From positions 124,001 through 188,000 of the forward strand of contig JAEKNX010000002.1 in NCBI GenBank assembly GCA_016839055.1: a stretch of DNA of 64,000 nucleotides, in the 5' to 3' direction. The translations under genes and the position numbers were made by a program. Origin of the DNA: Spirochaetales bacterium (GTDB lineage Bacteria > Spirochaetota > Spirochaetia > UBA9216). The notes below the pieces were generated by a model, which ran no database searches, was not told the DNA's origin, and worked only from the letters and a program-made list of their open reading frames with translations. Within the stretch, counting starts at the first letter, position 1. Every line of letters starts with the position of its first letter. Below are positions 1 through 64,000 of this stretch, piece after piece.

Positions 1-725
1 CTCATGTAATCTCCGCCCTTTATGGTGTCCTCAATATGTTTTTCAGCTGTATCTGGAACAAGGTCAAGTTTCTGCTGAAGATCAGAGGCTATCTTACTGG
101 TATAGGATGCGTAAACACCGCCATTGATCTGAGAATTACCGCCTACAAACGGCATCTTATCAATAAGAAGGGTCTTTGCTCCATTATCCGCAGCAGCATG
201 AGTAGCTGCAAGGCCTGCGAACCCTCCTCCTACGACTACTATGTCAAAGCTCATATCCCATTTTGATGGAATGTCGTTAGAGCCAAGCTTGCGTCTATCT
301 GCATCCGTTAATGAGACTGCTTCTGAAGCAATTTTGAAGTCTTCAGCATTGCCGCCGGCTTTGTTAATTGCTGCTGCAACGGCCGCAAGAATTCCATTAC
401 TCGTATATGTAGCGCCAGTAACAACATCAATGTTAATACTCTGCGCATCGATAATCCTCTGCGGCATTTTCTCAAGAGCAACATCGGAAACACCCGGAGT
501 CTCGGCATGCTTTACAATAGTAATACTGTCGATCTTCTTTTCGGACAGTTTCACATCAATAACCATACCCTCATGAATACCTTTAACGGTTTCCGTGTAG
601 GTACCGGCCTTCATTGAGCTTACATCCTTACTTGTCGCGTCGGATGACGATTCTGATCCGCAGGCAATGAAGCCCATTGCCAGAACGAGTACAAACAGTA
701 CCGATAGAATCTTTTTTGCTTTCAT
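1..725 (-). CDS. FAD/FMN flavocytochrome-type reductase lipoprotein, N-terminal part
   Basis: The reading frame is open to the window edge, so only about 241 N-terminal residues are visible. An ATG at 725 follows a good AGAAGGAG site. The product begins with a lipoprotein signal (MKAKKILSVLF..., lipobox FIAC). It continues with an FMN_bind domain carrying VTGATYT, where the Thr is the usual covalent FMN site, and then the Rossmann start VVVGGGFAGLAA of an FAD-binding 2 domain. This is the layout of periplasmic fumarate/urocanate reductase-like enzymes, which reduce an enoate as a terminal electron acceptor. The substrate cannot be told because the catalytic domain is missing. The gene has a strong promoter of its own. 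Family confidence is high, substrate unknown. Confidence 0.85.
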   Translation of the reverse strand, partial: MKAKKILSVLFVLVLAMGFIACGSESSSDATSKDVSSMKAGTYTETVKGIHEGMVIDVKLSEKKIDSITIVKHAETPGVSDVALEKMPQRIIDAQSINIDVVTGATYTSNGILAAVAAAINKAGGNAEDFKIASEAVSLTDADRRKLGSNDIPSKWDMSFDIVVVGGGFAGLAATHAAADNGAKTLLIDKMPFVGGNSQINGGVYASYTSKIASDLQQKLDLVPDTAEKHIEDTIKGGDYM

Positions 726-810
726 CTTTATCTCCTTCTGATGATTCACCGGTCCGGAACTCTTTTGGGCTGCAGCTATCGGGTAGTCATCGTTATAATT
801 CTTCGAGGGA

Positions 811-839
811 ATAATAGATCTGGAGCAGCTTTATGTCAA
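811..839 (-). promoter_or_regulatory. Consensus promoter of the flavocytochrome-like gene
   Basis: Read on the minus strand, TTGACA (839-834) and TATTAT (816-811) are separated by 17 bases, and the start codon lies about 85 bases downstream. The match to a sigma-70 promoter is close. Confidence 0.7.
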
Positions 840-865
840 TATATTAATATCGATATAAATATATT
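838..865. promoter_or_regulatory. 28-bp near-perfect palindrome abutting the -35 box
   Basis: The two halves of this AT-rich sequence, centred on TCGA at 850-853, match as inverted repeats except for one symmetric pair. It lies directly upstream of the -35 box of the preceding promoter, the usual place for an activator site. No regulator gene is adjacent. The rest of 726-989 is AT-rich and holds no gene. Confidence 0.55.
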
Positions 866-942
866 TTTTCAATATAATAAAATCACTCACTTTAATGTGG
901 GAGTCAACATAAGGAAATAAATTTTGAAAGTGAATATTTTCG

Positions 943-979
943 GACCGTCTGCTTAAAATAAAAGATTTAGCAGACGGTC
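943..979 (-). terminator. Stem-loop downstream of the hsp20 pair
   Basis: Eleven-base arms GACCGTCTGCT (943-953) and AGCAGACGGTC (969-979) pair around a 15-base AT-rich loop, ten bases beyond the stop of the second Hsp20 gene. No U-run follows, so it may stabilise the 3' end or be a weak terminator. Confidence 0.5.
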
Positions 980-989
980 TATGACGACA

Positions 990-1349
990 CTATCCTGCAT
1001 TAATTTCAATTTTCCGCGGTTTGACAGACTCTTTGATACTCAGGATTAGTGTTACAACTCCATTCTTTACTGTTGCGTCAATATTGTTTTTATCAATTGT
1101 ATCATCAAGGGTGAATTCCTGATAAAAGTCTCCCTGGCGGATTTCTCTGCTAAGATATTCGCCGCTCCTGCTTCTCTGTTCTTTTCTGCCGGTGATAATC
1201 AGGCGATCATTATCCACCTTTATATCAAGATTGTTTTTTGGCACTCCGGGCATCTCCAGCTTCAGGATAACACTATCCTCACCATGGAAAATATCGCAAC
1301 ATGCGGAGCGCATTTTTTTCTTTTCCTCTATTTCATGTTTGCTTATCAT
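990..1349 (-). CDS. Hsp20 small heat-shock protein (second of a pair)
   Basis: 119-residue alpha-crystallin-domain chaperone, which holds unfolding proteins in the cytoplasm without ATP. The core is visible from about residue 22 (VILKLEMPGVPKNNLDIKVDNDRLIITGRKE) to the conserved KNGVVTLILSI near residue 100, and a short K-I-E-I motif at the end resembles the I-x-I oligomerisation motif. The N-terminal arm is very short and Cys-containing (SACC). It lies 11 bases after the other Hsp20 gene on the same strand, so the two are probably one transcript and may form mixed oligomers. The two copies are clearly different in sequence, so this is not a recent duplication. Confidence 0.9.
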   Translation of the reverse strand: MISKHEIEEKKKMRSACCDIFHGEDSVILKLEMPGVPKNNLDIKVDNDRLIITGRKEQRSRSGEYLSREIRQGDFYQEFTLDDTIDKNNIDATVKNGVVTLILSIKESVKPRKIEINAG

Positions 1350-1360
1350 AACAATGCTCC

Positions 1361-1819
1361 TTATTTTACCTTAACCGAAATTTGTTTGGGTTTTGCTTCT
1401 TCTGTTTTAGGAATAGTAACTAGAAGAATTCCGTTTTTAAGTTCAGCTTCAATTTTATTGATGTCTACGGAAACCGGCAGAGAAAGAGTCCGCTGAAAGG
1501 TTCCGGACCAGGTTTCCCTTCGATAATACTTTCCGCTATTGGCCTCCTTTTCATCGTTTTTTGATCCCTTAATAGTAAGAACATTGGCCGCGATTGAGAT
1601 CTCAACTTCTTCCTGCTCTATGCCGGGGAGTTCGCAAGATATATTGAAAGCTTGCTCGTCCTCAAACACATCCATAGCCGGAGAAACGTTTCGGTCAAAC
1701 AGGCCGGAAGATGACGGATAACGATCGACGTTAAAAAGATCGTTGATCTCATTCTGAAGAGTCTGAAGTTCAGTCCAGGGATCATTTTGATTTTCTTTTT
1801 TCCATTTCGTGATTGCCAT
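1361..1819 (-). CDS. Hsp20 small heat-shock protein (first of a pair)
   Basis: 152-residue alpha-crystallin-type chaperone. An N-terminal arm containing W-T-E-L-Q leads into the domain at about residue 45 (SPAMDVFEDEQAFNIS, LPGIEQEEVEISI) and ends in LKNGILLVTIPK and a C-terminal KQISVKVK (I-x-V). The ATG at 1819 follows a strong AGGAGG site. This is the first gene of the hsp20 pair, and a sigma-54-like promoter lies upstream. There is no CIRCE element in the upstream region, so HrcA control is not indicated by the sequence. Confidence 0.92.
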   Translation of the reverse strand: MAITKWKKENQNDPWTELQTLQNEINDLFNVDRYPSSSGLFDRNVSPAMDVFEDEQAFNISCELPGIEQEEVEISIAANVLTIKGSKNDEKEANSGKYYRRETWSGTFQRTLSLPVSVDINKIEAELKNGILLVTIPKTEEAKPKQISVKVK

Positions 1820-1856
1820 AACAGCACCTCCTGATAAATTGTTCTAAAAATTATTA

Positions 1857-1872
1857 AGCATAAATCATGCCA
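1857..1872 (-). promoter_or_regulatory. Possible sigma-54 promoter for the hsp20 pair
   Basis: The minus strand reads TGGCATGATTTATGCT: GG and GC are separated by exactly 10 bases, as in -24/-12 promoters, and the site lies 38 bases before the ATG. The match is partial (TGGCAT for TGGCAC, ATGC for TTGC). Confidence 0.35.
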
Positions 1873-2137
1873 AAACTGTTTTGAGTGGTTTTTTATAAAT
1901 GCTTGTTGTGTAAGTAATTAAAATAAACTCGGCAGGAGTTCTCCTGGTTGTTGAAGAATGAACAAAGAAGAAAATTGTGGCATTTTGACTCAGAATTTAT
2001 TTGATTTTTTGTTGAATGTGTCAAAACCCCCCATATTTACATCTTTCTGGCAACAATGACGCATTCAAAGGTAACGTTACTTATAGGATGATAGTAACTA
2101 TTCAACAATAAATTAATAGTCAAGAATAATTGGGGAT
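1873..2137. other. Intergenic stretch without a gene
   Basis: I find no coding frame or RNA gene. It holds two short palindromes, CAGGAG-TT-CTCCTG at 1933-1946 and GTAACGTTAC at 2071-2080, which could be operators but have no clear partner. Confidence 0.4.
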
Positions 2138-3076
2138 TTATTTCCCGGGCCTTCTGATGCAAAATCTCAATCTGCTTCTTAAAAAATTACCGATAATATC
2201 TGACATCTCCGGGCATCGAAGATAGCCATATGACTTATGCGGATTCCGATCACTATTATATTCATAATTATTCCAGATGAGTTGATCCTCAGGTACTACC
2301 TTGCGGCTGTTAGGGAGAAAATCATCTCCTAAATTGTAATTTAGAGCGACTCTGTCTTTATAATCAGATAAATTATACCAACTATTTAATATGTTTTCAG
2401 GCGTTTTCAATGTGGGAGTTACATTAGTAAGATGTTTTATATCAGAGAGCATTTTACTGCGTATGACAGGATTCCCAAGAGGTGAACCTATGGTTACAAG
2501 AGTATCAATTTTGATGTGTGGAGCCCATCTGGTCAATACATCCCATGCAATGATTGATCCCATACTGTGAGCTATGAGGAGAATCTTCTTTCTCCTGTGT
2601 TTTATAAGTGTATCCGCCAGGAGTTCGCAGATTCTTTCCCGGGGCTGCTCCTTAAGTTTCAAATTCTTATTGGTCTTATAATAGGCATCCAGATCTTTCA
2701 CGAAATGCCGCAGTATGAAATCCGTCAATCCGGAAAAATTGAGAGAACCATCATCTTCCAGGAAGATCTTTTCCATCTGCCTGTTTAATCTGTTTCTGAT
2801 AAATTTATTCTCATCTTTCCAATCTTTGTGAAGATCATTTTTTTTACCGCGGACATAGGGTTCATTCAAATATAAGGGGCTGTGTTCATCTGAAATTGAG
2901 AGATCCAATGCTTCCGGGTGTAAAACTGATGCCCAGTATACCAACCTGAAATGTAGAAACCGGAACCGGCCTCGTCCTTCAAGCCCCTCAAGAATAGCTG
3001 CTTTCCACCACTCTTGAAGCTGCAGTTCTTCCGGTTTGTTTCCTAGTCCATGTATTCCAATAATGATTTTTGACAT
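2138..3076 (-). CDS. Alpha/beta-hydrolase, lipase-like serine hydrolase
   Basis: 312-residue cytoplasmic protein with no signal peptide. It opens with MSKIIIGIHGLGNKPEE, the oxyanion-hole strand typical of the DUF676/PGAP1-like branch of alpha/beta hydrolases. The nucleophile elbow IAHSMGS (near residue 170) is followed by LVTIGSPLG. The late Asp and His candidates (YKDRVALNY; NPHKSYGY) fit a Ser-Asp-His triad. The likely role is hydrolysis of an ester or acyl bond; the substrate is unknown. The ATG at 3076 has no Shine-Dalgarno site but lies 7 bases after a consensus -10, so translation is probably leaderless. It is a single-gene unit. Confidence 0.75.
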   Translation of the reverse strand: MSKIIIGIHGLGNKPEELQLQEWWKAAILEGLEGRGRFRFLHFRLVYWASVLHPEALDLSISDEHSPLYLNEPYVRGKKNDLHKDWKDENKFIRNRLNRQMEKIFLEDDGSLNFSGLTDFILRHFVKDLDAYYKTNKNLKLKEQPRERICELLADTLIKHRRKKILLIAHSMGSIIAWDVLTRWAPHIKIDTLVTIGSPLGNPVIRSKMLSDIKHLTNVTPTLKTPENILNSWYNLSDYKDRVALNYNLGDDFLPNSRKVVPEDQLIWNNYEYNSDRNPHKSYGYLRCPEMSDIIGNFLRSRLRFCIRRPGK

Positions 3077-3083
3077 AGCGGTT

Positions 3084-3112
3084 ATTATCTACTGTATATA
3101 AGGCTTTGTCAA
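3084..3112 (-). promoter_or_regulatory. Consensus promoter placing the start of transcription at the hydrolase ATG
   Basis: The minus strand has TTGACA (3112-3107), 17 bases, GATAAT (3089-3084), then 7 bases to the ATG at 3076. The expected +1 falls on or next to the start codon. Confidence 0.65.
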
Positions 3113-3138
3113 AGTGATTTATTAAGCTGTTTTTCTAA

Positions 3139-3167
3139 TTGACTCCATTGCATATTATGAGTAATAT
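3139..3167 (+). promoter_or_regulatory. Promoter of the ACR3/BASS-type transporter gene
   Basis: TTGACT (3139-3144), 17 bases, TAATAT (3162-3167), followed by an AGGA site and ATG at 3199. Confidence 0.6.
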
Positions 3168-3198
3168 ATATTGATTAAACTATATAGGATGTATATCA

Positions 3199-4182
3199 AT
3201 GATAAGAATACTTCTGTTTCTTCAGAAACATCTGCGTGTCACTATTCCCGTTTTCATGATCGCGGGATTTATCACAGGCCTGGTCGTTGACAACCCGTCA
3301 GCTCTTAAGAATCTGATTCTGCCGTTTACCTTTTTGATGGTATACCCGATGATGGTAACCCTGCCGCTTCGGAAGGTTATTGAAGGGGGAGACCTAAAGG
3401 TTCAGATTACCGCCCAGATAATCAACTTCGGGGTTATTCCTTTTGTAGCTTTCGGACTCGGAAAAATATTTTTCCCTGACAAGCCTTTGTTTGCGTTGGG
3501 CTTCCTGCTTGTGTCCCTTCTTCCGACATCTGGAATGACAATCTCCTGGACTGGTATGTCAAAGGGCAATATGTCGGCTGCTGTAAAAATGACGGTCATA
3601 GGACTTCTTCTCGGATCTGTGGCGACACCTTTCTATATCAAATGGCTGTTAGGCGCTTCGGTCTCGATGCCAATGATGAAAATTTTTATTCAGATAGGCA
3701 TAATAGTTCTTTTACCGCTTGTTCTCGGTGCCATTACTCAAAGTCTCTTGATTCGAAAATACGGAAAACAGAAGTATCAGACGAGTATAAAGAAAAAGTT
3801 TCCTCCGTTCTCAACTCTCGGAGTAGTCCTGATAGTCTTTGTCGCGATGGCCCTGAAGGCCAGGTCTATTGCCTCAGATCCCGCGGCCTTTTTATCCCTT
3901 ATTCCCCCGCTGCTGCTTCTCTACGCCATTAATATTATAATAAGTACTGTAATTGGAAAGAAGTTTTTTAGTCGCGGTGACGGCCTCGCGCTTGTCTACG
4001 GAACGGTACTTCGAAACCTTTCAATTGCGCTTGCGATTGCAATGACATCATTCGGCAGGGACGGTTCAAGCATCGCGCTCATAATTGCGCTCGGCTACAT
4101 CATTCAGATACAACTGTCTGCCTGGTATTTAAAGCTCTCACCGAAGATTTTCGGACCGGCAGAAGAAGAACCCGTGCACTAG
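3199..4182 (+). CDS. Bile acid:Na+ symporter / ACR3-type transporter
   Basis: 327-residue inner-membrane protein with about ten hydrophobic segments and the fold signature of the BASS/ACR3 superfamily: a repeated LPFTFLMVYPMM... segment, then LLVSLLPTSGMTISWTGMSKGN (residues about 105-125). That Pro-Thr-Ser-Gly-Met region resembles the crossover region of arsenite and organic-anion carriers. It could export arsenite or move an organic anion with sodium. The conserved Cys used by ACR3 arsenite pumps is not evident at this place, and no arsR or arsC is nearby, so arsenic export is not supported by context. It overlaps the convergent CNB-STAS gene by four bases. Confidence 0.8.
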   Translation: MIRILLFLQKHLRVTIPVFMIAGFITGLVVDNPSALKNLILPFTFLMVYPMMVTLPLRKVIEGGDLKVQITAQIINFGVIPFVAFGLGKIFFPDKPLFALGFLLVSLLPTSGMTISWTGMSKGNMSAAVKMTVIGLLLGSVATPFYIKWLLGASVSMPMMKIFIQIGIIVLLPLVLGAITQSLLIRKYGKQKYQTSIKKKFPPFSTLGVVLIVFVAMALKARSIASDPAAFLSLIPPLLLLYAINIIISTVIGKKFFSRGDGLALVYGTVLRNLSIALAIAMTSFGRDGSSIALIIALGYIIQIQLSAWYLKLSPKIFGPAEEEPVH

Positions 4183-5573
4183 TCCGCATCCTGCTGCTGA
4201 TGTTTGAATAGAAAAAGCAGGTCTTTCTTCGGGCCCCGGATCTTCACCTCTATACCGTGGGCCTTCAACCTAGTGTAGATGCTCAGAAGGGCAGGGATGC
4301 ATTCTTTTTCCATTCGTGTGACTTTTGAAAGGTCCAGGACTATCTCAGGAGTCTTCTTCTTTATCTCAAGTTTTAGAATTTGAATCAGATACTGCAGGTT
4401 GGGTAGGGTCATCACTCCGCTAATTACAAACTTACCCGGCCGGGATGAATCAAGAACAAGCCCGAATGGTGTATCCCATTTTTTTACGGATTCAGTTTTT
4501 TCCTGATCACGGCTGAATTGTTCTATCATCTCATTAGTATTCCGGAGTCGCTGTACGAGGCCTTTTATGAGCTCCATGAACCAGCTTGGTACGTTGTAGA
4601 TGTTGTTGTAGAACTCCCTGACATCTATGACATGGACTGACCCAGGCCTGTCAGCCCTCACGTCTGCCGATCGGCTGCCTTCTTTTATCAGGGACATTTC
4701 ACCTATCACATCACCGCTTTCAGCCCTTGCAAGCTCGATGCTGCCCGACTCAGTTTTCCTGCTTATTATAAAGCTGCCGTTTTTGATAACATACATTACA
4801 TTCTCAAGCTCGCCCTGTTTTATTAGAAGTTCGTCCTTTTTTATCCGTCTAAGCGGAACATGGGTCGCCGCCAGTATACTCTGAAGTCCTTTAATTGAGA
4901 GGACTTTGTCACGGATTAGCTGCATGTTCTCAATTTGGATTCTCTCATCCGATACTTCAAAGGATTTTGTAAGGTTGAAGATGTAGTTTATCCCTGCCTG
5001 ATCGATATCGATTACATCCGAGAAGTCCAGAACCAGAGGCAAGATTTTTTTCAATTTAAGCTCGCGGATCTTACTTTTAAGCGGTTCAATGGAGCTCTCA
5101 GAAAACTGTCCCTTCAGGTACAGTCGTCCGGGTTTCAGATTGTCCCGGGTTATTATTTCGAGTGCGCGGAGGTCTTCGGCCCGTCTTCCGACGGGGGCTT
5201 CAGTATTATCATTACTTATCAGATAATCTCCGAGTAGTTCGGTTGTAGCCCGGATTCGTCTGACGAGCACACGTGCAATTGATACAGCCCATGATGAGAG
5301 GCCAAGGTTCTCATCCTCGAGGATCTCGGGAGGAATATCACTGACAAGTACAGAGGTCTCGGCAACGACTGTGGCCGATCGTTTTACGCCGGTCAGGAAC
5401 GACATCTCACCAACATACTGACCCTTCCCGAGCTCTATCAGCGGAATGAGCTGCTGGTCCTTCTCTATCAGGATCTTTACCGTCCCCGAACGGATGATAT
5501 ACATGTTTCTTGACTGTTCCCCGGCAGTGAAAATTGTATCGCCTGCGTTGAATCGTATCAGTCTGTTTCCCAT
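4179..5573 (-). CDS. Tandem cyclic-nucleotide-binding / STAS sensor protein
   Basis: 464-residue soluble protein made of two repeats of the same pair. A cNMP-binding (Crp-type) beta barrel (about 1-115, GEMSFLTGVKRSATV) is followed by a STAS-like segment (about 140-235, LPLVLDFSDVIDIDQAGINYI). A second cNMP barrel (about 240-350, GEMSLIKEGSRSADV) is followed by a second STAS-like segment (about 375-460, PEIVLDLSKVTRME). Both barrels keep Gly-Glu and Arg-Ser-Ala of the phosphate-binding cassette. There is no HTH, kinase or membrane part, so it probably senses a nucleotide and signals by protein contact, as STAS anti-anti-sigma proteins do. Target unknown. Confidence 0.75.
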   Translation of the reverse strand: MGNRLIRFNAGDTIFTAGEQSRNMYIIRSGTVKILIEKDQQLIPLIELGKGQYVGEMSFLTGVKRSATVVAETSVLVSDIPPEILEDENLGLSSWAVSIARVLVRRIRATTELLGDYLISNDNTEAPVGRRAEDLRALEIITRDNLKPGRLYLKGQFSESSIEPLKSKIRELKLKKILPLVLDFSDVIDIDQAGINYIFNLTKSFEVSDERIQIENMQLIRDKVLSIKGLQSILAATHVPLRRIKKDELLIKQGELENVMYVIKNGSFIISRKTESGSIELARAESGDVIGEMSLIKEGSRSADVRADRPGSVHVIDVREFYNNIYNVPSWFMELIKGLVQRLRNTNEMIEQFSRDQEKTESVKKWDTPFGLVLDSSRPGKFVISGVMTLPNLQYLIQILKLEIKKKTPEIVLDLSKVTRMEKECIPALLSIYTRLKAHGIEVKIRGPKKDLLFLFKHQQQDAD

Positions 5574-5681
5574 GATTTAACAATAATGGAGAAATATAGA
5601 AAACGCAATTATTATCTTACTCGAGTCTTTTAAGATGCACGCTTATCCCTAGATTGATCAAATAAACCTGGATGCAGCTGT

Positions 5682-6992
5682 TTAAATATAGCCGAGATTT
5701 ATGGCTTGTTCAGTCAGCTCCGCTCTGAAGTTGGGATGAGCTATAGCAATAAGGTTGCGTGTTCTTTCTTTGACTGTTCTTCCACGCATGTAGGCAATCC
5801 CATAGTCGGTTACAATATGGTCCACATTGCTTCGGTGCAGGCTAACCGCTGTTCCTTCGGGAAGAGTCGGAACTATGGTGCTTATAGTCCCATTCTTGCT
5901 TGTGGAACCACAGGCAATTATGGATTTCCCAAGACCATCGTATGCTTCCTTGGCACCTACGGCGGTGTCCGTCTGTCCGCCGGTACCGGAAAACTGCAGG
6001 GTTCCTATGGATTCGCTGGCAACCTGCCCGGTAAAATCCACCATCAGGCAGGTGTTTATAGAAACCATTTTTGAGTTCTGTCTGATTATGGCTGGATCAT
6101 TCACCCAGGAACCCCGGCGGAATTCAACAGCCATATTATCATGGAGCCATGAATACAGCTTTTTCGATCCCATTGCAAAGGTGCAGACCATCTTGTCCTT
6201 GAGCAGGGATTTTTTCTTATTGGTAATAACCCCGGCTTCATAGAGTTCCATCATCGAATCAACAAGCATCTCGGTATGAACACCAAGATCCTTCTTATCC
6301 TTCAGCGCCAGGGCGACGGCATTGGGAATATTACCTATTCCGAGTTGTATGGTCGATCCATCCTCGACCAGCTCCGCTATATAACGCCCTATCTTAAGTG
6401 CAGTTTCATCCGGCACAGCGGCGGGCAGGGCGGGGACTTCCTGGTGATGTTCCACAAAAAAATCGACATCCTTAATATTTACATGGGTGTCGCCCAATGT
6501 TCGGGGCAGATTTTTATTTACCTCCAGAATAACCAGATCGGCAACCTCCAGGACATCTTTTTCATAAGTTATACCCAGAGAAAGGGATACGAATCCTTTG
6601 GCGTCCGGCGGGGTGCAGGTTCCCCAGAGTATATTAGGCTTCTTGGCATGAATACGGTCGGTGGCTGCACGGTGAAGCATATTAGGAACGAAGGTTACAG
6701 TCCCTGTTCTGTTTTTTAACGCCAGTCTGGAGCCGGGAGCGTGAAACCAGCTGCATAGTTCAAAGTGCCCCTTCATTTCCGGATTCATGAAAAATTCGTA
6801 GGGCTTAAGGGTAAGCACGGAAAAAACCCTTACGTCCTTAACCTTGTCTTTTACAAGATGGAAATTTTCCATTGAACCCTGGGGCTCGGAAGCACACTGT
6901 CCAACAATAATATCATCATCAGATTTTATCTTTTGTACTGCCTCTTCTATAGTAATCAATTTGCCTTTATACAATTCATCCCAGTTTGTCAT
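5682..6992 (-). CDS. Acetyl-CoA hydrolase/transferase family CoA-transferase 1
   Basis: 436-residue cytoplasmic enzyme of the 4-hydroxybutyrate/butyryl-CoA:acetate CoA-transferase family, which moves CoA from an acyl-CoA to a free carboxylate through a glutamyl-CoA intermediate. The family core LGIGNIPNAVALALKDKKDLGVHTEM is at 217-242; Glu241 is the expected catalytic residue. GTGGQTD later in the chain is also family-typical. I chose the ATG at 6992, preceded by AGGAAGAG and aligning with the start of the paralogue at 18833, over an ATG 18 bases upstream. A promoter with the island's TGA-N8-TCA dyad lies upstream, so it belongs to the acyl-CoA regulon although it faces away from it. Confidence 0.9.
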   Translation of the reverse strand: MTNWDELYKGKLITIEEAVQKIKSDDDIIVGQCASEPQGSMENFHLVKDKVKDVRVFSVLTLKPYEFFMNPEMKGHFELCSWFHAPGSRLALKNRTGTVTFVPNMLHRAATDRIHAKKPNILWGTCTPPDAKGFVSLSLGITYEKDVLEVADLVILEVNKNLPRTLGDTHVNIKDVDFFVEHHQEVPALPAAVPDETALKIGRYIAELVEDGSTIQLGIGNIPNAVALALKDKKDLGVHTEMLVDSMMELYEAGVITNKKKSLLKDKMVCTFAMGSKKLYSWLHDNMAVEFRRGSWVNDPAIIRQNSKMVSINTCLMVDFTGQVASESIGTLQFSGTGGQTDTAVGAKEAYDGLGKSIIACGSTSKNGTISTIVPTLPEGTAVSLHRSNVDHIVTDYGIAYMRGRTVKERTRNLIAIAHPNFRAELTEQAINLGYI

Positions 6993-7076
6993 TACTCTTC
7001 CTTTACTCATTTTTATTAGACTAATTCCGCTTTGAGCTCATGAGGCACCGAATCAAACAAGTATCATATTCATACT

Positions 7077-7090
7077 TGAGATATGATTCA
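7077..7090. promoter_or_regulatory. Island operator, CoA-transferase 1 promoter
   Basis: TGA-GATATGAT-TCA with flanks ACT...TGT (close to ACATGA-N8-TCATGT). It lies about 18 bases downstream of the -10 box of the minus-strand promoter, where binding would block transcription. Confidence 0.6.
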
Positions 7091-7108
7091 TGTACCATGT
7101 TTATGATT

Positions 7109-7137
7109 ATTGTAATTCCGTTTCTTATTTTTGACAA
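7109..7137 (-). promoter_or_regulatory. Promoter of CoA-transferase 1
   Basis: On the minus strand TTGTCA (7137-7132), 17 bases, TACAAT (7114-7109). The rest of the 386-base gap between the divergent genes, about 7138-7323, holds no gene that I can support. Confidence 0.6.
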
Positions 7138-7323
7138 GAATTATTTTCTGTATGCAGCAATTCTGGAATTGGCTGCCTGTGTATGCCGACGCTGCGGGGC
7201 CTTGTAACTGTGGAAAACATCTGTGTCTTCGCAGCCGTTTTTCATGGGTACGTGGTGCAGCAAGGGCCGGATGATTATATAATAGCAGCCAAATTTAGAA
7301 TTGCTGAGCGGTTTTTAAAATAC

Positions 7324-7351
7324 TTGACATTTCAACCTAATGTGTTAACAT
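7324..7351 (+). promoter_or_regulatory. Promoter of the flavoprotein-MaoC operon
   Basis: TTGACA (7324-7329), 16 bases, TAACAT (7346-7351). The -10 box lies inside the operator palindrome that follows. Confidence 0.6.
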
Positions 7352-7369
7352 GAATCACTCGTCATGTTA
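7346..7369. promoter_or_regulatory. Island operator, flavoprotein-MaoC operon (best palindrome)
   Basis: Perfect 8-base arms TAACATGA and TCATGTTA around the 8-base spacer ATCACTCG. The spacer read on the other strand (CGAGTGAT) shares its TGAT end with four other sites in the island. It covers the -10 region and touches the AGGAGG ribosome-binding site, a repressor position. Confidence 0.7.
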
Positions 7370-7378
7370 GGAGGCCTT

Positions 7379-8002
7379 ATGAAAGTTATTGGTATTTCCG
7401 GGAGCCCCAGGAAGCAGGGGAATACTGCCCGACTGGTATCTTATACTTTGGAAAAAATAAAAGAGCGCGGTCTGGATACTGAGATGATTATTCTTCCCGA
7501 TAAAGATATTGCCGGCTGCAGGGCCTGCTATTCCTGCGCTACTGAAAAAAAATGTGTCATCAAAGATGATTTTCAGGAAGTGTTTGAAAAGATGGTTGAA
7601 GCGGATGGAATTCTTCTGGGAAGCCCCGTGTATCATGCGTCCATAACATCCGAGCTTAAAGCCCTGCTCGACAGAGCGGGGTTTTCAGGAAGATGGTTCG
7701 GCAGTGAAATGAAGAGTGAATCGGAAAATTACCAGTGGAAGGGGACTGCCTTTTCAGGAAAAGTGGCTGCGCCTATTACGGTGGCGCGGCGCACAGGTCA
7801 GACCTTTGCATTTGCCCAACTGCTGCTCTGGATGACGGTAAATGATCTTACTGTTATCGGTTCTAATTACTGGAATATTGGTGTGGCTGGTAAGGGCGGC
7901 GCCATAGATGCGGAGGATGATGAGGAGGGCTTGAATATCCTTGATCATCTCGCTGAGAATATGACAAACGTATTGGAAAAACTACACACAAAGGAGAAAT
8001 GA
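7379..8002 (+). CDS. NAD(P)H-dependent FMN reductase / iron-sulfur flavoprotein-like
   Basis: 207-residue flavodoxin-fold protein. GISGSPRKQGNTARL (5-19) is the FMN phosphate loop, and a Cys cluster C47-x2-C50-x2-C53-x5-C59 matches the compact [4Fe-4S] motif of archaeal-type iron-sulfur flavoproteins. GSPVYHASITSELKALLDR is the second flavin loop. It probably passes electrons one or two at a time between a nicotinamide or ferredoxin donor and a partner. I place the start at 7379 behind AGGAGG, because the ATG 15 bases upstream lies within the operator. It is the first gene of a three-gene operon with two MaoC proteins, so it may serve the redox step of the acyl-CoA route. That role is inference. 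Confidence 0.8.
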   Translation: MKVIGISGSPRKQGNTARLVSYTLEKIKERGLDTEMIILPDKDIAGCRACYSCATEKKCVIKDDFQEVFEKMVEADGILLGSPVYHASITSELKALLDRAGFSGRWFGSEMKSESENYQWKGTAFSGKVAAPITVARRTGQTFAFAQLLLWMTVNDLTVIGSNYWNIGVAGKGGAIDAEDDEEGLNILDHLAENMTNVLEKLHTKEK

Positions 8003-8005
8003 GAC

Positions 8006-8404
8006 ATGGAGTATCAGGTTGGCCATGGGGAAATATTAAGGCACACCTTCAGTCAGGAGGATTTCGATAGAATCGCCGTCTTAAGCGGAGATGATAATCC
8101 AATTCATGTAGATCCTGATTTCGCGGCTAAGACTCGTTTTAAAAAAACAGTAGCTCACGGAATGCTGCTTTACGGAATGGTAAGCAGGGTAATCGGCGAT
8201 TTTATTCCCGGGGGGGTCCCCATTGAACAGGAGCTGATGTTCCCGGCTCCGACTTACACCGATGAAGAGGTAACTGTCTGGGTTGTTGTGACTAAGGCAC
8301 TGAAGGATGAAAATGCCCTGGAACTTGACACATATGTCATCAAGGAGAACGGTGATCTTGGGTTGAAGGGCCGGGCTGTAATAGGACTGGAGGGGGTAAA
8401 ATGA
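8006..8404 (+). CDS. MaoC-type (R)-enoyl-CoA hydratase, catalytic partner
   Basis: 132-residue hot-dog-fold protein of the MaoC/PhaJ family, which adds water to a trans-2-enoyl-CoA (or removes it from an R-3-hydroxyacyl-CoA). The hydratase motif SGDDNPIH is complete: Asp29 and His34 are the catalytic pair, followed by VDPDFAAKTRFKKTVAHGML as in single-domain members. It starts four bases after the flavoprotein stop with AGGAG nearby and overlaps the next gene by ATGA, so the two MaoC genes are translationally coupled. Confidence 0.9.
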   Translation: MEYQVGHGEILRHTFSQEDFDRIAVLSGDDNPIHVDPDFAAKTRFKKTVAHGMLLYGMVSRVIGDFIPGGVPIEQELMFPAPTYTDEEVTVWVVVTKALKDENALELDTYVIKENGDLGLKGRAVIGLEGVK

Positions 8405-8793
8405 TTGAAGTAAAACAGACTGCTCAGCTATCGGCTGTGTTCACGGAAAAAGAGTTGGATATATATAAGTCTCTGACCGGTGATAGTAACCCGAGATACA
8501 TCGAAAAAAACTCTGAAGGCCAGCTTACTGTACCCTCAGATTTACTCATGGGTCTTATTTCCAATCTTCTGGGAACGAGGCTTCCAGGCCGGGGAACAAA
8601 CTGGCTGAAACAGAAGTTGACCTTCCCTGAAGATGCCTATACCGGCGAAGAGATTACGGCAACAATAGAGGTGACCTCTGTAAGACCTGAAAAAAACCTT
8701 GTCAATCTTCATTCTGAATGTAAAACGGCAGGCGGTAAAATAGTGTGTATCGGTGAATCTCTGGTGCTTATAAAGGACCTCTTGACTGATTAA
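8401..8793 (+). CDS. MaoC-like hot-dog protein lacking the catalytic His
   Basis: 130 residues with the same fold and length as its upstream neighbour. The segment TGDSNPRY (26-33) keeps Asp28 but has Tyr33 where the catalytic His should be. VPSDLLMGLISNLLGTRLPG corresponds to the substrate-loop helix. Heterodimeric hydratases such as mycobacterial HadAB pair a catalytic and a non-catalytic hot-dog subunit. The ATGA overlap with an intact MaoC gene suggests the same here, with this chain shaping the acyl pocket. It might alternatively be an independent acyl-CoA-binding protein. Confidence 0.8.
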   Translation: MIEVKQTAQLSAVFTEKELDIYKSLTGDSNPRYIEKNSEGQLTVPSDLLMGLISNLLGTRLPGRGTNWLKQKLTFPEDAYTGEEITATIEVTSVRPEKNLVNLHSECKTAGGKIVCIGESLVLIKDLLTD

Positions 8794-8807
8794 TTATTGA
8801 ATTTATG

Positions 8808-8833
8808 CTGCCCCAGGCAGAGCGGTTTTTTTT
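8808..8833 (+). terminator. Weak terminator after the MaoC operon
   Basis: CTGCC-CCA-GGCAG (8808-8820) is followed after five bases by a run of eight T. The stem is short and not flush with the T-run. Confidence 0.4.
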
Positions 8834-8835
8834 AT

Positions 8836-8874
8836 ATCAGATCATGAAACATGATTTAGGTTTCATGATCTGAT
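8836..8874. promoter_or_regulatory. Nested inverted repeat with island operator upstream of KS1
   Basis: Fourteen-base perfect arms (8836-8849 and 8861-8874) flank an 11-base centre. Inside lies AACATGA-TTTAGGTT-TCATGAT (8848-8869), which has the same arms and 8-base spacing as the other island operators. A smaller ATCATG-AAA-CATGAT is also present at 8841-8855. It could also form an RNA hairpin. Confidence 0.55.
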
Positions 8875-8897
8875 GGCAAAGGCTACTGCCTCCCATA

Positions 8898-8926
8898 TTG
8901 TCAGGCTTCACCTAAGGGGCTTTATT
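8898..8926 (+). promoter_or_regulatory. Possible promoter of KS1
   Basis: TTGTCA (8898-8903), 17 bases, TTTATT (8921-8926), about 49 bases before the ATG and downstream of the nested operator. Confidence 0.4.
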
Positions 8927-8974
8927 TTACCGCCTGCTGTGCAGGTGGTGTCTGAATTTGAGGAGGTTGATTAA

Positions 8975-9985
8975 ATGGATATCGGTATTATGGGAATTGG
9001 CACATATACTCCGCAAACATATATGAGTGCGGAGGAAATAGCAGAAAAGAGCGGAATTCCCGAAAATATTATTTCCCAGAAATTTGGAGTTAACAGGAAG
9101 GCTGTTCCCGGCCCGGAAGATACTACCAGTGCTCTGGGAATAAAGGCCGCCAGGGCGGCTATTAAAAACGCGGGTATAGTGCCTGCTGAGATCGATCTAA
9201 TTATCTGGTTTGGAGCTCAGCATAAAGATTATCTGTGCTGGCTTGCCGGACTTAAGGTTGCCCATGAAATAGGAGCGGTAAACGCATGGGCTTTTGATCT
9301 TTCGGCCATGTGCGGGTCGCTTATGGCTGGAATTGAGGTTGCCAGGTCGATGATGCTGGGAAATGAAAACATTAATACCGTTCTTCTGGTAAGCGGTTAT
9401 CGCAATGGAGACCTTGTGGACTTTAACGTACCGGAGACCGCCTTCATGTTTGATCTTGGAGCGGGAGGCAACGGTATGGTTCTGAGAAAAGACTACCACC
9501 GGAATACGGTGCTCTGCTCCAGTTTTAAAGGCGACGGTTCATTCTCCGAAGACTGCATAATCAAATACGGCGGGACAAAAAACTGGCCTCTTAAACCTGA
9601 AGATTCTGATAAGATTCATTTTACCGTAGATGACCCTGACAATTTTAAGAAAAAGCTGCTGGAGAAGACTCTGCCGAATTTTTATTTAGTAATTGACCAG
9701 GCGCTAAAAAAATCAGGACTATCACGAAAAGACATAGATTATCTTGCCCTGCTTCATTTTAAAAAATCCGCACATATGGCAATCCTCAAAGAACTGGGTT
9801 TATCGGAGAATCAGACAACCTATCTTGATGATTTCGGACATACCGGTCAGAACGACCAGATAATTTCCCTTGAAGAGGGTTTGACTAAGGGGAAAATAAG
9901 AGAGGGCGATAACGTTGTGCTAGTAGGTGCGGGGCTGGGGTTCATATGGTCTGCGACCGTTATTAAGTGGGGAAACGGACAATAG
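8975..9985 (+). CDS. FabH-fold ketoacyl-synthase-like enzyme KS1
   Basis: 336-residue thiolase-superfamily protein of the KAS III/HMG-CoA-synthase type. Cys113 in FDLSAMCGSLMAGIEVAR is the acyl-carrying nucleophile and His261 in LALLHF matches the FabH active-site His. In place of the third FabH residue (Asn of GNTS) it has GHTGQND (288-294), so the decarboxylating site is altered. FabH enzymes start fatty acids on ACP; this branch, beside CoA-transferases and a MaoC hydratase, more likely handles acyl-CoAs, forming or cleaving a C-C bond. It has a strong AGGAGG site. A second copy is at 11144. Confidence 0.8.
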   Translation: MDIGIMGIGTYTPQTYMSAEEIAEKSGIPENIISQKFGVNRKAVPGPEDTTSALGIKAARAAIKNAGIVPAEIDLIIWFGAQHKDYLCWLAGLKVAHEIGAVNAWAFDLSAMCGSLMAGIEVARSMMLGNENINTVLLVSGYRNGDLVDFNVPETAFMFDLGAGGNGMVLRKDYHRNTVLCSSFKGDGSFSEDCIIKYGGTKNWPLKPEDSDKIHFTVDDPDNFKKKLLEKTLPNFYLVIDQALKKSGLSRKDIDYLALLHFKKSAHMAILKELGLSENQTTYLDDFGHTGQNDQIISLEEGLTKGKIREGDNVVLVGAGLGFIWSATVIKWGNGQ

Positions 9986-10042
9986 ATATATTTGGCTTTG
10001 TTTAGTAGAAACAATAAATAAGGTTATAAGGAGGAGAATATT

Positions 10043-10168
10043 ATGGAGTTAAAAGGCAGCGTGGCGGTACTAACCGGCGGAGGCGGCGGAATTGGTGAAG
10101 CACTGCCTAGGGTGAAATCGGAAATTGAGGTAACCGGCGGAACTATCAGCGGAATGATAGCAAAATAA
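10043..10168 (+). pseudogene. SDR remnant with internal deletion
   Basis: A 41-codon frame with a strong GGAGGAG site. Its first 20 residues (MELKGSVAVLTGGGGGIGEA) are the start of a short-chain dehydrogenase including the TGGGxGIG cofactor motif, and its last residues (IEVTGGTISGMIAK) are a normal SDR C-terminus. About 220 central residues with the Ser-Tyr-Lys catalytic set are missing, with a few unrelated codons at the join. It matches both ends of the intact SDR at 10331. The simplest reading is a second SDR gene in operon with KS1 that lost its middle. Confidence 0.8.
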
Positions 10169-10232
10169 ACATGAGCAAAGAAATAGCTGTAGGATTATTT
10201 AGAAGAGAGATTGAGAAAAATAAAACTTTTTC

Positions 10233-10260
10233 TTGACAGTCTGTAATCCTGCTCTATAAT
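10233..10260 (+). promoter_or_regulatory. Promoter of the SDR-KS2 operon
   Basis: TTGACA (10233-10238), 16 bases, TATAAT (10255-10260). The operator TGA-N8-TCA begins at the last base of the -10 box. Confidence 0.75.
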
Positions 10261-10273
10261 GAGAGGTGATTCA
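10260..10273. promoter_or_regulatory. Island operator, SDR-KS2 operon
   Basis: TGA-GAGGTGAT-TCA immediately after the -10 box, sharing GAGNTGATTCA with the sites at 12236 and 18790. An ATG at 10259 lies within this element and is not the SDR start. Confidence 0.7.
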
Positions 10274-10330
10274 GTTGATATTTGGAAAAAGGTTAACGAA
10301 TCATCCCAATATAAACACTTAGGAGAAACC

Positions 10331-11128
10331 ATGGAGATAAATGGAAAAGTACTTGTTGTAACAGGCGGGGGAAGCGGAATAGGCGAGGCTGTCGCAAAAG
10401 AGATCTCAAAGAAGGGCGCCAAGGTATTCATCGGAGATATTAATCAGGAAAGCATTGATAGGGTAGTTGCTGAGATAAGAGCCGCCGGAGGTGAGGCCGA
10501 CGGATGCACAGTAAATGTGTATGACGAGGCTCAGGTAGAGGCCTTCATGAAGAATGCAGCCAAGACCTTCGGTTCAGTAAATATCGTTGTACCCTGTGCC
10601 GGTATTATCCGGGACGGCCTTATGATTAACACCGACAGGGAAACCGGCAAGGTAAAGAAGAAGATGAGCCTCGAGCAATTTCAGTCTGTTATAGATATTA
10701 ATCTCAGCGGAACCTTCCTCACTCTACGTGAAGCGGCTGCTATCATGATCGATAACGGCTGGGAAGGCGTCATGTTCACAATTTCATCTGTAAACAAGAT
10801 AGGTCAGGTAGGACAGTTGAACTACTCTTCGACGAAGGCAGCCGTGGGCATGTGGCCGAAGCTTCTTGCCGGCGAGTTTCATATGAAGAAGATAAGCGGA
10901 ATCAGGGTAGTTGGAATTGCACCGGGTTATGTCGGAACACCAATGCTGACCGGAATGAATCAGGATGCTCTTGATGCGATTCTTAAGGATGTACATATCG
11001 GAAGACTGATAGCTCCGGAAGAGATTGCAAAGCTGATGCTTCATGTTGTCGATAATGATGCTCTTGACGGCACAACAATCGAGATTACCGGTGGTGTAAC
11101 CTTCGGTCCCAGGCAGATAGCCAAATAA
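10331..11128 (+). CDS. Short-chain dehydrogenase/reductase, 3-hydroxyacyl-CoA type
   Basis: 265-residue NAD(P)-dependent Rossmann enzyme. TGGGSGIG (11-18) binds the cofactor. Asp36 at the end of strand 2 (FIGDINQ) favours NAD over NADP. The catalytic set is Ser152/153, Tyr165 and Lys169 (YSSTK). The loop usually reading NNAG is PCAG here. The expected reaction is 3-hydroxyacyl-CoA to 3-oxoacyl-CoA or the reverse. The start at 10331 is fixed by AGGAG ten bases upstream. It is followed 15 bases later by KS2, as the remnant SDR follows KS1. Confidence 0.88.
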   Translation: MEINGKVLVVTGGGSGIGEAVAKEISKKGAKVFIGDINQESIDRVVAEIRAAGGEADGCTVNVYDEAQVEAFMKNAAKTFGSVNIVVPCAGIIRDGLMINTDRETGKVKKKMSLEQFQSVIDINLSGTFLTLREAAAIMIDNGWEGVMFTISSVNKIGQVGQLNYSSTKAAVGMWPKLLAGEFHMKKISGIRVVGIAPGYVGTPMLTGMNQDALDAILKDVHIGRLIAPEEIAKLMLHVVDNDALDGTTIEITGGVTFGPRQIAK

Positions 11129-11143
11129 AAACTGGAGTTAACA

Positions 11144-12163
11144 ATGGGAATGAAGTTTGATTCACCTGTTATAGGAATGCGAGGGTGGGGGACTTATATA
11201 CCTGAAACCTTCATGAGTGCCGCAGAGATATCGGAGAAATGCGGTATTCCTGAGAATATTATTATTGAGAAGATCGGGCTTCGAAAGAAACCAATTGCCG
11301 GCAAAGAAGATGCCCCTGCCTACATGGCCACCGAGGCCGCGCGGAAAGCTGTATCTATGGCGGGTATCGATCCTCTTGAAATTGATTGTCTTATTTACAA
11401 CGGCGGCCAGCATAAGGATTATATCTGTTGGCTTGCCGGTCTCAAGATTGCCGATAACATTGGAGCATCAAATGCCTGGTCGTTCGATATGGAGGCTATG
11501 TGTGGTTCGATGCTCTCAGGAATCGAGGTTGCCAGGGGGCTTATAGCCTCGGGAAGATGTAAAACAATTCTTCTTGCAAGCGGGTACCGGAACGGAGACT
11601 TCGTCAGCTTTGACGTTCCAGAGACCACCTTTATGTTTGATCTAGGGGCAGGCGGTTCAGCAGTGCTCCTGCAGTCGGGCTACGAGAAGAATATCCTGCT
11701 TGGCGCATCTTTTAAAGGCGATGGTTCGTTTTCTGAGCTTTGTACGGTTAAACCCGGCGGAGTGAAGCATTGGCCTGTTACCGAAGATGATCTTGATAAG
11801 ATGCATTTTACAATCGATGATCCGGATCTTTTCAAGGAAAAGCTGAAAGGCGTAACTGTGCCGAACTTTTACAAGGTTATTCGTGAAGCGCTTTCTGAAT
11901 CCGGACTTGGTGATGATGACCTGGATTACCTGGGTATTCTTCACTTTAATAGGAGGACGCATGACGCTTTTCTTGACGAGTTTAATTTAAGTCCGGAGCA
12001 GACCTACTATCTCGAGGATTATGGCCACATAGGTCAGAATGATCAGATCATCTCTCTCGAGGAAGGGCTGAAGCTTGGCCGGATAAAGAAGGGTGATAAT
12101 GTCGTCTTTGTAGCGGGCGGAATAGGCTTTGTATGGTCTGCCTGCGTTATCAGGTTTGGTTGA
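11144..12163 (+). CDS. FabH-fold ketoacyl-synthase-like enzyme KS2
   Basis: 339-residue paralogue of KS1, alike along its whole length. Cys120 (FDMEAMCGSMLSGIEVAR) and the His in LGILHF are kept, as is the altered GHIGQND motif near the C-terminus, so both copies should share the unusual chemistry. The N-terminus is a few residues longer (MGMKFDSPVIG). It starts 15 bases after the SDR with GGAG in place. Two synthase-like enzymes next to a MaoC pair and an SDR suggest either two chain lengths or a heteromeric enzyme. A TGA-N8-TCA dyad lies inside its first codons (11151-11164). Confidence 0.8.
   Translation: MGMKFDSPVIGMRGWGTYIPETFMSAAEISEKCGIPENIIIEKIGLRKKPIAGKEDAPAYMATEAARKAVSMAGIDPLEIDCLIYNGGQHKDYICWLAGLKIADNIGASNAWSFDMEAMCGSMLSGIEVARGLIASGRCKTILLASGYRNGDFVSFDVPETTFMFDLGAGGSAVLLQSGYEKNILLGASFKGDGSFSELCTVKPGGVKHWPVTEDDLDKMHFTIDDPDLFKEKLKGVTVPNFYKVIREALSESGLGDDDLDYLGILHFNRRTHDAFLDEFNLSPEQTYYLEDYGHIGQNDQIISLEEGLKLGRIKKGDNVVFVAGGIGFVWSACVIRFG
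11151..11164. promoter_or_regulatory. Operator-like dyad in the start of KS2
   Basis: TGA-AGTTTGAT-TCA followed by CCTGT, close to the site at 18790 (TCACCTGTGATAG). It is in coding sequence and may be chance. Confidence 0.3.
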
Positions 12164-12207
12164 GAAAATATATTGTTAATTTGCTGATATGATACTGTTA
12201 AATTTTC

Positions 12208-12236
12208 TTGACAGCAGATATATCATGGCATAGAAT
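12208..12236 (+). promoter_or_regulatory. Promoter of the ABC importer operon
   Basis: TTGACA (12208-12213), 17 bases, TAGAAT (12231-12236), with the operator starting at the last base of the -10. Confidence 0.7.
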
Positions 12237-12249
12237 GAGAGCTGATTCA
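12236..12249. promoter_or_regulatory. Island operator, ABC importer operon
   Basis: TGA-GAGCTGAT-TCA directly following the -10 box. Because the tandem TetR gene ends this operon, the site implies self-regulation. Confidence 0.7.
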
Positions 12250-12305
12250 GTGTTTACGATGTTATCTGAATCAAAAAGTTGTTATTGATTTAAATAGGAG
12301 GAACT

Positions 12306-13508
12306 ATGAAAAAATTAGTTAAAGGGTTATTTGTTGCTGTACTTTTCTGCGCGATATCGGCAGCGGTATTTGCAGGCGGAGAGCAGGAAGCTGTAACTGG
12401 TGTTACTGAAGATGAAATTACTATCGGAACCTTCCAGGCAATGTCCGGACCGGTCGCGAGTATCGGAGTACCCGTTGCAAACGGACTCAAAGCCTACTTC
12501 AACCATGTAAATGCAAACGGTGGAATATATGGAAGAAAGATTAATCTGATAATTGCAGACGATCAGTTTAATCCCGGAAAGACAACTGTAGAGGTAAAAA
12601 GACTTGTCGAGAGTGACGGTGTTTTTGCCATGGTAGCAGGACTTGGAACTCCGGGTAACCTCGCTGTTATGGATTACCTGAATGAAAGCGGAGTCCCCTT
12701 CGTTTATCAGGCAAGCGGATCTTCACGTCTTGCAGTTCCTCCCAAAGAGTTTGTTTTCCCGGTACAGCCTAACTATCTCGTCGAAGGTAATGTTATGGTT
12801 CGATACCTTGCCGAAGAGAAGAAGGCAAAGAGAATAGCAATCGTCTACAGAAATGCTGAAGACGGAATAGAAGAATATGAATCAGTCAAGAATGCAATAA
12901 AGCTATATGATTCAAAACTTGTTGAAGCGATTGCGATTGATCCTACAGCAACCGACTTTGCAACTGAGATCAATAAACTCAATGCTGCAAAACCCGATGC
13001 TATCATAGTAATGCTTTTCAACCCCCAGACCCCTCCCTTCGTAAAACAGGCGAAGCAGTATGGAATTACCAAGCCTACATTCCTACTGAGCTATCCTAAT
13101 GCGGCTGTTACCTTCATGGTTCTTGCTGAAGAAGCAGCAGAAGATGTTGAGTGTATGTCATGGGTAGACGTTGATTTTACCGATGCAGATTTTGAACCCT
13201 TCCAGATCTATGCGGAAACTCACGGTGAGGGAGAAATTCCGAATGCTTTTGCTGTAGCCGGAATGGTTGCCGCGGAACTTTTTGTTGAAGCTCTTAATGT
13301 TGCAGGTCCTACCCTTACCCGTGACAGTCTTGTGAAGGCTCTTGAATCTTTCAAAGACTGGAACGGCGCACTCGGAAAGGGTATCTCATACAAAACCTAC
13401 AATGAAGCGGACAATACCTGCCGCCTCGGCAAGCAGTCAATGTATGTTCTTAAAGTTAAAGAAGGTGTATGGGTCCGTCATGCCGACTGGATTTATTACG
13501 CAGACTAA
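12306..13508 (+). CDS. Branched-chain-amino-acid-type ABC substrate-binding protein
   Basis: 400-residue periplasmic protein of the LivK/Peripla_BP_6 family. It has an N-terminal signal peptide (KKLVKGLFVAVLFCAISAAVFAGGEQEA) and the family opening DEITIGTFQAMSGPVASIGVPVANGLKAYF near residue 38. The GGEQ sequence after the leader is common in spirochaete binding proteins. LivK-type proteins bind leucine-like amino acids but also aromatic acids, amides and other carboxylates. Here the genes around it point to a carboxylate or an ester of one. It is the first gene of the importer operon, followed by a stem-loop. Confidence 0.88.
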   Translation: MKKLVKGLFVAVLFCAISAAVFAGGEQEAVTGVTEDEITIGTFQAMSGPVASIGVPVANGLKAYFNHVNANGGIYGRKINLIIADDQFNPGKTTVEVKRLVESDGVFAMVAGLGTPGNLAVMDYLNESGVPFVYQASGSSRLAVPPKEFVFPVQPNYLVEGNVMVRYLAEEKKAKRIAIVYRNAEDGIEEYESVKNAIKLYDSKLVEAIAIDPTATDFATEINKLNAAKPDAIIVMLFNPQTPPFVKQAKQYGITKPTFLLSYPNAAVTFMVLAEEAAEDVECMSWVDVDFTDADFEPFQIYAETHGEGEIPNAFAVAGMVAAELFVEALNVAGPTLTRDSLVKALESFKDWNGALGKGISYKTYNEADNTCRLGKQSMYVLKVKEGVWVRHADWIYYAD

Positions 13509-13538
13509 TCTAATTATTCCAGAAAAATAAATTATCAG

Positions 13539-13562
13539 AGCCCCCCTTCCTGGGGGGCTTTT
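13539..13562 (+). terminator. Intra-operon stem-loop after the binding protein
   Basis: AGCCCCCC (13539-13546) pairs with GGGGGGCT (13552-13559) around TTCCT and is followed by TTTT. It probably allows partial read-through, giving more binding protein than membrane parts. Confidence 0.65.
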
Positions 13563-13577
13563 CAGGAAAAGGTACTT

Positions 13578-14339
13578 ATGCTTGATATAAAGGATGTAAC
13601 GGTAAAATTCGGCGGTCTCGCAGCTGTTAAAGAGATGAATATCACCGTCGAGAAGGGAAAGATTCATTCGCTAATTGGTCCCAATGGAGCGGGGAAAACA
13701 ACCCTTTTTAATGTAATTACCAGGGTGATTCAACCAGTTTCCGGTAGAGTTTCTTTTAAGGGTGACGAACTTTTGGGTTTGCGTGCCGAAGATATTATAT
13801 TCCGGGGAGTAGCCCGAACATTTCAGAACCTTCAACTTTTTCAGGGAAGCAATATTTATGATAATATTTATTCCGGTTGGGTTCATAACTACACGAAGGG
13901 AATGCTCTCTCTTGCCGCAGGTAAACACCTGGCTTTTGGAAAAGATGCGCGAGACAAAATCCATGCAGTTGCCGAGTTGATGCAGATTTCGGGAATGCTG
14001 AAGTTTTATCCGGCCCAGCTTTCCTACGGCGTCTTGAAGCGTGTTGAAATTGCGCGTGCACTTATTTCTGATCCGCAGCTGCTGCTTCTCGATGAGCCGG
14101 CCGCCGGACTTAATATGGATGAAACCTCCGAGCTAAATGATATTCTCGTTAAGCTTAACAGGGATGGTAAAACCATCCTGCTTGTCGAACACGATATGAA
14201 TCTTGTAATGAAGATTTCAGACCGCATAACGGTTATGAACTTCGGTGCCAAGATTGCGGAAGGGAATCCTGTCGAGATCGCAAACAACAGGGAAGTTATC
14301 AAGGTTTACTTAGGGGATGATGAAGATGCTGCAAGTTGA
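13578..14339 (+). CDS. livG: ABC importer ATPase, LivG type
   Basis: 253-residue cytoplasmic ATPase. Walker A is GPNGAGKTT near residue 34 and Walker B LLLLDEPAAGLN near residue 168. The signature is LSYGVLKR, the normal LivG variant of LSGGQ. VEHDMNLVM is the switch-His region. It powers import together with LivF, LivH and the LivM-hydrolase fusion. It overlaps livF by 14 bases if livF starts at 14326. Confidence 0.9.
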   Translation: MLDIKDVTVKFGGLAAVKEMNITVEKGKIHSLIGPNGAGKTTLFNVITRVIQPVSGRVSFKGDELLGLRAEDIIFRGVARTFQNLQLFQGSNIYDNIYSGWVHNYTKGMLSLAAGKHLAFGKDARDKIHAVAELMQISGMLKFYPAQLSYGVLKRVEIARALISDPQLLLLDEPAAGLNMDETSELNDILVKLNRDGKTILLVEHDMNLVMKISDRITVMNFGAKIAEGNPVEIANNREVIKVYLGDDEDAAS

Positions 14340-15015
14340 GGATTTAAAGGTTAATTACGGCCATATCAAGGCAGTGAAAGGCATTTCCTTTTACCTTAAA
14401 AAGGGAGAAATTGTCTCGATTCTTGGTGCAAACGGTGCCGGTAAGACTTCCACCCTCTTCGGCCTGGGCGGAATCGTAAAGCGGGAAGGTAGTGTTTTCT
14501 TCAAGGAAGAGAACATTCCGTCGTCAGCCTCGGTGAAGAGTGCGAAGATGGGACTGATTCTATGTCCCGAGAATCGCAGGGTTTTTCCGGAGCTTCTGGT
14601 TGAGGAGAATCTCCGGATGGGAAGTTTTGCCCGCGGTGAGTTTAAAGAAAGGCTTGCCTTCGTCTATGAGCTTTTTTCGAAACTCAAAGAGCGGCGAACC
14701 CAGACTGCGGGTTCGCTCTCCGGCGGCGAACAGCAGATGCTGGCTGTCGGTCGGTCGCTGATGAGCGATCCTGAGCTTTTGATGCTCGATGAACCTTCCC
14801 TCGGTCTTGCTCCGGTGATTGTAGATGAACTTTTCAGAGTGCTGGTGAAATTGAAGGACAAGATGACAATACTTCTTGTTGAACAGAATGCGCTAAAGGC
14901 TCTGAAGATAAGCGATAGGGCTTATGTCCTTCAAAACGGCAATATCGTCCATTCTGGGACGTCAGCTGAGCTTTTAGCGGATGAATCCGTGAAGAAAGCT
15001 TATCTGGGAATGTAG
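14326..15015 (+). CDS. livF: ABC importer ATPase, LivF type
   Basis: 229-residue ATPase with Walker A GANGAGKTS, signature LSGGEQQ and Walker B LLMLDEPSLGLAP, followed by LVEQNALKAL, typical of LivF. Three in-frame ATGs are available (14317, 14320, 14326). I prefer 14326 because the TAGGGGA site is then about nine bases away. It pairs with LivG as the second nucleotide-binding subunit. Confidence 0.9.
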   Translation: MLQVEDLKVNYGHIKAVKGISFYLKKGEIVSILGANGAGKTSTLFGLGGIVKREGSVFFKEENIPSSASVKSAKMGLILCPENRRVFPELLVEENLRMGSFARGEFKERLAFVYELFSKLKERRTQTAGSLSGGEQQMLAVGRSLMSDPELLMLDEPSLGLAPVIVDELFRVLVKLKDKMTILLVEQNALKALKISDRAYVLQNGNIVHSGTSAELLADESVKKAYLGM

Positions 15016-15025
15016 GAGGACAGCA

Positions 15026-15907
15026 GTGCTTGTATTACAAAGTATAATTTTAGGAATTCCCCAGGGGGCCTTATACGGGCTGATGGGATTTGGAATAGCA
15101 TTGATCTTCAGATCAGTGGGTACGATGAACTTCGCTCACGGAAATGCCGGAATGGTCTGCGTCTTCGTGGCCTTCAGCGTATTTACCGCGACCGGGAGTA
15201 TCATTCTTTCGATTCTGTGCGGAATCATAGTCGGATTTTTACTGGGTGTTATTATCGATAAGGCTCTCATGGGACCAATCAAGCATCTCTCCCATGCCGG
15301 AATGCTGATGATAACCCTCGGACTTTTGATGATCTTTGAAGGAGCCGCCCAGCTGATATGGGGAACGGACTACCAGCAGTTTCCTGAGCTTCTTCGGGGA
15401 GAACCTTTAATCATGAGGCTCGGCGAAAATAAGCTGATTATGCCGCTCAACGATCTGCTGATAACTGCAGTCGCGGTAGCAGTATCAATTATTATCGCAC
15501 TTTATCTTAAGTATGCGAAGCTTGGGATAGCTACCCGTGCCAGGGCTCAGGATCCTATTGGAGCAAAGGTTGTTGGAATTGACACAAACATGGTCGATTC
15601 ACTTGTTTGGGGAATCGGAATATCGATCTCAGTTCTTGTTGGTATCCTAATTGCGCCCAAGACATACATTCATCCTGGAATGATGGGGAACATGCAGATA
15701 TACGGCTTCACCGCCGGAGTACTCGGCGGATTTGAGAGCCTCTTTGGAGCAATAGCCGGCGGACTGATTCTCGGCATCCTGGAGAAGCTCGTTGGTGCCT
15801 ATATTTCGCCGGATTATCAGCTTTCAATAGTCCTCATAATAATAATAATAATGCTGGCCGTTAAACCATCAGGTTTATTCGGTAAAAAATCAAGCGGGAG
15901 AGTATAG
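15026..15907 (+). CDS. livH: ABC importer permease, LivH type
   Basis: 293-residue inner-membrane permease. GALYGLMGFGIALIFRSVGTMNFAHGN near the N-terminus is the LivH hallmark, and about eight hydrophobic segments follow, ending in a poly-Ile helix. The start is GTG at 15026 behind AGGAGGA. Its stop TAG shares its last base with the GTG start of the next gene, so translation is tightly coupled. Confidence 0.9.
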   Translation: MLVLQSIILGIPQGALYGLMGFGIALIFRSVGTMNFAHGNAGMVCVFVAFSVFTATGSIILSILCGIIVGFLLGVIIDKALMGPIKHLSHAGMLMITLGLLMIFEGAAQLIWGTDYQQFPELLRGEPLIMRLGENKLIMPLNDLLITAVAVAVSIIIALYLKYAKLGIATRARAQDPIGAKVVGIDTNMVDSLVWGIGISISVLVGILIAPKTYIHPGMMGNMQIYGFTAGVLGGFESLFGAIAGGLILGILEKLVGAYISPDYQLSIVLIIIIIMLAVKPSGLFGKKSSGRV

Positions 15908-17613
15908 TGAAGAAATTTGTATATCTTGCGGTAATCGGGCTGGTCCTGGGCCTGTTGTTCATCTCAGAATCTTTCATGCTCATGATTTTCTCGTCAATAA
16001 TAATTTTTGGAATTGCCGCCCTCGGGCTTAATATCCTGAACGGTTATACCGGACAGGTTTCAATAGGACACGGCGCCTTTGTGGCCGTCGGTGCCTATGT
16101 AACATCGGTAATGAGTATGAACTTTCATACTCCGTTTATTCTGAACATCCTTGTTGTAATTGTCTGTGCAGGACTTCTCGGTTTTTTGATTGGGCTTCCT
16201 GCCCTTCGGCTGAAAGGCTTCTATCTGGCAATCGCGACGATGGCTTTCGGAGTTGCTATTCAGCAGCTGTTTGCGGCAATTCATATCTTTGGCGGTCATG
16301 GGGGACTCTATGGAATACCACGGCTGATTAAATCAGAGTTCGGGATGTATCTCTTTAATCTTGGTTTTTTTATTCTAATGTATTTTATTGCCGATGTTAT
16401 AACATCATCACCGGTCGGACTTAAATACCGGATGGTCAGAGACAGTGAAACAGCCTCAAAGGCTTACGGAATAAAACTTTCATCGGTCAAACTCAATGCC
16501 TTCGTTGTTAGTGCCATCTACGGCGGCATCGCCGGGGCTTTGTATGCGCATACTATTACCTACATCTCCCCTGCAGACTTCGGTCTGGGACTTTCAATTA
16601 ATCTTCTTTCGATGATTATCATTGGAGGAATGGCAACGCTGGAAGGCGGACTAATCGGTTCGGTAATAATTACCGGGCTGCCGTTTCTGTTTTCAAGAAC
16701 CAAGGTCCCAATGTCAATAATTATCGGAGCACTGATCATTATTTTCGTTCTCTTCTTTCCGCGCGGACTCTCTTATGGTCTGAAGATGGCTTTCCTCAAA
16801 TATCTGCAGATGCCTCTTGTCTGGTTCAGGAAACTACGGGCACGCCGAGCAAAGAGAGATGGGGATTGGGTTGAGGTAAACGGAAAGAAAATTTTCTATA
16901 CAAGCAGGGGAGAGGGCAAGCCGATTGTCATGCTTCATGGAAATCTGGGATGCGGTCTCTGGTATTCCAGGGTCATGGATCTGCCGGGATATAGAACTAT
17001 TGCCCTTGATATGGTAAACTTCGGCAGATCCGATCGTATCAAGGATTCTGAGATGAGTTCTTATGCGCTTTACCTGAGAGGATTTATCGAGAAGCTGGGG
17101 TTCAAGGACGTCTTTCTTGTTGCACACTCACTAGGGGGCGCTGTTGCCATGGAGATGGCATTTGATGCACCGGAACTCGTATCCAGGCTTCTGTTGATTG
17201 ACCCCTGTCCGATAGACGGACTTCACACGCCCGAGGAGCATTATCCCTTCCTGGAACTGTATAAATCGAATCCGCGTATGCTCAAGAAGTCGCTTCTTGC
17301 CATTGCTCCACATATTGGAGATATGAAGTTTTTGAACAGTCTTACTGATAATGCATATCTTATGAATAGAGATTCGTTTATTGCGCATCCCCGCGGTCTT
17401 GATAAGGTAAACCTGACAGAGCGTGCCAAGAGCTTCAAGAAACCAGTATTAGTTGTTGCCGGAGCCGAGGATATTCTTATCAATCGTGAAATGGCTGAGG
17501 CTACAGCCGATGCTCTCGGAGGATCGGTGTTGATATTAGAGAATATTGGACATTCGCTGATGGTTGAAGACCCGGACTTGTTCAAGGAGGTTCTTCTTAA
17601 TTTTGATGAATGA
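15907..17613 (+). CDS. LivM permease fused to an alpha/beta hydrolase
   Basis: 568 residues, about twice the normal LivM length. Residues 1-300 are a complete LivM permease (LNILNGYTGQVSIGHGAFVAVGAY, LPALRLKGFYLAIATMAFG, IGGMATLEGG). A short Arg/Lys-rich linker (309-318) leads to an alpha/beta hydrolase at 320-568: HGN oxyanion strand at 344-346, Ser408 in AHSLGG, Asp522 in AGAEDIL and His549 in GHSLMVEDP, a complete triad. By the positive-inside rule the hydrolase faces the cytoplasm. It would hydrolyse the imported compound, or a CoA ester of it, at the transporter. The frame is continuous with no stop or internal start signal between the parts, so this is a real fusion in the sequence given. 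Confidence 0.9.
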   Translation: MKKFVYLAVIGLVLGLLFISESFMLMIFSSIIIFGIAALGLNILNGYTGQVSIGHGAFVAVGAYVTSVMSMNFHTPFILNILVVIVCAGLLGFLIGLPALRLKGFYLAIATMAFGVAIQQLFAAIHIFGGHGGLYGIPRLIKSEFGMYLFNLGFFILMYFIADVITSSPVGLKYRMVRDSETASKAYGIKLSSVKLNAFVVSAIYGGIAGALYAHTITYISPADFGLGLSINLLSMIIIGGMATLEGGLIGSVIITGLPFLFSRTKVPMSIIIGALIIIFVLFFPRGLSYGLKMAFLKYLQMPLVWFRKLRARRAKRDGDWVEVNGKKIFYTSRGEGKPIVMLHGNLGCGLWYSRVMDLPGYRTIALDMVNFGRSDRIKDSEMSSYALYLRGFIEKLGFKDVFLVAHSLGGAVAMEMAFDAPELVSRLLLIDPCPIDGLHTPEEHYPFLELYKSNPRMLKKSLLAIAPHIGDMKFLNSLTDNAYLMNRDSFIAHPRGLDKVNLTERAKSFKKPVLVVAGAEDILINREMAEATADALGGSVLILENIGHSLMVEDPDLFKEVLLNFDE

Positions 17614-18736
17614 AAATACACCCCTTAGTACAAAAGAAAAGCTAATGCTCTCAGCCGTGGCTTTGTTCTCTGAGAACTGGTATGACGCAATATCTGTCGC
17701 CGAGATATGCCGGAACGGCGGACTTTCCAATGGTGTTTTTTACAGATACTACAAAGACAAGGAAGTATTGTTCCGGGAAATTCTCGATGGATTTCTTGAG
17801 GTTATCGAAACGAGAATGAGTAAAATAAGCGGTGCCGATGTAGAGGAACGTCTAATCTCTTTTTACGGATTCATCCTTGAGAGTAATATCGACGATATTG
17901 CCTACATCAACATCTTCCGGGAAGGGGAGTATAAGTTTCCTGAATACGAGCAGAGACTCCGGGTGATTTACACCGAGGCCCTTAGACGTGTATACAGGCG
18001 AACCGTCACCGTGGCAGAGTATCTTTTTATTGTCGGAAGCGTGCGATTTTTGCTCAGGCGACCCTGTTTTGATGAACAAAAGATAAGCGGCGAATATTTG
18101 AAGGATTTAGTTTACAACGGCATATTTGAATGCTCTTCGGAGATCGACTTGAGCTGTCTGAACGTAGATCTGCCGCCGGCAGTCGATAATGCCGATGAGG
18201 CTGATACCCGGACGAAATTGATTCTCTCAGGTAAACAGCTTATAGCCGAAAACTCTTTCTATAAGGTTAATATCTATGAGATAACAAGGAAGGCTGGTTT
18301 TGCGGTGGGAACCTTTTATATCAATTTTAAGAGCAAGGAAGATCTTTTTCGGGAAGTAGTAGTATATCTTGGAAAACAGCTCCGGCATTATATATCATCC
18401 AATCTCGGGGAGAATCTCAGCCGTATTGAAAGGGAAATACAGGGGTGGATGTTGTTTCTCAAATATTTTGAGACACACATTCAGAATTACCAGTTAGTAC
18501 GCGAGGCTGAGTTTGTAATAAGGGATACGGCAAAAGAGTATTATAATAAATTTGAGAAGGGCTACCTGAGACAATCAGGCGGTTTGAGACCGGATGATGA
18601 GGCCGTCGCCGCGAACTTTCTGATAGGTATAGCTCACTTTCTTGGAATTGAGCATTTTTTCAGTAAGAATATTGAAGATCCCCGAAAGGTAATCGAAGAG
18701 CTATCGGGGTTAATCTGCCGCGGCGTTAAGAAGTAG
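17606..18736 (+). CDS. Tandem TetR-family regulator with two DNA-binding units
   Basis: 376 residues, nearly double a normal TetR protein. Unit 1 has the helix-turn-helix at 28-50 (ISVAEICRNGGLSNGVFYRYYKDKEVLF). Unit 2 has a second one at 221-244 (VNIYEITRKAGFAVGTFYINFKSKEDLF). Each is followed by its own helical ligand-type domain. TetR proteins work as dimers, so this chain could act as a built-in dimer with two different halves. I chose ATG 17606, which overlaps the LivM fusion by eight bases; an AGGAGG lies 15 bases upstream. The likely target is the TGA-N8-TCA dyad of the island and the likely inducer an acyl-CoA, both inferred. Confidence 0.85.
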   Translation: MNENTPLSTKEKLMLSAVALFSENWYDAISVAEICRNGGLSNGVFYRYYKDKEVLFREILDGFLEVIETRMSKISGADVEERLISFYGFILESNIDDIAYINIFREGEYKFPEYEQRLRVIYTEALRRVYRRTVTVAEYLFIVGSVRFLLRRPCFDEQKISGEYLKDLVYNGIFECSSEIDLSCLNVDLPPAVDNADEADTRTKLILSGKQLIAENSFYKVNIYEITRKAGFAVGTFYINFKSKEDLFREVVVYLGKQLRHYISSNLGENLSRIEREIQGWMLFLKYFETHIQNYQLVREAEFVIRDTAKEYYNKFEKGYLRQSGGLRPDDEAVAANFLIGIAHFLGIEHFFSKNIEDPRKVIEELSGLICRGVKK

Positions 18737-18761
18737 AATTACATAGGCAGATGATTTTTTC

Positions 18762-18790
18762 TTGGCAGCGGGGTTTAGCTGTTTGAAAAT
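18762..18790 (+). promoter_or_regulatory. Promoter of CoA-transferase 2
   Basis: TTGGCA (18762-18767), 17 bases, GAAAAT (18785-18790), with the operator overlapping its last base. Confidence 0.6.
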
Positions 18791-18803
18791 GAGAGATGAT
18801 TCA
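18790..18803. promoter_or_regulatory. Island operator, CoA-transferase 2
   Basis: TGA-GAGATGAT-TCA at the end of the -10 box, the same placement as at 10260 and 12236. Confidence 0.7.
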
Positions 18804-18832
18804 CCTGTGATAGCATTGAACTTGGAGGAAAT

Positions 18833-20152
18833 ATGACCAGTTGGGAAGAAAAGTATAAGAGGAAATTATCGAGCATCGAAGATGCTATAAAATCATTACC
18901 GCCGAAGGCTACGGTGATAGTCGGAATGGCCGCTATGGAGGCTCAGGGACTTCTAACTCATGTTCATGAGTATGAGGAGCATTTCGAGTATTTGAAGGTC
19001 GGTTCCTGTTTGAACCTTGGTGATTTCCCATTTTGCCAGGAACAAAAGTATGAAGGAACATTCTGTAATGATAACTGGTTTTTCGGTCCTGCGACTCGGA
19101 AGGCTGCAAAACTTGGATATAAAATTGTAGATTATATGCCGAATAACCTCCACCGGGCGGGTTATGAAAAAGCGCTGGCAGAGAAGGAAGACGGAAATTA
19201 CCTCGTTTTCTGGGGAGCAGTGACTCCTATGCAGGCAAAATCAGGCTACTTCAATCTGGGAATATCAAACGTTTATGAGCATGATGTAATGCAGCTTGCC
19301 GATAAGATAATTCTCGAGGTCAATCCCAGGGTTCCCCATATGCACGGAGAGACTCAGGTTCATATCGATCAGGTTGACGCCATAGTTGAATACGAGAATC
19401 CTCTGCCGACAATTCCCATTCCCCAGCCGAACGAAGTAGAAGAGAGAATCGCTGCGCACATTGCAGAGCTTGTTGATGACGGCTCGACCCTTCAGATAGG
19501 CATCGGCGGAATACCCAATGCCGTGGCAAAGCTTCTGAAGGACAAGAAAGATCTGGGAGTTCATACCGAGATGTTTACCGAATCGATGATAGAACTCTTT
19601 GAGGAAGGGGTAATTACCAACAGAAAGAAGAACTTCTGGCCTGGAAAATTTGTATGCACCTTCGCGATGGGAACACAGAATATGTACGACTGGATAGACA
19701 ATAATCCCGGCGTCCTCGTTCTAAAGGGGCGTTACGTGAACGATCCCTACGTGATCGCCCGCAACGATAATATGGTGAGCATTAATACAGCCATCTCGGT
19801 AGATTTAACCGGGCAGGTCTGCTCGGAATCAATCGGGGCAACCCAGTTTTCCGGAACAGGTGGACAGCTTGATACCCATCGCGGCGCAATAATGAGCAAT
19901 GGCGGAAAGGGAATAATTGCTCTGCGCTCCACGGCAAAAGGCGGTACAATATCCACTATTACACCAACTCTTCTAAGCGGGTCTATAGTATCTGTTCCAA
20001 GGCATGACCTTGATACTGTTGTCACAGAGTACGGTGTGGCACGGCTGCGCGGCCGGACTGTCAGTAAGCGGACTGAGGCCCTTATCTCAATTGCGCACCC
20101 GGATTTTCGTGAAGAACTCAGGGCTGCGGCGAGAAAGATTGGACATATCTGA
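18833..20152 (+). CDS. Acetyl-CoA hydrolase/transferase family CoA-transferase 2
   Basis: 439-residue paralogue of the enzyme at 5682. The core IGIGGIPNAVAKLLKDKKDLGVHTEM (222-247) places the catalytic Glu at 246, and FSGTGGQLD is kept. The start region MTSWEEKYKRKL mirrors the paralogue's MTNWDELYKGKL and follows GGAGG. The two copies differ enough to suggest different acyl partners. It probably activates the imported carboxylate using acetyl-CoA or another acyl-CoA. It is a single-gene unit with an operator at its promoter. Confidence 0.9.
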   Translation: MTSWEEKYKRKLSSIEDAIKSLPPKATVIVGMAAMEAQGLLTHVHEYEEHFEYLKVGSCLNLGDFPFCQEQKYEGTFCNDNWFFGPATRKAAKLGYKIVDYMPNNLHRAGYEKALAEKEDGNYLVFWGAVTPMQAKSGYFNLGISNVYEHDVMQLADKIILEVNPRVPHMHGETQVHIDQVDAIVEYENPLPTIPIPQPNEVEERIAAHIAELVDDGSTLQIGIGGIPNAVAKLLKDKKDLGVHTEMFTESMIELFEEGVITNRKKNFWPGKFVCTFAMGTQNMYDWIDNNPGVLVLKGRYVNDPYVIARNDNMVSINTAISVDLTGQVCSESIGATQFSGTGGQLDTHRGAIMSNGGKGIIALRSTAKGGTISTITPTLLSGSIVSVPRHDLDTVVTEYGVARLRGRTVSKRTEALISIAHPDFREELRAAARKIGHI

Positions 20153-20158
20153 TATAGG

Positions 20159-20192
20159 GATCTCCCCCCTAAGTTTTTCAGGAGGGGAGATC
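20159..20192 (+). terminator. Stem-loop after CoA-transferase 2
   Basis: GATCTCCCC (20159-20167) and GGGGAGATC (20184-20192) pair around a 16-base loop, seven bases after the stop. No U-run follows, only TAATATAA. Confidence 0.5.
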
Positions 20193-20261
20193 TAATATAA
20201 ATACTTGTTAAAACTTGAAACTGTGGTTGCTTATAGCAAGGATGTTCGTGAGTAACTGATA

Positions 20262-20738
20262 TTATCCCTGCTCGAATAGTCCTGTTATTTTTGCGGCCGA
20301 AACGTCAATATCCGCTTCGCGATGTTTGCTTGACCAGATGACCATTTCTGTTCCGACAGGCTTTGAGCCAGCTCTGCTGCATGATTTCGACATCTGAGAC
20401 AGGGCGTGACTGCCGCCCGTCCATTTAAACGGGAGCTGTTTGGTGACAAAACAGACAATCGTTTTTCCGCTCAGGCCGGTGATTGTGCTCATATATTTGT
20501 TCATCGGCAATGCAAGTGAAAAGGCCTGAACCGGTGATGCGAAGACAATTCCGTCATAGGCAGATGGATCTGGTGCTTTCTCGATTGTAATTGAAGCAAA
20601 GCCTTTTTCCGGATTCCCGGAGATCTCTATCATGTCGATAGTTGGCATATGGCCGGCTGCCTCGAGGCTGTTTTTTATTTTTTCGCAGACAGAGGCGGTG
20701 TTTCCAGACTGTGAATAGACAATTATTCCAATATTCAT
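20262..20738 (-). CDS. Flavodoxin-family protein
   Basis: 158-residue flavodoxin-fold protein. IIVYSQSGNTASVCEKIKNSL (5-25) is the FMN phosphate-binding loop; FASPVQAFSLALPMNKYM corresponds to the loop around the isoalloxazine ring. It has no Cys cluster, unlike the flavoprotein at 7379. It could be an electron carrier or a small NAD(P)H:quinone reductase. It has no obvious operon partner; the cyclase gene upstream on the same strand ends 46 bases away. Confidence 0.8.
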   Translation of the reverse strand: MNIGIIVYSQSGNTASVCEKIKNSLEAAGHMPTIDMIEISGNPEKGFASITIEKAPDPSAYDGIVFASPVQAFSLALPMNKYMSTITGLSGKTIVCFVTKQLPFKWTGGSHALSQMSKSCSRAGSKPVGTEMVIWSSKHREADIDVSAAKITGLFEQG

Positions 20739-20784
20739 TTCATCATCCTCAATAAGATAAAATTATATCATGAGATACTAAAAT

Positions 20785-21855
20785 TTACTCTTTGTTTTCG
20801 GCTTCAAACTCTATAGTTATATTTTCGGCAAGATCCTCAATGCTGCTTTCCTTGTTGTAGAGTTTCTCCATGTACATCTTCTGGTCGACGAAATTGAGAA
20901 GATCTTCATAGTCCTCTCCCTGGGCTTCGTGAACACCGATACTCAGACTCGTCCTGAAGCTTTGAAGTTCATCGCTAAGTTCTATTTTTTTGAAAATTCT
21001 TTCTTTCAGCAGATGAGCCTTGTCCGCGCCCGTAGATGGAAGCAACAGGATGAATTCGTCACCCCCGTATCTGAAAACGAGGTCGGAGCTTCTGATTGAC
21101 TCCTTGAGGACAGCGGCGGTTAGCATCAGGACCTTGTCACCCGCAACATGACCGTAGGTATCATTAATAAGCTTGAAATCGTCGATGTCGATGAACATCA
21201 GAGTCAGAGTGTCATCAGATCTTTTAGTTCGCTCGATCTCTTTTGTCAGATAAAACTGGAAGTATCTTCTGTTGTAAACCTTGGTAAGAGGGTCTATGTT
21301 GACAAGTTTTTTTATACCCGCATGATAATAGGCTTTTTCAATGGCTATTGCCGCAAAATCGGTGATGGTCGTAAGGAGTTTTAAATCAAAGGGCGTAAAC
21401 CTGGTTCCTTCAAGCTTGTTGATTAGCTCTATGACACCGTAGACCTTGCCTCGGCTTATGAGCGGCACGCCGATGATTGATTCGGTTTTGAATCCGGAAT
21501 CTTCATCATAACTGGAGTCAAATCTACCATCCTTTTCGACATCTTCAATTATCAGGGACATTTTATTCTCTGCAATCCAGCCCGCAATACCCTGACCTTT
21601 TTTGATGGTTTTGCCTTTGAGATGGGATGAAGCCCGTCCTTCAACAATGATGAATTTCAGTTCTCCGGTTTTTGAATCTCTGAGCATCAGCGACCAGTTA
21701 AGCGGCGAGAAGATGGAACCTATCTGCCTCATGATCTCCGACAGAGTGTCATTCACTGTCCTGCAGGAAACTATGGATCTCGCAATTTCAGAGAAAAAGG
21801 AAAGTCTTACAAGTTCTTCTGTTGCTATGGAATCTGTTATAATATCGGTTAACAT
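20785..21855 (-). CDS. GAF-GGDEF diguanylate cyclase
   Basis: 356 residues. A GAF domain (about 25-175; KGQGIAGWIAENK, IGVPLISRGKVYGVIELINK) senses a small ligand and a C-terminal GGDEF domain (185-340) makes cyclic di-GMP. The active site GGDEF is intact at 264-268. RSSD at 255-258, five residues before it, is a complete product-inhibition I-site. It has no membrane segment and should be soluble. Its promoter region is shared with the divergent TetR gene at 21976, so that repressor may also control it. Confidence 0.92.
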   Translation of the reverse strand: MLTDIITDSIATEELVRLSFFSEIARSIVSCRTVNDTLSEIMRQIGSIFSPLNWSLMLRDSKTGELKFIIVEGRASSHLKGKTIKKGQGIAGWIAENKMSLIIEDVEKDGRFDSSYDEDSGFKTESIIGVPLISRGKVYGVIELINKLEGTRFTPFDLKLLTTITDFAAIAIEKAYYHAGIKKLVNIDPLTKVYNRRYFQFYLTKEIERTKRSDDTLTLMFIDIDDFKLINDTYGHVAGDKVLMLTAAVLKESIRSSDLVFRYGGDEFILLLPSTGADKAHLLKERIFKKIELSDELQSFRTSLSIGVHEAQGEDYEDLLNFVDQKMYMEKLYNKESSIEDLAENITIEFEAENKE

Positions 21856-21890
21856 CGCGAGCCTCGTCTTTTATTTGAAATTATATGAAT

Positions 21891-21919
21891 ACTATACTAC
21901 TAAAATAAAAAGCTGTCAT
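21891..21919 (-). promoter_or_regulatory. Possible promoter of the GAF-GGDEF gene
   Basis: On the minus strand ATGACA (21919-21914), 17 bases, TATAGT (21896-21891), about 35 bases before the ATG, which follows GAGG. Confidence 0.5.
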
Positions 21920-21935
21920 GGACAAAGTTTAAGAC

Positions 21936-21964
21936 TGGACAAAATTAGACTATTAGACTATAAT
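21936..21964 (+). promoter_or_regulatory. Promoter of the TetR gene
   Basis: TGGACA (21936-21941), 17 bases, TATAAT (21959-21964). The expected +1 is about five bases before the ATG at 21976, too close for a ribosome-binding site. Confidence 0.7.
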
Positions 21965-21975
21965 AGTCTAATAGT
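21949..21975. promoter_or_regulatory. 27-bp perfect palindromic operator ending at the TetR start codon
   Basis: Arms ACTATTAGACTAT and ATAGTCTAATAGT flank a single central A. It contains the -10 box and ends one base before ATG, so a protein bound here would shut off the gene. Self-repression is the natural reading. Confidence 0.75.
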
Positions 21976-22548
21976 ATGAATGATAAGATATATAATTCAA
22001 TAATAGAATCCGCGGAAAAGCTTTTTAACAGGTTTGGTATCGGAAAAACCGCTGTGTCAGATGTTGCAGATATGGCCGATGTCTCCAGGGCGACCATCTT
22101 CAACAATTTCGGGAATAAGGACGGTCTGATAGAAGCTGTCCTTCAGCATAAGGCTGATGATTTCAGTCATCAGATAAAGAAGCGTGTGAACAGTTCTGAT
22201 ACAGCGGCTCAGCAGATTAAGATAATTCTACTTGAAAGACTGAAACTGCTTCGGAGTCTGAAATTTCTTACTGATAAGAGGATTAGATATAGTAATAAAT
22301 CAATCGAGAAATTTATTCTCGAATTAAATGAAATATTCAAACATCGGGTGTGGAATATTCTTCAGCATATGAGGGGCGGAGACTTGGACCACAAAAGCAT
22401 GCTTAACAGTATTTTCTTCATGCTGAGAGGCATAGAGCAGGGACTTTTCGATCATATAGAACCATTTCAGCTGTCTGGAATTGAGAAGGATATGGATTTT
22501 TTTCTTAAACAGATGTTCAAGGGTGAAAAAGAGGGCGGGAGCAGCTAA
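21976..22548 (+). CDS. TetR-family regulator, probably self-repressing
   Basis: 190 residues with an N-terminal helix-turn-helix (about 23-50, KTAVSDVADMADVSRATIFNNFGNKDGLIEAV) and an all-helical C-terminal domain that would bind the inducer. There is no Shine-Dalgarno site and the -10 box ends 11 bases before the ATG, so the message is probably leaderless. The next gene, a membrane protein, starts two bases after the stop codon, and the HD protein overlaps that, forming a three-gene operon. Confidence 0.88.
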   Translation: MNDKIYNSIIESAEKLFNRFGIGKTAVSDVADMADVSRATIFNNFGNKDGLIEAVLQHKADDFSHQIKKRVNSSDTAAQQIKIILLERLKLLRSLKFLTDKRIRYSNKSIEKFILELNEIFKHRVWNILQHMRGGDLDHKSMLNSIFFMLRGIEQGLFDHIEPFQLSGIEKDMDFFLKQMFKGEKEGGSS

Positions 22549-22549
22549 G

Positions 22550-23116
22550 ATGAATACCGAAAGGATCTATATATTTTTTGTTTTTTCTTTTATTGGCTGG
22601 GTAATTGAGCTGATTTTCAGATCTGTCTATGAAAAGAGGCTGGTTAATCCTGGATTCCATAAGGGGCCCTGGCTTCCGCTCTATGGTATAACAGGACTAA
22701 TGATTGTCTTTGTCTCGAGCCTGCTCGGGCAGCAATCGCTTTTCATCAGGATGGTATTTTATTTCATCCTGAGCACTGCAGTTGAATTGGCCGCGGGGGT
22801 CTTTCTTGAGCTTGGTTTTGATAAGCGCTACTGGGACTACTCCGAAAATCGGTTTAACATAATGGGTTATATCTGTCCGCTGTATTCCTGCGGATGGGTG
22901 CTCATCTGTCTTATAGTTGAGTTTTTTCTGCTCGGCAGACTGGTAGAATTAATTCGGGCGATTCCGGAAGATATCCTTTTCAGGATAGATTTTCTATTGC
23001 TGTTAGTGTTTTCGGCCGATTTTTTTATCTCCAGCGGTATAGAGCAGGGGAGAACAAAGAGGGTGGTGAAAACACTGGTTGCCTTAATTAACGATAACAG
23101 GAAACATGGCGGATGA
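22550..23116 (+). CDS. CmpB-type (putative ABC-transporter type IV) membrane protein
   Basis: 188-residue protein with about five hydrophobic segments. FSFIGWVIELIFRSVYEKRLVNPGFHKGPWLPLYG is the signature of the PF06541 family, and WDYSENRFNIMGYICPLYSCGW is the second conserved block. Despite the family name no ATPase is nearby, and its function is unknown. The start at 22550 follows GAGGGCGGGAG; an ATG 69 bases upstream lies inside the TetR gene. Its stop overlaps the next start by ATGA. Confidence 0.75.
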   Translation: MNTERIYIFFVFSFIGWVIELIFRSVYEKRLVNPGFHKGPWLPLYGITGLMIVFVSSLLGQQSLFIRMVFYFILSTAVELAAGVFLELGFDKRYWDYSENRFNIMGYICPLYSCGWVLICLIVEFFLLGRLVELIRAIPEDILFRIDFLLLLVFSADFFISSGIEQGRTKRVVKTLVALINDNRKHGG

Positions 23117-23625
23117 AAGATTTCCTAATTCCTGAGGAGCTGAAACAGAGTCCGGAAATAAGGGAAATTCTTATTCATCCGCATTTTACCGGGATGAAGA
23201 AGTACCGGCATCATGGCGAGGTTAGCTGCCACGCCCATACTCTCCGAGTTACCGAGCATTCATTCCGGCTGTCTTCGGGCAGAAGGGTGAATGTTACGTC
23301 ACTCATACGGGGGGCGCTTCTCCATGATTTTTATCTTTATGACTGGCACGGCGGCTGCCCGCCTTTTCACGGATTCAGACATCCCGGATGGGCTCTTGAT
23401 AATGCAAGAGAGCATTTCGGTTTGAATGAGATTGAAGAGGATATCATCAGGAAGCACATGTTTCCGCTCACACCCGGGCTTCCTCTTTTTACCGAATCCG
23501 CGATTGTTTCGGTTGCCGACAAGATAGCGGCCTGGAACGATTATCAGATGATGGTTGGCGATTATCTTAGAAGACGTTTCCGGAGAAGGCGGAATAAATC
23601 GAGGCAAACTCAGATTCATCACTGA
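23113..23625 (+). CDS. HD-domain protein
   Basis: 170 residues. HHGEVSCHAHTLRV near residue 37 and LLHDFYLYDWHG near residue 73 supply the His and His-Asp metal ligands of HD phosphohydrolases, and VSVADKIAAWNDY holds the later Asp. The expected reaction is hydrolysis of a phosphate ester or nucleotide; the substrate is unknown. The C-terminus is a basic tail (RRRFRRRRNKSR). It is coupled by ATGA to the CmpB-type gene. Its last 59 bases overlap the convergent methyltransferase gene. Confidence 0.8.
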   Translation: MKDFLIPEELKQSPEIREILIHPHFTGMKKYRHHGEVSCHAHTLRVTEHSFRLSSGRRVNVTSLIRGALLHDFYLYDWHGGCPPFHGFRHPGWALDNAREHFGLNEIEEDIIRKHMFPLTPGLPLFTESAIVSVADKIAAWNDYQMMVGDYLRRRFRRRRNKSRQTQIHH

Positions 23626-24289
23626 GATGATGGTCGTAATCTTTATAGACTGAGATATCTTTGAAGCCGGCCGCCTTCAGGAGTTTAAGCATCCTGTTCT
23701 GATATAAGGGCAGCAGCTTAACACTTCCGCTGCTTTTCATTCCTGAAGTCTTATCGATTGTTGATATCATGAAATTAATAAATCCGCCCTCGACTACTTC
23801 GTATCTTCGGTTGAAAACTGTAGTTTCGGTCTCGATTTCCGGAAAGTCGAAACTCGACTTTTTCATCATAACATTAAAATTGATTATTTGAATAATAAGC
23901 CTGCCGCCCTGATTAAGATGCCGGCCGGCTGTAATCAGGAATGACAGAACATCCTCCTCACACAGAAGATGCGGAAGGGTGTTTCCAAAACAGACAATGC
24001 CGTCGTATTTTCCAAGATCGTCAATTGCAAGCATATTCCGATGGAGAAACTCAGGTGCCAGTGTCCCGCCTGCGGCTCTTTCGACTGCTATATTTACCAT
24101 GGCTTTATTGAAGTCTATGCCGGTAATACTGTAGCCGCGGGTGGCAAGCTCAAAGCTTAGATCCCCGGTAGCGCAACCTGCGTCGAGAATTCTTATGGCT
24201 TGTGGTGAGAGCTCATCGGCGATGAATCCGGCACGTCTCTGATCCGGCGGGAATAGTTGTGAATATTGTTCCGCAATTAAATCATACAT
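23567..24289 (-). CDS. Class I SAM-dependent methyltransferase
   Basis: 240-residue Rossmann-fold methyltransferase. Motif I is ILDAGCATGDLSFELA near residue 34 and motif II GIDFNKAMVNIA. IVCFGNTLPHLL is in the place of motif IV. It resembles small-molecule methyltransferases of type 11/25; the acceptor is unknown. The ATG has no ribosome-binding site and lies nine bases after TATAAT, suggesting a leaderless transcript. The 3' end overlaps the HD gene on the other strand. Confidence 0.82.
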   Translation of the reverse strand: MYDLIAEQYSQLFPPDQRRAGFIADELSPQAIRILDAGCATGDLSFELATRGYSITGIDFNKAMVNIAVERAAGGTLAPEFLHRNMLAIDDLGKYDGIVCFGNTLPHLLCEEDVLSFLITAGRHLNQGGRLIIQIINFNVMMKKSSFDFPEIETETTVFNRRYEVVEGGFINFMISTIDKTSGMKSSGSVKLLPLYQNRMLKLLKAAGFKDISVYKDYDHHLSDESEFASIYSAFSGNVF

Positions 24290-24298
24290 CTATTCTGA

Positions 24299-24326
24299 AT
24301 TATAGCGAAATATATGAATAATCCAA
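24299..24326 (-). promoter_or_regulatory. Promoter of the methyltransferase gene
   Basis: On the minus strand TTGGAT (24326-24321), 16 bases, TATAAT (24304-24299), then nine bases to ATG. Confidence 0.6.
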
Positions 24327-24408
24327 ATAAAATTTGAATATTTCTAAATAATATTTTAAATCCGGCCGGGATAAATATGGAATTTATATATATAAAGGAA
24401 AATATATG

Positions 24409-24437
24409 TTGTTGAATTAAGGATCTATTGTTATATT
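24409..24437 (+). promoter_or_regulatory. Possible promoter of the thioredoxin-like gene
   Basis: TTGTTG (24409-24414), 17 bases, TATATT (24432-24437), then only six bases to ATG 24444. No ribosome-binding site is visible. Confidence 0.45.
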
Positions 24438-24443
24438 TTATAC

Positions 24444-25058
24444 ATGAAGAGAAAACAGAGTTTAACAGTAATTTTCATTATCATCTCCATGTTGATGGTA
24501 AATCTATCGGTAAGCGCCCGGGGTAGCAGCGAAATCTCTCCTGAACCGGAACCCGTCATGACAAAGACATCAGATAAGCCTTCGGAAAATGATTCCAAGT
24601 ATCCCCCCAGGGGGTGGGTAACCGACATCTTGGAAGCATACAAGACAGCTCAGGCTGAAGACAAGCAGATTCTAATAAATTTCACTGGTTCTGACTGGTG
24701 TGTCTGGTGCAAGAAGCTGAGTAAGGAGGTTTTTTTAACAGGTGAGTTTAAAGAGTACGCCGATAAAAACCTGGTTCTGCTTTTTCTTGATTTTCCCAGC
24801 GGTATAAACCTTTCGGAAGAACAAGTCTTTCATAATCAGCTGATTGCACAGCTGATGAATGTAAAAGGCTATCCGGCTATATGGCTGATGGATAAGGATC
24901 TGAACCCTCTAATGGCTACAGGCTACCGGGAAGGCGGCGCTAAAGAGTATATAAGGCACCTAAGAGATGATCTGCCTGATGTTTCTCAGGATGAGAAAAA
25001 TGGGTTCAGGCTTGCATTTATTAAGGCAATTGAAGCAAACCTTGGTCCTCTGAAATAA
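24444..25058 (+). CDS. Exported thioredoxin-like protein
   Basis: 204 residues. A signal peptide (about 1-25, MKRKQSLTVIFIIISMLMV, cleavage near VSA-RG) and a Pro/Ser/Glu-rich spacer lead to a thioredoxin fold at about 60-185. The redox motif is CVWC (86-89) in TGSDWCVWCKK, as in the DsbD-gamma/thioredoxin_7 group, and the cis-Pro is in GYPAIWL. It probably reduces or isomerises disulfides outside the cytoplasm. It is a single gene with its own strong terminator. Confidence 0.85.
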   Translation: MKRKQSLTVIFIIISMLMVNLSVSARGSSEISPEPEPVMTKTSDKPSENDSKYPPRGWVTDILEAYKTAQAEDKQILINFTGSDWCVWCKKLSKEVFLTGEFKEYADKNLVLLFLDFPSGINLSEEQVFHNQLIAQLMNVKGYPAIWLMDKDLNPLMATGYREGGAKEYIRHLRDDLPDVSQDEKNGFRLAFIKAIEANLGPLK

Positions 25059-25077
25059 ATGAGAACCAATGCTAACT

Positions 25078-25107
25078 ACGGCCGGCAGAGATCCGGCCGT
25101 TTTTTTT
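25078..25107 (+). terminator. Terminator after the thioredoxin-like gene
   Basis: CGGCCGG (25079-25085) and CCGGCCG (25093-25099) with a seven-base loop, followed by eight T. A textbook intrinsic terminator. Confidence 0.9.
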
Positions 25108-25114
25108 CAGGAAG

Positions 25115-26026
25115 TCAGGCCTCATCCAGCCAGTCGGCAAATATACGGTAGACATCCTTCCTGTTTGTCTCATTGAGACTCTCGTGGCGTCCGTCTTTGT
25201 TGAAGATGAGTTCCGCCTTCGCGTGTCCGCTTTCAATGTATTTTTTATGTACGGCCTTTATCAGTTTTGTATTTCCGCCTACAGGATCTTCACTGCCGGA
25301 GAAAAACAAAATTGGAAGATCGGAGGGTGTTTTTTTAAGATGTTCAGGGTTCTGCAGATACGCTAGCCCGGAAGCAAAATCTTCGTACATACCGAGACAT
25401 GCTATAAAACCGCAGAAAGGGTCGGCGAGATATTCATCAACCTTTGTCTCGTCCCGACTTAGCCATTCGAAACCGGTTCTGCCCGGTTTAAATTGATTAT
25501 TCATCGAAGAAAAAGACAGCTTGTCGATAAGCTTTGCCCGCCCTCGTCCGGACAGAAAAATTTTCTGTATTTTCGCGATAGTTCCCAGCATCTTAATTTC
25601 GGAATCTTTAAAATCGCCGCTTCCGGACAGAATTACCTTATCTATTCCTTTCGGGAATTCGGCTATTATTTTTCGGCATAAAAAAGAGCCCATGCTGTGT
25701 CCTAGGATATAGAAAGGAATGCCTGGATATTCTTCCCGGAGTTTTGCGCCGAGCTGCAGGTTGTCGTTTATCACCTTGTTCCATCCGTCTCTATCCGCAA
25801 AATAGCCCGCGTTTTCAAGATTTCCCGCGGTTTTTCCGTGCCCGCGGTGATCTTCACCTGCCACTATAAAACCTCTGGCGTTAAAATATCTGGCAAACTC
25901 ATCATAGCGCGTGATGTGCTCCGCCATACCGTGAACTATCTGTACAATTGCTTTTGGCTGATCTGCCGTCCATTTTACGGCATATATTTTAGTGCCGTCT
26001 TCGGCTGTAAATCCATATTCAGTCAC
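25115..26026 (-). CDS. Monoacylglycerol-lipase-like alpha/beta hydrolase
   Basis: 303 residues from a GTG at 26026 that has AGGAGG five bases upstream. An ATG 36 bases further up exists but lacks such a site, and a TATAAT lies within that stretch. IVQIVHGMAEHITRYDEFA is the hydrolase_4 opening. The nucleophile Ser111 is in ILGHSMGSF, the Asp in FSGSEDPVGG and the His in DGRHESLNE. It should cleave monoacylglycerols or lysophospholipids in the cytoplasm or at the membrane face. Confidence 0.85.
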   Translation of the reverse strand: MTEYGFTAEDGTKIYAVKWTADQPKAIVQIVHGMAEHITRYDEFARYFNARGFIVAGEDHRGHGKTAGNLENAGYFADRDGWNKVINDNLQLGAKLREEYPGIPFYILGHSMGSFLCRKIIAEFPKGIDKVILSGSGDFKDSEIKMLGTIAKIQKIFLSGRGRAKLIDKLSFSSMNNQFKPGRTGFEWLSRDETKVDEYLADPFCGFIACLGMYEDFASGLAYLQNPEHLKKTPSDLPILFFSGSEDPVGGNTKLIKAVHKKYIESGHAKAELIFNKDGRHESLNETNRKDVYRIFADWLDEA

Positions 26027-26077
26027 TGGTTCCTCCTGCGCCTGGATTATAACACGATTCATTGATTTCAGTATAAC

Positions 26078-26116
26078 AAAAAAATACCCGCCCGGGAGGG
26101 AGGCTCTCCTGGCGGG
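26078..26116 (-). terminator. Terminator of the sugar kinase gene
   Basis: On the minus strand CCCGCC (26116-26111) pairs with GGCGGG (26092-26087), followed by TATTTTTTT. Confidence 0.75.
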
Positions 26117-26144
26117 ACTGGGGGAGGATGTTTACATCAGTGCT

Positions 26145-27245
26145 TTATCGGTCAACCCTGGCATTTCCGCCCGAGGCAAGTTTCTCGACTTCCTTCAGCG
26201 ACGCCATCGATGTATCGCCCGGTGTTGTCATTGCCAGGGCGCCGTGGGCAGCCCCGTAATTGACCGCTGTCTCAGCGTCCTTTCCCGACAGGAATCCGTA
26301 TATAAGGCCTGAAGCGAAACTGTCGCCGCCGCCGACCCTGTCATATATTTCAAGCCCTGGCCGTTGGATGGAACTGTAGAACTCGCCGTCTGAATATAGT
26401 ATAGCGCTCCAGTCGTTGACGGTTGCCGACACTACGTCCCGGAGGGTAGTTGCAATGGCCTTGAAGTTGGGATACTCATCGGATACTGTTCTAATCATCT
26501 GTTTGTAGTTGCCTAAATCAAGTCCCTTGAAACCCTTCGATGCGCTCTCGAGTTTGAATCCCAGAGCGGCGGAGAAATCTTCTTCGTTTCCTATCATAAC
26601 ATCAACATATTTAGCTATTTCGCGGTTGATTTCCTGAGCCTTCGCCTGGCCGCCGTTTGATTTCCATAGAGACGGGCGATAGTTGAGATCATAGCTGATA
26701 ATAGTTCCGGCAGCTTTTGCGGCCTTCATTGCTTCAATGGTCAGTTCGGCGGCGGTAACCGAGAGGGCCGCATAGATGCCCCCGGTATGGAACCATCTTA
26801 CCCCGTCCTCGCTAAAAAGCCCCTTCCAGTCGATGTCGCCCGGTTTGAGACCGGCAGCGGCGGTATGGGCCCGGTCGGATACTCCTATCGCTCCTCTGAC
26901 TCCGAAGCCTTTTTCAACAAAATTCAGGCCCTGCCTGAAATTCCGTCCCATCCCGTCGAATGGAAAGGTTTTACTATAACTGTAGTCCACACCGCCCTGG
27001 GAGATGAGGTCCTCAAGAAGGAGTCCGAGATCATTTTCGGGAATTCCTGTTATAACGGCAGTATTCATTTTAAAACATTTATGAAGACCGCGGATAACAT
27101 TGTATTCGCCTCCGCCTTCCCAGACCGTAAATGATCTGGTATTTCGTATTCTGCCGTCACCCGGATCGAGCCTCAGCATTACCTCTCCGAGTGCGGCAGC
27201 ATCCCATTTACAGCTGCCCTCCGGTTTTATTTCAAGATTAGCCAT
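26145..27245 (-). CDS. PfkB-family sugar kinase, 2-keto-3-deoxygluconate kinase type
   Basis: 366-residue ribokinase-fold enzyme. GEVMLRLDPGDGRIRNTRSFTVWEGGGEYNV (20-50) resembles KDG kinases, with the Gly-Gly substrate loop. The PfkB signature YDRVGGGDSFASGLIYG holds the catalytic Asp and the anion hole. It would phosphorylate 2-keto-3-deoxygluconate (or another keto sugar acid) for aldol cleavage. No aldolase or uronate gene is adjacent, so the exact sugar is not fixed by context. The start has AAGGAG. Confidence 0.85.
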   Translation of the reverse strand: MANLEIKPEGSCKWDAAALGEVMLRLDPGDGRIRNTRSFTVWEGGGEYNVIRGLHKCFKMNTAVITGIPENDLGLLLEDLISQGGVDYSYSKTFPFDGMGRNFRQGLNFVEKGFGVRGAIGVSDRAHTAAAGLKPGDIDWKGLFSEDGVRWFHTGGIYAALSVTAAELTIEAMKAAKAAGTIISYDLNYRPSLWKSNGGQAKAQEINREIAKYVDVMIGNEEDFSAALGFKLESASKGFKGLDLGNYKQMIRTVSDEYPNFKAIATTLRDVVSATVNDWSAILYSDGEFYSSIQRPGLEIYDRVGGGDSFASGLIYGFLSGKDAETAVNYGAAHGALAMTTPGDTSMASLKEVEKLASGGNARVDR

Positions 27246-27268
27246 TTATTTCTCCTTGTCTCAGAAAT

Positions 27269-27298
27269 AGTATAAATACACCTTAAACAAGCTGTCAA
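27269..27298 (-). promoter_or_regulatory. Promoter of the sugar kinase gene
   Basis: On the minus strand TTGACA (27298-27293), 18 bases, TATACT (27274-27269). Confidence 0.55.
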
Positions 27299-27299
27299 T

Positions 27300-27595
27300 A
27301 ATACTTGCATTAAAAAGATTCATTAGCCCTGGGTCTGCATAAATTTACTTCACTTGGACGGGCACTGCTTCTCGATGAGACCGAGGAGCAGCTCAGGTCT
27401 GTTTTACAAAATATTCGGCTGAACGTCTTAACTAAAAAAATAATAAATGATATTAATAGCAAAAATGACGATTTTCAGGCAGAGAGACCGGACTGAAGAT
27501 GTCGATCCGGAAGAGATGGGCCGGTTCGTCAAGGAAACTGCTTCATCTGTCTCTATGTGCCTGGGCGGATGTCGCTGATTTTGGAAGGGTTAAAG
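27300..27595 (+). other. Intergenic stretch with possible gene remnants
   Basis: No intact gene is evident. Two frames look protein-like without good starts. One runs SLGRALLLDETEEQLRSV and on to a stop at about 27497. The other, 27465-27578, reads MTIFRQRDRTEDVDPEEMG and ends in CLGGCR, 37 codons without a ribosome-binding site. A hairpin AGACC...GGTCT with TGTTTT follows at about 27377-27405. These may be decayed pieces of one gene. Confidence 0.3.
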
Positions 27596-28453
27596 ATGAA
27601 AGAACTAATTGCATTTATTGAAACGAATCTGCATAAGGTGAAACTTGAGCAGATTACGTCCTCGGTAATCGACGCCTACAGGCAGGATGATGATTTTACG
27701 CTGAAAACAGCTGCATCCGCCCTTCAAATACCGGCGGAAGGTGTAAACAGGAAGAAGCTGTTTTATAGCCTCATCAAAAAGCTTCATCCTGACAGACTCG
27801 CCTCACTTCAGACCGAGTTCAATACGGCCGTTGCCTTATCGGACATAAACAGTCTTTCGGGGCTTAAGAAACTGCTCGATATCAGGGCTCACGTAAAAGA
27901 GACCCGGAAACAGCTCTTTGATTTTGATTATGAGGAAACCTTTTCTTCGAAACCAGATCCGTCCATGGGCTTTAGTGAAGATGATGAAGATGATGAGGGC
28001 GATTTCGGTAATGACGGAAATAGCTTTATAAATGCAGTTAAGAGAGAAATTTTCGGGAACCATAATTTTTCAATAGACCCGTCTGATCTCGGGCAGATTG
28101 ACGGAGTTCTTAATCTGCAGGACTATGAACTCGATGATATTGACGGCATCGAGTATTGTAGAAATGTAAGTATTCTCAATATCTGCGACAATGACATCTG
28201 TAATATCTATGATCTTCAGTTTCTTACTCAGCTTGAGGAACTCTATGCCGCCGGTAACCGTATTTCTGATATCGAAGCTCTCGGGGCTCTTTCAGTTCTT
28301 GAGATAATTGATCTTTCAGGAAATGATGTAGAAGATATTTCTCCGCTGTTGAAGATGGATAACCTCAAATTTGCTGACCTGAGGCATAACCCTGCCTTCG
28401 ACAAAAATATCATAAGAAGGCTCGAAGAGCAGGGAGTTATTGTCCTCTGGTGA
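27596..28453 (+). CDS. J-domain-like / leucine-rich-repeat protein
   Basis: 285 residues from the ATG at 27596, preceded by GGAAGGG. Residues 30-75 resemble the second half of a J domain and keep the HPD motif (KLFYSLIKKLHPDRLASL, His64-Pro65-Asp66), the part that stimulates Hsp70 ATPase. An acidic stretch follows (EDDEDDEGD, about 128-140), then about four SDS22-type leucine-rich repeats (about 170-285; LNICDNDICNIYDL, LYAAGNRISDIEAL, IDLSGNDVEDISPL). A co-chaperone that picks clients through the repeats is plausible. It has no signal peptide. Confidence 0.7.
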   Translation: MKELIAFIETNLHKVKLEQITSSVIDAYRQDDDFTLKTAASALQIPAEGVNRKKLFYSLIKKLHPDRLASLQTEFNTAVALSDINSLSGLKKLLDIRAHVKETRKQLFDFDYEETFSSKPDPSMGFSEDDEDDEGDFGNDGNSFINAVKREIFGNHNFSIDPSDLGQIDGVLNLQDYELDDIDGIEYCRNVSILNICDNDICNIYDLQFLTQLEELYAAGNRISDIEALGALSVLEIIDLSGNDVEDISPLLKMDNLKFADLRHNPAFDKNIIRRLEEQGVIVLW

Positions 28454-28459
28454 CCTTTA

Positions 28460-29674
28460 TCAGCTTGCTCTGCGGAGCAGGAATACGATAAATGGCCAGG
28501 CTCTGTTTATTTTTTTCACCGAGCCGAAGGTTTTGAACAGCAGTCTCTCGAAAATGCTAATTGTTCCGAAGGATTTTCTGATATACCTGTAGAAATCCCA
28601 GCCTGACTGCTGCTTGTAGTATTCCCGGATATTATCACCAGACCACAGATCTCCGGCGTCAGGAGCCGACATTTTTTTCGAAAGCATATTCGCCCAGGCT
28701 TCGGCCTGGGCCAAGGCGTAGCATAGCCCTGCCGAACCGTTTGCGTCGACGAGGCCGGTGCTGTCCCCTGCAAGGACGGCTCCGCCGCTGCCCATAATGT
28801 TTTCGGTAATGAGCATACGATTCTGAATAGAGGTCAGCTGCTGGTATTCGGTTTCTGTCCCCTTGAAGAAGGCCGAGAATCCGGGAAGGCTGTTTTTTGC
28901 CTCCTCCCAGACTTTCATTATATCATCCCCCGAGGGCATTCGGACATTATCGAGTTTTTCAACCTGGCTCAGTCGGAGCATGAGGCCTGCCTCAATACGG
29001 TCTTTTCCGACTGGAAAAATGTAGGCAAAGGCGGGAGGAAACCCCTGTACTGACTTGAAGCTGTCGGGCGGTACAGTGTAGAACTGCAGATCGTTTTTGC
29101 CGCATTCAGCAAGCGGTGCGTTTTTGCCCCTGAATTTCACAGTGGGGCAGGCTATTGCTTCAGTATCTATCCCATAATGTGTGGCAACAGGACAACTTCG
29201 TCCGCCGCAACCAAAAACGACTCCGGCTCTGAGAACTCCCTCGGCGCCATCTTTCATGTAGATAAGGCCGTCAGCCTGCCCGCTGCCGTCCTCTATGGAA
29301 ACACCGGTTACTTCGGCATTGTAGATGAACTTTACGCCGAGAGATTCGGCCTTATCTACGAGGGCGTCAATCAGATCCCGCCATTCGAAGAAGTAATAAG
29401 GCTCTTTAATCCGTACTACGCTGCTTTTTCTGTCCATGGGACTGTGAAACTCTCGTGTGAGGGACATAAATGTCATTATGCCCTCGAGAAATCCGGGGCC
29501 GAGAAGCCGGTCCACTACCGGCCTTTGCGGCATACTCTCGCCGCGGGGCTCGGGGCCGGCTATAGGCCCCTTCTCGACAACAGTAACCGAATGCCCGCGT
29601 CCTGCGGCTGTAATTGCCGCCGCCAGCCCTGCCGGTCCGGCTCCGGCTATAGCAAAGTCAACTCGTTCAGACAT
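28460..29674 (-). CDS. FAD-dependent oxidoreductase, geranylgeranyl-reductase type
   Basis: 404 residues. FAIAGAGPAGLAAAITAAGRGHSVTVVEK (7-35) is the FAD Rossmann motif, and GGAVLAGDSTGLVDANGSAGLCYAL near residue 290 is the second FAD motif (GD...GxG) of the FixC/geranylgeranyl-reductase family. Family members reduce isoprenoid double bonds in lipids or quinone side chains; halogenase-like monooxygenases also share the motifs. It is the last gene of a unit with hisI and hisG and overlaps hisG by eight bases, although no histidine step needs such an enzyme. Start with AGGAG. Confidence 0.78.
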   Translation of the reverse strand: MSERVDFAIAGAGPAGLAAAITAAGRGHSVTVVEKGPIAGPEPRGESMPQRPVVDRLLGPGFLEGIMTFMSLTREFHSPMDRKSSVVRIKEPYYFFEWRDLIDALVDKAESLGVKFIYNAEVTGVSIEDGSGQADGLIYMKDGAEGVLRAGVVFGCGGRSCPVATHYGIDTEAIACPTVKFRGKNAPLAECGKNDLQFYTVPPDSFKSVQGFPPAFAYIFPVGKDRIEAGLMLRLSQVEKLDNVRMPSGDDIMKVWEEAKNSLPGFSAFFKGTETEYQQLTSIQNRMLITENIMGSGGAVLAGDSTGLVDANGSAGLCYALAQAEAWANMLSKKMSAPDAGDLWSGDNIREYYKQQSGWDFYRYIRKSFGTISIFERLLFKTFGSVKKINRAWPFIVFLLRRAS

Positions 29675-30716
29675 TTAGAACTCCTATATCGGAAATGGAG
29701 GAAAGAAGAGGCACCGTATCGACGCTTCGGGCTCCATGTTTGATTAATTCATAACGAATCTTGGCAAGAGGGATGTCCGGATTCACTGTTTCCACCTGAA
29801 TTGAATACTGTGCAAAACTTTCCCCCGGGTTAATTGTCGGTTCATCGGCGTAAAGATTGTACTCTGCCAGATATGACTCAATCCTTTCCTTCTTTTCGGC
29901 AGGAACATTAAAGAGCAGCATCACCCTGTCTTCCGCGTTGATTGTTCCATGGAGATTCAGGAGAAGCATCCTGAGAAGATCAAGTTTTACAGGATCTTTT
30001 TTTACAGCCGGATTAATCCAGATACCGGTTTCGCTCTTCATTATCTCTTCAATTATTTTAAGGCCGTAATTCCGGAGGGCGCTTCCTGACTGGGTTATCT
30101 CCAAGCCGAGATCTGCGCCGCCGTTTTTAACCTTTGCCTCTGTTTTGCCCCATGTCTCATAGACTACAATGCCTGAATCATTTTTAGGGGGAGTCTTATA
30201 TTTCTGTACCGACCAGGAGTTGAACTCGGAAAGTTTTCCCATGGCTTCGAGTTTGGTCCGGAGCCAGTCAACTGCTATATAGGGCATCTCGGAGACCACC
30301 GTGATGAGTTTTTTCTCAGATGTCAACCTCTTGAGGATCTCCTCGGTTGTATCTGCGGGGTCATCAGCATCGGCTATTCCGACAATTCTTACGCCGCCTC
30401 GTTTGAGGGATAAAACTTTTAAAAGTTCCGCGTCAATGCCGTATTCTATTTTGAGTTCGGTGAGTCTTTCCTTAATCCAGTCGTCGCCGGCTATTGATAC
30501 ATCGAGTTCGCCAAGCTGCATCTGTGAACCGAATTCCTGAGGCCGGCCGTCCCATCCATACATGAAATTTACTGTCTGGAAATGCGTAGGTCCTCCGCTT
30601 TCATATCCCTTTGTCTTGAACCCCGCGTTGTCAAGAAGAGTTACCAGGTTGCCTCCGCGGTGGGGATTGGCAAGTGAGCCTGCCGGCATTCCTATTGTTA
30701 ATTTTGCTTCACTCAT
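29667..30716 (-). CDS. hisG: ATP phosphoribosyltransferase (HisG-like)
   Basis: 349 residues, longer than classical long-form HisG (about 290-300). It opens TIGMPAGSLANPHRGGNLVTLLDNAGF like the HisG PRPP-transferase domain and has GELDVSIAGDDWI at the place of the HisG Gly-x-x-Asp-x-x-Ile-x-Gly motif. The C-terminal regulatory ACT-like domain is also recognisable (VMLLFNVPAEKKERIESYL, YSIQVETVNP). It would join ATP and PRPP in the first histidine step. It overlaps hisI by ATGA. The extra length and divergent N-terminus leave some doubt about exact specificity. Confidence 0.75.
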   Translation of the reverse strand: MSEAKLTIGMPAGSLANPHRGGNLVTLLDNAGFKTKGYESGGPTHFQTVNFMYGWDGRPQEFGSQMQLGELDVSIAGDDWIKERLTELKIEYGIDAELLKVLSLKRGGVRIVGIADADDPADTTEEILKRLTSEKKLITVVSEMPYIAVDWLRTKLEAMGKLSEFNSWSVQKYKTPPKNDSGIVVYETWGKTEAKVKNGGADLGLEITQSGSALRNYGLKIIEEIMKSETGIWINPAVKKDPVKLDLLRMLLLNLHGTINAEDRVMLLFNVPAEKKERIESYLAEYNLYADEPTINPGESFAQYSIQVETVNPDIPLAKIRYELIKHGARSVDTVPLLSSISDIGVLNV

Positions 30717-31102
30717 TTTTCGATAAACTCCAGCTTGTTGTCGTTTGTTATTCTTCGGTAATAACAGGATGTGTGGGGCCCTCCGTCGTCACATTTTGCG
30801 TGACAGGCGCCTTTTCCCTGAGGAACCACGAGGTAAACGAGTGAGTTCTGCTCACAGTTAATTCTGATATCCTCTATCTTGAGCATGTCGCCGCTTGTAA
30901 GCCCTTTTTTCCATAACTCGTTTCGGCTTCGGCTCCAATAAGTGGCCCATCCGCTTGATCTTGTCTCATCAAAGGCTTCCTTATTAGCGAAGGCTAGGAT
31001 GAGAACTTCTTTGGTGTTGATATCTTGGGTTACAACCGGTATCAGGCCGCTGCCGTCCAATCCGAAATCTAATTGTAGTTCTGTTGTATATTCTTTACTC
31101 AT
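30713..31102 (-). CDS. hisI: Phosphoribosyl-AMP cyclohydrolase
   Basis: 129 residues from the ATG at 31102. LIPVVTQDINTKEVLILAFANKEAF and the catalytic region TYWSRSRNELWKKG are typical of HisI. The zinc ligands are in CEQNSLVYLVVPQGKGACHAKCDDGGPHTSCYYR. It opens the ring of PR-AMP in histidine synthesis; no HisE domain is attached. A GTG 42 bases upstream is possible but overlaps the -35/-10 region, and MSKEYTTELQLDFG is a normal HisI start. It is first in the operon hisI-hisG-flavoprotein. Confidence 0.9.
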   Translation of the reverse strand: MSKEYTTELQLDFGLDGSGLIPVVTQDINTKEVLILAFANKEAFDETRSSGWATYWSRSRNELWKKGLTSGDMLKIEDIRINCEQNSLVYLVVPQGKGACHAKCDDGGPHTSCYYRRITNDNKLEFIEK

Positions 31103-31111
31103 AGCAAAAAG

Positions 31112-31141
31112 ATTGTACAGTATATTCAGGAGATCTTGCAA
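31112..31141 (-). promoter_or_regulatory. Promoter of the hisI-hisG operon
   Basis: On the minus strand TTGCAA (31141-31136), 18 bases, TACAAT (31117-31112), then nine bases to ATG, with no ribosome-binding site. Confidence 0.5.
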
Positions 31142-31189
31142 CACAATAGTTTTTCTGTAAAGATGGACTGACTTGTTAAATATGCTTAA

Positions 31190-33076
31190 ATGAGAGTTAA
31201 TGTGCCAAAAAATAGTACTATAAACCGAATAATTATTCTTACAGCCTTGTTATTATTGATTTTTGTATTTCCGGCATCGGGCCGCGCCGATGGTGTTGTA
31301 GATTCACGTTTTCTGAATATAACCAGAATTATCGATACATCTGATGGAGTTAAATATGCCGCGGCAATTAATGACGGATTTTTGGTGTCTTTCGACGGCG
31401 GAAAAAGCTGGCGCAAGCGGAATACCGGATTGCCCCGGAAGATTGTTTATCCCTTCTCCGATGAGGAGGTAGAGACCTTAACCTCAATAGGTTTCGATCC
31501 TAAGAATGAAACACGACTCATCTGTACTACAGCCTTCGGCCTATTTATATCTGAAAATTCGGGAAACAATTGGAAGTCAGTCAGCATCGGTGAGCCGGTT
31601 AGCGGTTCAAACTACCTTACAGGGGCCGCCTTGTCTCCTCATGACGATGATACCTACCTTATAGCAACCTCATTCAGCGGAATTTTTGAGACTATCAATG
31701 CCGGAGAAAGCTGGACCGAGATTGCCGAGAAGTCAATTATATATCGCGGGGCTGGCTTCAACGAAGAGATTGCCGGGGCCGTGTATTCTCCATTTGAACC
31801 GGGTGTAATCTATCTTGCATATTCGTTTGGTAATGGATTGTATCGAAGCAATTCGGATCGGAGCCGGTTTTCACGGATTGACGGCGGTCCTGACGGCGGG
31901 AGCATCAGGACCATTCAGTTTTCCGGAACAGAACTTGATGTATATTTTACCGCCGGAGTTTCATCTTACCGGCCGGGTTCGGAAAGCTGGTCGGCTTTCA
32001 GCCGCGGGGCAGAAAATAAGCTTCCGGGAGCAGCCCGGGCGGCAAGACTTAATACCGCCGCCGACCGAAAAGGTCTGTATATTGGTCCGTCACACGCAAA
32101 CGGCGAGAGGTTGAACTCTCATTTTGATTTCATGGAACGAAACGGACTTGATTCTCTGGTTATCGACATCAAGGATGATTATGGATATCTGACCTATGAT
32201 TCGGATCTGGAAATACCGGAGAAGATAGGCGCGGTCAAACCGCGGATTGATCTGCCCGCCCTTATAGAGCAGGCTCATGAGCGGGGTTTTTATATAATCG
32301 GGCGGATTGTTATTTTCAAGGATCAGCAGCTTTTTAATTACAATAACAATGAATACGCCTTATGGGATAAGTATGATGACGCGCCCTGGCGGTATCGTTT
32401 AAAGAATGTTGATGATGCCACCGGAGACGTTAGCTGGGAACAGCGTGAATACTGGGTAGACCCCTTCAATGAGCATGTCTGGCAGTATAATGCCGACATA
32501 GCCGATGAGCTCCAGAGGCTCGGTGTGGATGAGATCCAATTTGACTATATCAGGTTTCCCTCCGATGGTGATACCTCGAGGATTAAATTCCGGAGTAGAA
32601 GAGCGGGGATGTCTCGGATTAACGCGCTTGAATCTTTTTTCAGGCTTGTCCGCGAAAGCGTTCATGTGCCGATAAGTACCGATCTCTACGGGTTTAATTC
32701 ATACTACCGTATGGGCAACTGGATTGGGCAGAATATTGAGATGCTGGCCGAATATATCGACGTTATCTGTCCAATGTATTATCCGTCTCACTTCCCCAGA
32801 AATTTCATGAAAGAGGTTCCCTATATAGAGAGGGCGGAGAAAATTTACTATGAGGGAACACTCCGCGCTCGGGAAATTGTCGCCGGACGGAGCCTAATAA
32901 GACCCTATGTTCAGGCCTTCCTGCTTCCCTCTGAATACTACATGGAGGAGCCTGAGTATCAGGAATATCTACTCAGACAGCTCAAAGGATGCCGTGACGC
33001 TGATTCTTCAGGATGGCTGCTATGGAATATGTCCAACCGCTATTACATGGTTCCTGAACCACTTGGCGGTCGTTAG
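31190..33076 (+). CDS. Exported BNR-repeat / DUF4015 glycosidase-like protein
   Basis: 628 residues. It has an N-terminal signal/anchor segment (INRIIILTALLLLIFVFPASGRA), then about 270 residues of beta-propeller repeats like sortilin and photosystem II assembly factors (GFLVSFDGGKSWRKRNTGL, LFISENSGNNWKSV, GIFETINAGESWTEI). A C-terminal TIM-barrel-like DUF4015 domain follows (about 295-628; LDSLVIDIKDDYGYLTY, GVDEIQFDYIRFPSDG), where the acidic residues resemble glycoside-hydrolase active sites. The substrate is unknown. ATG 31190 or an in-frame GTG at 31202, eight bases after GAGAG, could be the start. Confidence 0.75.
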   Translation: MRVNVPKNSTINRIIILTALLLLIFVFPASGRADGVVDSRFLNITRIIDTSDGVKYAAAINDGFLVSFDGGKSWRKRNTGLPRKIVYPFSDEEVETLTSIGFDPKNETRLICTTAFGLFISENSGNNWKSVSIGEPVSGSNYLTGAALSPHDDDTYLIATSFSGIFETINAGESWTEIAEKSIIYRGAGFNEEIAGAVYSPFEPGVIYLAYSFGNGLYRSNSDRSRFSRIDGGPDGGSIRTIQFSGTELDVYFTAGVSSYRPGSESWSAFSRGAENKLPGAARAARLNTAADRKGLYIGPSHANGERLNSHFDFMERNGLDSLVIDIKDDYGYLTYDSDLEIPEKIGAVKPRIDLPALIEQAHERGFYIIGRIVIFKDQQLFNYNNNEYALWDKYDDAPWRYRLKNVDDATGDVSWEQREYWVDPFNEHVWQYNADIADELQRLGVDEIQFDYIRFPSDGDTSRIKFRSRRAGMSRINALESFFRLVRESVHVPISTDLYGFNSYYRMGNWIGQNIEMLAEYIDVICPMYYPSHFPRNFMKEVPYIERAEKIYYEGTLRAREIVAGRSLIRPYVQAFLLPSEYYMEEPEYQEYLLRQLKGCRDADSSGWLLWNMSNRYYMVPEPLGGR

Positions 33077-34275
33077 TCATTTTTTCTGATTTCTGAATCT
33101 CCGAGAAGGCTGGCCTTGGTTATCTTGTTTCCCTTTCTTTTTATTTTGAAAACCGCCTTTTCTACCCGTTTCTTTTTTTCGAAATTATTCTCGAATAGTT
33201 CCGGCTGTTCGGGAGTGTTTTCGGGTTCGAGCGACATGAGACCTGTTCCTATGAGTCTTATCGTTTCGGAGCCGTTCCATTTTGCGTTAAGAAGTTCTAT
33301 GCTGCTCTTGTAGATCTCCTCAGACGAGCCTATGTAATGGGTGAACGTCTTCTGGGCTGTAGTAGAGCTGAAATCAGAGAACCTGAGCTTAATGCAGACT
33401 GTCCGGCTCTTTTTATGCTCCTTCATAGCCCTGAACATGATGTGATCTGAGAGTTCAAGCAGTATCTTTTCGAGTACATCCCTGTCGTTCACATCAACCT
33501 GAAAGGTTGTCTCATTGCTTATTGAATTGCTCTTGGATTTGGTGCTGTACATATCAATATCAATTCCGCGACAGGCTCGGAACAGAAAGCTTCCGGCCGA
33601 TTTACCGAAGATGCTGGTCAAAGAGGCTTCATTGAAACCGCGTAGGGCAGGTATGGAGTTGATGTTCAGATCATTGAGTCTTTCGAGGGTTTTTTTACCC
33701 AGCCCCCAGATGTCTTTCAGATCCAGCCTGTCGAGAAAGTCGAGCTCTTCTCCCTTTTTTACTATACAGAGACCGTCGGGTTTGCCGTAATCCGAGGCGA
33801 GTTTCGCGAGAAATCTGCTGTGCGCCGCTCCAATTGATATGGTCAGGCCGGTACGTTCTCTGATTGTGCTTTTAATGAGCATGCCGGTTTCAGTTATACT
33901 TCCGAAAAGTCTATCAGTGCCGGTCATATCGAGGAATGCCTCATCTATGGATATCTGGCATATCTCCGGGGTGAACTCGGTGAATATTTCCATTATCTCC
34001 GCTGAGACCTCCTGATAGAGCTTCATCCTGACCGGCAGGAAAACAGCATCGGGGCAGAGTCGTTTTGCTATTGAAATAGGCATTGCCGAATGAACTCCGA
34101 ATTTTCTTGCCTCATAGGAACAGGCGGAAACGACCCCTCTGCCGCCTGGAGAGGCTCCAATTATAACCGGTTTTTTCAGATATTTGGGATTTTCCCGCTG
34201 CTCGACAGCTGCGTAGAAAGCGTCGAGATCGACATGAAATATCCTTTTTTCAAAATCTTTATTATCAGTTTGCAT
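33073..34275 (-). CDS. dinB: DNA polymerase IV (Y family)
   Basis: 400 residues. Catalytic metal residues are in IFHVDLDAFYAAVEQ near residue 13 and ISIDEAFLD near residue 105; SCSYEARKFGVHSAMP and the helix-hairpin-helix LKDIWGLGKKTLERLNDL are family-typical. It copies damaged DNA with low fidelity. The C-terminus is longer than average and basic (EKKKRVEKAVFKIKRKGNKITKA) and lacks an obvious beta-clamp pentapeptide, apart from QPELFE, which may serve. It overlaps the gene upstream by 11 bases. No LexA box was found near it. Confidence 0.92.
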   Translation of the reverse strand: MQTDNKDFEKRIFHVDLDAFYAAVEQRENPKYLKKPVIIGASPGGRGVVSACSYEARKFGVHSAMPISIAKRLCPDAVFLPVRMKLYQEVSAEIMEIFTEFTPEICQISIDEAFLDMTGTDRLFGSITETGMLIKSTIRERTGLTISIGAAHSRFLAKLASDYGKPDGLCIVKKGEELDFLDRLDLKDIWGLGKKTLERLNDLNINSIPALRGFNEASLTSIFGKSAGSFLFRACRGIDIDMYSTKSKSNSISNETTFQVDVNDRDVLEKILLELSDHIMFRAMKEHKKSRTVCIKLRFSDFSSTTAQKTFTHYIGSSEEIYKSSIELLNAKWNGSETIRLIGTGLMSLEPENTPEQPELFENNFEKKKRVEKAVFKIKRKGNKITKASLLGDSEIRKND

Positions 34276-36391
34276 TGCTGTAGTGCTTAATTATTGTTTT
34301 ACGGTAATCGATTGAATATATATTATCAAGAATTCTCTGTTTATCAATATAAACAGGATATTCGGCTGATATCGTATAATCCAGCTCGGCTGCCCTGTTC
34401 AGAGTCAGGCTGAATTCCAGGGGGACGGGAGGATTTTTACCGATGTATACTTCCAGTATCTTACGGGAAGGAAACCATGTCGCAGGATAGCTGCTCTCGA
34501 AGAGGGTAATACTGTCATCGGAGTGCATTAAAATATTTATTTTCTCCGGGGCCTCCGGCATATTGATTATGGTTTTTACAATCTTTCGGTTAAGAAAGGC
34601 CTCCGATTCAACATTTATATCCAGGACATCAATGTTGTCTCCGGAAGGAAGAATGCTGATGAGAAGATCTTCCTCATGAATACCGGGTATCTGCGCCGGA
34701 CTCTCAATGAGGATAATATCAGTCTGTCCTTCTTCAATCAGCTTTGTAATGGTAACCGGCTGCGGGTTAGATTCATCAAAGGGTGAGTATGTAAGAATAA
34801 GAATTAGGAATCCCGCCGAGACTACGGAAAAGAAGACGGGAGCAAATCTGGTGATTCTTTTTGATGGATGAGAGAGCATGTCGAGCCGTATTGACGCCAG
34901 AATAAACGGCAGGAGAATTAAGGCAAAAAGAAGATTGCCCTTAACTGGAGACAAGGTTATGAGTTCAATTACTTTTAGTGAATTAAGAAGGAAGATCTCG
35001 ACAAGACCGTAAACTATCCAAACCGCCGATATTAACAGAAAGAGAAGCTTGACCACCGGCCTCCGAAAGATCGTAAAAAGGAAGATGAAACAAAGGGGCC
35101 ATAAGGCAAAAATTGACAACGACAGATCGATTAAAGTCAGGACGAAAAGAGATATGACCAGAAAAAAGATTGCCGAAATGGAATAAAAGCTGCCGCGTTT
35201 TGAGAACGGAAGTTTGAGAAGAAGCCTGACAAATAGTGAATAAGCAAGCAGTGTGAGGGAAAGCTTGAACACAAAAAAAGGAAGAGTGTAATACTTCCAG
35301 AGGCTGGGAAATTTCAACCCCTGAAGAAGCGTACTTATTAATAAACTGCTTACTGCCAGCAGTCCGAATATGAATCCGAAAAGCACGGGAATAATCCAAA
35401 AGTTCTTGAACAGACTCCTCATATACCAGCCGAAATGCCGCCGCCGGAAAATAGGGAAAATCATAAGCAGCATGAGAAGGAGGATGTATACGAGCAGATA
35501 CTGCTGTTCACTCAGGCTGAAAAGATAATGATCGTCCCAGTCAGGCGGAAAGCCTCCGGAGCGAGAGCTTATCAGTAAATTGTAAAAATTTATCATCTGC
35601 TCAGAACTTATGAGTCTGCCGTTTTCGGCGGCCTCAGATGCTGAGCCGGTTGAAGTGAAATCCGTGATCTCGATTGATGGATATCCTTCGGACAGATAAT
35701 CTGCGAGGAGGCTGTTGTCTTCGGCAGCCGAGAGTCGGAATAGAATTGATTCTATATTTGAATGGTAATATGGAATTGCCGCACCTTTTAAGGCGTCGCC
35801 GATACTGTCAAAAAGCCAGAAAGGGGTGGAATATCCGTTAGCCCCCGACACGAGCCTGAATGCGGTCGGCAGGTTTTTGAAATTGAAATAAATAAAGGCA
35901 GTGGATTCTTCGGGATAGTAGGTCTCGAGGAAATTGCGCGAACCCAAAGGATACTGCTCGCCGCTCCCGTGTTCGGCCCCGAGAAACACAAACCTCATGC
36001 TTAGTTGAGGTTTGTGTTTAGAATAGTATTCTATAAGCTGAAGCGCGGCGGCCATTCCGTAACTGCCGTTATACCGGTCGATCGTGGCGCCCGGCATGTC
36101 TACGGGAATAATTGTTATAAGTGTATTTTTTAATAGTCCCGGTATCTCAGCATCAATGTAGGATGAAAAGGAATGATAACCCGCGGTGTCGTCAAAGTTA
36201 ATAACGGCGTAATTTATATTTAGTTCATCCAGCTTCATGCTGATATGTTTGAATGCCGCCTTTTCATTCGTCGAACCTTCAATTCTAGGAAAGAGCTTGG
36301 AAAAATCTTCAATATCGTTTATTATAGATTCTGCAGAAATAATGGTTGCAGCCAACATGAGTACAGTAAGAAAGAATAATATTCTTTTCAT
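34265..36391 (-). CDS. M28-peptidase-like membrane protein with degenerate metal site
   Basis: 708 residues from the ATG at 36391 (a TTG lies 24 bases upstream). A signal peptide precedes a domain of about 280 residues that follows the M28 aminopeptidase pattern (YNGSYGMAAALQLIEYY; MRFVFLGAEHGSGEQYPLGSRNF). The usual zinc residues are changed: HxD is IPVD, DDN is RYN and the Glu-Glu pair is Glu-His. About ten membrane helices (320-560) and a C-terminal extracytoplasmic domain follow. It probably binds rather than cleaves, perhaps in envelope assembly. It overlaps dinB and shares a 25-base promoter gap with the nitroreductase. Confidence 0.65.
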   Translation of the reverse strand: MKRILFFLTVLMLAATIISAESIINDIEDFSKLFPRIEGSTNEKAAFKHISMKLDELNINYAVINFDDTAGYHSFSSYIDAEIPGLLKNTLITIIPVDMPGATIDRYNGSYGMAAALQLIEYYSKHKPQLSMRFVFLGAEHGSGEQYPLGSRNFLETYYPEESTAFIYFNFKNLPTAFRLVSGANGYSTPFWLFDSIGDALKGAAIPYYHSNIESILFRLSAAEDNSLLADYLSEGYPSIEITDFTSTGSASEAAENGRLISSEQMINFYNLLISSRSGGFPPDWDDHYLFSLSEQQYLLVYILLLMLLMIFPIFRRRHFGWYMRSLFKNFWIIPVLFGFIFGLLAVSSLLISTLLQGLKFPSLWKYYTLPFFVFKLSLTLLAYSLFVRLLLKLPFSKRGSFYSISAIFFLVISLFVLTLIDLSLSIFALWPLCFIFLFTIFRRPVVKLLFLLISAVWIVYGLVEIFLLNSLKVIELITLSPVKGNLLFALILLPFILASIRLDMLSHPSKRITRFAPVFFSVVSAGFLILILTYSPFDESNPQPVTITKLIEEGQTDIILIESPAQIPGIHEEDLLISILPSGDNIDVLDINVESEAFLNRKIVKTIINMPEAPEKINILMHSDDSITLFESSYPATWFPSRKILEVYIGKNPPVPLEFSLTLNRAAELDYTISAEYPVYIDKQRILDNIYSIDYRKTIIKHYSNAN

Positions 36392-36416
36392 TATGGATAC
36401 AATAAGGGAAATCAAT

Positions 36417-36953
36417 ATGATTCGTCAAGATTTAAAAATAGATATACTTCCGGCAATAAGTGATTATATGACAGTCCGGAACTTCAAAGATGAGATGGTT
36501 TCTGATGATATCATTAACAGTATTCTGGAAGCAGGACGTGCTGCGCCCTCGGCGAAAAATAGACAGGCCTGGCGGTTTGTTTTTATTACTGATGAAATAG
36601 TCAGGAAACGGCTTGAGTCCGCGGCTTACGGACAGGAACACATTGGAAGCGCTCCGGTTATTATGGCTCTCGGGACTACTAATGTCGATTACCGGATGCC
36701 GAACGGCCAGCTATCCTATCCTATCGATCTTAGTTTTGCCGCCGCGTTCATGATTCTGCAGGCTCAGAACGCCGGACTCGGCAGCTGTGTTGTCACAACC
36801 TATGACGAAGCTGAAGTGAAGGAAATACTTACGGTTCCCTATTCAATGAGGATTCCGATGCTTATAGCTATGGGGTATCCTGAAAATGAGGACGAAGCTC
36901 CGGTTTGTAACCGGAAGAGCCTTTCGTCCATCATATCCAAAAATCATTGGTGA
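36417..36953 (+). CDS. Nitroreductase-family flavoprotein
   Basis: 178 residues from the ATG at 36417 with AAGGGAA upstream. TVRNFKDEMVSDDIINSILEAGRAAPSAKNRQAWRF is the FMN-binding start of the family and LGSCVVTTYDEAEVKEIL the later conserved part; MGYPENEDEAP is also typical. It would use FMN and NAD(P)H to reduce nitro compounds, quinones or similar acceptors; the physiological substrate is unknown. Longer upstream frames would run into the divergent gene and are not supported. Confidence 0.85.
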   Translation: MIRQDLKIDILPAISDYMTVRNFKDEMVSDDIINSILEAGRAAPSAKNRQAWRFVFITDEIVRKRLESAAYGQEHIGSAPVIMALGTTNVDYRMPNGQLSYPIDLSFAAAFMILQAQNAGLGSCVVTTYDEAEVKEILTVPYSMRIPMLIAMGYPENEDEAPVCNRKSLSSIISKNHW

Positions 36954-36968
36954 TTGAAACAAACGTTT

Positions 36969-38069
36969 TTAGTCTTCAAGACTGAAATGCAGGCTGTTTT
37001 TTGTTTCAAACCGCTGCTGACCGAGTTCAATCAGTCTGTCCAGTAGCAGCGGGTAGGGCAGTCCTCCTGCTTCACACATCTTTGAGAACATGCTTATGCT
37101 CGTGAATCCGGGGATTGTATTAACCTCGTTCAGAAGTAGTTTGCCGCTCTTTCGGTCTATAAAGAAATCAACCCTCGCCATCCCCTCTATTCCGGCAGCT
37201 GAATATGCTTTCACCGCGGTTTTCCGGACTCTATCTGTCATCTCAGGCGGAAGATCCGCGGGAATGATCAGCGCGGCGCCGTTTTCATCGATATATTTTG
37301 CTTCATAGTCATAAAAATCATGGGTTGGGGCAACTTCTCCCGGCGCGAATGACAGAGGGTTCATGTTGCCGATTACCGAGCATTCCACCTCACGCGCGTC
37401 AACAGCGGGTTCAATCATCACGCGGTTGTCGAAACGGAGGGCCTTTCTGACGGCTATCTCGAGTTTATCCGCAGTATTTACCTTGCTTATACCTACCGAA
37501 GAGCCGGCTCTGACGGGTTTGATGAATACCGGATACCCGAAACGGCTGTCAATATCCAGGGCGAATGTCTGAAACGAGAAGTCTTTGGAATCAGCCTGCT
37601 CGGAATTGAGGGATGCGAAGGGTACGGTATCAAGGCCCTCGTAAAGCCAGATTTTCTTTATTATTTCCTTATCCATGCCTACCGAGCTTCCCATCACCCC
37701 CGCGCCGGCATAGGGTAGATCGGAGAGCTCAAGAAGTCCTTGAATTGTTCCGTCTTCTCCGAATGTTCCGTGCAGCACCGGGAAAACAAAATCAATTTCC
37801 ATTTTGTCTCCACATGCAGAAAAACCCACGCCGGGAATGACTGATACAAGCATGGATTCATCTACGGCAATATTTAGTACTCCGCCTGCCTTCAGTTCCT
37901 GAAGCGCTTCGGGCTGAAGATACCATTTTCCGTTCTTTTCAATGCCTATCATCAGAATGGAATATTTCTCCGGATCCAGATGTGTCGCAACTGAAGCCGC
38001 CGACATCTTTGAAACTTCATGTTCTCCTGATTTTCCGCCGTAAAGTATACATATATTCTTTTTAGTCAT
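36969..38069 (-). CDS. ddl: D-alanine--D-alanine ligase
   Basis: 366-residue ATP-grasp enzyme that makes the D-Ala-D-Ala end of the peptidoglycan stem. ILYGGKSGEHEVSKMSAASV (8-27) is the first substrate loop, LHGTFGEDGTIQGLLEL the second, and FIKPVRAGSSVGISKV and LLNEVNTIPGFTSISMFSKM hold the ATP and magnesium residues. Tandem murE and murD are elsewhere in the window, so the wall pathway is dispersed. It converges with the nitroreductase with 15 bases between them. Confidence 0.95.
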   Translation of the reverse strand: MTKKNICILYGGKSGEHEVSKMSAASVATHLDPEKYSILMIGIEKNGKWYLQPEALQELKAGGVLNIAVDESMLVSVIPGVGFSACGDKMEIDFVFPVLHGTFGEDGTIQGLLELSDLPYAGAGVMGSSVGMDKEIIKKIWLYEGLDTVPFASLNSEQADSKDFSFQTFALDIDSRFGYPVFIKPVRAGSSVGISKVNTADKLEIAVRKALRFDNRVMIEPAVDAREVECSVIGNMNPLSFAPGEVAPTHDFYDYEAKYIDENGAALIIPADLPPEMTDRVRKTAVKAYSAAGIEGMARVDFFIDRKSGKLLLNEVNTIPGFTSISMFSKMCEAGGLPYPLLLDRLIELGQQRFETKNSLHFSLED

Positions 38070-38240
38070 TAAAGCCTTCTTTTATAGATAAATAAATGTC
38101 ATTATAATGAGTAAAGGAAAATTTGTAAATTGAGCCTTTTAAAAAATCGGTTATTGTTAAAAAGGCCGGGGAGTGGATTCAGTAATCATCAGATACACTG
38201 CTGTTGAACAATGCGCTGAAAACTCCATCTATATCTATGT

Positions 38241-38274
38241 CGGAATTCCGGTAATCACTGATCCCGGAATTCCG
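38241..38274. repeat. Double-palindrome inverted repeat before the AI-2E-type gene
   Basis: Two copies of CGGAATTCCG, extended to 11-base arms CGGAATTCCGG (38241-38251) and CCGGAATTCCG (38264-38274), surround 12 bases. It ends 22 bases before the ATG. Each arm is itself a palindrome. It could be an operator for a two-dimer protein or an RNA hairpin in the leader. Confidence 0.5.
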
Positions 38275-38296
38275 TAAATTATTCACGGAGTTTTAA

Positions 38297-39355
38297 ATGA
38301 TTAACAAAAAGATGGTCCGGAGTAGAATTGATCCGGCACTCTGGATTTTTTTATTATACCTTGCAGGTGTCGGGTTATTATACCGTTTTTCCCCTGTCAT
38401 CACCGGCGCCCTTATTCTCGGATTGTATCTGTCCATGATCATAATGGTGCCGGCACGATTTATTGCAAGGATAAAATTTATAAATGAGCGAGCATCGCTC
38501 ATTATCTCATCTGTCCTGGTCTTTGCTCTTCTTGTTATCACGATATATCAGGTTTTTCCAATAGTAATTGAAGAGGCCGGAAAGCTTTTCAGGACTCTGG
38601 CTGAAGAAGATATCTCTATTTCCGGAATCGCGTTACAGCTCCCTGATTCTCTAAGAGAGATTATTTATGATGAGAGGCTTGTTAAAATATTAAATGAGCA
38701 GCTCTCAAGAATTGTAACCGCGTTTTCTACCTTCGGAATGAAGCTGCTGAATACAGGTATCCAGAATATTCCAAATGCCGTCACAGCCTTCATAGTTTTT
38801 ATCATCGCAGCTACTTATCTAACTTCCCTCAAACCAGTTTTTCGGGATAACCTCTGGAGATTTTTCCCGTCTTCAACGAGGGGTAAATCGATAAGATTTG
38901 TAACAAGCTACTATGGCAGCATAAAGGCCTTCATAAGCGGTCAGCTGATTATTGCTCTGGTAGTAGGGCTTATTATTGGAATTGGAATGAGCATAGCAGG
39001 TATTCCTTATGCAGTCTTTCTGGGGTTTCTTGCAGGCATTACGAACTTTATCCCGTTCTTCGGGGTAATAATCACAGCTATTCCCGCAATTTTTCTCGGG
39101 CTTGCAAACTTCGGCCTGTTCGGTCTGCTCCGGGTAGCTATAGTTCTTATCCTGGCAAACCAGATTGAGTCATGGGTTCTCTCTCCGAAAATACAGGGGG
39201 ACAGGATGGAACTCAACTGGTTTGTGATTCTGCTCGGAATACTGCTGTTTGGAGGACTCTTTGGAATAATCGGAGTCCTGTTTGCTGTTCCTATAATGGT
39301 TTTCATTAAAAACTTCTGGATAAGCTATGTGCAGGAAGCCTTCAGGCGCATGTAA
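38297..39355 (+). CDS. AI-2E / PerM-family transporter
   Basis: 352-residue inner-membrane protein with about eight helices. IPYAVFLGFLAGITNFIPFFGVIITAIPAIFLGL and NQIESWVLSPKIQGDRMELNWFVILLGILLFGGLFGIIGVLFAVPIMVFIK are the conserved late blocks of the UPF0118 family. Members export autoinducer-2 or act as sodium-proton antiporters; the sequence does not separate these. ATG at 38297 with CGGAG. It is a single gene ending two bases from the convergent murE. Confidence 0.88.
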   Translation: MINKKMVRSRIDPALWIFLLYLAGVGLLYRFSPVITGALILGLYLSMIIMVPARFIARIKFINERASLIISSVLVFALLVITIYQVFPIVIEEAGKLFRTLAEEDISISGIALQLPDSLREIIYDERLVKILNEQLSRIVTAFSTFGMKLLNTGIQNIPNAVTAFIVFIIAATYLTSLKPVFRDNLWRFFPSSTRGKSIRFVTSYYGSIKAFISGQLIIALVVGLIIGIGMSIAGIPYAVFLGFLAGITNFIPFFGVIITAIPAIFLGLANFGLFGLLRVAIVLILANQIESWVLSPKIQGDRMELNWFVILLGILLFGGLFGIIGVLFAVPIMVFIKNFWISYVQEAFRRM

Positions 39356-39357
39356 TC

Positions 39358-40884
39358 TTATCTGAACATCGAAGTCAGTATTTCGACGGCGACTTCTTCT
39401 TCGTCCCAGGGGCGGGGCCCGTCCGCGTATATAATGCTGCTCTCGTGTCCCTTCCCTAGCATTACTACAGTATCGCCGGCCTCAGCAATCGAGAACGCCT
39501 TCTGGATCGCTTCTCTGCGGTCCGGAATGAGAAACAGATTTGAGTCTTCCTCGAGCTGAATACTTCGCACGGCATTTTTCGCGCCGCCTGCAATTTCCCT
39601 GATGATATTCATGCCATCGTCCCCGCGCGGGTCCTCGTCTGTCAGCACAAGAATGTCTGCATAACCGGCCGCTATTTCGCCCTGTTCGGGGCGCTTCTCA
39701 ATGTCGCGCTCTCCTGCCGATCCGAATACGGCGATGAGCCGGCCCGCTGTCTGCTGCCGAAGGTCGGGGAAGAGTTTTCGAAAGGATCCCGGAGTGTGGG
39801 CGTAGTCAATTAGGGCTGTAAAGTCCTGACCGCAGGACAGGACTTTCATCCTTCCCTTGACGGCCGCAAGTTCCGGCAGAAAGGCCGCGAGTTTTTCAGC
39901 CGGTACAGCTTCAAGAACATGCACTGCGGCGAATGCTTCAAGTGCATTTTCAATATTAAATAGTCCCGGCATGCTTATACTGCTTCGGAAACTCTTTTTT
40001 TCGCCGGCACCCTTATTTATATTTATCGTAAATGACGAGCCCCCGGTTGCTGCTATAATTTCACTCGCATAGAAGTCAGCCCCTTCGTCCTTCAGGCTGC
40101 AGGTGAACACCTTCTGCCCTGCGGCCTTTATGAAATAGTCCGCGTTCTCATCGTCCAGGTTTACAATGCCGAAAGAATTATCATCCCTAAGCTTCCTGAA
40201 AAGGTTGGCCTTATCATTCCTGTACTGCTGGAGACTGCCGTGAAATTCGAGATGTTCATGGCTCAGATTTGTGAAGACGGCGGCGTTGAATGAGACATCA
40301 CCGAGCCGGTTATTAATGGGCGAGAGGCCGTGTGAGGTAGATTCAATGACAGCGTGGGTTTTGCCGCTGCTGTGCATCTCTGAGAGCATCATGTTTATCT
40401 CGACTGCCTCAGGAGTTGACTGCCTGTATGGATTCTTCTCGATTGTGTTTTTAATTTTACATGCGGCGGTTGATATGAAGCCGCTCTTCTTTCCGGACAT
40501 CTCGAGCAGCTGATCGATGAAATATACGGTAGAGGTCTTGCCGTCGGTTCCTGTTACACCGACTGTTACAAGTTTGTCAGAGGGGTGATTATAGAAGGCC
40601 GACGCTGCAGGCGAGATTGCCCTGCGGGTGTTGTCGGTCAATATAAATACCGCATTATCTGAAGTCGGAGTCTCCGGCTCAGAATAGAGAACTGCCGAGG
40701 CGCCCTGTTCAAGTGCCCGGCCTATGTAATCGTGGCCGTCCACGTGGAGACCCGGCAGGGCAATGAAGAGGAATCCTTCTTCAACATTCCGTGAATCATA
40801 GGCAATTCCGGTTATTAACGGATCGCCTTCAGTTTTATTTATAATATTGATTTTGCCGGTTAAAGCTGATAGTCTTTTCTGCAT
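39358..40884 (-). CDS. murE: UDP-MurNAc-tripeptide synthetase
   Basis: 508-residue Mur ligase that adds the third residue of the peptidoglycan stem. ITGIAYDSRNVEEGFLFIALPG (24-45) is the uridine-binding start, VTGVTGTDGKTST the ATP loop, and HAVIESTSHGLSPINNRLGDVSFNAAVFTNLSHEHLEFHG the catalytic centre. The residue that picks the third amino acid lies in LTDEDPRGDDG near residue 415. It differs from the DNPR of diaminopimelate enzymes, which fits a diamino acid such as ornithine or lysine, but this is inference. It diverges from queD with 31 bases between. Confidence 0.93.
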   Translation of the reverse strand: MQKRLSALTGKINIINKTEGDPLITGIAYDSRNVEEGFLFIALPGLHVDGHDYIGRALEQGASAVLYSEPETPTSDNAVFILTDNTRRAISPAASAFYNHPSDKLVTVGVTGTDGKTSTVYFIDQLLEMSGKKSGFISTAACKIKNTIEKNPYRQSTPEAVEINMMLSEMHSSGKTHAVIESTSHGLSPINNRLGDVSFNAAVFTNLSHEHLEFHGSLQQYRNDKANLFRKLRDDNSFGIVNLDDENADYFIKAAGQKVFTCSLKDEGADFYASEIIAATGGSSFTININKGAGEKKSFRSSISMPGLFNIENALEAFAAVHVLEAVPAEKLAAFLPELAAVKGRMKVLSCGQDFTALIDYAHTPGSFRKLFPDLRQQTAGRLIAVFGSAGERDIEKRPEQGEIAAGYADILVLTDEDPRGDDGMNIIREIAGGAKNAVRSIQLEEDSNLFLIPDRREAIQKAFSIAEAGDTVVMLGKGHESSIIYADGPRPWDEEEVAVEILTSMFR

Positions 40885-40915
40885 AGTTACTCGTATTATA
40901 TCTAACGGGGGAAAG

Positions 40916-41281
40916 ATGTTTCAAGTAAGAGTTGAAGATTATTTTGCTGCTGCGCACTATTTAGTCAATTATCACGGCAAGTGTGAGAATTTGCACGGCC
41001 ATAATTACAGGGTGAGGGTGTTTGCCGAAGGTCCGGAACTGGATGAGGGTGGTATGCTCCTTGATTTCGGTATGCTTAAAAAATCTCTGAAGAAGGTCAC
41101 AGACCTAATTGATCACAGCCTGCTCAATAAAAATGAACATTTTAGCGAGAGAGAACCGAGTGCCGAGCTCATTGCCTATCATATTTATAAGTCATTAAAA
41201 AAAGAAATGCCTGATGCTCCTGTTTCAAGAGTGGAAGTTTTTGAGACGGAAAAGAATATGGCGGCATATATTCCGGATTAA
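40916..41281 (+). CDS. queD: 6-carboxytetrahydropterin synthase (QueD family)
   Basis: 121 residues from the ATG at 40916, behind ACGGGGGAAAG. The zinc His residues are in FAAAHYL and NLHGHNY, and the catalytic Cys in GKCENLHGHNY. HSLLNKN and the Glu near VEVFETEKN complete the pterin site. It makes the carboxypterin precursor of queuosine from dihydroneopterin triphosphate. No other queuosine gene or preQ1 riboswitch is seen here. It is followed two bases later by the adenine methyltransferase. Confidence 0.9.
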   Translation: MFQVRVEDYFAAAHYLVNYHGKCENLHGHNYRVRVFAEGPELDEGGMLLDFGMLKKSLKKVTDLIDHSLLNKNEHFSEREPSAELIAYHIYKSLKKEMPDAPVSRVEVFETEKNMAAYIPD

Positions 41282-41283
41282 AT

Positions 41284-43032
41284 GTGGATAGCACTGAAAA
41301 ATTTCTAAGCAGCCAGCTCATTGCCTACATTGGAAACAAGAGACGTCTTCGCGGTTTTCTCAGGGAAGTGTTTTCCGAACTTGAGGACAGAATGGTTCCT
41401 GACCGGACGAATTCTGATCGGATTATCAGGTTTGGTGATGTCTTTGCCGGTTCCGGCTCAGTCTCGAGGCTGGCGAAATCGATGGGCTTCAGTGTCGGAA
41501 CAAATGATTGGGAATTGTATTCCTGGCTCCTCAACAAGACCCACATCGAGCTGTCTCCGGATCTTCTCGGGGAGCTGTTTGCAGATGAGGGCGGAATAGA
41601 AGGCCGGCTCGATTTTCTAAACAATCTTTATGAGTCGGATGAAGTCACCTCCGGGCCCGGCAGTGCATATATCAGCAGATACTATGCCCCTGCTGTTACA
41701 AGGTCCGCTGATTATCGCTATGAGCGTCTATTTTATACTCGAGAGAACGCTGTTTTCATCGATAATGTCCGAAATACCATCGAGAGCTGGTATCCCGGAT
41801 GGGAGCTCTCGGAGACTGAACAGCTGAAAAAGACGGCTCTGCTCACTCCTCTCCTCTATCAGGCGGCAACTCACGCTAACACAAGCGGGGTGTTTAAGGC
41901 TTATCATAAGGGTTTCGGCGGCCACGGGAGCGACGCGCTGACCCGGATAATGGCGAAGATGCAGCTTCAGAAACCCGTACTGATCGAAAATCTGCCCCAG
42001 CGGGAATACGGTGTAGAGCGGCAGGACGCCGAAGCCTTTGCATCCGGGCGAAGTTTTGATATCTGCTATCTCGATCCTCCCTACAATCAGCATCAGTACG
42101 GCAGCAATTATTTCATGCTAAATACAATAGCACTCTGGGATAGGCCCGAAGTCTCAACCGCCCGGAGGCCTGATGGCGGTTTGACGGTAAAAGCCGGGAT
42201 AAGAGCTGACTGGAAGAGCACCCGCTCTGAGTTCTGCTACCGTAAATCCGCTCCGGAAGCTCTCTGTAATCTTATAGAAAGCATTGATTCCCGCTATATT
42301 GTCCTCAGCTATAATACCGAAGGAATTATTCCATTCGATGAACTTCATGAAATTCTCTCTTCCTACGGCAGGATCGAGATTTTCTGCAAGGATTATGTAA
42401 TCTACCGCGGCGGAAAACAGAGTATGGGACGGGCCAACCGGAATGTAGAGTTTCAGCTTGTTCTTTCCCGGAATGAAAAGTCTGAGAGTTCAGATCGCGG
42501 TCGGATTGACCGGATTCTCCTTGCCAGATCAATTGTTTCACTGATGAATGAAAGTTTCTGTCCGGACAGGATAAAAGAGCGATTCAGATGTGATGGCATG
42601 AGTATCTTAATCGGTAAAACGGGGCAGAGAGCTGCGCTCAGGATGGATGGCTTGTATCAATTTTCTGAAATTCCGTCATTATTATACTTTAATTCATTTT
42701 CTCCCGGGGAGCTCAATGAGGTTTCGAGCAATCTTGAATATTGCCGGTGTATTGACAAGAAGGAAGAAGTTCGGGTCATAAAAAAACTGATTCTGGATTT
42801 TAAACCGACTGAGCAGGCGCCCTCTTTTTACCGGAAGTATTGGACTGAACTCCTGAGGGCTTTACGTAAATTCGCTTTCAAGAAATACAGGGATGATTTT
42901 AATTCCATGCTTGAAGAGATTGATGTTTTGTTATCGGAAGAGATTCGGAAGGGCAGGAGTAATTCCTTCAGTTCCATTGAAGCTAAATTTACTGAACTCA
43001 AGCGTGTCGCTGTTCTCAGAATAAATAACTAG
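41284..43032 (+). CDS. D12-class adenine-N6 DNA methyltransferase with C-terminal extension
   Basis: 582 residues, start GTG at 41284, two bases after queD. The SAM motif is DVFAGSGSVSRLAKS (52-66) and the catalytic motif DPPYNQHQYGSNYF (264-277), both as in Dam/D12 enzymes. The order SAM motif first, target region next (70-250), catalytic motif last fits the alpha class. About 190 residues after residue 395 are not part of the D12 core and look unlike any domain I recognise. No restriction endonuclease is adjacent, so it is an orphan that may mark DNA for regulation or replication. Confidence 0.82.
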   Translation: MDSTEKFLSSQLIAYIGNKRRLRGFLREVFSELEDRMVPDRTNSDRIIRFGDVFAGSGSVSRLAKSMGFSVGTNDWELYSWLLNKTHIELSPDLLGELFADEGGIEGRLDFLNNLYESDEVTSGPGSAYISRYYAPAVTRSADYRYERLFYTRENAVFIDNVRNTIESWYPGWELSETEQLKKTALLTPLLYQAATHANTSGVFKAYHKGFGGHGSDALTRIMAKMQLQKPVLIENLPQREYGVERQDAEAFASGRSFDICYLDPPYNQHQYGSNYFMLNTIALWDRPEVSTARRPDGGLTVKAGIRADWKSTRSEFCYRKSAPEALCNLIESIDSRYIVLSYNTEGIIPFDELHEILSSYGRIEIFCKDYVIYRGGKQSMGRANRNVEFQLVLSRNEKSESSDRGRIDRILLARSIVSLMNESFCPDRIKERFRCDGMSILIGKTGQRAALRMDGLYQFSEIPSLLYFNSFSPGELNEVSSNLEYCRCIDKKEEVRVIKKLILDFKPTEQAPSFYRKYWTELLRALRKFAFKKYRDDFNSMLEEIDVLLSEEIRKGRSNSFSSIEAKFTELKRVAVLRINN

Positions 43033-43035
43033 ATG

Positions 43036-43054
43036 GGGCCGGATTCTCCGGCCC
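43036..43054. terminator. Stem-loop between convergent genes
   Basis: GGGCCGG-ATTCT-CCGGCCC lies between the methyltransferase stop and the SIMPL gene stop. No T-run follows on either strand. Confidence 0.55.
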
Positions 43055-43060
43055 TGTAAA

Positions 43061-43774
43061 CTACTTTATGCCTATAACAAGCTGTACCTGAACCTCGATG
43101 GGTTTCTTGCCGGGTATGGTTGTTATGCTGTTAGATCCCGTCCGGGCGCCCATATCTGCTGAGAAGATCAGATCGCCACCGTAATACTGAAGCTCTTCAA
43201 TGCTGATTATTCCGGTTGTTGTAACTCCGGCAGTTTCCGCCATCTCATCTGCAAGCTCAATTGCATTCAGGACGGCGAGTTTTCGCGCTTCTTTTATAAG
43301 ATTTTCGGTGTTTTTTATTCCGTAGTCGAGTCCGTAGAACATGTTTGCACCAGCGGATAGAGCCTCATCAATGAAGCCGCCGATTTGGTCGATATCATTG
43401 AATTCGACAAAGATGTTGTTGTTGACGTGATAGGTTCCCTCCTCCTGGGAGTTTTCGGCTCCATATGGCGGCTGGTAATATACTGAAAAGTTCGATGTTC
43501 GGTAATCAGATTCTGGAATACTATACTTTTTAAGAACTACCATGATTCCGGCCATCCTTGAATTATTGTCCGCAATAGCGCTACTGAGATTGGAATCAAA
43601 GCTTTGTACCCCGAGGTTCAGCCTGACAATATCAGGGGCTGCGGAAACTCTGCCAAGACCCTTGACGGTTACTGTTTTAACTGGATGTTCCATCGAGCCC
43701 TCTGAGTAGACGTTCTGAACGGTTGTTGACAACGCTGCTATTATTAGTAAGGCTAATAGTGTTTTCTTTTTCAT
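43061..43774 (-). CDS. SIMPL-domain (DUF541) periplasmic protein
   Basis: 237 residues with a signal peptide (MKKKTLLALLIIAALSTTVQNVYS). The SIMPL/DUF541 fold is visible from VTVKGLGRVSAAPDIVRLNLGVQS (34-57) to the C-terminal KPIEVQVQLVIGIK, with KYSIPESDYRTSNFSVYYQPPYG in the middle. Family members are exported, form channel-like or oligomeric assemblies and have been linked to oxidative stress; the molecular role is unclear. Start with CGGAG. A single gene. Confidence 0.85.
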   Translation of the reverse strand: MKKKTLLALLIIAALSTTVQNVYSEGSMEHPVKTVTVKGLGRVSAAPDIVRLNLGVQSFDSNLSSAIADNNSRMAGIMVVLKKYSIPESDYRTSNFSVYYQPPYGAENSQEEGTYHVNNNIFVEFNDIDQIGGFIDEALSAGANMFYGLDYGIKNTENLIKEARKLAVLNAIELADEMAETAGVTTTGIISIEELQYYGGDLIFSADMGARTGSNSITTIPGKKPIEVQVQLVIGIK

Positions 43775-43867
43775 TTTTTACTCCGAAGATTAGTATATTA
43801 TCAGTTAAGCCTCTATGTCTATCATCAGTTTACCTTGACACTCATCATACTTATCGGATAGGATGAG

Positions 43868-45604
43868 ATGTCCCTCTTAGATGTGCTCACCAAAAAAACT
43901 AAGGAATATTTATTGAAATTTACAGAACTTAATTTGGATCCTCGCATTCTCAAAGCTATTGAAGAGCTTGGTTTCGAATATCCAACTCCTATTCAGGAAA
44001 AAATTATACCGAAAATTATCGAAGGCAGCGGAGATCTTGTCGGTCTGGCCCAAACGGGTACAGGCAAAACGGCGGCATTCAGCCTGCCTATGCTCGAACG
44101 CATAGATACTGCAAAGCGCGGGGCTCAGGTCCTGATTCTTTGTCCGACAAGAGAGCTGTGTATCCAGATTGCCCGTGATGTTGAAAAATATACTAAATAC
44201 CTGCAGGGCTGCAGGGTTGCCGCTGTCTACGGTGGAGCCGGATATGGCCCTCAGATTAAAGAACTGAAAGCCGGAGCACAGCTTGTAATAGCTACTCCTG
44301 GCCGAATGGTAGACCTTATAAAAAAGGGTGCGGTTGATTTTACCGGCCTCAAATACCTTGTACTCGATGAAGCTGATATTATGCTTAACATGGGATTCAA
44401 GGATGAGCTTGACGCGATTGTCGCCGACCTCCCTTTCAATCGTACTACACTTCTTTTTTCGGCTACAATGTCGAGAGAAGTAGAAGAAATTGCAAGACGG
44501 TACATGCATGATGCCACCGAGGTTTCAGCAGGAAAGAAAAATGCCGGAGCCGAAACCGTTACGCATAAATTCTATACAGTTCATGCCCGTGATAAGTTTG
44601 CGGCGCTCAAGCGTCTGGTAGACTTTTTTCCCGGAGTATACGGAATAGTTTTCTGTAAAACCAGGGCCTCGGCGCGCGATATTGCCGAGAAGATGATTAA
44701 GGAAGGTTACAGCGCAGACGCCCTGCATGGAGATCTCTCCCAGGACCAGCGTGAGTACATAATGGGTAAATTCCGCGATAGGGGACTTCAGCTGCTTATA
44801 GCAACCGACGTTGCCGCCCGTGGTCTCGATGTAAAAGACCTTACCCATGTAATCAATTTTGATCTCCCCGATGAAATAGAAATCTATAATCACCGAAGCG
44901 GCAGAACCGGACGTGCCGGTAAAACCGGAGAATCCCTTTCAATCATCAACATGAAAGAGAAGGGTAAGATTAGACGTATTGAACAGAATATCGGCAGGAA
45001 AATTACCGAGGAAAAAATTCCCGGTAAGAAAGAAATCTGTGAGCAGCAGCTGCTTGCCCTGATTGAAAAGATTCATAATGTCGATGTTGATGAAGAGCAG
45101 ATTGCTCCTTATCTTGGAGTTATAGAAGAGAAGCTGGCCGATCTTGAGTTAAAGGACCTTGTAAAGAAAGTTGTTTCACTCGAGTTTAACCGCTTTCTTT
45201 CATTTTACAAGGACGCCGATGATCTTAAACCTGTTGAGCGCGGCAGTGAGCTGAATTATCGTTCAAACCGCGACTTTTCACGCGACAGGCGTGATTCCAG
45301 AAGCAGCGGTCCTGGCGGTCCGCGCGGATCCGAGGGCGGCAAACGCGGTCAGAGACAAGACCGCGGTGATTCAGGTAATTTTACCTGGCTCAAGATTAAT
45401 CTCGGTCAACGAGACGGTATGACGCCCGGTGATCTGATGAAACTTATTAACCAGCATACAAGGGGAAAGAGTGTTGATCTCGGAAGAATTGACATTCAGC
45501 CTTCCAGTACAAGATTTCAGGTTGATAAAACCGGCTCAGAGTTTGTTTCATCAGTATTAAGCAGAAAAATACACAACGGACGCAGACTTAGAATCGACAC
45601 ATAG
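43868..45604 (+). CDS. DEAD-box RNA helicase, DbpA/CsdA type
   Basis: 578 residues. The Q motif is FEYPTPIQEK, motif I AQTGTGKTAA, motif II VLDEADIML, motif III FSATM and motif VI HRSGRTGRAG. After the helicase core a Ser/Arg/Gly-rich linker (about 470-505, RDRRDSRSSGPGG) leads to a DbpA-type RNA-binding domain (WLKINLGQRDGMTPGDLMKLI). It unwinds RNA helices in ribosome assembly or mRNA decay. It starts at 43868 with GGATGAG. A TTGACA lies at 43835-43840, but the -10 is unclear. It has its own terminator. Confidence 0.92.
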   Translation: MSLLDVLTKKTKEYLLKFTELNLDPRILKAIEELGFEYPTPIQEKIIPKIIEGSGDLVGLAQTGTGKTAAFSLPMLERIDTAKRGAQVLILCPTRELCIQIARDVEKYTKYLQGCRVAAVYGGAGYGPQIKELKAGAQLVIATPGRMVDLIKKGAVDFTGLKYLVLDEADIMLNMGFKDELDAIVADLPFNRTTLLFSATMSREVEEIARRYMHDATEVSAGKKNAGAETVTHKFYTVHARDKFAALKRLVDFFPGVYGIVFCKTRASARDIAEKMIKEGYSADALHGDLSQDQREYIMGKFRDRGLQLLIATDVAARGLDVKDLTHVINFDLPDEIEIYNHRSGRTGRAGKTGESLSIINMKEKGKIRRIEQNIGRKITEEKIPGKKEICEQQLLALIEKIHNVDVDEEQIAPYLGVIEEKLADLELKDLVKKVVSLEFNRFLSFYKDADDLKPVERGSELNYRSNRDFSRDRRDSRSSGPGGPRGSEGGKRGQRQDRGDSGNFTWLKINLGQRDGMTPGDLMKLINQHTRGKSVDLGRIDIQPSSTRFQVDKTGSEFVSSVLSRKIHNGRRLRIDT

Positions 45605-45624
45605 AATTTTACAGTTTCAAATCC

Positions 45625-45653
45625 GGCCGGGCAGGAATGTCCGGTCTTTTTTT
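45625..45653 (+). terminator. Terminator of the helicase gene
   Basis: GGCCGGGCA (45625-45633) pairs with TGTCCGGTC (45638-45646) with G-U pairs, followed by seven T. Confidence 0.85.
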
Positions 45654-45683
45654 GTCCATCGGGACGCTATAGGAAGTTAACGC

Positions 45684-45724
45684 AAAAAAATCCCGTCCGC
45701 AACCAGGTAGGTTGCAGGCGGGAC
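45684..45724 (-). terminator. Terminator of the hflK-hflC operon
   Basis: On the minus strand CCCGCCTGCAACC and GGTTGCGGACGGG pair around TACCT, followed by ATTTTTTT. One mismatch and one G-U pair. Confidence 0.85.
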
Positions 45725-45767
45725 CCGATATATAAAATCCGAAGGGTTGCTCCGGATGCTTACAACC

Positions 45768-46748
45768 TTATCTGGCGTTCTGCTTATACAGATAATCAAA
45801 GTATTCCATATCCGTCGTCAGAGTCTTGTTGAAGTTCGGTAAAATCTTTCTGTAAGACTCTATTGATCTCCAGAAATCGAAGAACTCAGGGTCAGCCTTG
45901 TATGATTCGGAGTAGATACTCGTCGCCTTGGCATCAGCCCTTCCCTTGACACTTTCAGATTTCTCATAGGCTCCAGAAAGAATCGATCTCTTATCGTTAT
46001 CAAGTTTACCAAGCCATTCAGCCTTCTGGCCTTCGCCGTAAGAGCGGAATGCCTGTGCTACCTGATTACGTTCTTTCATCATTCGGTTGTAGACAGATTG
46101 GGTCAGATCGTCTGAGTATCTAATCTGACGAATGATGATGTCCTTAAGCTCGATACCGTACTGAGGTATTATTATTGCCGCACTGGTGTACATTTCTTCT
46201 GAAAGCTCCCGACGACCTTTTTCTATTAAGTCATGAGTAGTCGCAGTTACAGTCAGATTACGCAGGGCGTTTGAGCTTTCCTCGTCTTCCATCTTGATAG
46301 CATCTTCAGGCTCAATTTCATTTATGTAGTTTGAATTTCTTACAGCCTCACGAAGAAGGTTTTCGGATATAACGGTTCTAACTGATGAATCGATAACATC
46401 ATCCATTCTGGCATAGGCTTGCTCAAGAGTGGTGACTGATTCGTAGAATTTCATAGGATCAGTTATCTTCCACCTTGCTGTAGCATCAACCCATATAAAC
46501 TGGTTCTCAGCAGTCGGGATACGTTTTGCGTCGCCGTCCCATGACATGAGTTTTTTGGGATATTTTACTACATTATCAACGAAGGGCATTTTTAGCTTGA
46601 GTCCGGCCTCTGTATCGGCACTAACAATGGCTCCGAATCTCGTGACAACAGCCTGTTCTCCCTCAGTCAGGACGTAGAACGGTCCTGCTGCGAAAATGAT
46701 AATCACAAGGACAAGAATAATTACAATATTACGTATGAATTTGTTCAT
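45768..46748 (-). CDS. hflC: HflC, SPFH-domain protease modulator
   Basis: 326 residues. An N-terminal membrane anchor (IRNIVIILVLVIIIFAAGPFYVL) is followed by the SPFH/band 7 domain (TEGEQAVVTRFGAIVSADTEAGLKLKMPFVDNV) and a helical region ending in RGRADAKATSIYSESYKADPEFFDFWRSIESYRKIL, the HflC signature. With HflK it forms a large periplasm-facing cage that controls FtsH. Its start overlaps the hflK stop by four bases. Confidence 0.93.
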   Translation of the reverse strand: MNKFIRNIVIILVLVIIIFAAGPFYVLTEGEQAVVTRFGAIVSADTEAGLKLKMPFVDNVVKYPKKLMSWDGDAKRIPTAENQFIWVDATARWKITDPMKFYESVTTLEQAYARMDDVIDSSVRTVISENLLREAVRNSNYINEIEPEDAIKMEDEESSNALRNLTVTATTHDLIEKGRRELSEEMYTSAAIIIPQYGIELKDIIIRQIRYSDDLTQSVYNRMMKERNQVAQAFRSYGEGQKAEWLGKLDNDKRSILSGAYEKSESVKGRADAKATSIYSESYKADPEFFDFWRSIESYRKILPNFNKTLTTDMEYFDYLYKQNAR

Positions 46749-47719
46749 TGAACACCTCCCTGAAGAGATTTAAGCGGCAGGAAGTTATCCAGGTTTTTAT
46801 CTATGATATCAGTACCTTCTTTCTTGCCGAAGACGTCTTCTATCATTTCTATATAAAGTCTCGAACGCGTAACGTCCTTGCTTTTCTGGTACTCGGTAAG
46901 AACTGAATTAAATCTGGCTACATTACCCTTTGCCTCGTTTACTCTCTCTGTTGCATAACCTTCGGCAACCTGAAGCATCTGAGCAGCCTGACCTTGGGCC
47001 AGTGGAATTTCGTTGTTGTACGATTCCTTGCCTTCATTTATCAGCTTTTCCATGTCCTGAATGGCCATGTTTACATCTTCATATGCATCCTGAACTTCTC
47101 CGGCCGGCGGTACGATGTTCTTAAGCTGTACAGTTGTTATAGTTATTCCAAGTTCGTAATCCTCAAAGATCTCATTCATTCTATCCCGAGCCTGAACTGA
47201 AATTGAGGTTCTCTCAGAGCCCATTACGTTCAGGATGGCCCTGTCGCCTACGAGCAGATTAATTACTGACTGAGATATATCCCTGATTGTCTTGGTTCTG
47301 TTTTCAACCTTGAATAGCCATCTGTAAGGATCCACAATCCTGTATTGAATAATCCACTCAACATCGACGATATTAAGGTCGCCTGTTAGCATTATTGATT
47401 CTTCAGGATAATCAGATCTGTCATAGATGGTTGATACTCCGGCCTGCTCGGTTCTGAACCCGAAGGGCATCGTTTGAACCACCTTGGTTGGCACGTTGTA
47501 ATTCTTCTCTATTCCAAATGGAAGTTTGGTGTGAAGACCAGGCCCCGTAATACGGTTAAATTTACCGAATAGCATTATTACCGATTGTTCCGTCTGATCT
47601 ACCATATAGAAACTGCTTAGAACGGCAGCAAGGACAACGACTACTATCAGTACAATTGCTATCAACTTTGGTTTGATAGTAATATTACTTCTGTCAGGTC
47701 CAACATTCTTTTCCGACAT
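46745..47719 (-). CDS. hflK: HflK, SPFH-domain protease modulator
   Basis: 324 residues. A membrane anchor (LIAIVLIVVVVLAAVLSSFYMV) precedes the SPFH domain (TEQSVIMLFGKFNRITGPGLHTKLPFGIEKNYNVPT) and the HflK-type QLKNIVPPAGEVQDAYEDVNMAIQDMEKLINEGKESYNN. It lacks the Gly/Pro-rich cytoplasmic N-terminus of the proteobacterial protein. It starts at 47719 with a strong AAAGGAGGAA site and diverges from metG. It is the first gene of hflK-hflC. Confidence 0.93.
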   Translation of the reverse strand: MSEKNVGPDRSNITIKPKLIAIVLIVVVVLAAVLSSFYMVDQTEQSVIMLFGKFNRITGPGLHTKLPFGIEKNYNVPTKVVQTMPFGFRTEQAGVSTIYDRSDYPEESIMLTGDLNIVDVEWIIQYRIVDPYRWLFKVENRTKTIRDISQSVINLLVGDRAILNVMGSERTSISVQARDRMNEIFEDYELGITITTVQLKNIVPPAGEVQDAYEDVNMAIQDMEKLINEGKESYNNEIPLAQGQAAQMLQVAEGYATERVNEAKGNVARFNSVLTEYQKSKDVTRSRLYIEMIEDVFGKKEGTDIIDKNLDNFLPLKSLQGGVQ

Positions 47720-47802
47720 AATTCCTCCTTTTTTTTGTATACTGATAAAAGGTTACTCACGTACCGGGCCTTAGTCAAGAGAAAAACCGGGATTCACTCT
47801 CG

Positions 47803-47831
47803 TTGACTCATATTATTTAAAAAGATAAAAT
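47803..47831 (+). promoter_or_regulatory. Promoter placing +1 at the metG start codon
   Basis: TTGACT (47803-47808), 17 bases, TAAAAT (47826-47831), six bases, ATG at 47838. There is no ribosome-binding site. Confidence 0.6.
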
Positions 47832-47837
47832 GCCTCC

Positions 47838-50045
47838 ATGAAAAAGAGACTAATTACTTCAGCATTACCATATGTGAATAATATTCCGCACCTGGGAAAC
47901 CTCATCCAGGTACTGTCTGCGGATGTTTTTGCCAGATTCTGCCGCCTCAAGGGCTATGAGACCCTCTATATCTGCGGTACCGATGAATACGGAACCGCGA
48001 CCGAGACAAGGGCTATAGAGGAAGGCGTTACTCCGCGTGAACTCTGTGACAGATATAACGCAATTCATACCGAAATATATCAGTGGTTCAATATCGATTT
48101 TGACAAATTCGGCCGGACCTCAACTCCCGAGCAGACCGAGATTACCCAGCATATCTTTACCAAACTTGACGATGCTGGGTATATAAAGGAAAAAACCGAC
48201 ACTCAGCTCTTCTGCGGCAGCTGCGACCGTTATCTTGCCGACCGCTATGTCAGGGGAACCTGTCCGCACTGCGGTTATAATGAGGCGAGGGGAGACCAGT
48301 GTGAAGACTGCGGAAAACTCCTCGATCCGGCCGATCTTGAAGACCCCCGCTGCGGTACATGCGGAGCGACCCCTCATGAAAGGCAGACAAACCATCTCTA
48401 TATCGACCTTCCGGCTATTCTTCCGCTTCTTGAAAGCTGGATGGAGAAGACCTCGGTTGAAGGCCGGTGGGCAAATAATGCTATTCAGATGACCAAGAGC
48501 TGGATTCGTGACGGGCTTCATGAACGTTGTATTACCCGTGACCTTAAATGGGGAATCCCTGTTCCAAAAGACGGCTTTCGCGACAAGGTTTTCTATGTCT
48601 GGTTTGACGCTCCGATTGGTTATATTTCAATTACCGCGACTCACACCGAGGATTGGAAAGACTGGTGGATGAATCCTGAAGAGGTCGAACTCTTTCAGTT
48701 TATAGGAAAGGATAACATTCCCTTTCATACGGTAATCTTTCCTTCATCACTCCTCGGTTCGGGAGAAAACTGGACAAAGCTTTACCACATGTCCTCATCT
48801 GAATACCTGAACTATGAAAATGACAAATTTTCAAAGAGTAAGGGAATAGGAGTCTTCGGAACCGATGCTAGAGACACGGGAATTGCCGCCGATGTCTGGA
48901 GGTTCTATGTTTATTACAACAGACCCGAGAAGTCCGATGTGCAGTTTACCTGGAAGGACTTTCAGGAAAAGGTCAATTCGGAACTCATAGGAAACCTTGG
49001 AAATCTGATAAATCGAACACTGACTTTTTTAGTTAAGTCATTCGATGGAAAGGTTCCGCCGGCGCCTGAGAATAGTACTTTCACGGCTGATGTAAAGGTG
49101 AAGATTGTCGGGATTACCGAACACCTGGAAGGTGCCGACCTCAGAGACGGTATTAGAAAGATCTTCGAGCTCTCGGACATGGGTAACAAGGCTTTTCAGG
49201 CCGGAGAACCCTGGAGGGTTATAAAGGAAGATAGGGACTCCGCAGGAAACCTGCTTCATGAGCTGACCTATCTTGTTCGTGACCTTGCAATTCTGATTTC
49301 TCCCTATCTGCCTGGAACATCCGAGAAGATCGCAGGTTTTTTCGGGAATCCGGACATGAGCTGGGAGAGTCTCGGCCGCCGCGATGACCTCACTGAAATC
49401 GGTACACCATCGCTGCTCTTTAGGAAACTGGAAGACGATGAAATCGAAGGTTTCAGGACAAGATTTGCCGGAAGTCAGAAAGAACGAGAGGCCGAAGAGC
49501 AGAAGAGCAGTGAAACAAAGAGTCCTGATGCTTCGATCTCACCGGAAGAAAAGTTCCGCGAGTCAATTGACCTGCGGGTTGCCAAAATAAACGAAGTGGT
49601 AAGGCATCCGGAAGCAGACAAACTTTATATACTGCAGCTTGATGATGGGACAGGTGAAACGCGCCAGATTGTTTCAAGTATCGTGCCTTATTATACTGAA
49701 GATCAACTTCAGGACAGGCATCTCGTCGTGGTTTCAAACCTGAAACCGGCGAAATTCCGGGGAACGAAGAGTTTCGGAATGTTGCTTGCCGCCGAAGGCC
49801 CTGCTTCCGATGGTAAAGAGACCTGCGAGGTTATTTTTGCTGACGGGCTGGTTCCCGGAACAAGAATCCATCTAGATGGTGATGATCCGAAAAAACTGAC
49901 GGACTGTGCAAAGATAAAAGCCGACAAGTTTTTTGCCGTCCCTATGAAGACTGAGAACGGTCAGGTTAAGGTCGGTGAAACTGACCTTGGTGCCGGAAGT
50001 CATAAATTGACAACCCTTACTGTTCTGAATGCCGAAGTAGGCTGA
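47838..50045 (+). CDS. metG: Methionyl-tRNA synthetase with C-terminal tRNA-binding domain
   Basis: 735 residues. The class I motif HIGH appears as PHLGNL near residue 17 and KMSKS as KFSKSKG near residue 335. Two zinc knuckles are present (CGSCDRY...CPHCG and CEDCG...CGTCG, about 143-180), the four-knuckle MetG1 form. The anticodon-binding helical part follows, then a C-terminal EMAP-II-like tRNA-binding domain (about 575-735; IDLRVAKINEVVRHPEADKLYILQLDDG) that also dimerises. It charges tRNA-Met for initiation and elongation. The transcript is probably leaderless. Confidence 0.96.
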   Translation: MKKRLITSALPYVNNIPHLGNLIQVLSADVFARFCRLKGYETLYICGTDEYGTATETRAIEEGVTPRELCDRYNAIHTEIYQWFNIDFDKFGRTSTPEQTEITQHIFTKLDDAGYIKEKTDTQLFCGSCDRYLADRYVRGTCPHCGYNEARGDQCEDCGKLLDPADLEDPRCGTCGATPHERQTNHLYIDLPAILPLLESWMEKTSVEGRWANNAIQMTKSWIRDGLHERCITRDLKWGIPVPKDGFRDKVFYVWFDAPIGYISITATHTEDWKDWWMNPEEVELFQFIGKDNIPFHTVIFPSSLLGSGENWTKLYHMSSSEYLNYENDKFSKSKGIGVFGTDARDTGIAADVWRFYVYYNRPEKSDVQFTWKDFQEKVNSELIGNLGNLINRTLTFLVKSFDGKVPPAPENSTFTADVKVKIVGITEHLEGADLRDGIRKIFELSDMGNKAFQAGEPWRVIKEDRDSAGNLLHELTYLVRDLAILISPYLPGTSEKIAGFFGNPDMSWESLGRRDDLTEIGTPSLLFRKLEDDEIEGFRTRFAGSQKEREAEEQKSSETKSPDASISPEEKFRESIDLRVAKINEVVRHPEADKLYILQLDDGTGETRQIVSSIVPYYTEDQLQDRHLVVVSNLKPAKFRGTKSFGMLLAAEGPASDGKETCEVIFADGLVPGTRIHLDGDDPKKLTDCAKIKADKFFAVPMKTENGQVKVGETDLGAGSHKLTTLTVLNAEVG

Positions 50046-50055
50046 TAGGTAATGA

Positions 50056-51141
50056 ATGTCTGAAATAAAGATTGAAAAAATAAACCTTATAGAGCTCGAA
50101 GCAGGCAATAACCTGCTTCAGAGTGCCTTCTGGGGTGAACTGAAGCAGGCATTTGGTTGGCAGCCCTTTGCCTTCATTGTTGACTCGAATCCGCTGCTCG
50201 TCCTGGTCAGGGAGCTCGGCGGCGGGAATTCGCTTGCATACATTCCTCATGGGCCTGCAGGTCCCATCCAGAACGAAATAGGTTCCAACTGGAAGCTCTC
50301 GGCAATGATTGCCGAAGGTCTGAAACCTCTTCTTCCTTCAAGCTGCGTGTTTATCCGTTTCGATCCGCCCTGGGGAATAAGCGTTCCGGCTCTAACCGAC
50401 GGGGATAGGAGCTATCCGGAGAATACTCTATCGGCTCCCGGAATGTTTCGAAAGGCTTTGATGGATATTCAGCCGCCGAGTACGGTAGTCCTGGATATCG
50501 GCAGGACGGAAGAAGAGCTTTTAAAGGGAATGAAAACAAAGACCAGGTATAATATTAAGCTCGCCGCTAAAAAGGGCGTTACTGTCCAGACCCGCGGTGT
50601 CGAGGCGCTAAAGGGCTGGTACGAGCTTTACCGAATTACTGCTGAGCGAGATAGAATTGCCCTGCATTCATATGAATACTATGAGAAGATATTCAACCTG
50701 GCTGCCGAGAAAAACAGGGAAGTAGCCGGAAGCGGGCCTGAGCTCAGGCTTCTTGAAGCCGTGATTGACGGAACTGTAGAAGCCGGAATCATCATCAGCT
50801 TCCAGGGGGCCGCGGGGCGGCGCCGCGCCACCTATCTATATGGCGCATCATCCAATAATAAACGAAACCTCATGCCGTCCTACGCCCTTCAGTGGGAGGC
50901 TATCAGGCAGGCTGCTGCCGCAGGCTGCTCTGATTATGATTTTTTCGGAATACCTCCCGCCGATGATCCTGAGCATCCTATGCACGGACTATACAGGTTT
51001 AAGACCGGTTTCGGAGGCCAGATACTCCATCGGCCCGGATGTTGGGATTACCCGCTAAGAAAGGTCCGCTACAATGCTTTCAGGTCAGCCGAAAAGCTGC
51101 GGAATTATTACTATAAAAAATTCAGGAAGAAATTTAATTAA
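50056..51141 (+). CDS. FemAB-family peptidoglycan bridge aminoacyltransferase
   Basis: 361 residues with two GNAT-like halves. LLQSAFWGELKQAFGW (20-35) and LLKGMKTKTRYNIKLAAKKGVTVQ (154-177) are the substrate and tRNA-loop regions of FemX/FemAB proteins. ATYLYGASSNNKRNLMPSYALQWEAIRQAAAAGCSDYDFFGI near residue 270 is the hallmark core. It would add an amino acid from aminoacyl-tRNA to the lipid II side chain. It starts ten bases after metG, with AGG, and may be on the same transcript. The amino acid used is not evident. Confidence 0.85.
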   Translation: MSEIKIEKINLIELEAGNNLLQSAFWGELKQAFGWQPFAFIVDSNPLLVLVRELGGGNSLAYIPHGPAGPIQNEIGSNWKLSAMIAEGLKPLLPSSCVFIRFDPPWGISVPALTDGDRSYPENTLSAPGMFRKALMDIQPPSTVVLDIGRTEEELLKGMKTKTRYNIKLAAKKGVTVQTRGVEALKGWYELYRITAERDRIALHSYEYYEKIFNLAAEKNREVAGSGPELRLLEAVIDGTVEAGIIISFQGAAGRRRATYLYGASSNNKRNLMPSYALQWEAIRQAAAAGCSDYDFFGIPPADDPEHPMHGLYRFKTGFGGQILHRPGCWDYPLRKVRYNAFRSAEKLRNYYYKKFRKKFN

Positions 51142-51142
51142 C

Positions 51143-52324
51143 ATGAAGAGAACTTTTATCCTTTTCCCCGCAGCATTTCTTATGAACATGAACCTGGCTC
51201 TCGTTAACTTTGCAGTTATATTCTATCTGAAAGATTCCCTCAATATCGAGGCGTCAATAATCGGATGGTATTTTGCCGCCGGGGCGGTCTGTTATGTGGC
51301 CGGATGCATGCTTATGAGACCGGTACAGAACAGGATAATTCCTCCTGTCGCGATGTTCATAGCAATCCTTTTGACAATATTTTCCGTCTTCATGATTCTC
51401 AAGGCTGAATCTCCCGGAGTCGTACTTGTTTTCTATCTTTTATTTTCATTCTCGCCGGCATTTTACTGGCCGCAGCTCATGGGCTGGTTTTCCTACGGTC
51501 TGGACAACAGCGGCCTTGGCAGCGCAATTTCCAAATTTAACATCTCATGGTCTACCGGATCACTTTCTGGTCCGCTTGTCGGCGGCCTCCTGGTTGAGAG
51601 GAATCTGCTGTTTCCGTTTTATGCAGATATTATTCTGATGACCTCATTGGGGCTCCTGCTTGCCTTCGGACTGGTCTTCGTCCGGGATATGAGGAGCTTC
51701 CCCGTTCACTCAGAACCTGCAAACTCTTTGAGAAGTGCTGATGAGATGATTAACGGAGGAAGGGGGACTATCCTGAGGTTTGCCGGATGGATTGGCGTGT
51801 TTTCTACTTATATTGTCCTTGGACTTTTGAATAATATTTTCCCTCTGTTTATTCGTGATAATATGGGGCTGGGCGAGAGTGTTGCCGGTAATCTTCTTTT
51901 TCTGCGGGGGGTCACAACGGCAATAGGTTTTTTCATCGCGGGGAAGATAACAAGCTGGCATTTTAACAGCAAATTAATGCTGCTGACTCAGATTCTGACG
52001 GCAGTGAGTATGCTGATTCTTCTAATGGTGAAGTCAATAACGGGTTTTTACGGGCTTTTTATCTTCTACGGACTCCTATTTGCAATGGCATACTCAAACG
52101 GCATCTTTCACGGCTCTGCCGGTGCCGTTGACCGCGGCAGACGGATGGGTCTCTTCGAATCTATTCTTACTATGGGGGTTATAGTCGGCTCACTTCTGGG
52201 CGGATACTTCTATCAGTATTATTCAATATATACCGCATTTCTTTTCTGTTTTGCGCTAATCACAATTGGATTCACGGCCCAGCTCGTACTTGTACGCTTT
52301 GGTAGAAAGAATGAACTCCGGTAA
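51143..52324 (+). CDS. MFS transporter
   Basis: 393-residue major-facilitator protein with about 12 membrane helices. ATG 51143 is two bases after the FemAB-like stop, with AGGAAGA upstream; a longer frame would start inside that gene. LKDSLNIEASIIGWYFAAGAVCYVAGCMLM covers helices 1-2, and VDRGRRMGLFESILTMGVIVGSLLGGYF helices 10-11 with the loop motif. The substrate is unknown; the place behind a wall-bridge ligase could suggest an envelope compound, but this is weak. Confidence 0.85.
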   Translation: MKRTFILFPAAFLMNMNLALVNFAVIFYLKDSLNIEASIIGWYFAAGAVCYVAGCMLMRPVQNRIIPPVAMFIAILLTIFSVFMILKAESPGVVLVFYLLFSFSPAFYWPQLMGWFSYGLDNSGLGSAISKFNISWSTGSLSGPLVGGLLVERNLLFPFYADIILMTSLGLLLAFGLVFVRDMRSFPVHSEPANSLRSADEMINGGRGTILRFAGWIGVFSTYIVLGLLNNIFPLFIRDNMGLGESVAGNLLFLRGVTTAIGFFIAGKITSWHFNSKLMLLTQILTAVSMLILLMVKSITGFYGLFIFYGLLFAMAYSNGIFHGSAGAVDRGRRMGLFESILTMGVIVGSLLGGYFYQYYSIYTAFLFCFALITIGFTAQLVLVRFGRKNELR

Positions 52325-52372
52325 TAGAGCGCAAGCGCAGCTTTCCTTTGTAAACCTCTTTTTTAAAGAAAT

Positions 52373-52403
52373 GTGTTACTATCTAAGAAATAACACGTAT
52401 AAA
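52373..52403 (+). promoter_or_regulatory. Possible promoter/operator of the VWA lipoprotein gene
   Basis: GTGTTA (52373-52378) and TAACAC (52391-52396) form an inverted repeat with a 12-base centre, and TATAAA (52398-52403) follows as a likely -10. The -35 is poor. Confidence 0.35.
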
Positions 52404-52423
52404 TAAAAAACGAGGAGAACCTG

Positions 52424-54364
52424 ATGAAAAACAGACTGACCATTATTTTAATTATTATAATATCTTCGGTAATAATTTTATCCTGTACTACCGCCGAACA
52501 AAATGATGAATTGCCGTCGGATACGGCCCCTTCAATAGATAATTCGGCAGAGCCCTCAGATGCAGAGGATATCAGAACTGAAGAAGAAGCAGTGGACAAC
52601 CTGGCCAAAGCGGACAGCCTTGAACTTGCTGACTCTGTTTCCTCATCCGTGCCGGAGTCATCAGGAGCTAAAGAAAGGTTAAAGCCGGGCTCCGGGGCTT
52701 CAGCCGGGCTCCGTGATGAAGATTACGGGTCCGAGCTTGAGATGCCGATGATGATTGCTGAGGAAGACTTCTCCGGGGATCGCGAATCCAAATCCATGAA
52801 GAGCGAAGCCATGGGAGGTAGTAATATTCCAACCCATTCAGGGCTTAAGGCTGGCTATTCAGATGATAACCGGCAGTACGGCTACTTTCTCAATTTTCTC
52901 GAAAAATACAGACAGGATATATTGCCCCTTGATCTGGATATTTCAGAGCGGATAGTCCTGAAAGTCTCCGACCGCAATGGTAAATCAATGCCGGGGGCTC
53001 AAATTTCCATAACCACCGGAAATGGCCGCATGCATGGACTGACTCTCGCCGACGGCTCATATCAGATTAACCCATCGAATCTTGACGGAGACGAAGTGTT
53101 CAAACTTGAGATAGATCCGGGAAGGGCGTATCAGGAAAATCCACAGACGCTGAATATAGACAGGGCCGGAGACAGGAGCATCGATGTCTCCTTTGACGTC
53201 GACAGAATTATTCCCGAACCAATTCCGCTTGATATTGTCTTTGTGATGGATACAACGGGTAGTATGGGTGAGGAAATCAGCAGGCTTAAGGAGACAATCC
53301 GGATTATTCATATGAATCTGACATCCCTGTCTGTACCGGCCGAGGTGAGGTTCGGAATGGTCCTGTACAAGGATGTCGGAGATGAATATGTAACGAGTAT
53401 TATTCCTCTCACCGCGGATATTGATCAGTTTCAGATTGAGCTGGATCTCGTTCAGGCCTACGGGGGTGGAGACATGCCCGAAGATCTCGAGAAGGCACTC
53501 GACGATCTTGTAAACCTTATGCAGTGGAATGAAAACGGGGTCAGGCTGGCCTACATAATAACTGACGCTCCTCCCCATCTTGATTACGGCCGGCAGTACA
53601 GCTGCAGCAGGGCAGCAGTCGATGCAAGAGCCGCCGGGATTAAAATTTACGGAATAGGAACCGGGGGACTGGACCTTCAGGGTGAGTATGTTCTGAGGCA
53701 GATTGCGCAGTACACCTCTGCCCGGTATATTTTTCTGACCTATGGAGATGAGAGCGGTGAGTCCGGAGGCGGAACAGCCGGAAGCGTTAGTCACCACACT
53801 GGTTCTAACTGGAGCGCCGATAAACTGGAATCTATTATTATCAGATTCACCAAGGAGGAGCTGTCTTACCTGTCTGATTCTCCTCTTCTTGATGAAGATG
53901 CATGGTTTCAGGCCGACAGGATTGATACTGAGAAAATTGAAGATACTCTTGCAAGTCTGTTTGACCAGGCTGTAAATCAGCTTCTTGATTTTTCTACCTG
54001 GCCGGTTACAAAAGAACGGCCGGTTGCCGTCCTGCCGTTTTCTTCGGATGCAAAACTGACGGCGGGAGCCGAATATTTTACTGAGCATTTGATCCTCAGC
54101 GCTGGTCTTAACGAGAGGATAACCCTCGCCGAGCGTAAAGACCTCGGCCAGCTTCTCGGTGAAATCGAGTTTCAGAATGTGGGAATGACAGATGACAGCT
54201 CTGTGAGCAAGATTGGGGAGCTGCTGAATGCCGAAGTACTCATTACCGGCAATCTTTTCATGAAAGACGGCAAATATGAGCTTTTTCTCAAGATGCTGCG
54301 CACCGAGACAGCGGAAGTTCTGTCGGTTACAAGGGCAGTGATTGCGGCCGAACTCGGACTATAA
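52424..54364 (+). CDS. VWA-domain lipoprotein with CsgG/FlgO-like C-terminus
   Basis: 646 residues. A lipoprotein signal (lipobox ending at Cys21, IILSC) is followed by a long acidic disordered stretch to about residue 150. A short beta domain (about 170-260, with VLKVSDRNGKSMPGAQISI, carboxypeptidase-regulatory-like) precedes a von Willebrand A domain (about 265-450) with a MIDAS motif DTTGSMG. The C-terminus (about 535-646, RPVAVLPFSSDAKLTAGAEYF, ITLAERKDLGQLLGEIEFQ, LLNAEVLITGNLF) matches the CsgG/FlgO-type periplasmic domain. It is probably an envelope protein that binds partners through a metal ion. ATG with GAGGAGA. Confidence 0.78.
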   Translation: MKNRLTIILIIIISSVIILSCTTAEQNDELPSDTAPSIDNSAEPSDAEDIRTEEEAVDNLAKADSLELADSVSSSVPESSGAKERLKPGSGASAGLRDEDYGSELEMPMMIAEEDFSGDRESKSMKSEAMGGSNIPTHSGLKAGYSDDNRQYGYFLNFLEKYRQDILPLDLDISERIVLKVSDRNGKSMPGAQISITTGNGRMHGLTLADGSYQINPSNLDGDEVFKLEIDPGRAYQENPQTLNIDRAGDRSIDVSFDVDRIIPEPIPLDIVFVMDTTGSMGEEISRLKETIRIIHMNLTSLSVPAEVRFGMVLYKDVGDEYVTSIIPLTADIDQFQIELDLVQAYGGGDMPEDLEKALDDLVNLMQWNENGVRLAYIITDAPPHLDYGRQYSCSRAAVDARAAGIKIYGIGTGGLDLQGEYVLRQIAQYTSARYIFLTYGDESGESGGGTAGSVSHHTGSNWSADKLESIIIRFTKEELSYLSDSPLLDEDAWFQADRIDTEKIEDTLASLFDQAVNQLLDFSTWPVTKERPVAVLPFSSDAKLTAGAEYFTEHLILSAGLNERITLAERKDLGQLLGEIEFQNVGMTDDSSVSKIGELLNAEVLITGNLFMKDGKYELFLKMLRTETAEVLSVTRAVIAAELGL

Positions 54365-55750
54365 TGAATTAACGAGGGCTTTGAACTTGTCTCCGCGGTC
54401 AAACTCGTTTTTAAACATGCCGAACGAAGCACAGCCGGGAGACAGTACAGCCGTCTGGGGGACTGCGGCCTTTGTGCCGGCTGAGCTTTGTGAACGGCGG
54501 CAGACATTGGAAACCGCATCTTCGAGGCTTGAAAAGGGCCCGTCGTAGGCTATGTTACCAGTATTGAAAAGCCGCATTATTTTATCAGAACCTGTTCCTG
54601 CAAGCAGACTTATTGACTCGGCCCGGCGGGCGGCGTCGGCAAGGACCCCGAAGTCGAGATTCTTATCGGTTCCGCCTGTTATCAGGTGAACCAGGCCGTT
54701 AAAACTCTCTACTGCGGCTGCGGCGGCTTCAGGGATTGTTGCAGCCGAATCATTATACCAATGTAGACCCCGGACTTCACGGATGAACTCAAGGCGGTGG
54801 GCAATTCCCGGGAACTCCGCAAGACCCTTAATAATAAGCTCCGAATCGATGCCGTACTTATAAAGCAGGGCCGCCGCGGTGAGAAGGTTCTGCCTGTTGT
54901 GGCTGCCTTTGAGGGTGTTAACCGCTCCGAGAATCCGCGTGCTAATGCCGTTTTCGGTCCAGATACCGGAGCCGTCCCGGGCTATTGAGGCGCCGTTTGT
55001 ATTTACACCATTAACGGTCACATAGAAAATACTTGAAGGCGCGGCGGCAGCAAAGGCCGGGGTGAAATCCGAATCTGAATTGAGGATGAGGATGTCATCC
55101 TTGGTCTGTGCTTCGAAAATAACGGCCTTGTCGGCGGCATAATCGGCCATCGAATTATATCTGTCCTGATGATCATGCATGATATTAGTAATGGCGGCCG
55201 CGCAGGGTTTAAGCAGGTTCCGTCCTTGTATGTCGGCCAGCTGCCAGGATGAGAGTTCGAGGATAACAGGACTTCCCCCCGCATTCTTCTTTTCATTCAG
55301 GAAGGTCAGGGGAGAGACCGTGATATTTCCGCCGAGGTCGGTATCGGGGTGAACCGATTTAAGCACATGGTAGAGAGCGGAAACTATTGTTGATTTTCCC
55401 TTGCTGCCGGTAACCGCAATTACCGGACGCCGGTTCATGCTGAGAAATATTGATATATCGGTTTCTACGCGCGCCGAGGCCGTTAGATAGGGGGAATCAG
55501 GTCTTACAGCGGGATTCTTAATCACTATATCCGCGCTGCTGAAATCATCGATATCATGTTGTCCGAGAACATATCTGATTTTATATTCTGAAAGTGCGTC
55601 AATCGAAGGCTGTAGGGTGTCTTTGTCCCTCAGATCAGTAACAGTTACCTGTGCGCCTGCCCGGGCGAAGAACTCAGCCGAAGCGCTTCCTCCGCCATGG
55701 AGGCCAAGCCCCATAATTGTAACCTTTAAATTACGAAAGTCTGAATTCAA
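54359..55750 (-). CDS. murD: UDP-MurNAc-L-alanine--D-glutamate ligase
   Basis: 463-residue Mur ligase that adds D-Glu to the peptidoglycan stem. IMGLGLHGGGSASAEFFARAGAQVTVTD is the N-terminal Rossmann part, VTGSKGKST the ATP loop, NIMHDHQDRYNSMADYAADKA the central motif (MDHxDRY in most MurDs, with HDH here) and YNDSAATIPEAAAAAVESF the D-Glu-site region. It overlaps the lipoprotein gene by six bases at the 3' end and its upstream neighbour by 20 bases at the 5' end, so it is co-transcribed with a gene of unknown role. Confidence 0.93.
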   Translation of the reverse strand: MNSDFRNLKVTIMGLGLHGGGSASAEFFARAGAQVTVTDLRDKDTLQPSIDALSEYKIRYVLGQHDIDDFSSADIVIKNPAVRPDSPYLTASARVETDISIFLSMNRRPVIAVTGSKGKSTIVSALYHVLKSVHPDTDLGGNITVSPLTFLNEKKNAGGSPVILELSSWQLADIQGRNLLKPCAAAITNIMHDHQDRYNSMADYAADKAVIFEAQTKDDILILNSDSDFTPAFAAAAPSSIFYVTVNGVNTNGASIARDGSGIWTENGISTRILGAVNTLKGSHNRQNLLTAAALLYKYGIDSELIIKGLAEFPGIAHRLEFIREVRGLHWYNDSAATIPEAAAAAVESFNGLVHLITGGTDKNLDFGVLADAARRAESISLLAGTGSDKIMRLFNTGNIAYDGPFSSLEDAVSNVCRRSQSSAGTKAAVPQTAVLSPGCASFGMFKNEFDRGDKFKALVNSL

Positions 55751-56681
55751 GCAGGTACTCCTTCATCTCGTTCTCATTTAGATAAGGACTGATTTTAAGA
55801 GAAGACCAGATTTTTGTCCACTCGGCCGGGACCTTTTTTTTGAGCTCAAGGAGTAAGGGCATGTCTTTCCGGAATTTTTCTGTTTTTAATTCGGTTTCAA
55901 TTTTTCTGATATCTGCGATTATCATCGGCAGCGACTTGTGCATATAAGTTAGAAAGCTTCTTCTTCCTTCCGGGTTTAAAATCGGAGGCGAAAAGCAGAC
56001 AGTATTGAAATCACATTTGAATGGATAATAGGGGTAGGTACGCGCGTTCTCCGGCAGGAACACAGTGCTGATGAGCTTCGTGATTTCCCGGTCAATCCAT
56101 TGCCCGTTCAGGTGGTAACCCGTTCCGGTTTCGCCTGTCCAGGTTGATGAGAATAGCCGGTTAATCGGAATCTCGCCGCCTCTCGTTGTTAAATCGGGTT
56201 TTTTTATCGGGATGAGCAGGCTCTCAAAAAAAAGCTTTTGGCTCGAATAGGCCGCGGTTCTGTCATTCGTTGCGGAGATATTGATGCTGCAGTCTGACAA
56301 TCTAATATTTAGATCTATTCTAAGAAGGTATAGGTAATATGAGTCTTCGGCCTTGAATATTTGAATGAAGCAGGGCCGGAGAATTTCAGCTGCGTCGAAG
56401 AAGTACCTGGTTCCCGCAAAAACATCGGGAAAGATACGGAAGAGGTTGGCAAAGAGCGTTCGAAGCGTATCCAGGTATTCATCAGAAGGTTTTTGTTTTG
56501 AGACATCATGGTGAATTGCAATTGCCGGGACGCTGAAATCAGTATTGTTTTTGATGAATGAGTCTTCGTTCTGGTTGAAATTATATGAATATCCGGATGG
56601 TTCTGATGTAATCTCATTCAGGAGTCCGATAATTTGAGGATCAGAATACCTGAAGCTTATCGTGTCTAATAACTTTTCCAT
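55731..56681 (-). CDS. Protein of unknown function upstream of murD
   Basis: 316 residues that I do not recognise. No signal peptide or membrane segment is visible. The sequence is rich in aromatic residues and has an N-terminal helical part (MEKLLDTISFRYSDPQIIGLLNEIT), a central beta-rich part (YYLYLLRIDLNIRLSDCSINISATNDR) and a C-terminal helical part (MIIADIRKIETELKTEKFRKDMPLLLELKKKV). The 20-base overlap with murD makes co-translation likely and could tie it to wall synthesis, but nothing in the sequence shows this. Confidence 0.65.
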   Translation of the reverse strand: MEKLLDTISFRYSDPQIIGLLNEITSEPSGYSYNFNQNEDSFIKNNTDFSVPAIAIHHDVSKQKPSDEYLDTLRTLFANLFRIFPDVFAGTRYFFDAAEILRPCFIQIFKAEDSYYLYLLRIDLNIRLSDCSINISATNDRTAAYSSQKLFFESLLIPIKKPDLTTRGGEIPINRLFSSTWTGETGTGYHLNGQWIDREITKLISTVFLPENARTYPYYPFKCDFNTVCFSPPILNPEGRRSFLTYMHKSLPMIIADIRKIETELKTEKFRKDMPLLLELKKKVPAEWTKIWSSLKISPYLNENEMKEYLLEFRLS

Positions 56682-56776
56682 AATAGATTAAAAATATACA
56701 ATCTATGGGGGCAGAATGCAAGCAGGTTTATTATCCGGTAAAGCTTCGGGGGTAATAAAATTATTTTTAAATGAAA

Positions 56777-56805
56777 TTGAAAATAGCCGAATATGAATGT
56801 ATAAT
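56777..56805 (+). promoter_or_regulatory. Promoter of the lipoprotein/P13-like operon
   Basis: TTGAAA (56777-56782), 17 bases, TATAAT (56800-56805). Strong match. Confidence 0.7.
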
Positions 56806-56840
56806 TTCATTAAAATTTATATTAAAAAAATCATGCAGGA

Positions 56841-58635
56841 GTGAAAATCGAAAAATATAGTATTTAAATCGCTTTTAATTCTTGTTGTCATCTTAAGTGC
56901 AGTATCCTGCGCTTTTATTCCGTTTATGGCTGATTTAGTTGCGCCTGCGGGGAGCACCATTCTTATGGTAGATTCAACAGGAGCAAAAGCTGTAGCTGGA
57001 ACTGAATCTCAGTCGAGGAGCGGCTCAAAAGGTCTTGATTCAAAAGCACTTGAAGACAACCCCGTTCTGGTAAAGTTTCTTGAAGACGGGACTATTGCTT
57101 CAATTTTTGATTTTGGTGAGGCCTCAGTATATATACCCCCTGTTTCATTTATCTCAATGGGCGACGACGGTTCAATCTATGTAGGTTTTGAAAACTTTCT
57201 CTGGGGAATCTGGGATGGAACTTCGAGTTCCGGTATACAATTTCTCAGGATTTATCCTGATTCTTCAAACTATGACATCCTTTGGCCTCCTGGAAACAGT
57301 TCCAGTTCATTATATCCCGGAATGATAGACGTCTGGGGCTGGTGGGGAATGGAACAGGAGCCTCTTGTAAAAGATTCTGACGGTAAGCTTTATTTTACGG
57401 TCAACGAGAGTGAGGGGGATGATATTTATTGTTATGACCCGGACGCCGGCGGAGAAGCTGTGAAGGTTACTCCGGATAATTCAACCCTGCGGATCGGGAC
57501 ATTCATGATCGACAAGAAGAAGCATCTGTTCTTTCAGAACGACAGTTCCTACGGTGATTCTGCATCATTTCTCCGGTACTATACCGATGGCGAAACAAGT
57601 TATAAAAATGTTTATTATTCTTCAGATAGTGATGTCTGGGTGAGAGGGTATATAAGCAGTATTGACGGTAATTATCTTATAATTAACGGATATAATATCA
57701 GAGGAATGAACGGCATTATAAAGGTTTCTGATCTTGATAATGATACGCGAAGGTATGAACTTATGTACAGTGATTCAAGCGGCGGCGGTACCTGGATTAA
57801 TCTTTACAAGCATTATGATAATAATTGGGAAGGAAATACTGAACTTATCAATATGACTTCTCAGGCCTGGACGGGGAGTTCTTTTGAGTGGCGCGATGAT
57901 GTGAAAACCGACGGCCTCATTGATATTGATAAGATATGTGCGAAGATTCAGCCTTATTTCGTCGAGGAACCGACAATAAAAGATGTAGATAAAGAAAGTT
58001 TACTTACTGCTGATGATTTGATAGCAAATGATTTATATGATTTGATTGCCAGCAAACCTGAAGATTTTTTGAGGGCTTATTTTAACGGGAAATTGTTTAA
58101 GGACTGGCTCAGTGAAGAAGGATTGACCGATCTGTGTTTCGGAAATATTGGCAAGATGATCTGGGCTAACGACGGAGCGCTCTATGGCCTCTATGATAAC
58201 AGCTGGTGGGGTGGGAGTTCGTCCGCTGATACAAAGGTTGTCAGACTTCTTGATGCTGATGGAAATCGAGCTCTTACAGCCGTTCCGTTTACTCATGCTG
58301 AGGCAAAGCCTTCGATGATAAAAATCATGGGTGATGTTATTTATTACAGATATGCCATCCTTGATTCGGCAAATCAGGAAACCGGTTATCATCAGCTTGC
58401 CAGGTTGACTATTACCGATCAGAGCGGACCGGATGAAGAGCTTCTTCCATCGGATTTACAGGGTAAGATAGAAATTGTATCTTATGATGTTTCTTCAGAC
58501 GGCCTTCAGCTCTATTTTGTCGGGGCAAACCCTCAAACTAATGAAATCATCAACGGTAAAATAGATGTTGCATCTGGGACCTGGGAAAAGATTGATACAA
58601 CTTTGAAATTCGGCAATATAAAGGTGATTGAGTAA
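56841..58635 (+). CDS. Large beta-rich lipoprotein with a disrupted start
   Basis: A frame open from 56845 encodes a lipoprotein signal (NIVFKSLLILVVILSAVSC, Cys encoded at 56908-56910) and then about 575 residues rich in Ser, Asp, Tyr and Trp. Repeated strands (GSIYVGFENFLWGIWDG, GKLYFTVNESEGDDIYCYD) suggest a beta-propeller on the cell surface. No ATG, GTG or TTG is in frame between the upstream TGA (56842-56844) and the lipobox; the first ATG, 56926, would omit the signal. GTG 56841 joins the frame if one A is removed from the run of five at 56851-56855. AGGAG lies at 56837-56841, too close for that GTG. No family recognised. Confidence 0.6.
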
Positions 58636-58636
58636 T

Positions 58637-59158
58637 ATGAGAATGGATAAAACAATACGGATTCTAATTGTGTTACTGATTATTCTGTCTCCGGCTGCCT
58701 TGTCAGCCGAAGATTCTTTCGATCTTACGAATCTCGGAAATTCAATCATTCCTTATGTCCAGCTTGATATAATGTGTTCAATAGATTCTTACCTGTCGGC
58801 CGATGAAAATTCCGAGATGAGGAAGTATTCTGCTAATCTTGATGTCTACTATAAGGATCTTCTGTATAATAGGTACAGCCAGGATCCGTGGGCAGTGGCA
58901 ACTGTAAACCTTTTGACAGGAGGAATGGGCAGCCTTATGAATGGAAATGTTCTTACCGGTTCCATTCTTCAGGCGGGATTCGTCGGCAGCTACACCTTCA
59001 TGGTTTTGGGCCTTGTCCAGCAGGATCCGGACATAAAAAACATGAATTTTCTAATCGCAGAGATTGGTGCCGTGGCTTTCGGGCTGGCCGGACTAATCAT
59101 TCCGTTTATAGAGGTTTCATGTCATAATGACGCACTGAAAGAGAGCTTGAATCTATAG
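58637..59158 (+). CDS. P13-like spirochaete membrane protein
   Basis: 173 residues from the ATG at 58637, one base after the lipoprotein stop. A signal peptide (IRILIVLLIILSPAALSA) is followed by a helical segment (DVYYKDLLYNRYSQDP) and three hydrophobic stretches beginning NLLTGGMGSLMNGNVLTGSILQAGFVGSYTFMVLG. The pattern Leu-Leu-x-Gly-Gly-x-Gly-Ser-x-x-x-Gly-Asn resembles the core of the Borrelia P13 family. P13 is a membrane protein described as a porin in Borrelia; the match is from memory and not aligned. It is co-transcribed with the lipoprotein. Confidence 0.55.
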   Translation: MRMDKTIRILIVLLIILSPAALSAEDSFDLTNLGNSIIPYVQLDIMCSIDSYLSADENSEMRKYSANLDVYYKDLLYNRYSQDPWAVATVNLLTGGMGSLMNGNVLTGSILQAGFVGSYTFMVLGLVQQDPDIKNMNFLIAEIGAVAFGLAGLIIPFIEVSCHNDALKESLNL

Positions 59159-59250
59159 AGAAAATCCCTGTTTGGCGGGTTTGATTAACAGTTCCTGCTG
59201 CCGGGGACTTGAAATATTTTGTGAATTACGGCATAATCTTGCCAAGACGT

Positions 59251-59278
59251 TTGACTATGCGTAATAGTTTTTTATAAA
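59251..59278 (+). promoter_or_regulatory. Promoter of the small ribosomal protein gene
   Basis: TTGACT (59251-59256), 16 bases, TATAAA (59273-59278), 21 bases before the GTG start. Confidence 0.6.
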
Positions 59279-59298
59279 GAACAATAAAGGAGCTTGCG

Positions 59299-59394
59299 GT
59301 GCCCTGCGGACGTAAAAGAAAAAGGCATAAAATAGCCACACACAAAAGAAAGAAAAAGCTGAGAAAGAACAGACATAAGAAGAAGAATAAATAG
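59299..59394 (+). CDS. Small AURKAIP1/COX24-family ribosomal protein (bS22/mS38 type)
   Basis: 31 residues, start GTG at 59299 with AAAGGAG seven bases upstream. The protein begins MPCGRKRKRHKIATHKRKKK and is almost entirely Lys/Arg/His. This matches the short bacterial members of the AURKAIP1/COX24 C-terminal family, related to mitochondrial mS38 and the small-subunit protein bS22, that bind rRNA on the small subunit. Genes this short are often left unannotated. It has its own promoter and stands alone. Confidence 0.8.
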   Translation: MPCGRKRKRHKIATHKRKKKLRKNRHKKKNK

Positions 59395-59424
59395 CGGAAT
59401 ACTGCGATTTTTGCTTTATTTCTG

Positions 59425-59451
59425 TTGACATTAGGGGTGGTAGGATATTAT
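59425..59451 (+). promoter_or_regulatory. Possible promoter of the ferredoxin gene
   Basis: TTGACA (59425-59430), 15 bases, TATTAT (59446-59451). The spacing is short by two. Confidence 0.45.
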
Positions 59452-59485
59452 CATTCCGGCATAATCTAATTTGGAGGGACATTTA

Positions 59486-59656
59486 ATGGCCTATAAAATT
59501 ACAGATGAATGTTCCAATTGTGGCGCCTGTGAAGCAGAATGCCCGATGGAAGCAATCAGCGAAAAAGATGATCTCAGGTGGATTGATCCCGATGTATGTA
59601 CCAGTTGTGGCGCATGTGCGGATGTTTGTCCAGTAGAAGCAATTCTCGCTGACTAA
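59486..59656 (+). CDS. 2[4Fe-4S] clostridial-type ferredoxin
   Basis: 56 residues from the ATG at 59486, behind GGAGGG. Two cluster motifs CSNCGACEAECP and CTSCGACADVCP each give CxxCxxCxxxCP, arranged so that each fourth Cys completes the other cluster. It is a low-potential electron carrier for anaerobic metabolism, such as pyruvate oxidation or hydrogenase. It is a single gene followed by a terminator. It could supply the flavoproteins in the acyl-CoA island, but no link is visible. Confidence 0.95.
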   Translation: MAYKITDECSNCGACEAECPMEAISEKDDLRWIDPDVCTSCGACADVCPVEAILAD

Positions 59657-59688
59657 TTATTTATACGGCCCTAGGGGTCTTTAATTCA

Positions 59689-59717
59689 AGAGCTGCTGTT
59701 AAGCGGCTCTTTTTTTT
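59689..59717 (+). terminator. Terminator of the ferredoxin gene
   Basis: AGAGCTGC (59689-59696) pairs with GCGGCTCT (59703-59710) with one G-U pair, followed by seven T. Confidence 0.85.
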
Positions 59718-59743
59718 CTTATAAAGATTCAACAAATGAGGAT

Positions 59744-59763
59744 ATTTCAAATACCTTTGAAAT
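59744..59763. promoter_or_regulatory. Inverted repeat upstream of the chemoreceptor gene
   Basis: ATTTCAAA-TACC-TTTGAAAT, perfect 8-base arms, about 106 bases before the start codon. It could be an operator. The rest of 59764-59854 is AT-rich without a gene. Confidence 0.4.
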
Positions 59764-59854
59764 GTTTTTACAACTTATCACAATATTCTAAATATTAATT
59801 GATTTCCAAATGAGACATAGTAACAATAAATCGTTGAATATTTAATTGTAATTC

Positions 59855-59860
59855 TATACT
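59855..59860 (+). promoter_or_regulatory. Likely -10 box of the chemoreceptor gene
   Basis: TATACT lies nine bases before the ATG and no ribosome-binding site is present. TTGAAT at 59834-59839 is a possible -35, with a spacing of only 15. Confidence 0.4.
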
Positions 59861-59869
59861 ATTCCCGCA

Positions 59870-62446
59870 ATGAAAAGAAAATCAATTACGCTGCGTGTCT
59901 TTATCTTGGTTATGAGTATTCTTTTGGTTGTACTCCCTTTAACTTCACTTTCCATCTACACTGCCTTCGAGAGGATAAGAGAGGTCCAGACAAATCAGAA
60001 AATCGAGCTTGTAAACAAGCTGAAATTAATAAGTAATCGTGTGTATATGATCAAAAAATTCGCCGGTGATTTTGTATTAAAAGATCTTGAACTTCTTGAA
60101 TCAAGGTTTAGAGAGTCGGGTGATCTTCTTATTTCCACTGATATTATTTCGCTTAAAGCTTTCGGAGCCAGTGTTTCTTCTGTGCAGATGAATAAAATTG
60201 TATTTAAGGGAGTGCCTGAAGATCCTCTGGATCGAATTTTAAATGATTTGACTATTAAAACAGGTTCGCTGTTTACCGTCTTTCAGCCTTTTGAAGAAGG
60301 AATCATCAGGACTTCTACTTCTATAAAAGATAAGAATGGAAGTTCTGTAAGAGGCACCATTATAAGCAAAGACTCTGAAGTATATAAAACGATAATCGAG
60401 GGCAGAACATTCCACGACCGGGCGGAAATCCTCGGAAACTGGTACTCTACTGTTTACAAACCCATTGTTTCATCTTCGGGCAGACTGCTTTATGTTTTAT
60501 TCGCTGGAGAGAGGGAAACAGCTTACTTTGAGAGTTTATTTGATGAATTATCGGAGAAAGCTGTTGGAAATGAGAGCTCTTATATGATTATAGATAGCAG
60601 CGGAAATAATATTTTATCTCGGAACAGCCGGAAGGACGGAGAAAACATTCTTAGTCTGGAGGATGCGGACGGCCGCAGATTTATTTCAGATATGATAGCG
60701 ACGGGAATCGAAAACCCGGGAATAAATATAAGTATTTATCCATGGAGAGTTGACGATTCCTCCTTAACGAGGGAAAAAATAACAACATATCTGTATATAA
60801 ACGAGCTTGACTGGATAATAGGCGCTACTGATTATACCGACCGATCCCGGAGTTTGCTAATGGCTAGTCTCAAAACTCAGGCGCTCATTATGATCATTTC
60901 CATCATTATCGGGATTTTCTTATCATTATTTTTGACTAACATCATCTATAAATCATTCAGAGGACTACAGATTTGTATCGATCAGATTGCAGGCGGAGAC
61001 TTGATTCTAAAAGAAAGGAAGAACTCATTTTTCAGGGAATTTCGTAATTTTGAAGAGATTCTTGAATCAAATATGGTTACATCATTAACAAACCTTATCA
61101 GCCGAATCAGCAATAAATCAAAACAGATCGCGAAGATGTCTGATGTAATTGAGTTCAATATCAATGACTCCCTTATTTCAATTGCGAAGGTAAATGTCTC
61201 AACAGATAAAGTTAGTGAGCAATCCGTGATTCTAAATAAACTGATGCTTTCGTCGGAGAATTCAACCAGGACTATCGTTGATTCAATTGAGAGTTTGAAC
61301 AGTATGGTCAGTGAACAGAGTAGTTCGGTTGCCCAGATTTCAGCATCAATCGAAGAAACAAACGCCTCGCTGCAGAATGTTTCACGTGTTGTTCAGGAAA
61401 AATTTGGAACAGCTCAAGAGCTTGAGAGACAGGGCGAGATAAGCAAGAAGTATGTGAGTGAGACAAATAAGCTTATATCTCAGATTGAGAGCGATGTTAC
61501 CCTTCTTTTTGAGATTAACGGTATTATCAATGAGATAACTGAACAGTCAAAACTGCTGGCGATGAATGCGGCTATTGAAGCAGCTCGTGCAGGGGCGCAT
61601 GGAAGGGGCTTCGCCGTAGTTGCAGGTGAGATGAAGGCTCTTGCCGGGAATACCGCTGAAAATGGATTGCGAATAAGTGAGACGATTAAAGAGATTCTTG
61701 GACGAACAAAAACAGCTGCTAGACATAGCATCGATACTTATTCCTCAATAGAAAGCATAGCCGGCAATCTAAGCCTGTTTACCGATGCCTTTCAGGAAAT
61801 AGTGAACAGTACTGATGAGATTTCAGCAGGTACTTCTCAGATTCTTAGTGCCGCGAATATGCTTTCCGAGCATAGTGAGAATACTCTATTAAACAGCCGT
61901 GTAATAAATGATTCTGCGGTTCAACTGTCTGACGCGGTTAAAGTAACGGCTGATAGTTCGAAAAAAAACCAGGGTGAGACCATAATTCTATCGCAGTGTC
62001 TGAGTGAGCTTGTCGATGTTCAAAATGAAATGAAGACCCTCGGGTATCTGAATGTTTCCATAGGAGACGAATTGTCAGATGCATTGAAAAACTTCAAATA
62101 TATAGAAGAAGAAAACAAGGAAGACTCTATTGTTGAGATGATAAGGGCACATCAGCTTTGGGTTGAACGTATTGAGAAACATATCAACGGAACAGATAAG
62201 ATTGATGTTTCAGCAGTCGGGGATCATCATGATTGCGCGCTCGGAAAATGGCTCAACGGCAATTCCTATGAAATTCCGGAATTAAAAGAAGTATATAGTG
62301 AATTACTTATTTTTCACGAAGAACTGCATAGGCTTGTCAGGGAAATTGTCGAAGCCGGAAATGTTGAGGATGATGATAAATTGACAAGGCTAAAAACCCT
62401 GTCGCATGAAGTTATAAAAAAGCTGCTTGGGTTGAACGTTAATTGA
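59870..62446 (+). CDS. Methyl-accepting chemotaxis protein with CZB zinc domain
   Basis: 858 residues. A first membrane helix (about 9-31), a large periplasmic Cache-type sensor (about 35-325), a second helix (IIISIIIGIFLSLFLTNIIY) and a HAMP-like stretch lead to the chemoreceptor signalling hairpin, whose tip is EITEQSKLLAMNAAIEAARAGAHGRGFAVVAGEMKALAG. The C-terminus (757-858) is a chemoreceptor zinc-binding domain: His761, HDCALGKW with Cys789, and His816 and His820 in FHEELH. It steers flagella through CheA according to a periplasmic ligand, with zinc or thiol oxidants sensed in the cytoplasm. It is a single gene. Confidence 0.93.
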   Translation: MKRKSITLRVFILVMSILLVVLPLTSLSIYTAFERIREVQTNQKIELVNKLKLISNRVYMIKKFAGDFVLKDLELLESRFRESGDLLISTDIISLKAFGASVSSVQMNKIVFKGVPEDPLDRILNDLTIKTGSLFTVFQPFEEGIIRTSTSIKDKNGSSVRGTIISKDSEVYKTIIEGRTFHDRAEILGNWYSTVYKPIVSSSGRLLYVLFAGERETAYFESLFDELSEKAVGNESSYMIIDSSGNNILSRNSRKDGENILSLEDADGRRFISDMIATGIENPGINISIYPWRVDDSSLTREKITTYLYINELDWIIGATDYTDRSRSLLMASLKTQALIMIISIIIGIFLSLFLTNIIYKSFRGLQICIDQIAGGDLILKERKNSFFREFRNFEEILESNMVTSLTNLISRISNKSKQIAKMSDVIEFNINDSLISIAKVNVSTDKVSEQSVILNKLMLSSENSTRTIVDSIESLNSMVSEQSSSVAQISASIEETNASLQNVSRVVQEKFGTAQELERQGEISKKYVSETNKLISQIESDVTLLFEINGIINEITEQSKLLAMNAAIEAARAGAHGRGFAVVAGEMKALAGNTAENGLRISETIKEILGRTKTAARHSIDTYSSIESIAGNLSLFTDAFQEIVNSTDEISAGTSQILSAANMLSEHSENTLLNSRVINDSAVQLSDAVKVTADSSKKNQGETIILSQCLSELVDVQNEMKTLGYLNVSIGDELSDALKNFKYIEEENKEDSIVEMIRAHQLWVERIEKHINGTDKIDVSAVGDHHDCALGKWLNGNSYEIPELKEVYSELLIFHEELHRLVREIVEAGNVEDDDKLTRLKTLSHEVIKKLLGLNVN

Positions 62447-62456
62447 TTAATCGGAA

Positions 62457-63341
62457 TCAGTCGGCGGCTTTCAGTCGCTGAAGAAGCCGACCGAAGAATG
62501 CCGCGCAGCTGAATGTAAGAATAAAGTACAGCCCGGTTATCACTATCCAGGTTTCGAATGATGCATAGGTGGAAGCCATTACCTGCATTCCCTGAAAGGA
62601 GAGCTCTGGAACCGAGATGACCGAGACTATAGCAGAGTCCTTTATTGTTGATATGAACTGGCCCGACAGCGGCGGGAGCACATTTCTCAGCGCCTGCGGA
62701 AGGATTATGTGGCGGAACTGCCGGTAGCGTGACAGGCCTATAGCGTGTCCCGCCTCCCATTGCCCCTTGGGGATGCTTTCGATTCCGGCCCTGACAATCT
62801 CGGTGATATATGCGCCTTCATAGAGCGCAATGCTGAGCACGGCCGACAGGAATTCATTAAACAGGCTGGGTTTTATGAATATGACCGTCAGGATTGACTG
62901 GATAACAGGTCCTGAGGCTTTTACAAGCTCTTCGAGACCGAGATTGTCCAGAATCTGGCTGCTGAAAAAAAAGTAGAAGATGAATACCAGTACAAGCGGC
63001 GGGATGTTCCTGATTAGATCAACATAAACCCTGCTGATGACTCTTCCGAAAAGTTCCGTGTGTACTCTGAGAATGCCCATGACGATGCCTATAGCGGTTC
63101 CGAGGATAATCCCCCAGATACTCAGTTTTATCGTCATGATGAAGCCTGAGAAGATTGCCGCCGATACCCAGCGTCCGAGTTTGTCGTCAAATCGGAATAT
63201 GTATTTCGGAAGGATCTCCCAGGCCCATTCATATCTTATAGTTACTTTGATACGGTAGACTATATAGATCACCAGTACTGCAGCTAATCCGAGAATGATA
63301 AAATCAGCCTTTTTTAGTTTTCTTTTATTGTTCGATTTCAT
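62457..63341 (-). CDS. Polar amino acid ABC transporter permease
   Basis: 294 residues of the HisM/GlnP type. The first helix (IILGLAAVLVIYIVYRI) is followed by about five more. IKLSIWGIILGTAIGIVMGILRV and YVDLIRNIPPLVLVFIFYF are family-typical, and the ATPase-contact loop EAGHAIGLSRYRQFRHIILPQALRNVLPP is intact. It lies 22 bases downstream of the binding-protein gene. The ATPase is not in the window. It ends ten bases from the chemoreceptor stop. Confidence 0.9.
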   Translation of the reverse strand: MKSNNKRKLKKADFIILGLAAVLVIYIVYRIKVTIRYEWAWEILPKYIFRFDDKLGRWVSAAIFSGFIMTIKLSIWGIILGTAIGIVMGILRVHTELFGRVISRVYVDLIRNIPPLVLVFIFYFFFSSQILDNLGLEELVKASGPVIQSILTVIFIKPSLFNEFLSAVLSIALYEGAYITEIVRAGIESIPKGQWEAGHAIGLSRYRQFRHIILPQALRNVLPPLSGQFISTIKDSAIVSVISVPELSFQGMQVMASTYASFETWIVITGLYFILTFSCAAFFGRLLQRLKAAD

Positions 63342-63363
63342 CAGCCGCCAGTTTTCTGATATA

Positions 63364-64000
63364 TCAACTCGAGCCTAAATCTACCTGACTCATCCATTCT
63401 TCACCCATGAACCAGTATCGGTATCTTTCATCGAGAAAACCGTCGGCCCACTTGAGGGTAATCCAGTTATTAAGGAAATTCATGAAATCATGCTCACCCT
63501 TTCTCACCGCGAAGGCTATAGGCTCATCACGGAAAATTTCAGGTTCAATCGGAATATAGAGTTTATCAGAATATTTTTCGGCCTGAAGTTGCGGGAAGGG
63601 AAATGATGATACCCATGCGTCAACCCTGCCGTTCAGCAATTCCTGAATACCCTGCGGTTCATCATCGAAGAGCCTTACCTCGGCATTTGGCATGAACTGC
63701 TTTATAGCAACCGCACCCGTGCTGCCGGTCCTTGTGGCCAGAATAATTTCAGGTTTGTTGAAATCTTCGAGACTCGAAAGGCCCCCGGCCCTGTCTTTGT
63801 TGGCAACAATGGACTGTCCGCTGTATTCATAAGCGTCGGTGAAGTTTACGGAGATATTTCTCTCCGGTGTTATCGACATGCCGCCTACTATGATGTCGAA
63901 TTTCCCGGTTAGAAGGGCAGGGATGATTCCCGACCACTTTGTCTGGATGAATTCAATCTCAACACCCATGTCAGCCGCAAGCTGATTGGCGACATCAACT
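63364..64000 (-). CDS. Amino-acid-type ABC substrate-binding protein, C-terminal part
   Basis: About 212 residues are visible; the start with the signal peptide lies beyond the window end, and an internal ATG at 63969 is not the start. DVANQLAADMGVEIEFIQTKWSGIIPALLTGKFDIIVGGMSITPERN is the classic family 3 binding fold with the ligand loops (FDIIVGGMSIT). LATRTGSTGAVAIKQFMPNAEVRLFDDEPQGIQELLNGRVDAWVSSFP is the second lobe. It binds a polar amino acid or small organic compound for the permease downstream. It ends 22 bases before that gene. Confidence 0.92.
   Translation of the reverse strand, partial: VDVANQLAADMGVEIEFIQTKWSGIIPALLTGKFDIIVGGMSITPERNISVNFTDAYEYSGQSIVANKDRAGGLSSLEDFNKPEIILATRTGSTGAVAIKQFMPNAEVRLFDDEPQGIQELLNGRVDAWVSSFPFPQLQAEKYSDKLYIPIEPEIFRDEPIAFAVRKGEHDFMNFLNNWITLKWADGFLDERYRYWFMGEEWMSQVDLGSS

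Follow-up and report, generated by a model that had tools for sequence, protein, structure and literature searches.

A LivM permease that continues, within one reading frame, into an alpha/beta hydrolase is an old, conserved family of proteins in Spirochaetota. We describe it from a stretch of 64,000 nucleotides of a Spirochaetales genome, referred to as the window, in which the fusion gene completes an importer operon. Uptake and hydrolysis are probably coupled in this system, a reading that we hold with modest confidence.

The fusion gene and its operon

The window contains the following features of relevance:

8006..8404, + strand, MaoC-like hydratase
8975..9985, + strand, FabH-like 3-oxoacyl synthase (NF005308)
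10259..11128, + strand, short-chain dehydrogenase (SDR), similar to FabG/acetoacetyl-CoA reductase
11144..12163, + strand, second FabH-like 3-oxoacyl synthase (NF005308)
12306..13508, + strand, LivJ-type binding protein (Peripla_BP_6), amino-acid-binding residues replaced
13578..14339, + strand, LivG ATPase
14317..15015, + strand, LivF ATPase, from the translation, assigned by position and similarity
15026..15907, + strand, LivH permease
15907..17613, + strand, LivM-hydrolase fusion gene, 568 aa, GTG start, no internal stops
15907..16767, + strand, LivM permease domain, residues 1-287 (PF02653; type II ABC importer fold)
16768..16863, + strand, helical basic linker, residues 288-319, with an LQxP motif
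16864..17610, + strand, alpha/beta hydrolase domain, residues 320-568, from Pfam profiles, alignment and structure model
17128..17130, + strand, codon TCA of the nucleophile Ser408, in an AHSLG elbow
17470..17472, + strand, codon GAT of Asp522 of the triad
17551..17553, + strand, codon CAT of His549 of the triad
17606..18736, + strand, tandem TetR regulator with two TetR_N domains
18833..20152, + strand, acyl-CoA:carboxylate CoA-transferase

The original prediction of one continuous frame of 568 codons, joining LivM to a hydrolase with a complete triad of Ser408, Asp522 and His549, was borne out by the open reading frame and its domains. Both domains score well over their Pfam cut-offs: BPD_transp_2 covers residues 24-279 (E 3e-38; 131.8 bits against a cut-off of 26.8), Abhydrolase_1 covers residues 338-439 (E 5e-21) and Abhydrolase_6 residues 340-560 (E 9e-16). 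The three triad residues are unchanged throughout a seven-sequence alignment of hydrolases as well as in eight aligned fusions. The nucleophile elbow reads AHSLG in the window and GHSLG in most relatives. Judged by its residues, the fused domain is predicted to be a catalytically complete serine hydrolase. The linker of about 32 residues that precedes it contains ten lysines or arginines and a single acidic residue (D/E).

The operon holds a complete importer gene set in the order J-G-F-H-M. The TetR regulator gene starts inside the fusion gene and shares its last 8 bases, as it does in the closest relative (G001; L030 7463-7470), and a regulator with two TetR domains is found near the hydrolase in most of the spirochaete loci examined. 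The window encodes two CoA-transferases of the same family, one on the minus strand (5682-7010) and one downstream of the regulator on the plus strand (18833-20152). Together with the paired FabH-like synthases, this suggests duplicated and diverged steps of a pathway.

Distribution and conservation

Searches covered 393 genomes at the level of the phylum Spirochaetota and 395 genomes at the level of the class. The check proposed with the original prediction, namely a search for long LivM proteins that carry a hydrolase domain, yielded nine further complete fusions in Spirochaetota, so that ten are known including the window. These belong to seven genera, five families and two classes. The closest is encoded by MAG SZUA-414 (G001; contig QKCC01000312, loci L009 and L030), a member of the same genus as the window: it likewise has 568 residues, is 71% identical and lies in an identical gene order. 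Between these two proteins the permease is the best conserved region (82% identity), followed by the hydrolase (61%) and the linker (52%); silent sites are saturated in this comparison, which makes dN/dS unusable, including as a measure of selection on the linker. The phylum and class searches added complete fusions in G218, G371, G373, G523 and G469, as well as in G076, G087 and G097, which belong to another class. A probable fusion in G383 is interrupted by the end of a contig. Where compared, the fusions are 41-71% identical to that of the window over the full length. The linker is constant in length to within one residue across the complete fusions, and its LQxP motif is kept, reading FQIP in G076. 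The LivM parts form a single clade (100/100 support). The results at phylum and class level refute the idea, considered at first, of a recent join confined to one genus.

Within the 395 genomes, no unfused LivM of this clade was found past E 1e-60; one match, the G383 gene, stops at a contig edge. The control sample, 251 genomes of the phylum to which a Chloroflexi MAG belongs, returned no fusions, only matches to LivM alone at E 1e-50. Among plasmids, no record carried both parts and none covered 80% of the query; viral contigs likewise yielded no fusion. Phyla beyond Spirochaetota and the control phylum were covered by an exact-peptide scan, which detects close relatives only.

The original prediction had allowed for a sequencing error between the two parts. 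The genome behind the window is indeed a draft in 43 contigs, and its closest relative is a MAG; however, that MAG, assembled independently, encodes a fusion of the same length at 71% identity. A hidden stop codon with a new start behind it is ruled out by the nine other complete fusions from separately assembled genomes, and the chance of an artefact of any kind, be it a missed stop or a misassembly joining two genes, is now negligible.

Free relatives of the hydrolase

Many spirochaetes carry a hydrolase of the same clade as a separate gene (35-47% identity), among them G004, which belongs to the same genus as the window. The gene for the free hydrolase mostly ends a Liv operon or sits near one. 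The permeases of these operons form a separate clade that shares only some 25% identity with the fused LivM. Both types of locus mostly share the FabH-like synthases, the short-chain dehydrogenase, the tandem TetR regulator, the CoA-transferase and a thiolase. Given this common neighbourhood and the separate permease clades, the hydrolase accompanies the pathway and has been paired with two different importers, in one case by fusion. The link between hydrolase and importer thus is recurrent, and the repeated sharing of a locus supports a functional connection between import and hydrolysis. Tethering itself is not essential, since many relatives manage with a free hydrolase.

With respect to the origin of the join, the equal length of the linker suggests that the hydrolase was fused once. 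The tree of the hydrolase alone is poorly resolved; it needs two changes and mildly rejects a single fused clade (p-AU 0.0465).

Other hydrolase genes are found beside Liv genes as well. On contig C10 of the same genome as the window (L036 7882-10605), a different alpha/beta hydrolase gene, only 26% identical, directly precedes the LivH and LivM genes of a further Liv operon; the pairing of hydrolases with Liv genes may therefore have arisen repeatedly. In G523 and G407 a second, distantly related alpha/beta hydrolase gene adjoins the fused or free hydrolase (L106 9842-10783; L071 9075-9884).

A possible nested start in some fusions

Four of the ten fusion genes (G076, G097, G087 and G218; L062 9085-10815, L063 9457-11187, L064 9593-11341, L067 9731-11464) contain an in-frame ATG exactly at the position where the free hydrolases start, taken to be the ancestral start of the hydrolase. 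In all four it is preceded by an AGGAG-like Shine-Dalgarno sequence, a feature of only about 4% of the other internal in-frame ATGs in these loci. The four fusions are 55-76% identical to one another, hence the site has survived divergence; three of them come from one genus, and the set counts as about two independent cases. The internal ATG is absent from the window and from G001, G371, G373, G523 and G469. Fusions with this site may additionally make a free hydrolase from what would be a nested gene. Our broadest proposal is tentative: a conserved class of ABC importers would combine uptake and hydrolysis in one polypeptide, with a nested start giving certain members a separate, free hydrolase as well.

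Structure models and membrane side

The AlphaFold model of the whole fusion has a mean pLDDT of 93.4 and a linker without disorder; with a pTM of 0.78, it is uncertain in the model where the hydrolase lies with respect to the pore. Modelled alone, the permease part (pLDDT 90.0) matches BtuC best (Z 13.4; 4.7 A over 250 residues), and its best eight matches are all permeases of ABC importers, of the BtuC, MolB, FhuB, BhuU and PsaC kinds. A sequence search of the PDB with LivM gave no match.

The original prediction placed the hydrolase at the cytoplasmic side, a position that gains support from three observations: the basic linker, the BtuC-type fold of the permease, and other fusions in which the LivG ATPase is attached to the C-terminus of LivM (LivM-LivG, L101; LivH-LivM-LivG, L098). 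The latter triple fusion (L098 571-3336) is a protein of 921 aa from G764 of the Chloroflexi-phylum sample. As LivG occupies the same end elsewhere and the linker is basic, we take the C-terminus of LivM, and hence the hydrolase, to be cytoplasmic.

The hydrolase model matches the PHB depolymerase PhaZ best (8ynv; Z 33.5, 1.8 A over 253 residues). Several esterases and haloperoxidases score within one Z unit, with serine hydrolases matching at Z about 33, and the fold therefore cannot name the substrate.

Substrate and mechanism

In the LivJ partners of all nine fusion or probable fusion loci compared, Gly and Tyr replace Thr102 and Glu226 of LIVBP, the residues through which LIVBP binds leucine at its amino and carboxyl groups. 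Their loss makes an amino acid an unlikely ligand, and the binding protein sequences suggest that a non-amino-acid compound is imported. The enzymes of the cluster (CoA-transferase, short-chain dehydrogenase, FabH-like synthases and MaoC, with a thiolase in relatives) suggest a product of the short acyl, hydroxyacyl or ketoacyl type.

The architecture and the gene context lead us to infer that hydrolysis is coupled to import, that the substrate is a short acyl or hydroxyacyl ester or lactone, and that the products enter acyl-CoA metabolism; this is the best-supported mechanism and somewhat likelier to be right than wrong. LivJ would capture a small compound, other than an amino acid, that contains an ester, lactone or similar bond, and LivH, LivM, LivG and LivF would pump it into the cell. 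The tethered hydrolase would cut the incoming compound at the exit of the pore, keeping the import gradient steep (trapping), and would yield a carboxylic acid, probably a hydroxy or keto acid. The CoA-transferase, the short-chain dehydrogenase and the FabH-like enzymes, together with the thiolase in relatives, would convert the released acid to central acyl-CoAs. The identity of the imported compound with the substrate of the hydrolase, and its trapping, both suggested already by the original prediction, are presumed on these same grounds.

The strongest competing reading, which we consider unlikely, holds that tethering serves only to fix the location or the amount of the hydrolase, which would act on a later intermediate, for instance as an acyl-CoA thioesterase, or on a membrane lipid, rather than on the incoming compound. 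It would fit a neighbourhood rich in acyl-CoA enzymes and the fact that untethered forms of the enzyme serve the same cluster. However, the CoA-transferase speaks for the activation of free acids and against the destruction of thioesters, and the transported compound is the likelier target given that the hydrolase is repeatedly paired with two different importers.

Import-coupled hydrolysis also has a more specific form, to which we assign a still smaller chance: oligomers or esters of 3-hydroxybutyrate, or of a comparable hydroxy acid, would be imported and cut to 3-hydroxybutyrate, which would then be activated by the CoA-transferase, oxidised by the short-chain dehydrogenase and split by the thiolase. 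The enzymes of the cluster are compatible with this route, PhaZ 8ynv is the top structural match, and the best NCBIfam model of the hydrolase domain is that of the intracellular short-chain PHA depolymerase (NF050089). The score of 98 bits is nevertheless far under the cut-off of 300 for this model, the esterases lie within one Z unit, and FabH-like enzymes are unnecessary for the use of 3-hydroxybutyrate. On the basis of the same score, filing the hydrolase as a PHA depolymerase was rejected.

A mainly ligand-sensing or regulatory role of the domain within the importer is very improbable: some alpha/beta hydrolases do act as receptors, and D14 and its like match the fused domain at Z about 29, yet the triad is invariant across all aligned fused and free copies, and the free copies accompany the same metabolic genes.

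Significance and relation to known systems

The usual view of ABC importers is that the cargo arrives in the cell unchanged. A conserved hydrolase built into the permease would make an ATP-driven importer a natural example of vectorial metabolism, in which transport is coupled to chemistry. As the gene cluster occurs both with and without the fusion, the two forms offer a ready comparison for the benefit of tethering, and the cluster marks an undescribed pathway of uptake and breakdown in environmental spirochaetes. The expectation that this design has no described member holds within the open-access literature, where we found no description of a LivM-hydrolase fusion. The architecture is apparently new as a combination, consisting of a known type of importer and a known type of enzyme.

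The nearest system is the LivFGHMJ/HAAT importer (LivM, PF02653), which shares the J-G-F-H-M set, the BPD_transp_2 domain and the type II fold with the system in the window. The latter differs by the C-terminal hydrolase of LivM and by a LivJ without the Thr102 and Glu226 of LIVBP. In the LivM-LivG and LivH-LivM-LivG fusions LivM is likewise extended at its C-terminus by a cytoplasmic domain; these add the importer's own ATPase, whereas the fusion described here adds a metabolic enzyme. For the hydrolase domain, the short-chain intracellular PHB depolymerase PhaZ is the closest named relative by profile and fold. It is a free enzyme, and the fused hydrolase scores far below the family cut-off. 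Finally, the lysophospholipid transporter LplT and the acyltransferase Aas are separate proteins in many bacteria and apparently encoded by one ORF in some (PMC11416262). There too, a transporter is joined to an enzyme that acts on its cargo (PMC11416262); LplT is a flippase and not an ABC importer, Aas acylates rather than hydrolyses, and the proteins are unrelated to those of the LivM-hydrolase fusion.
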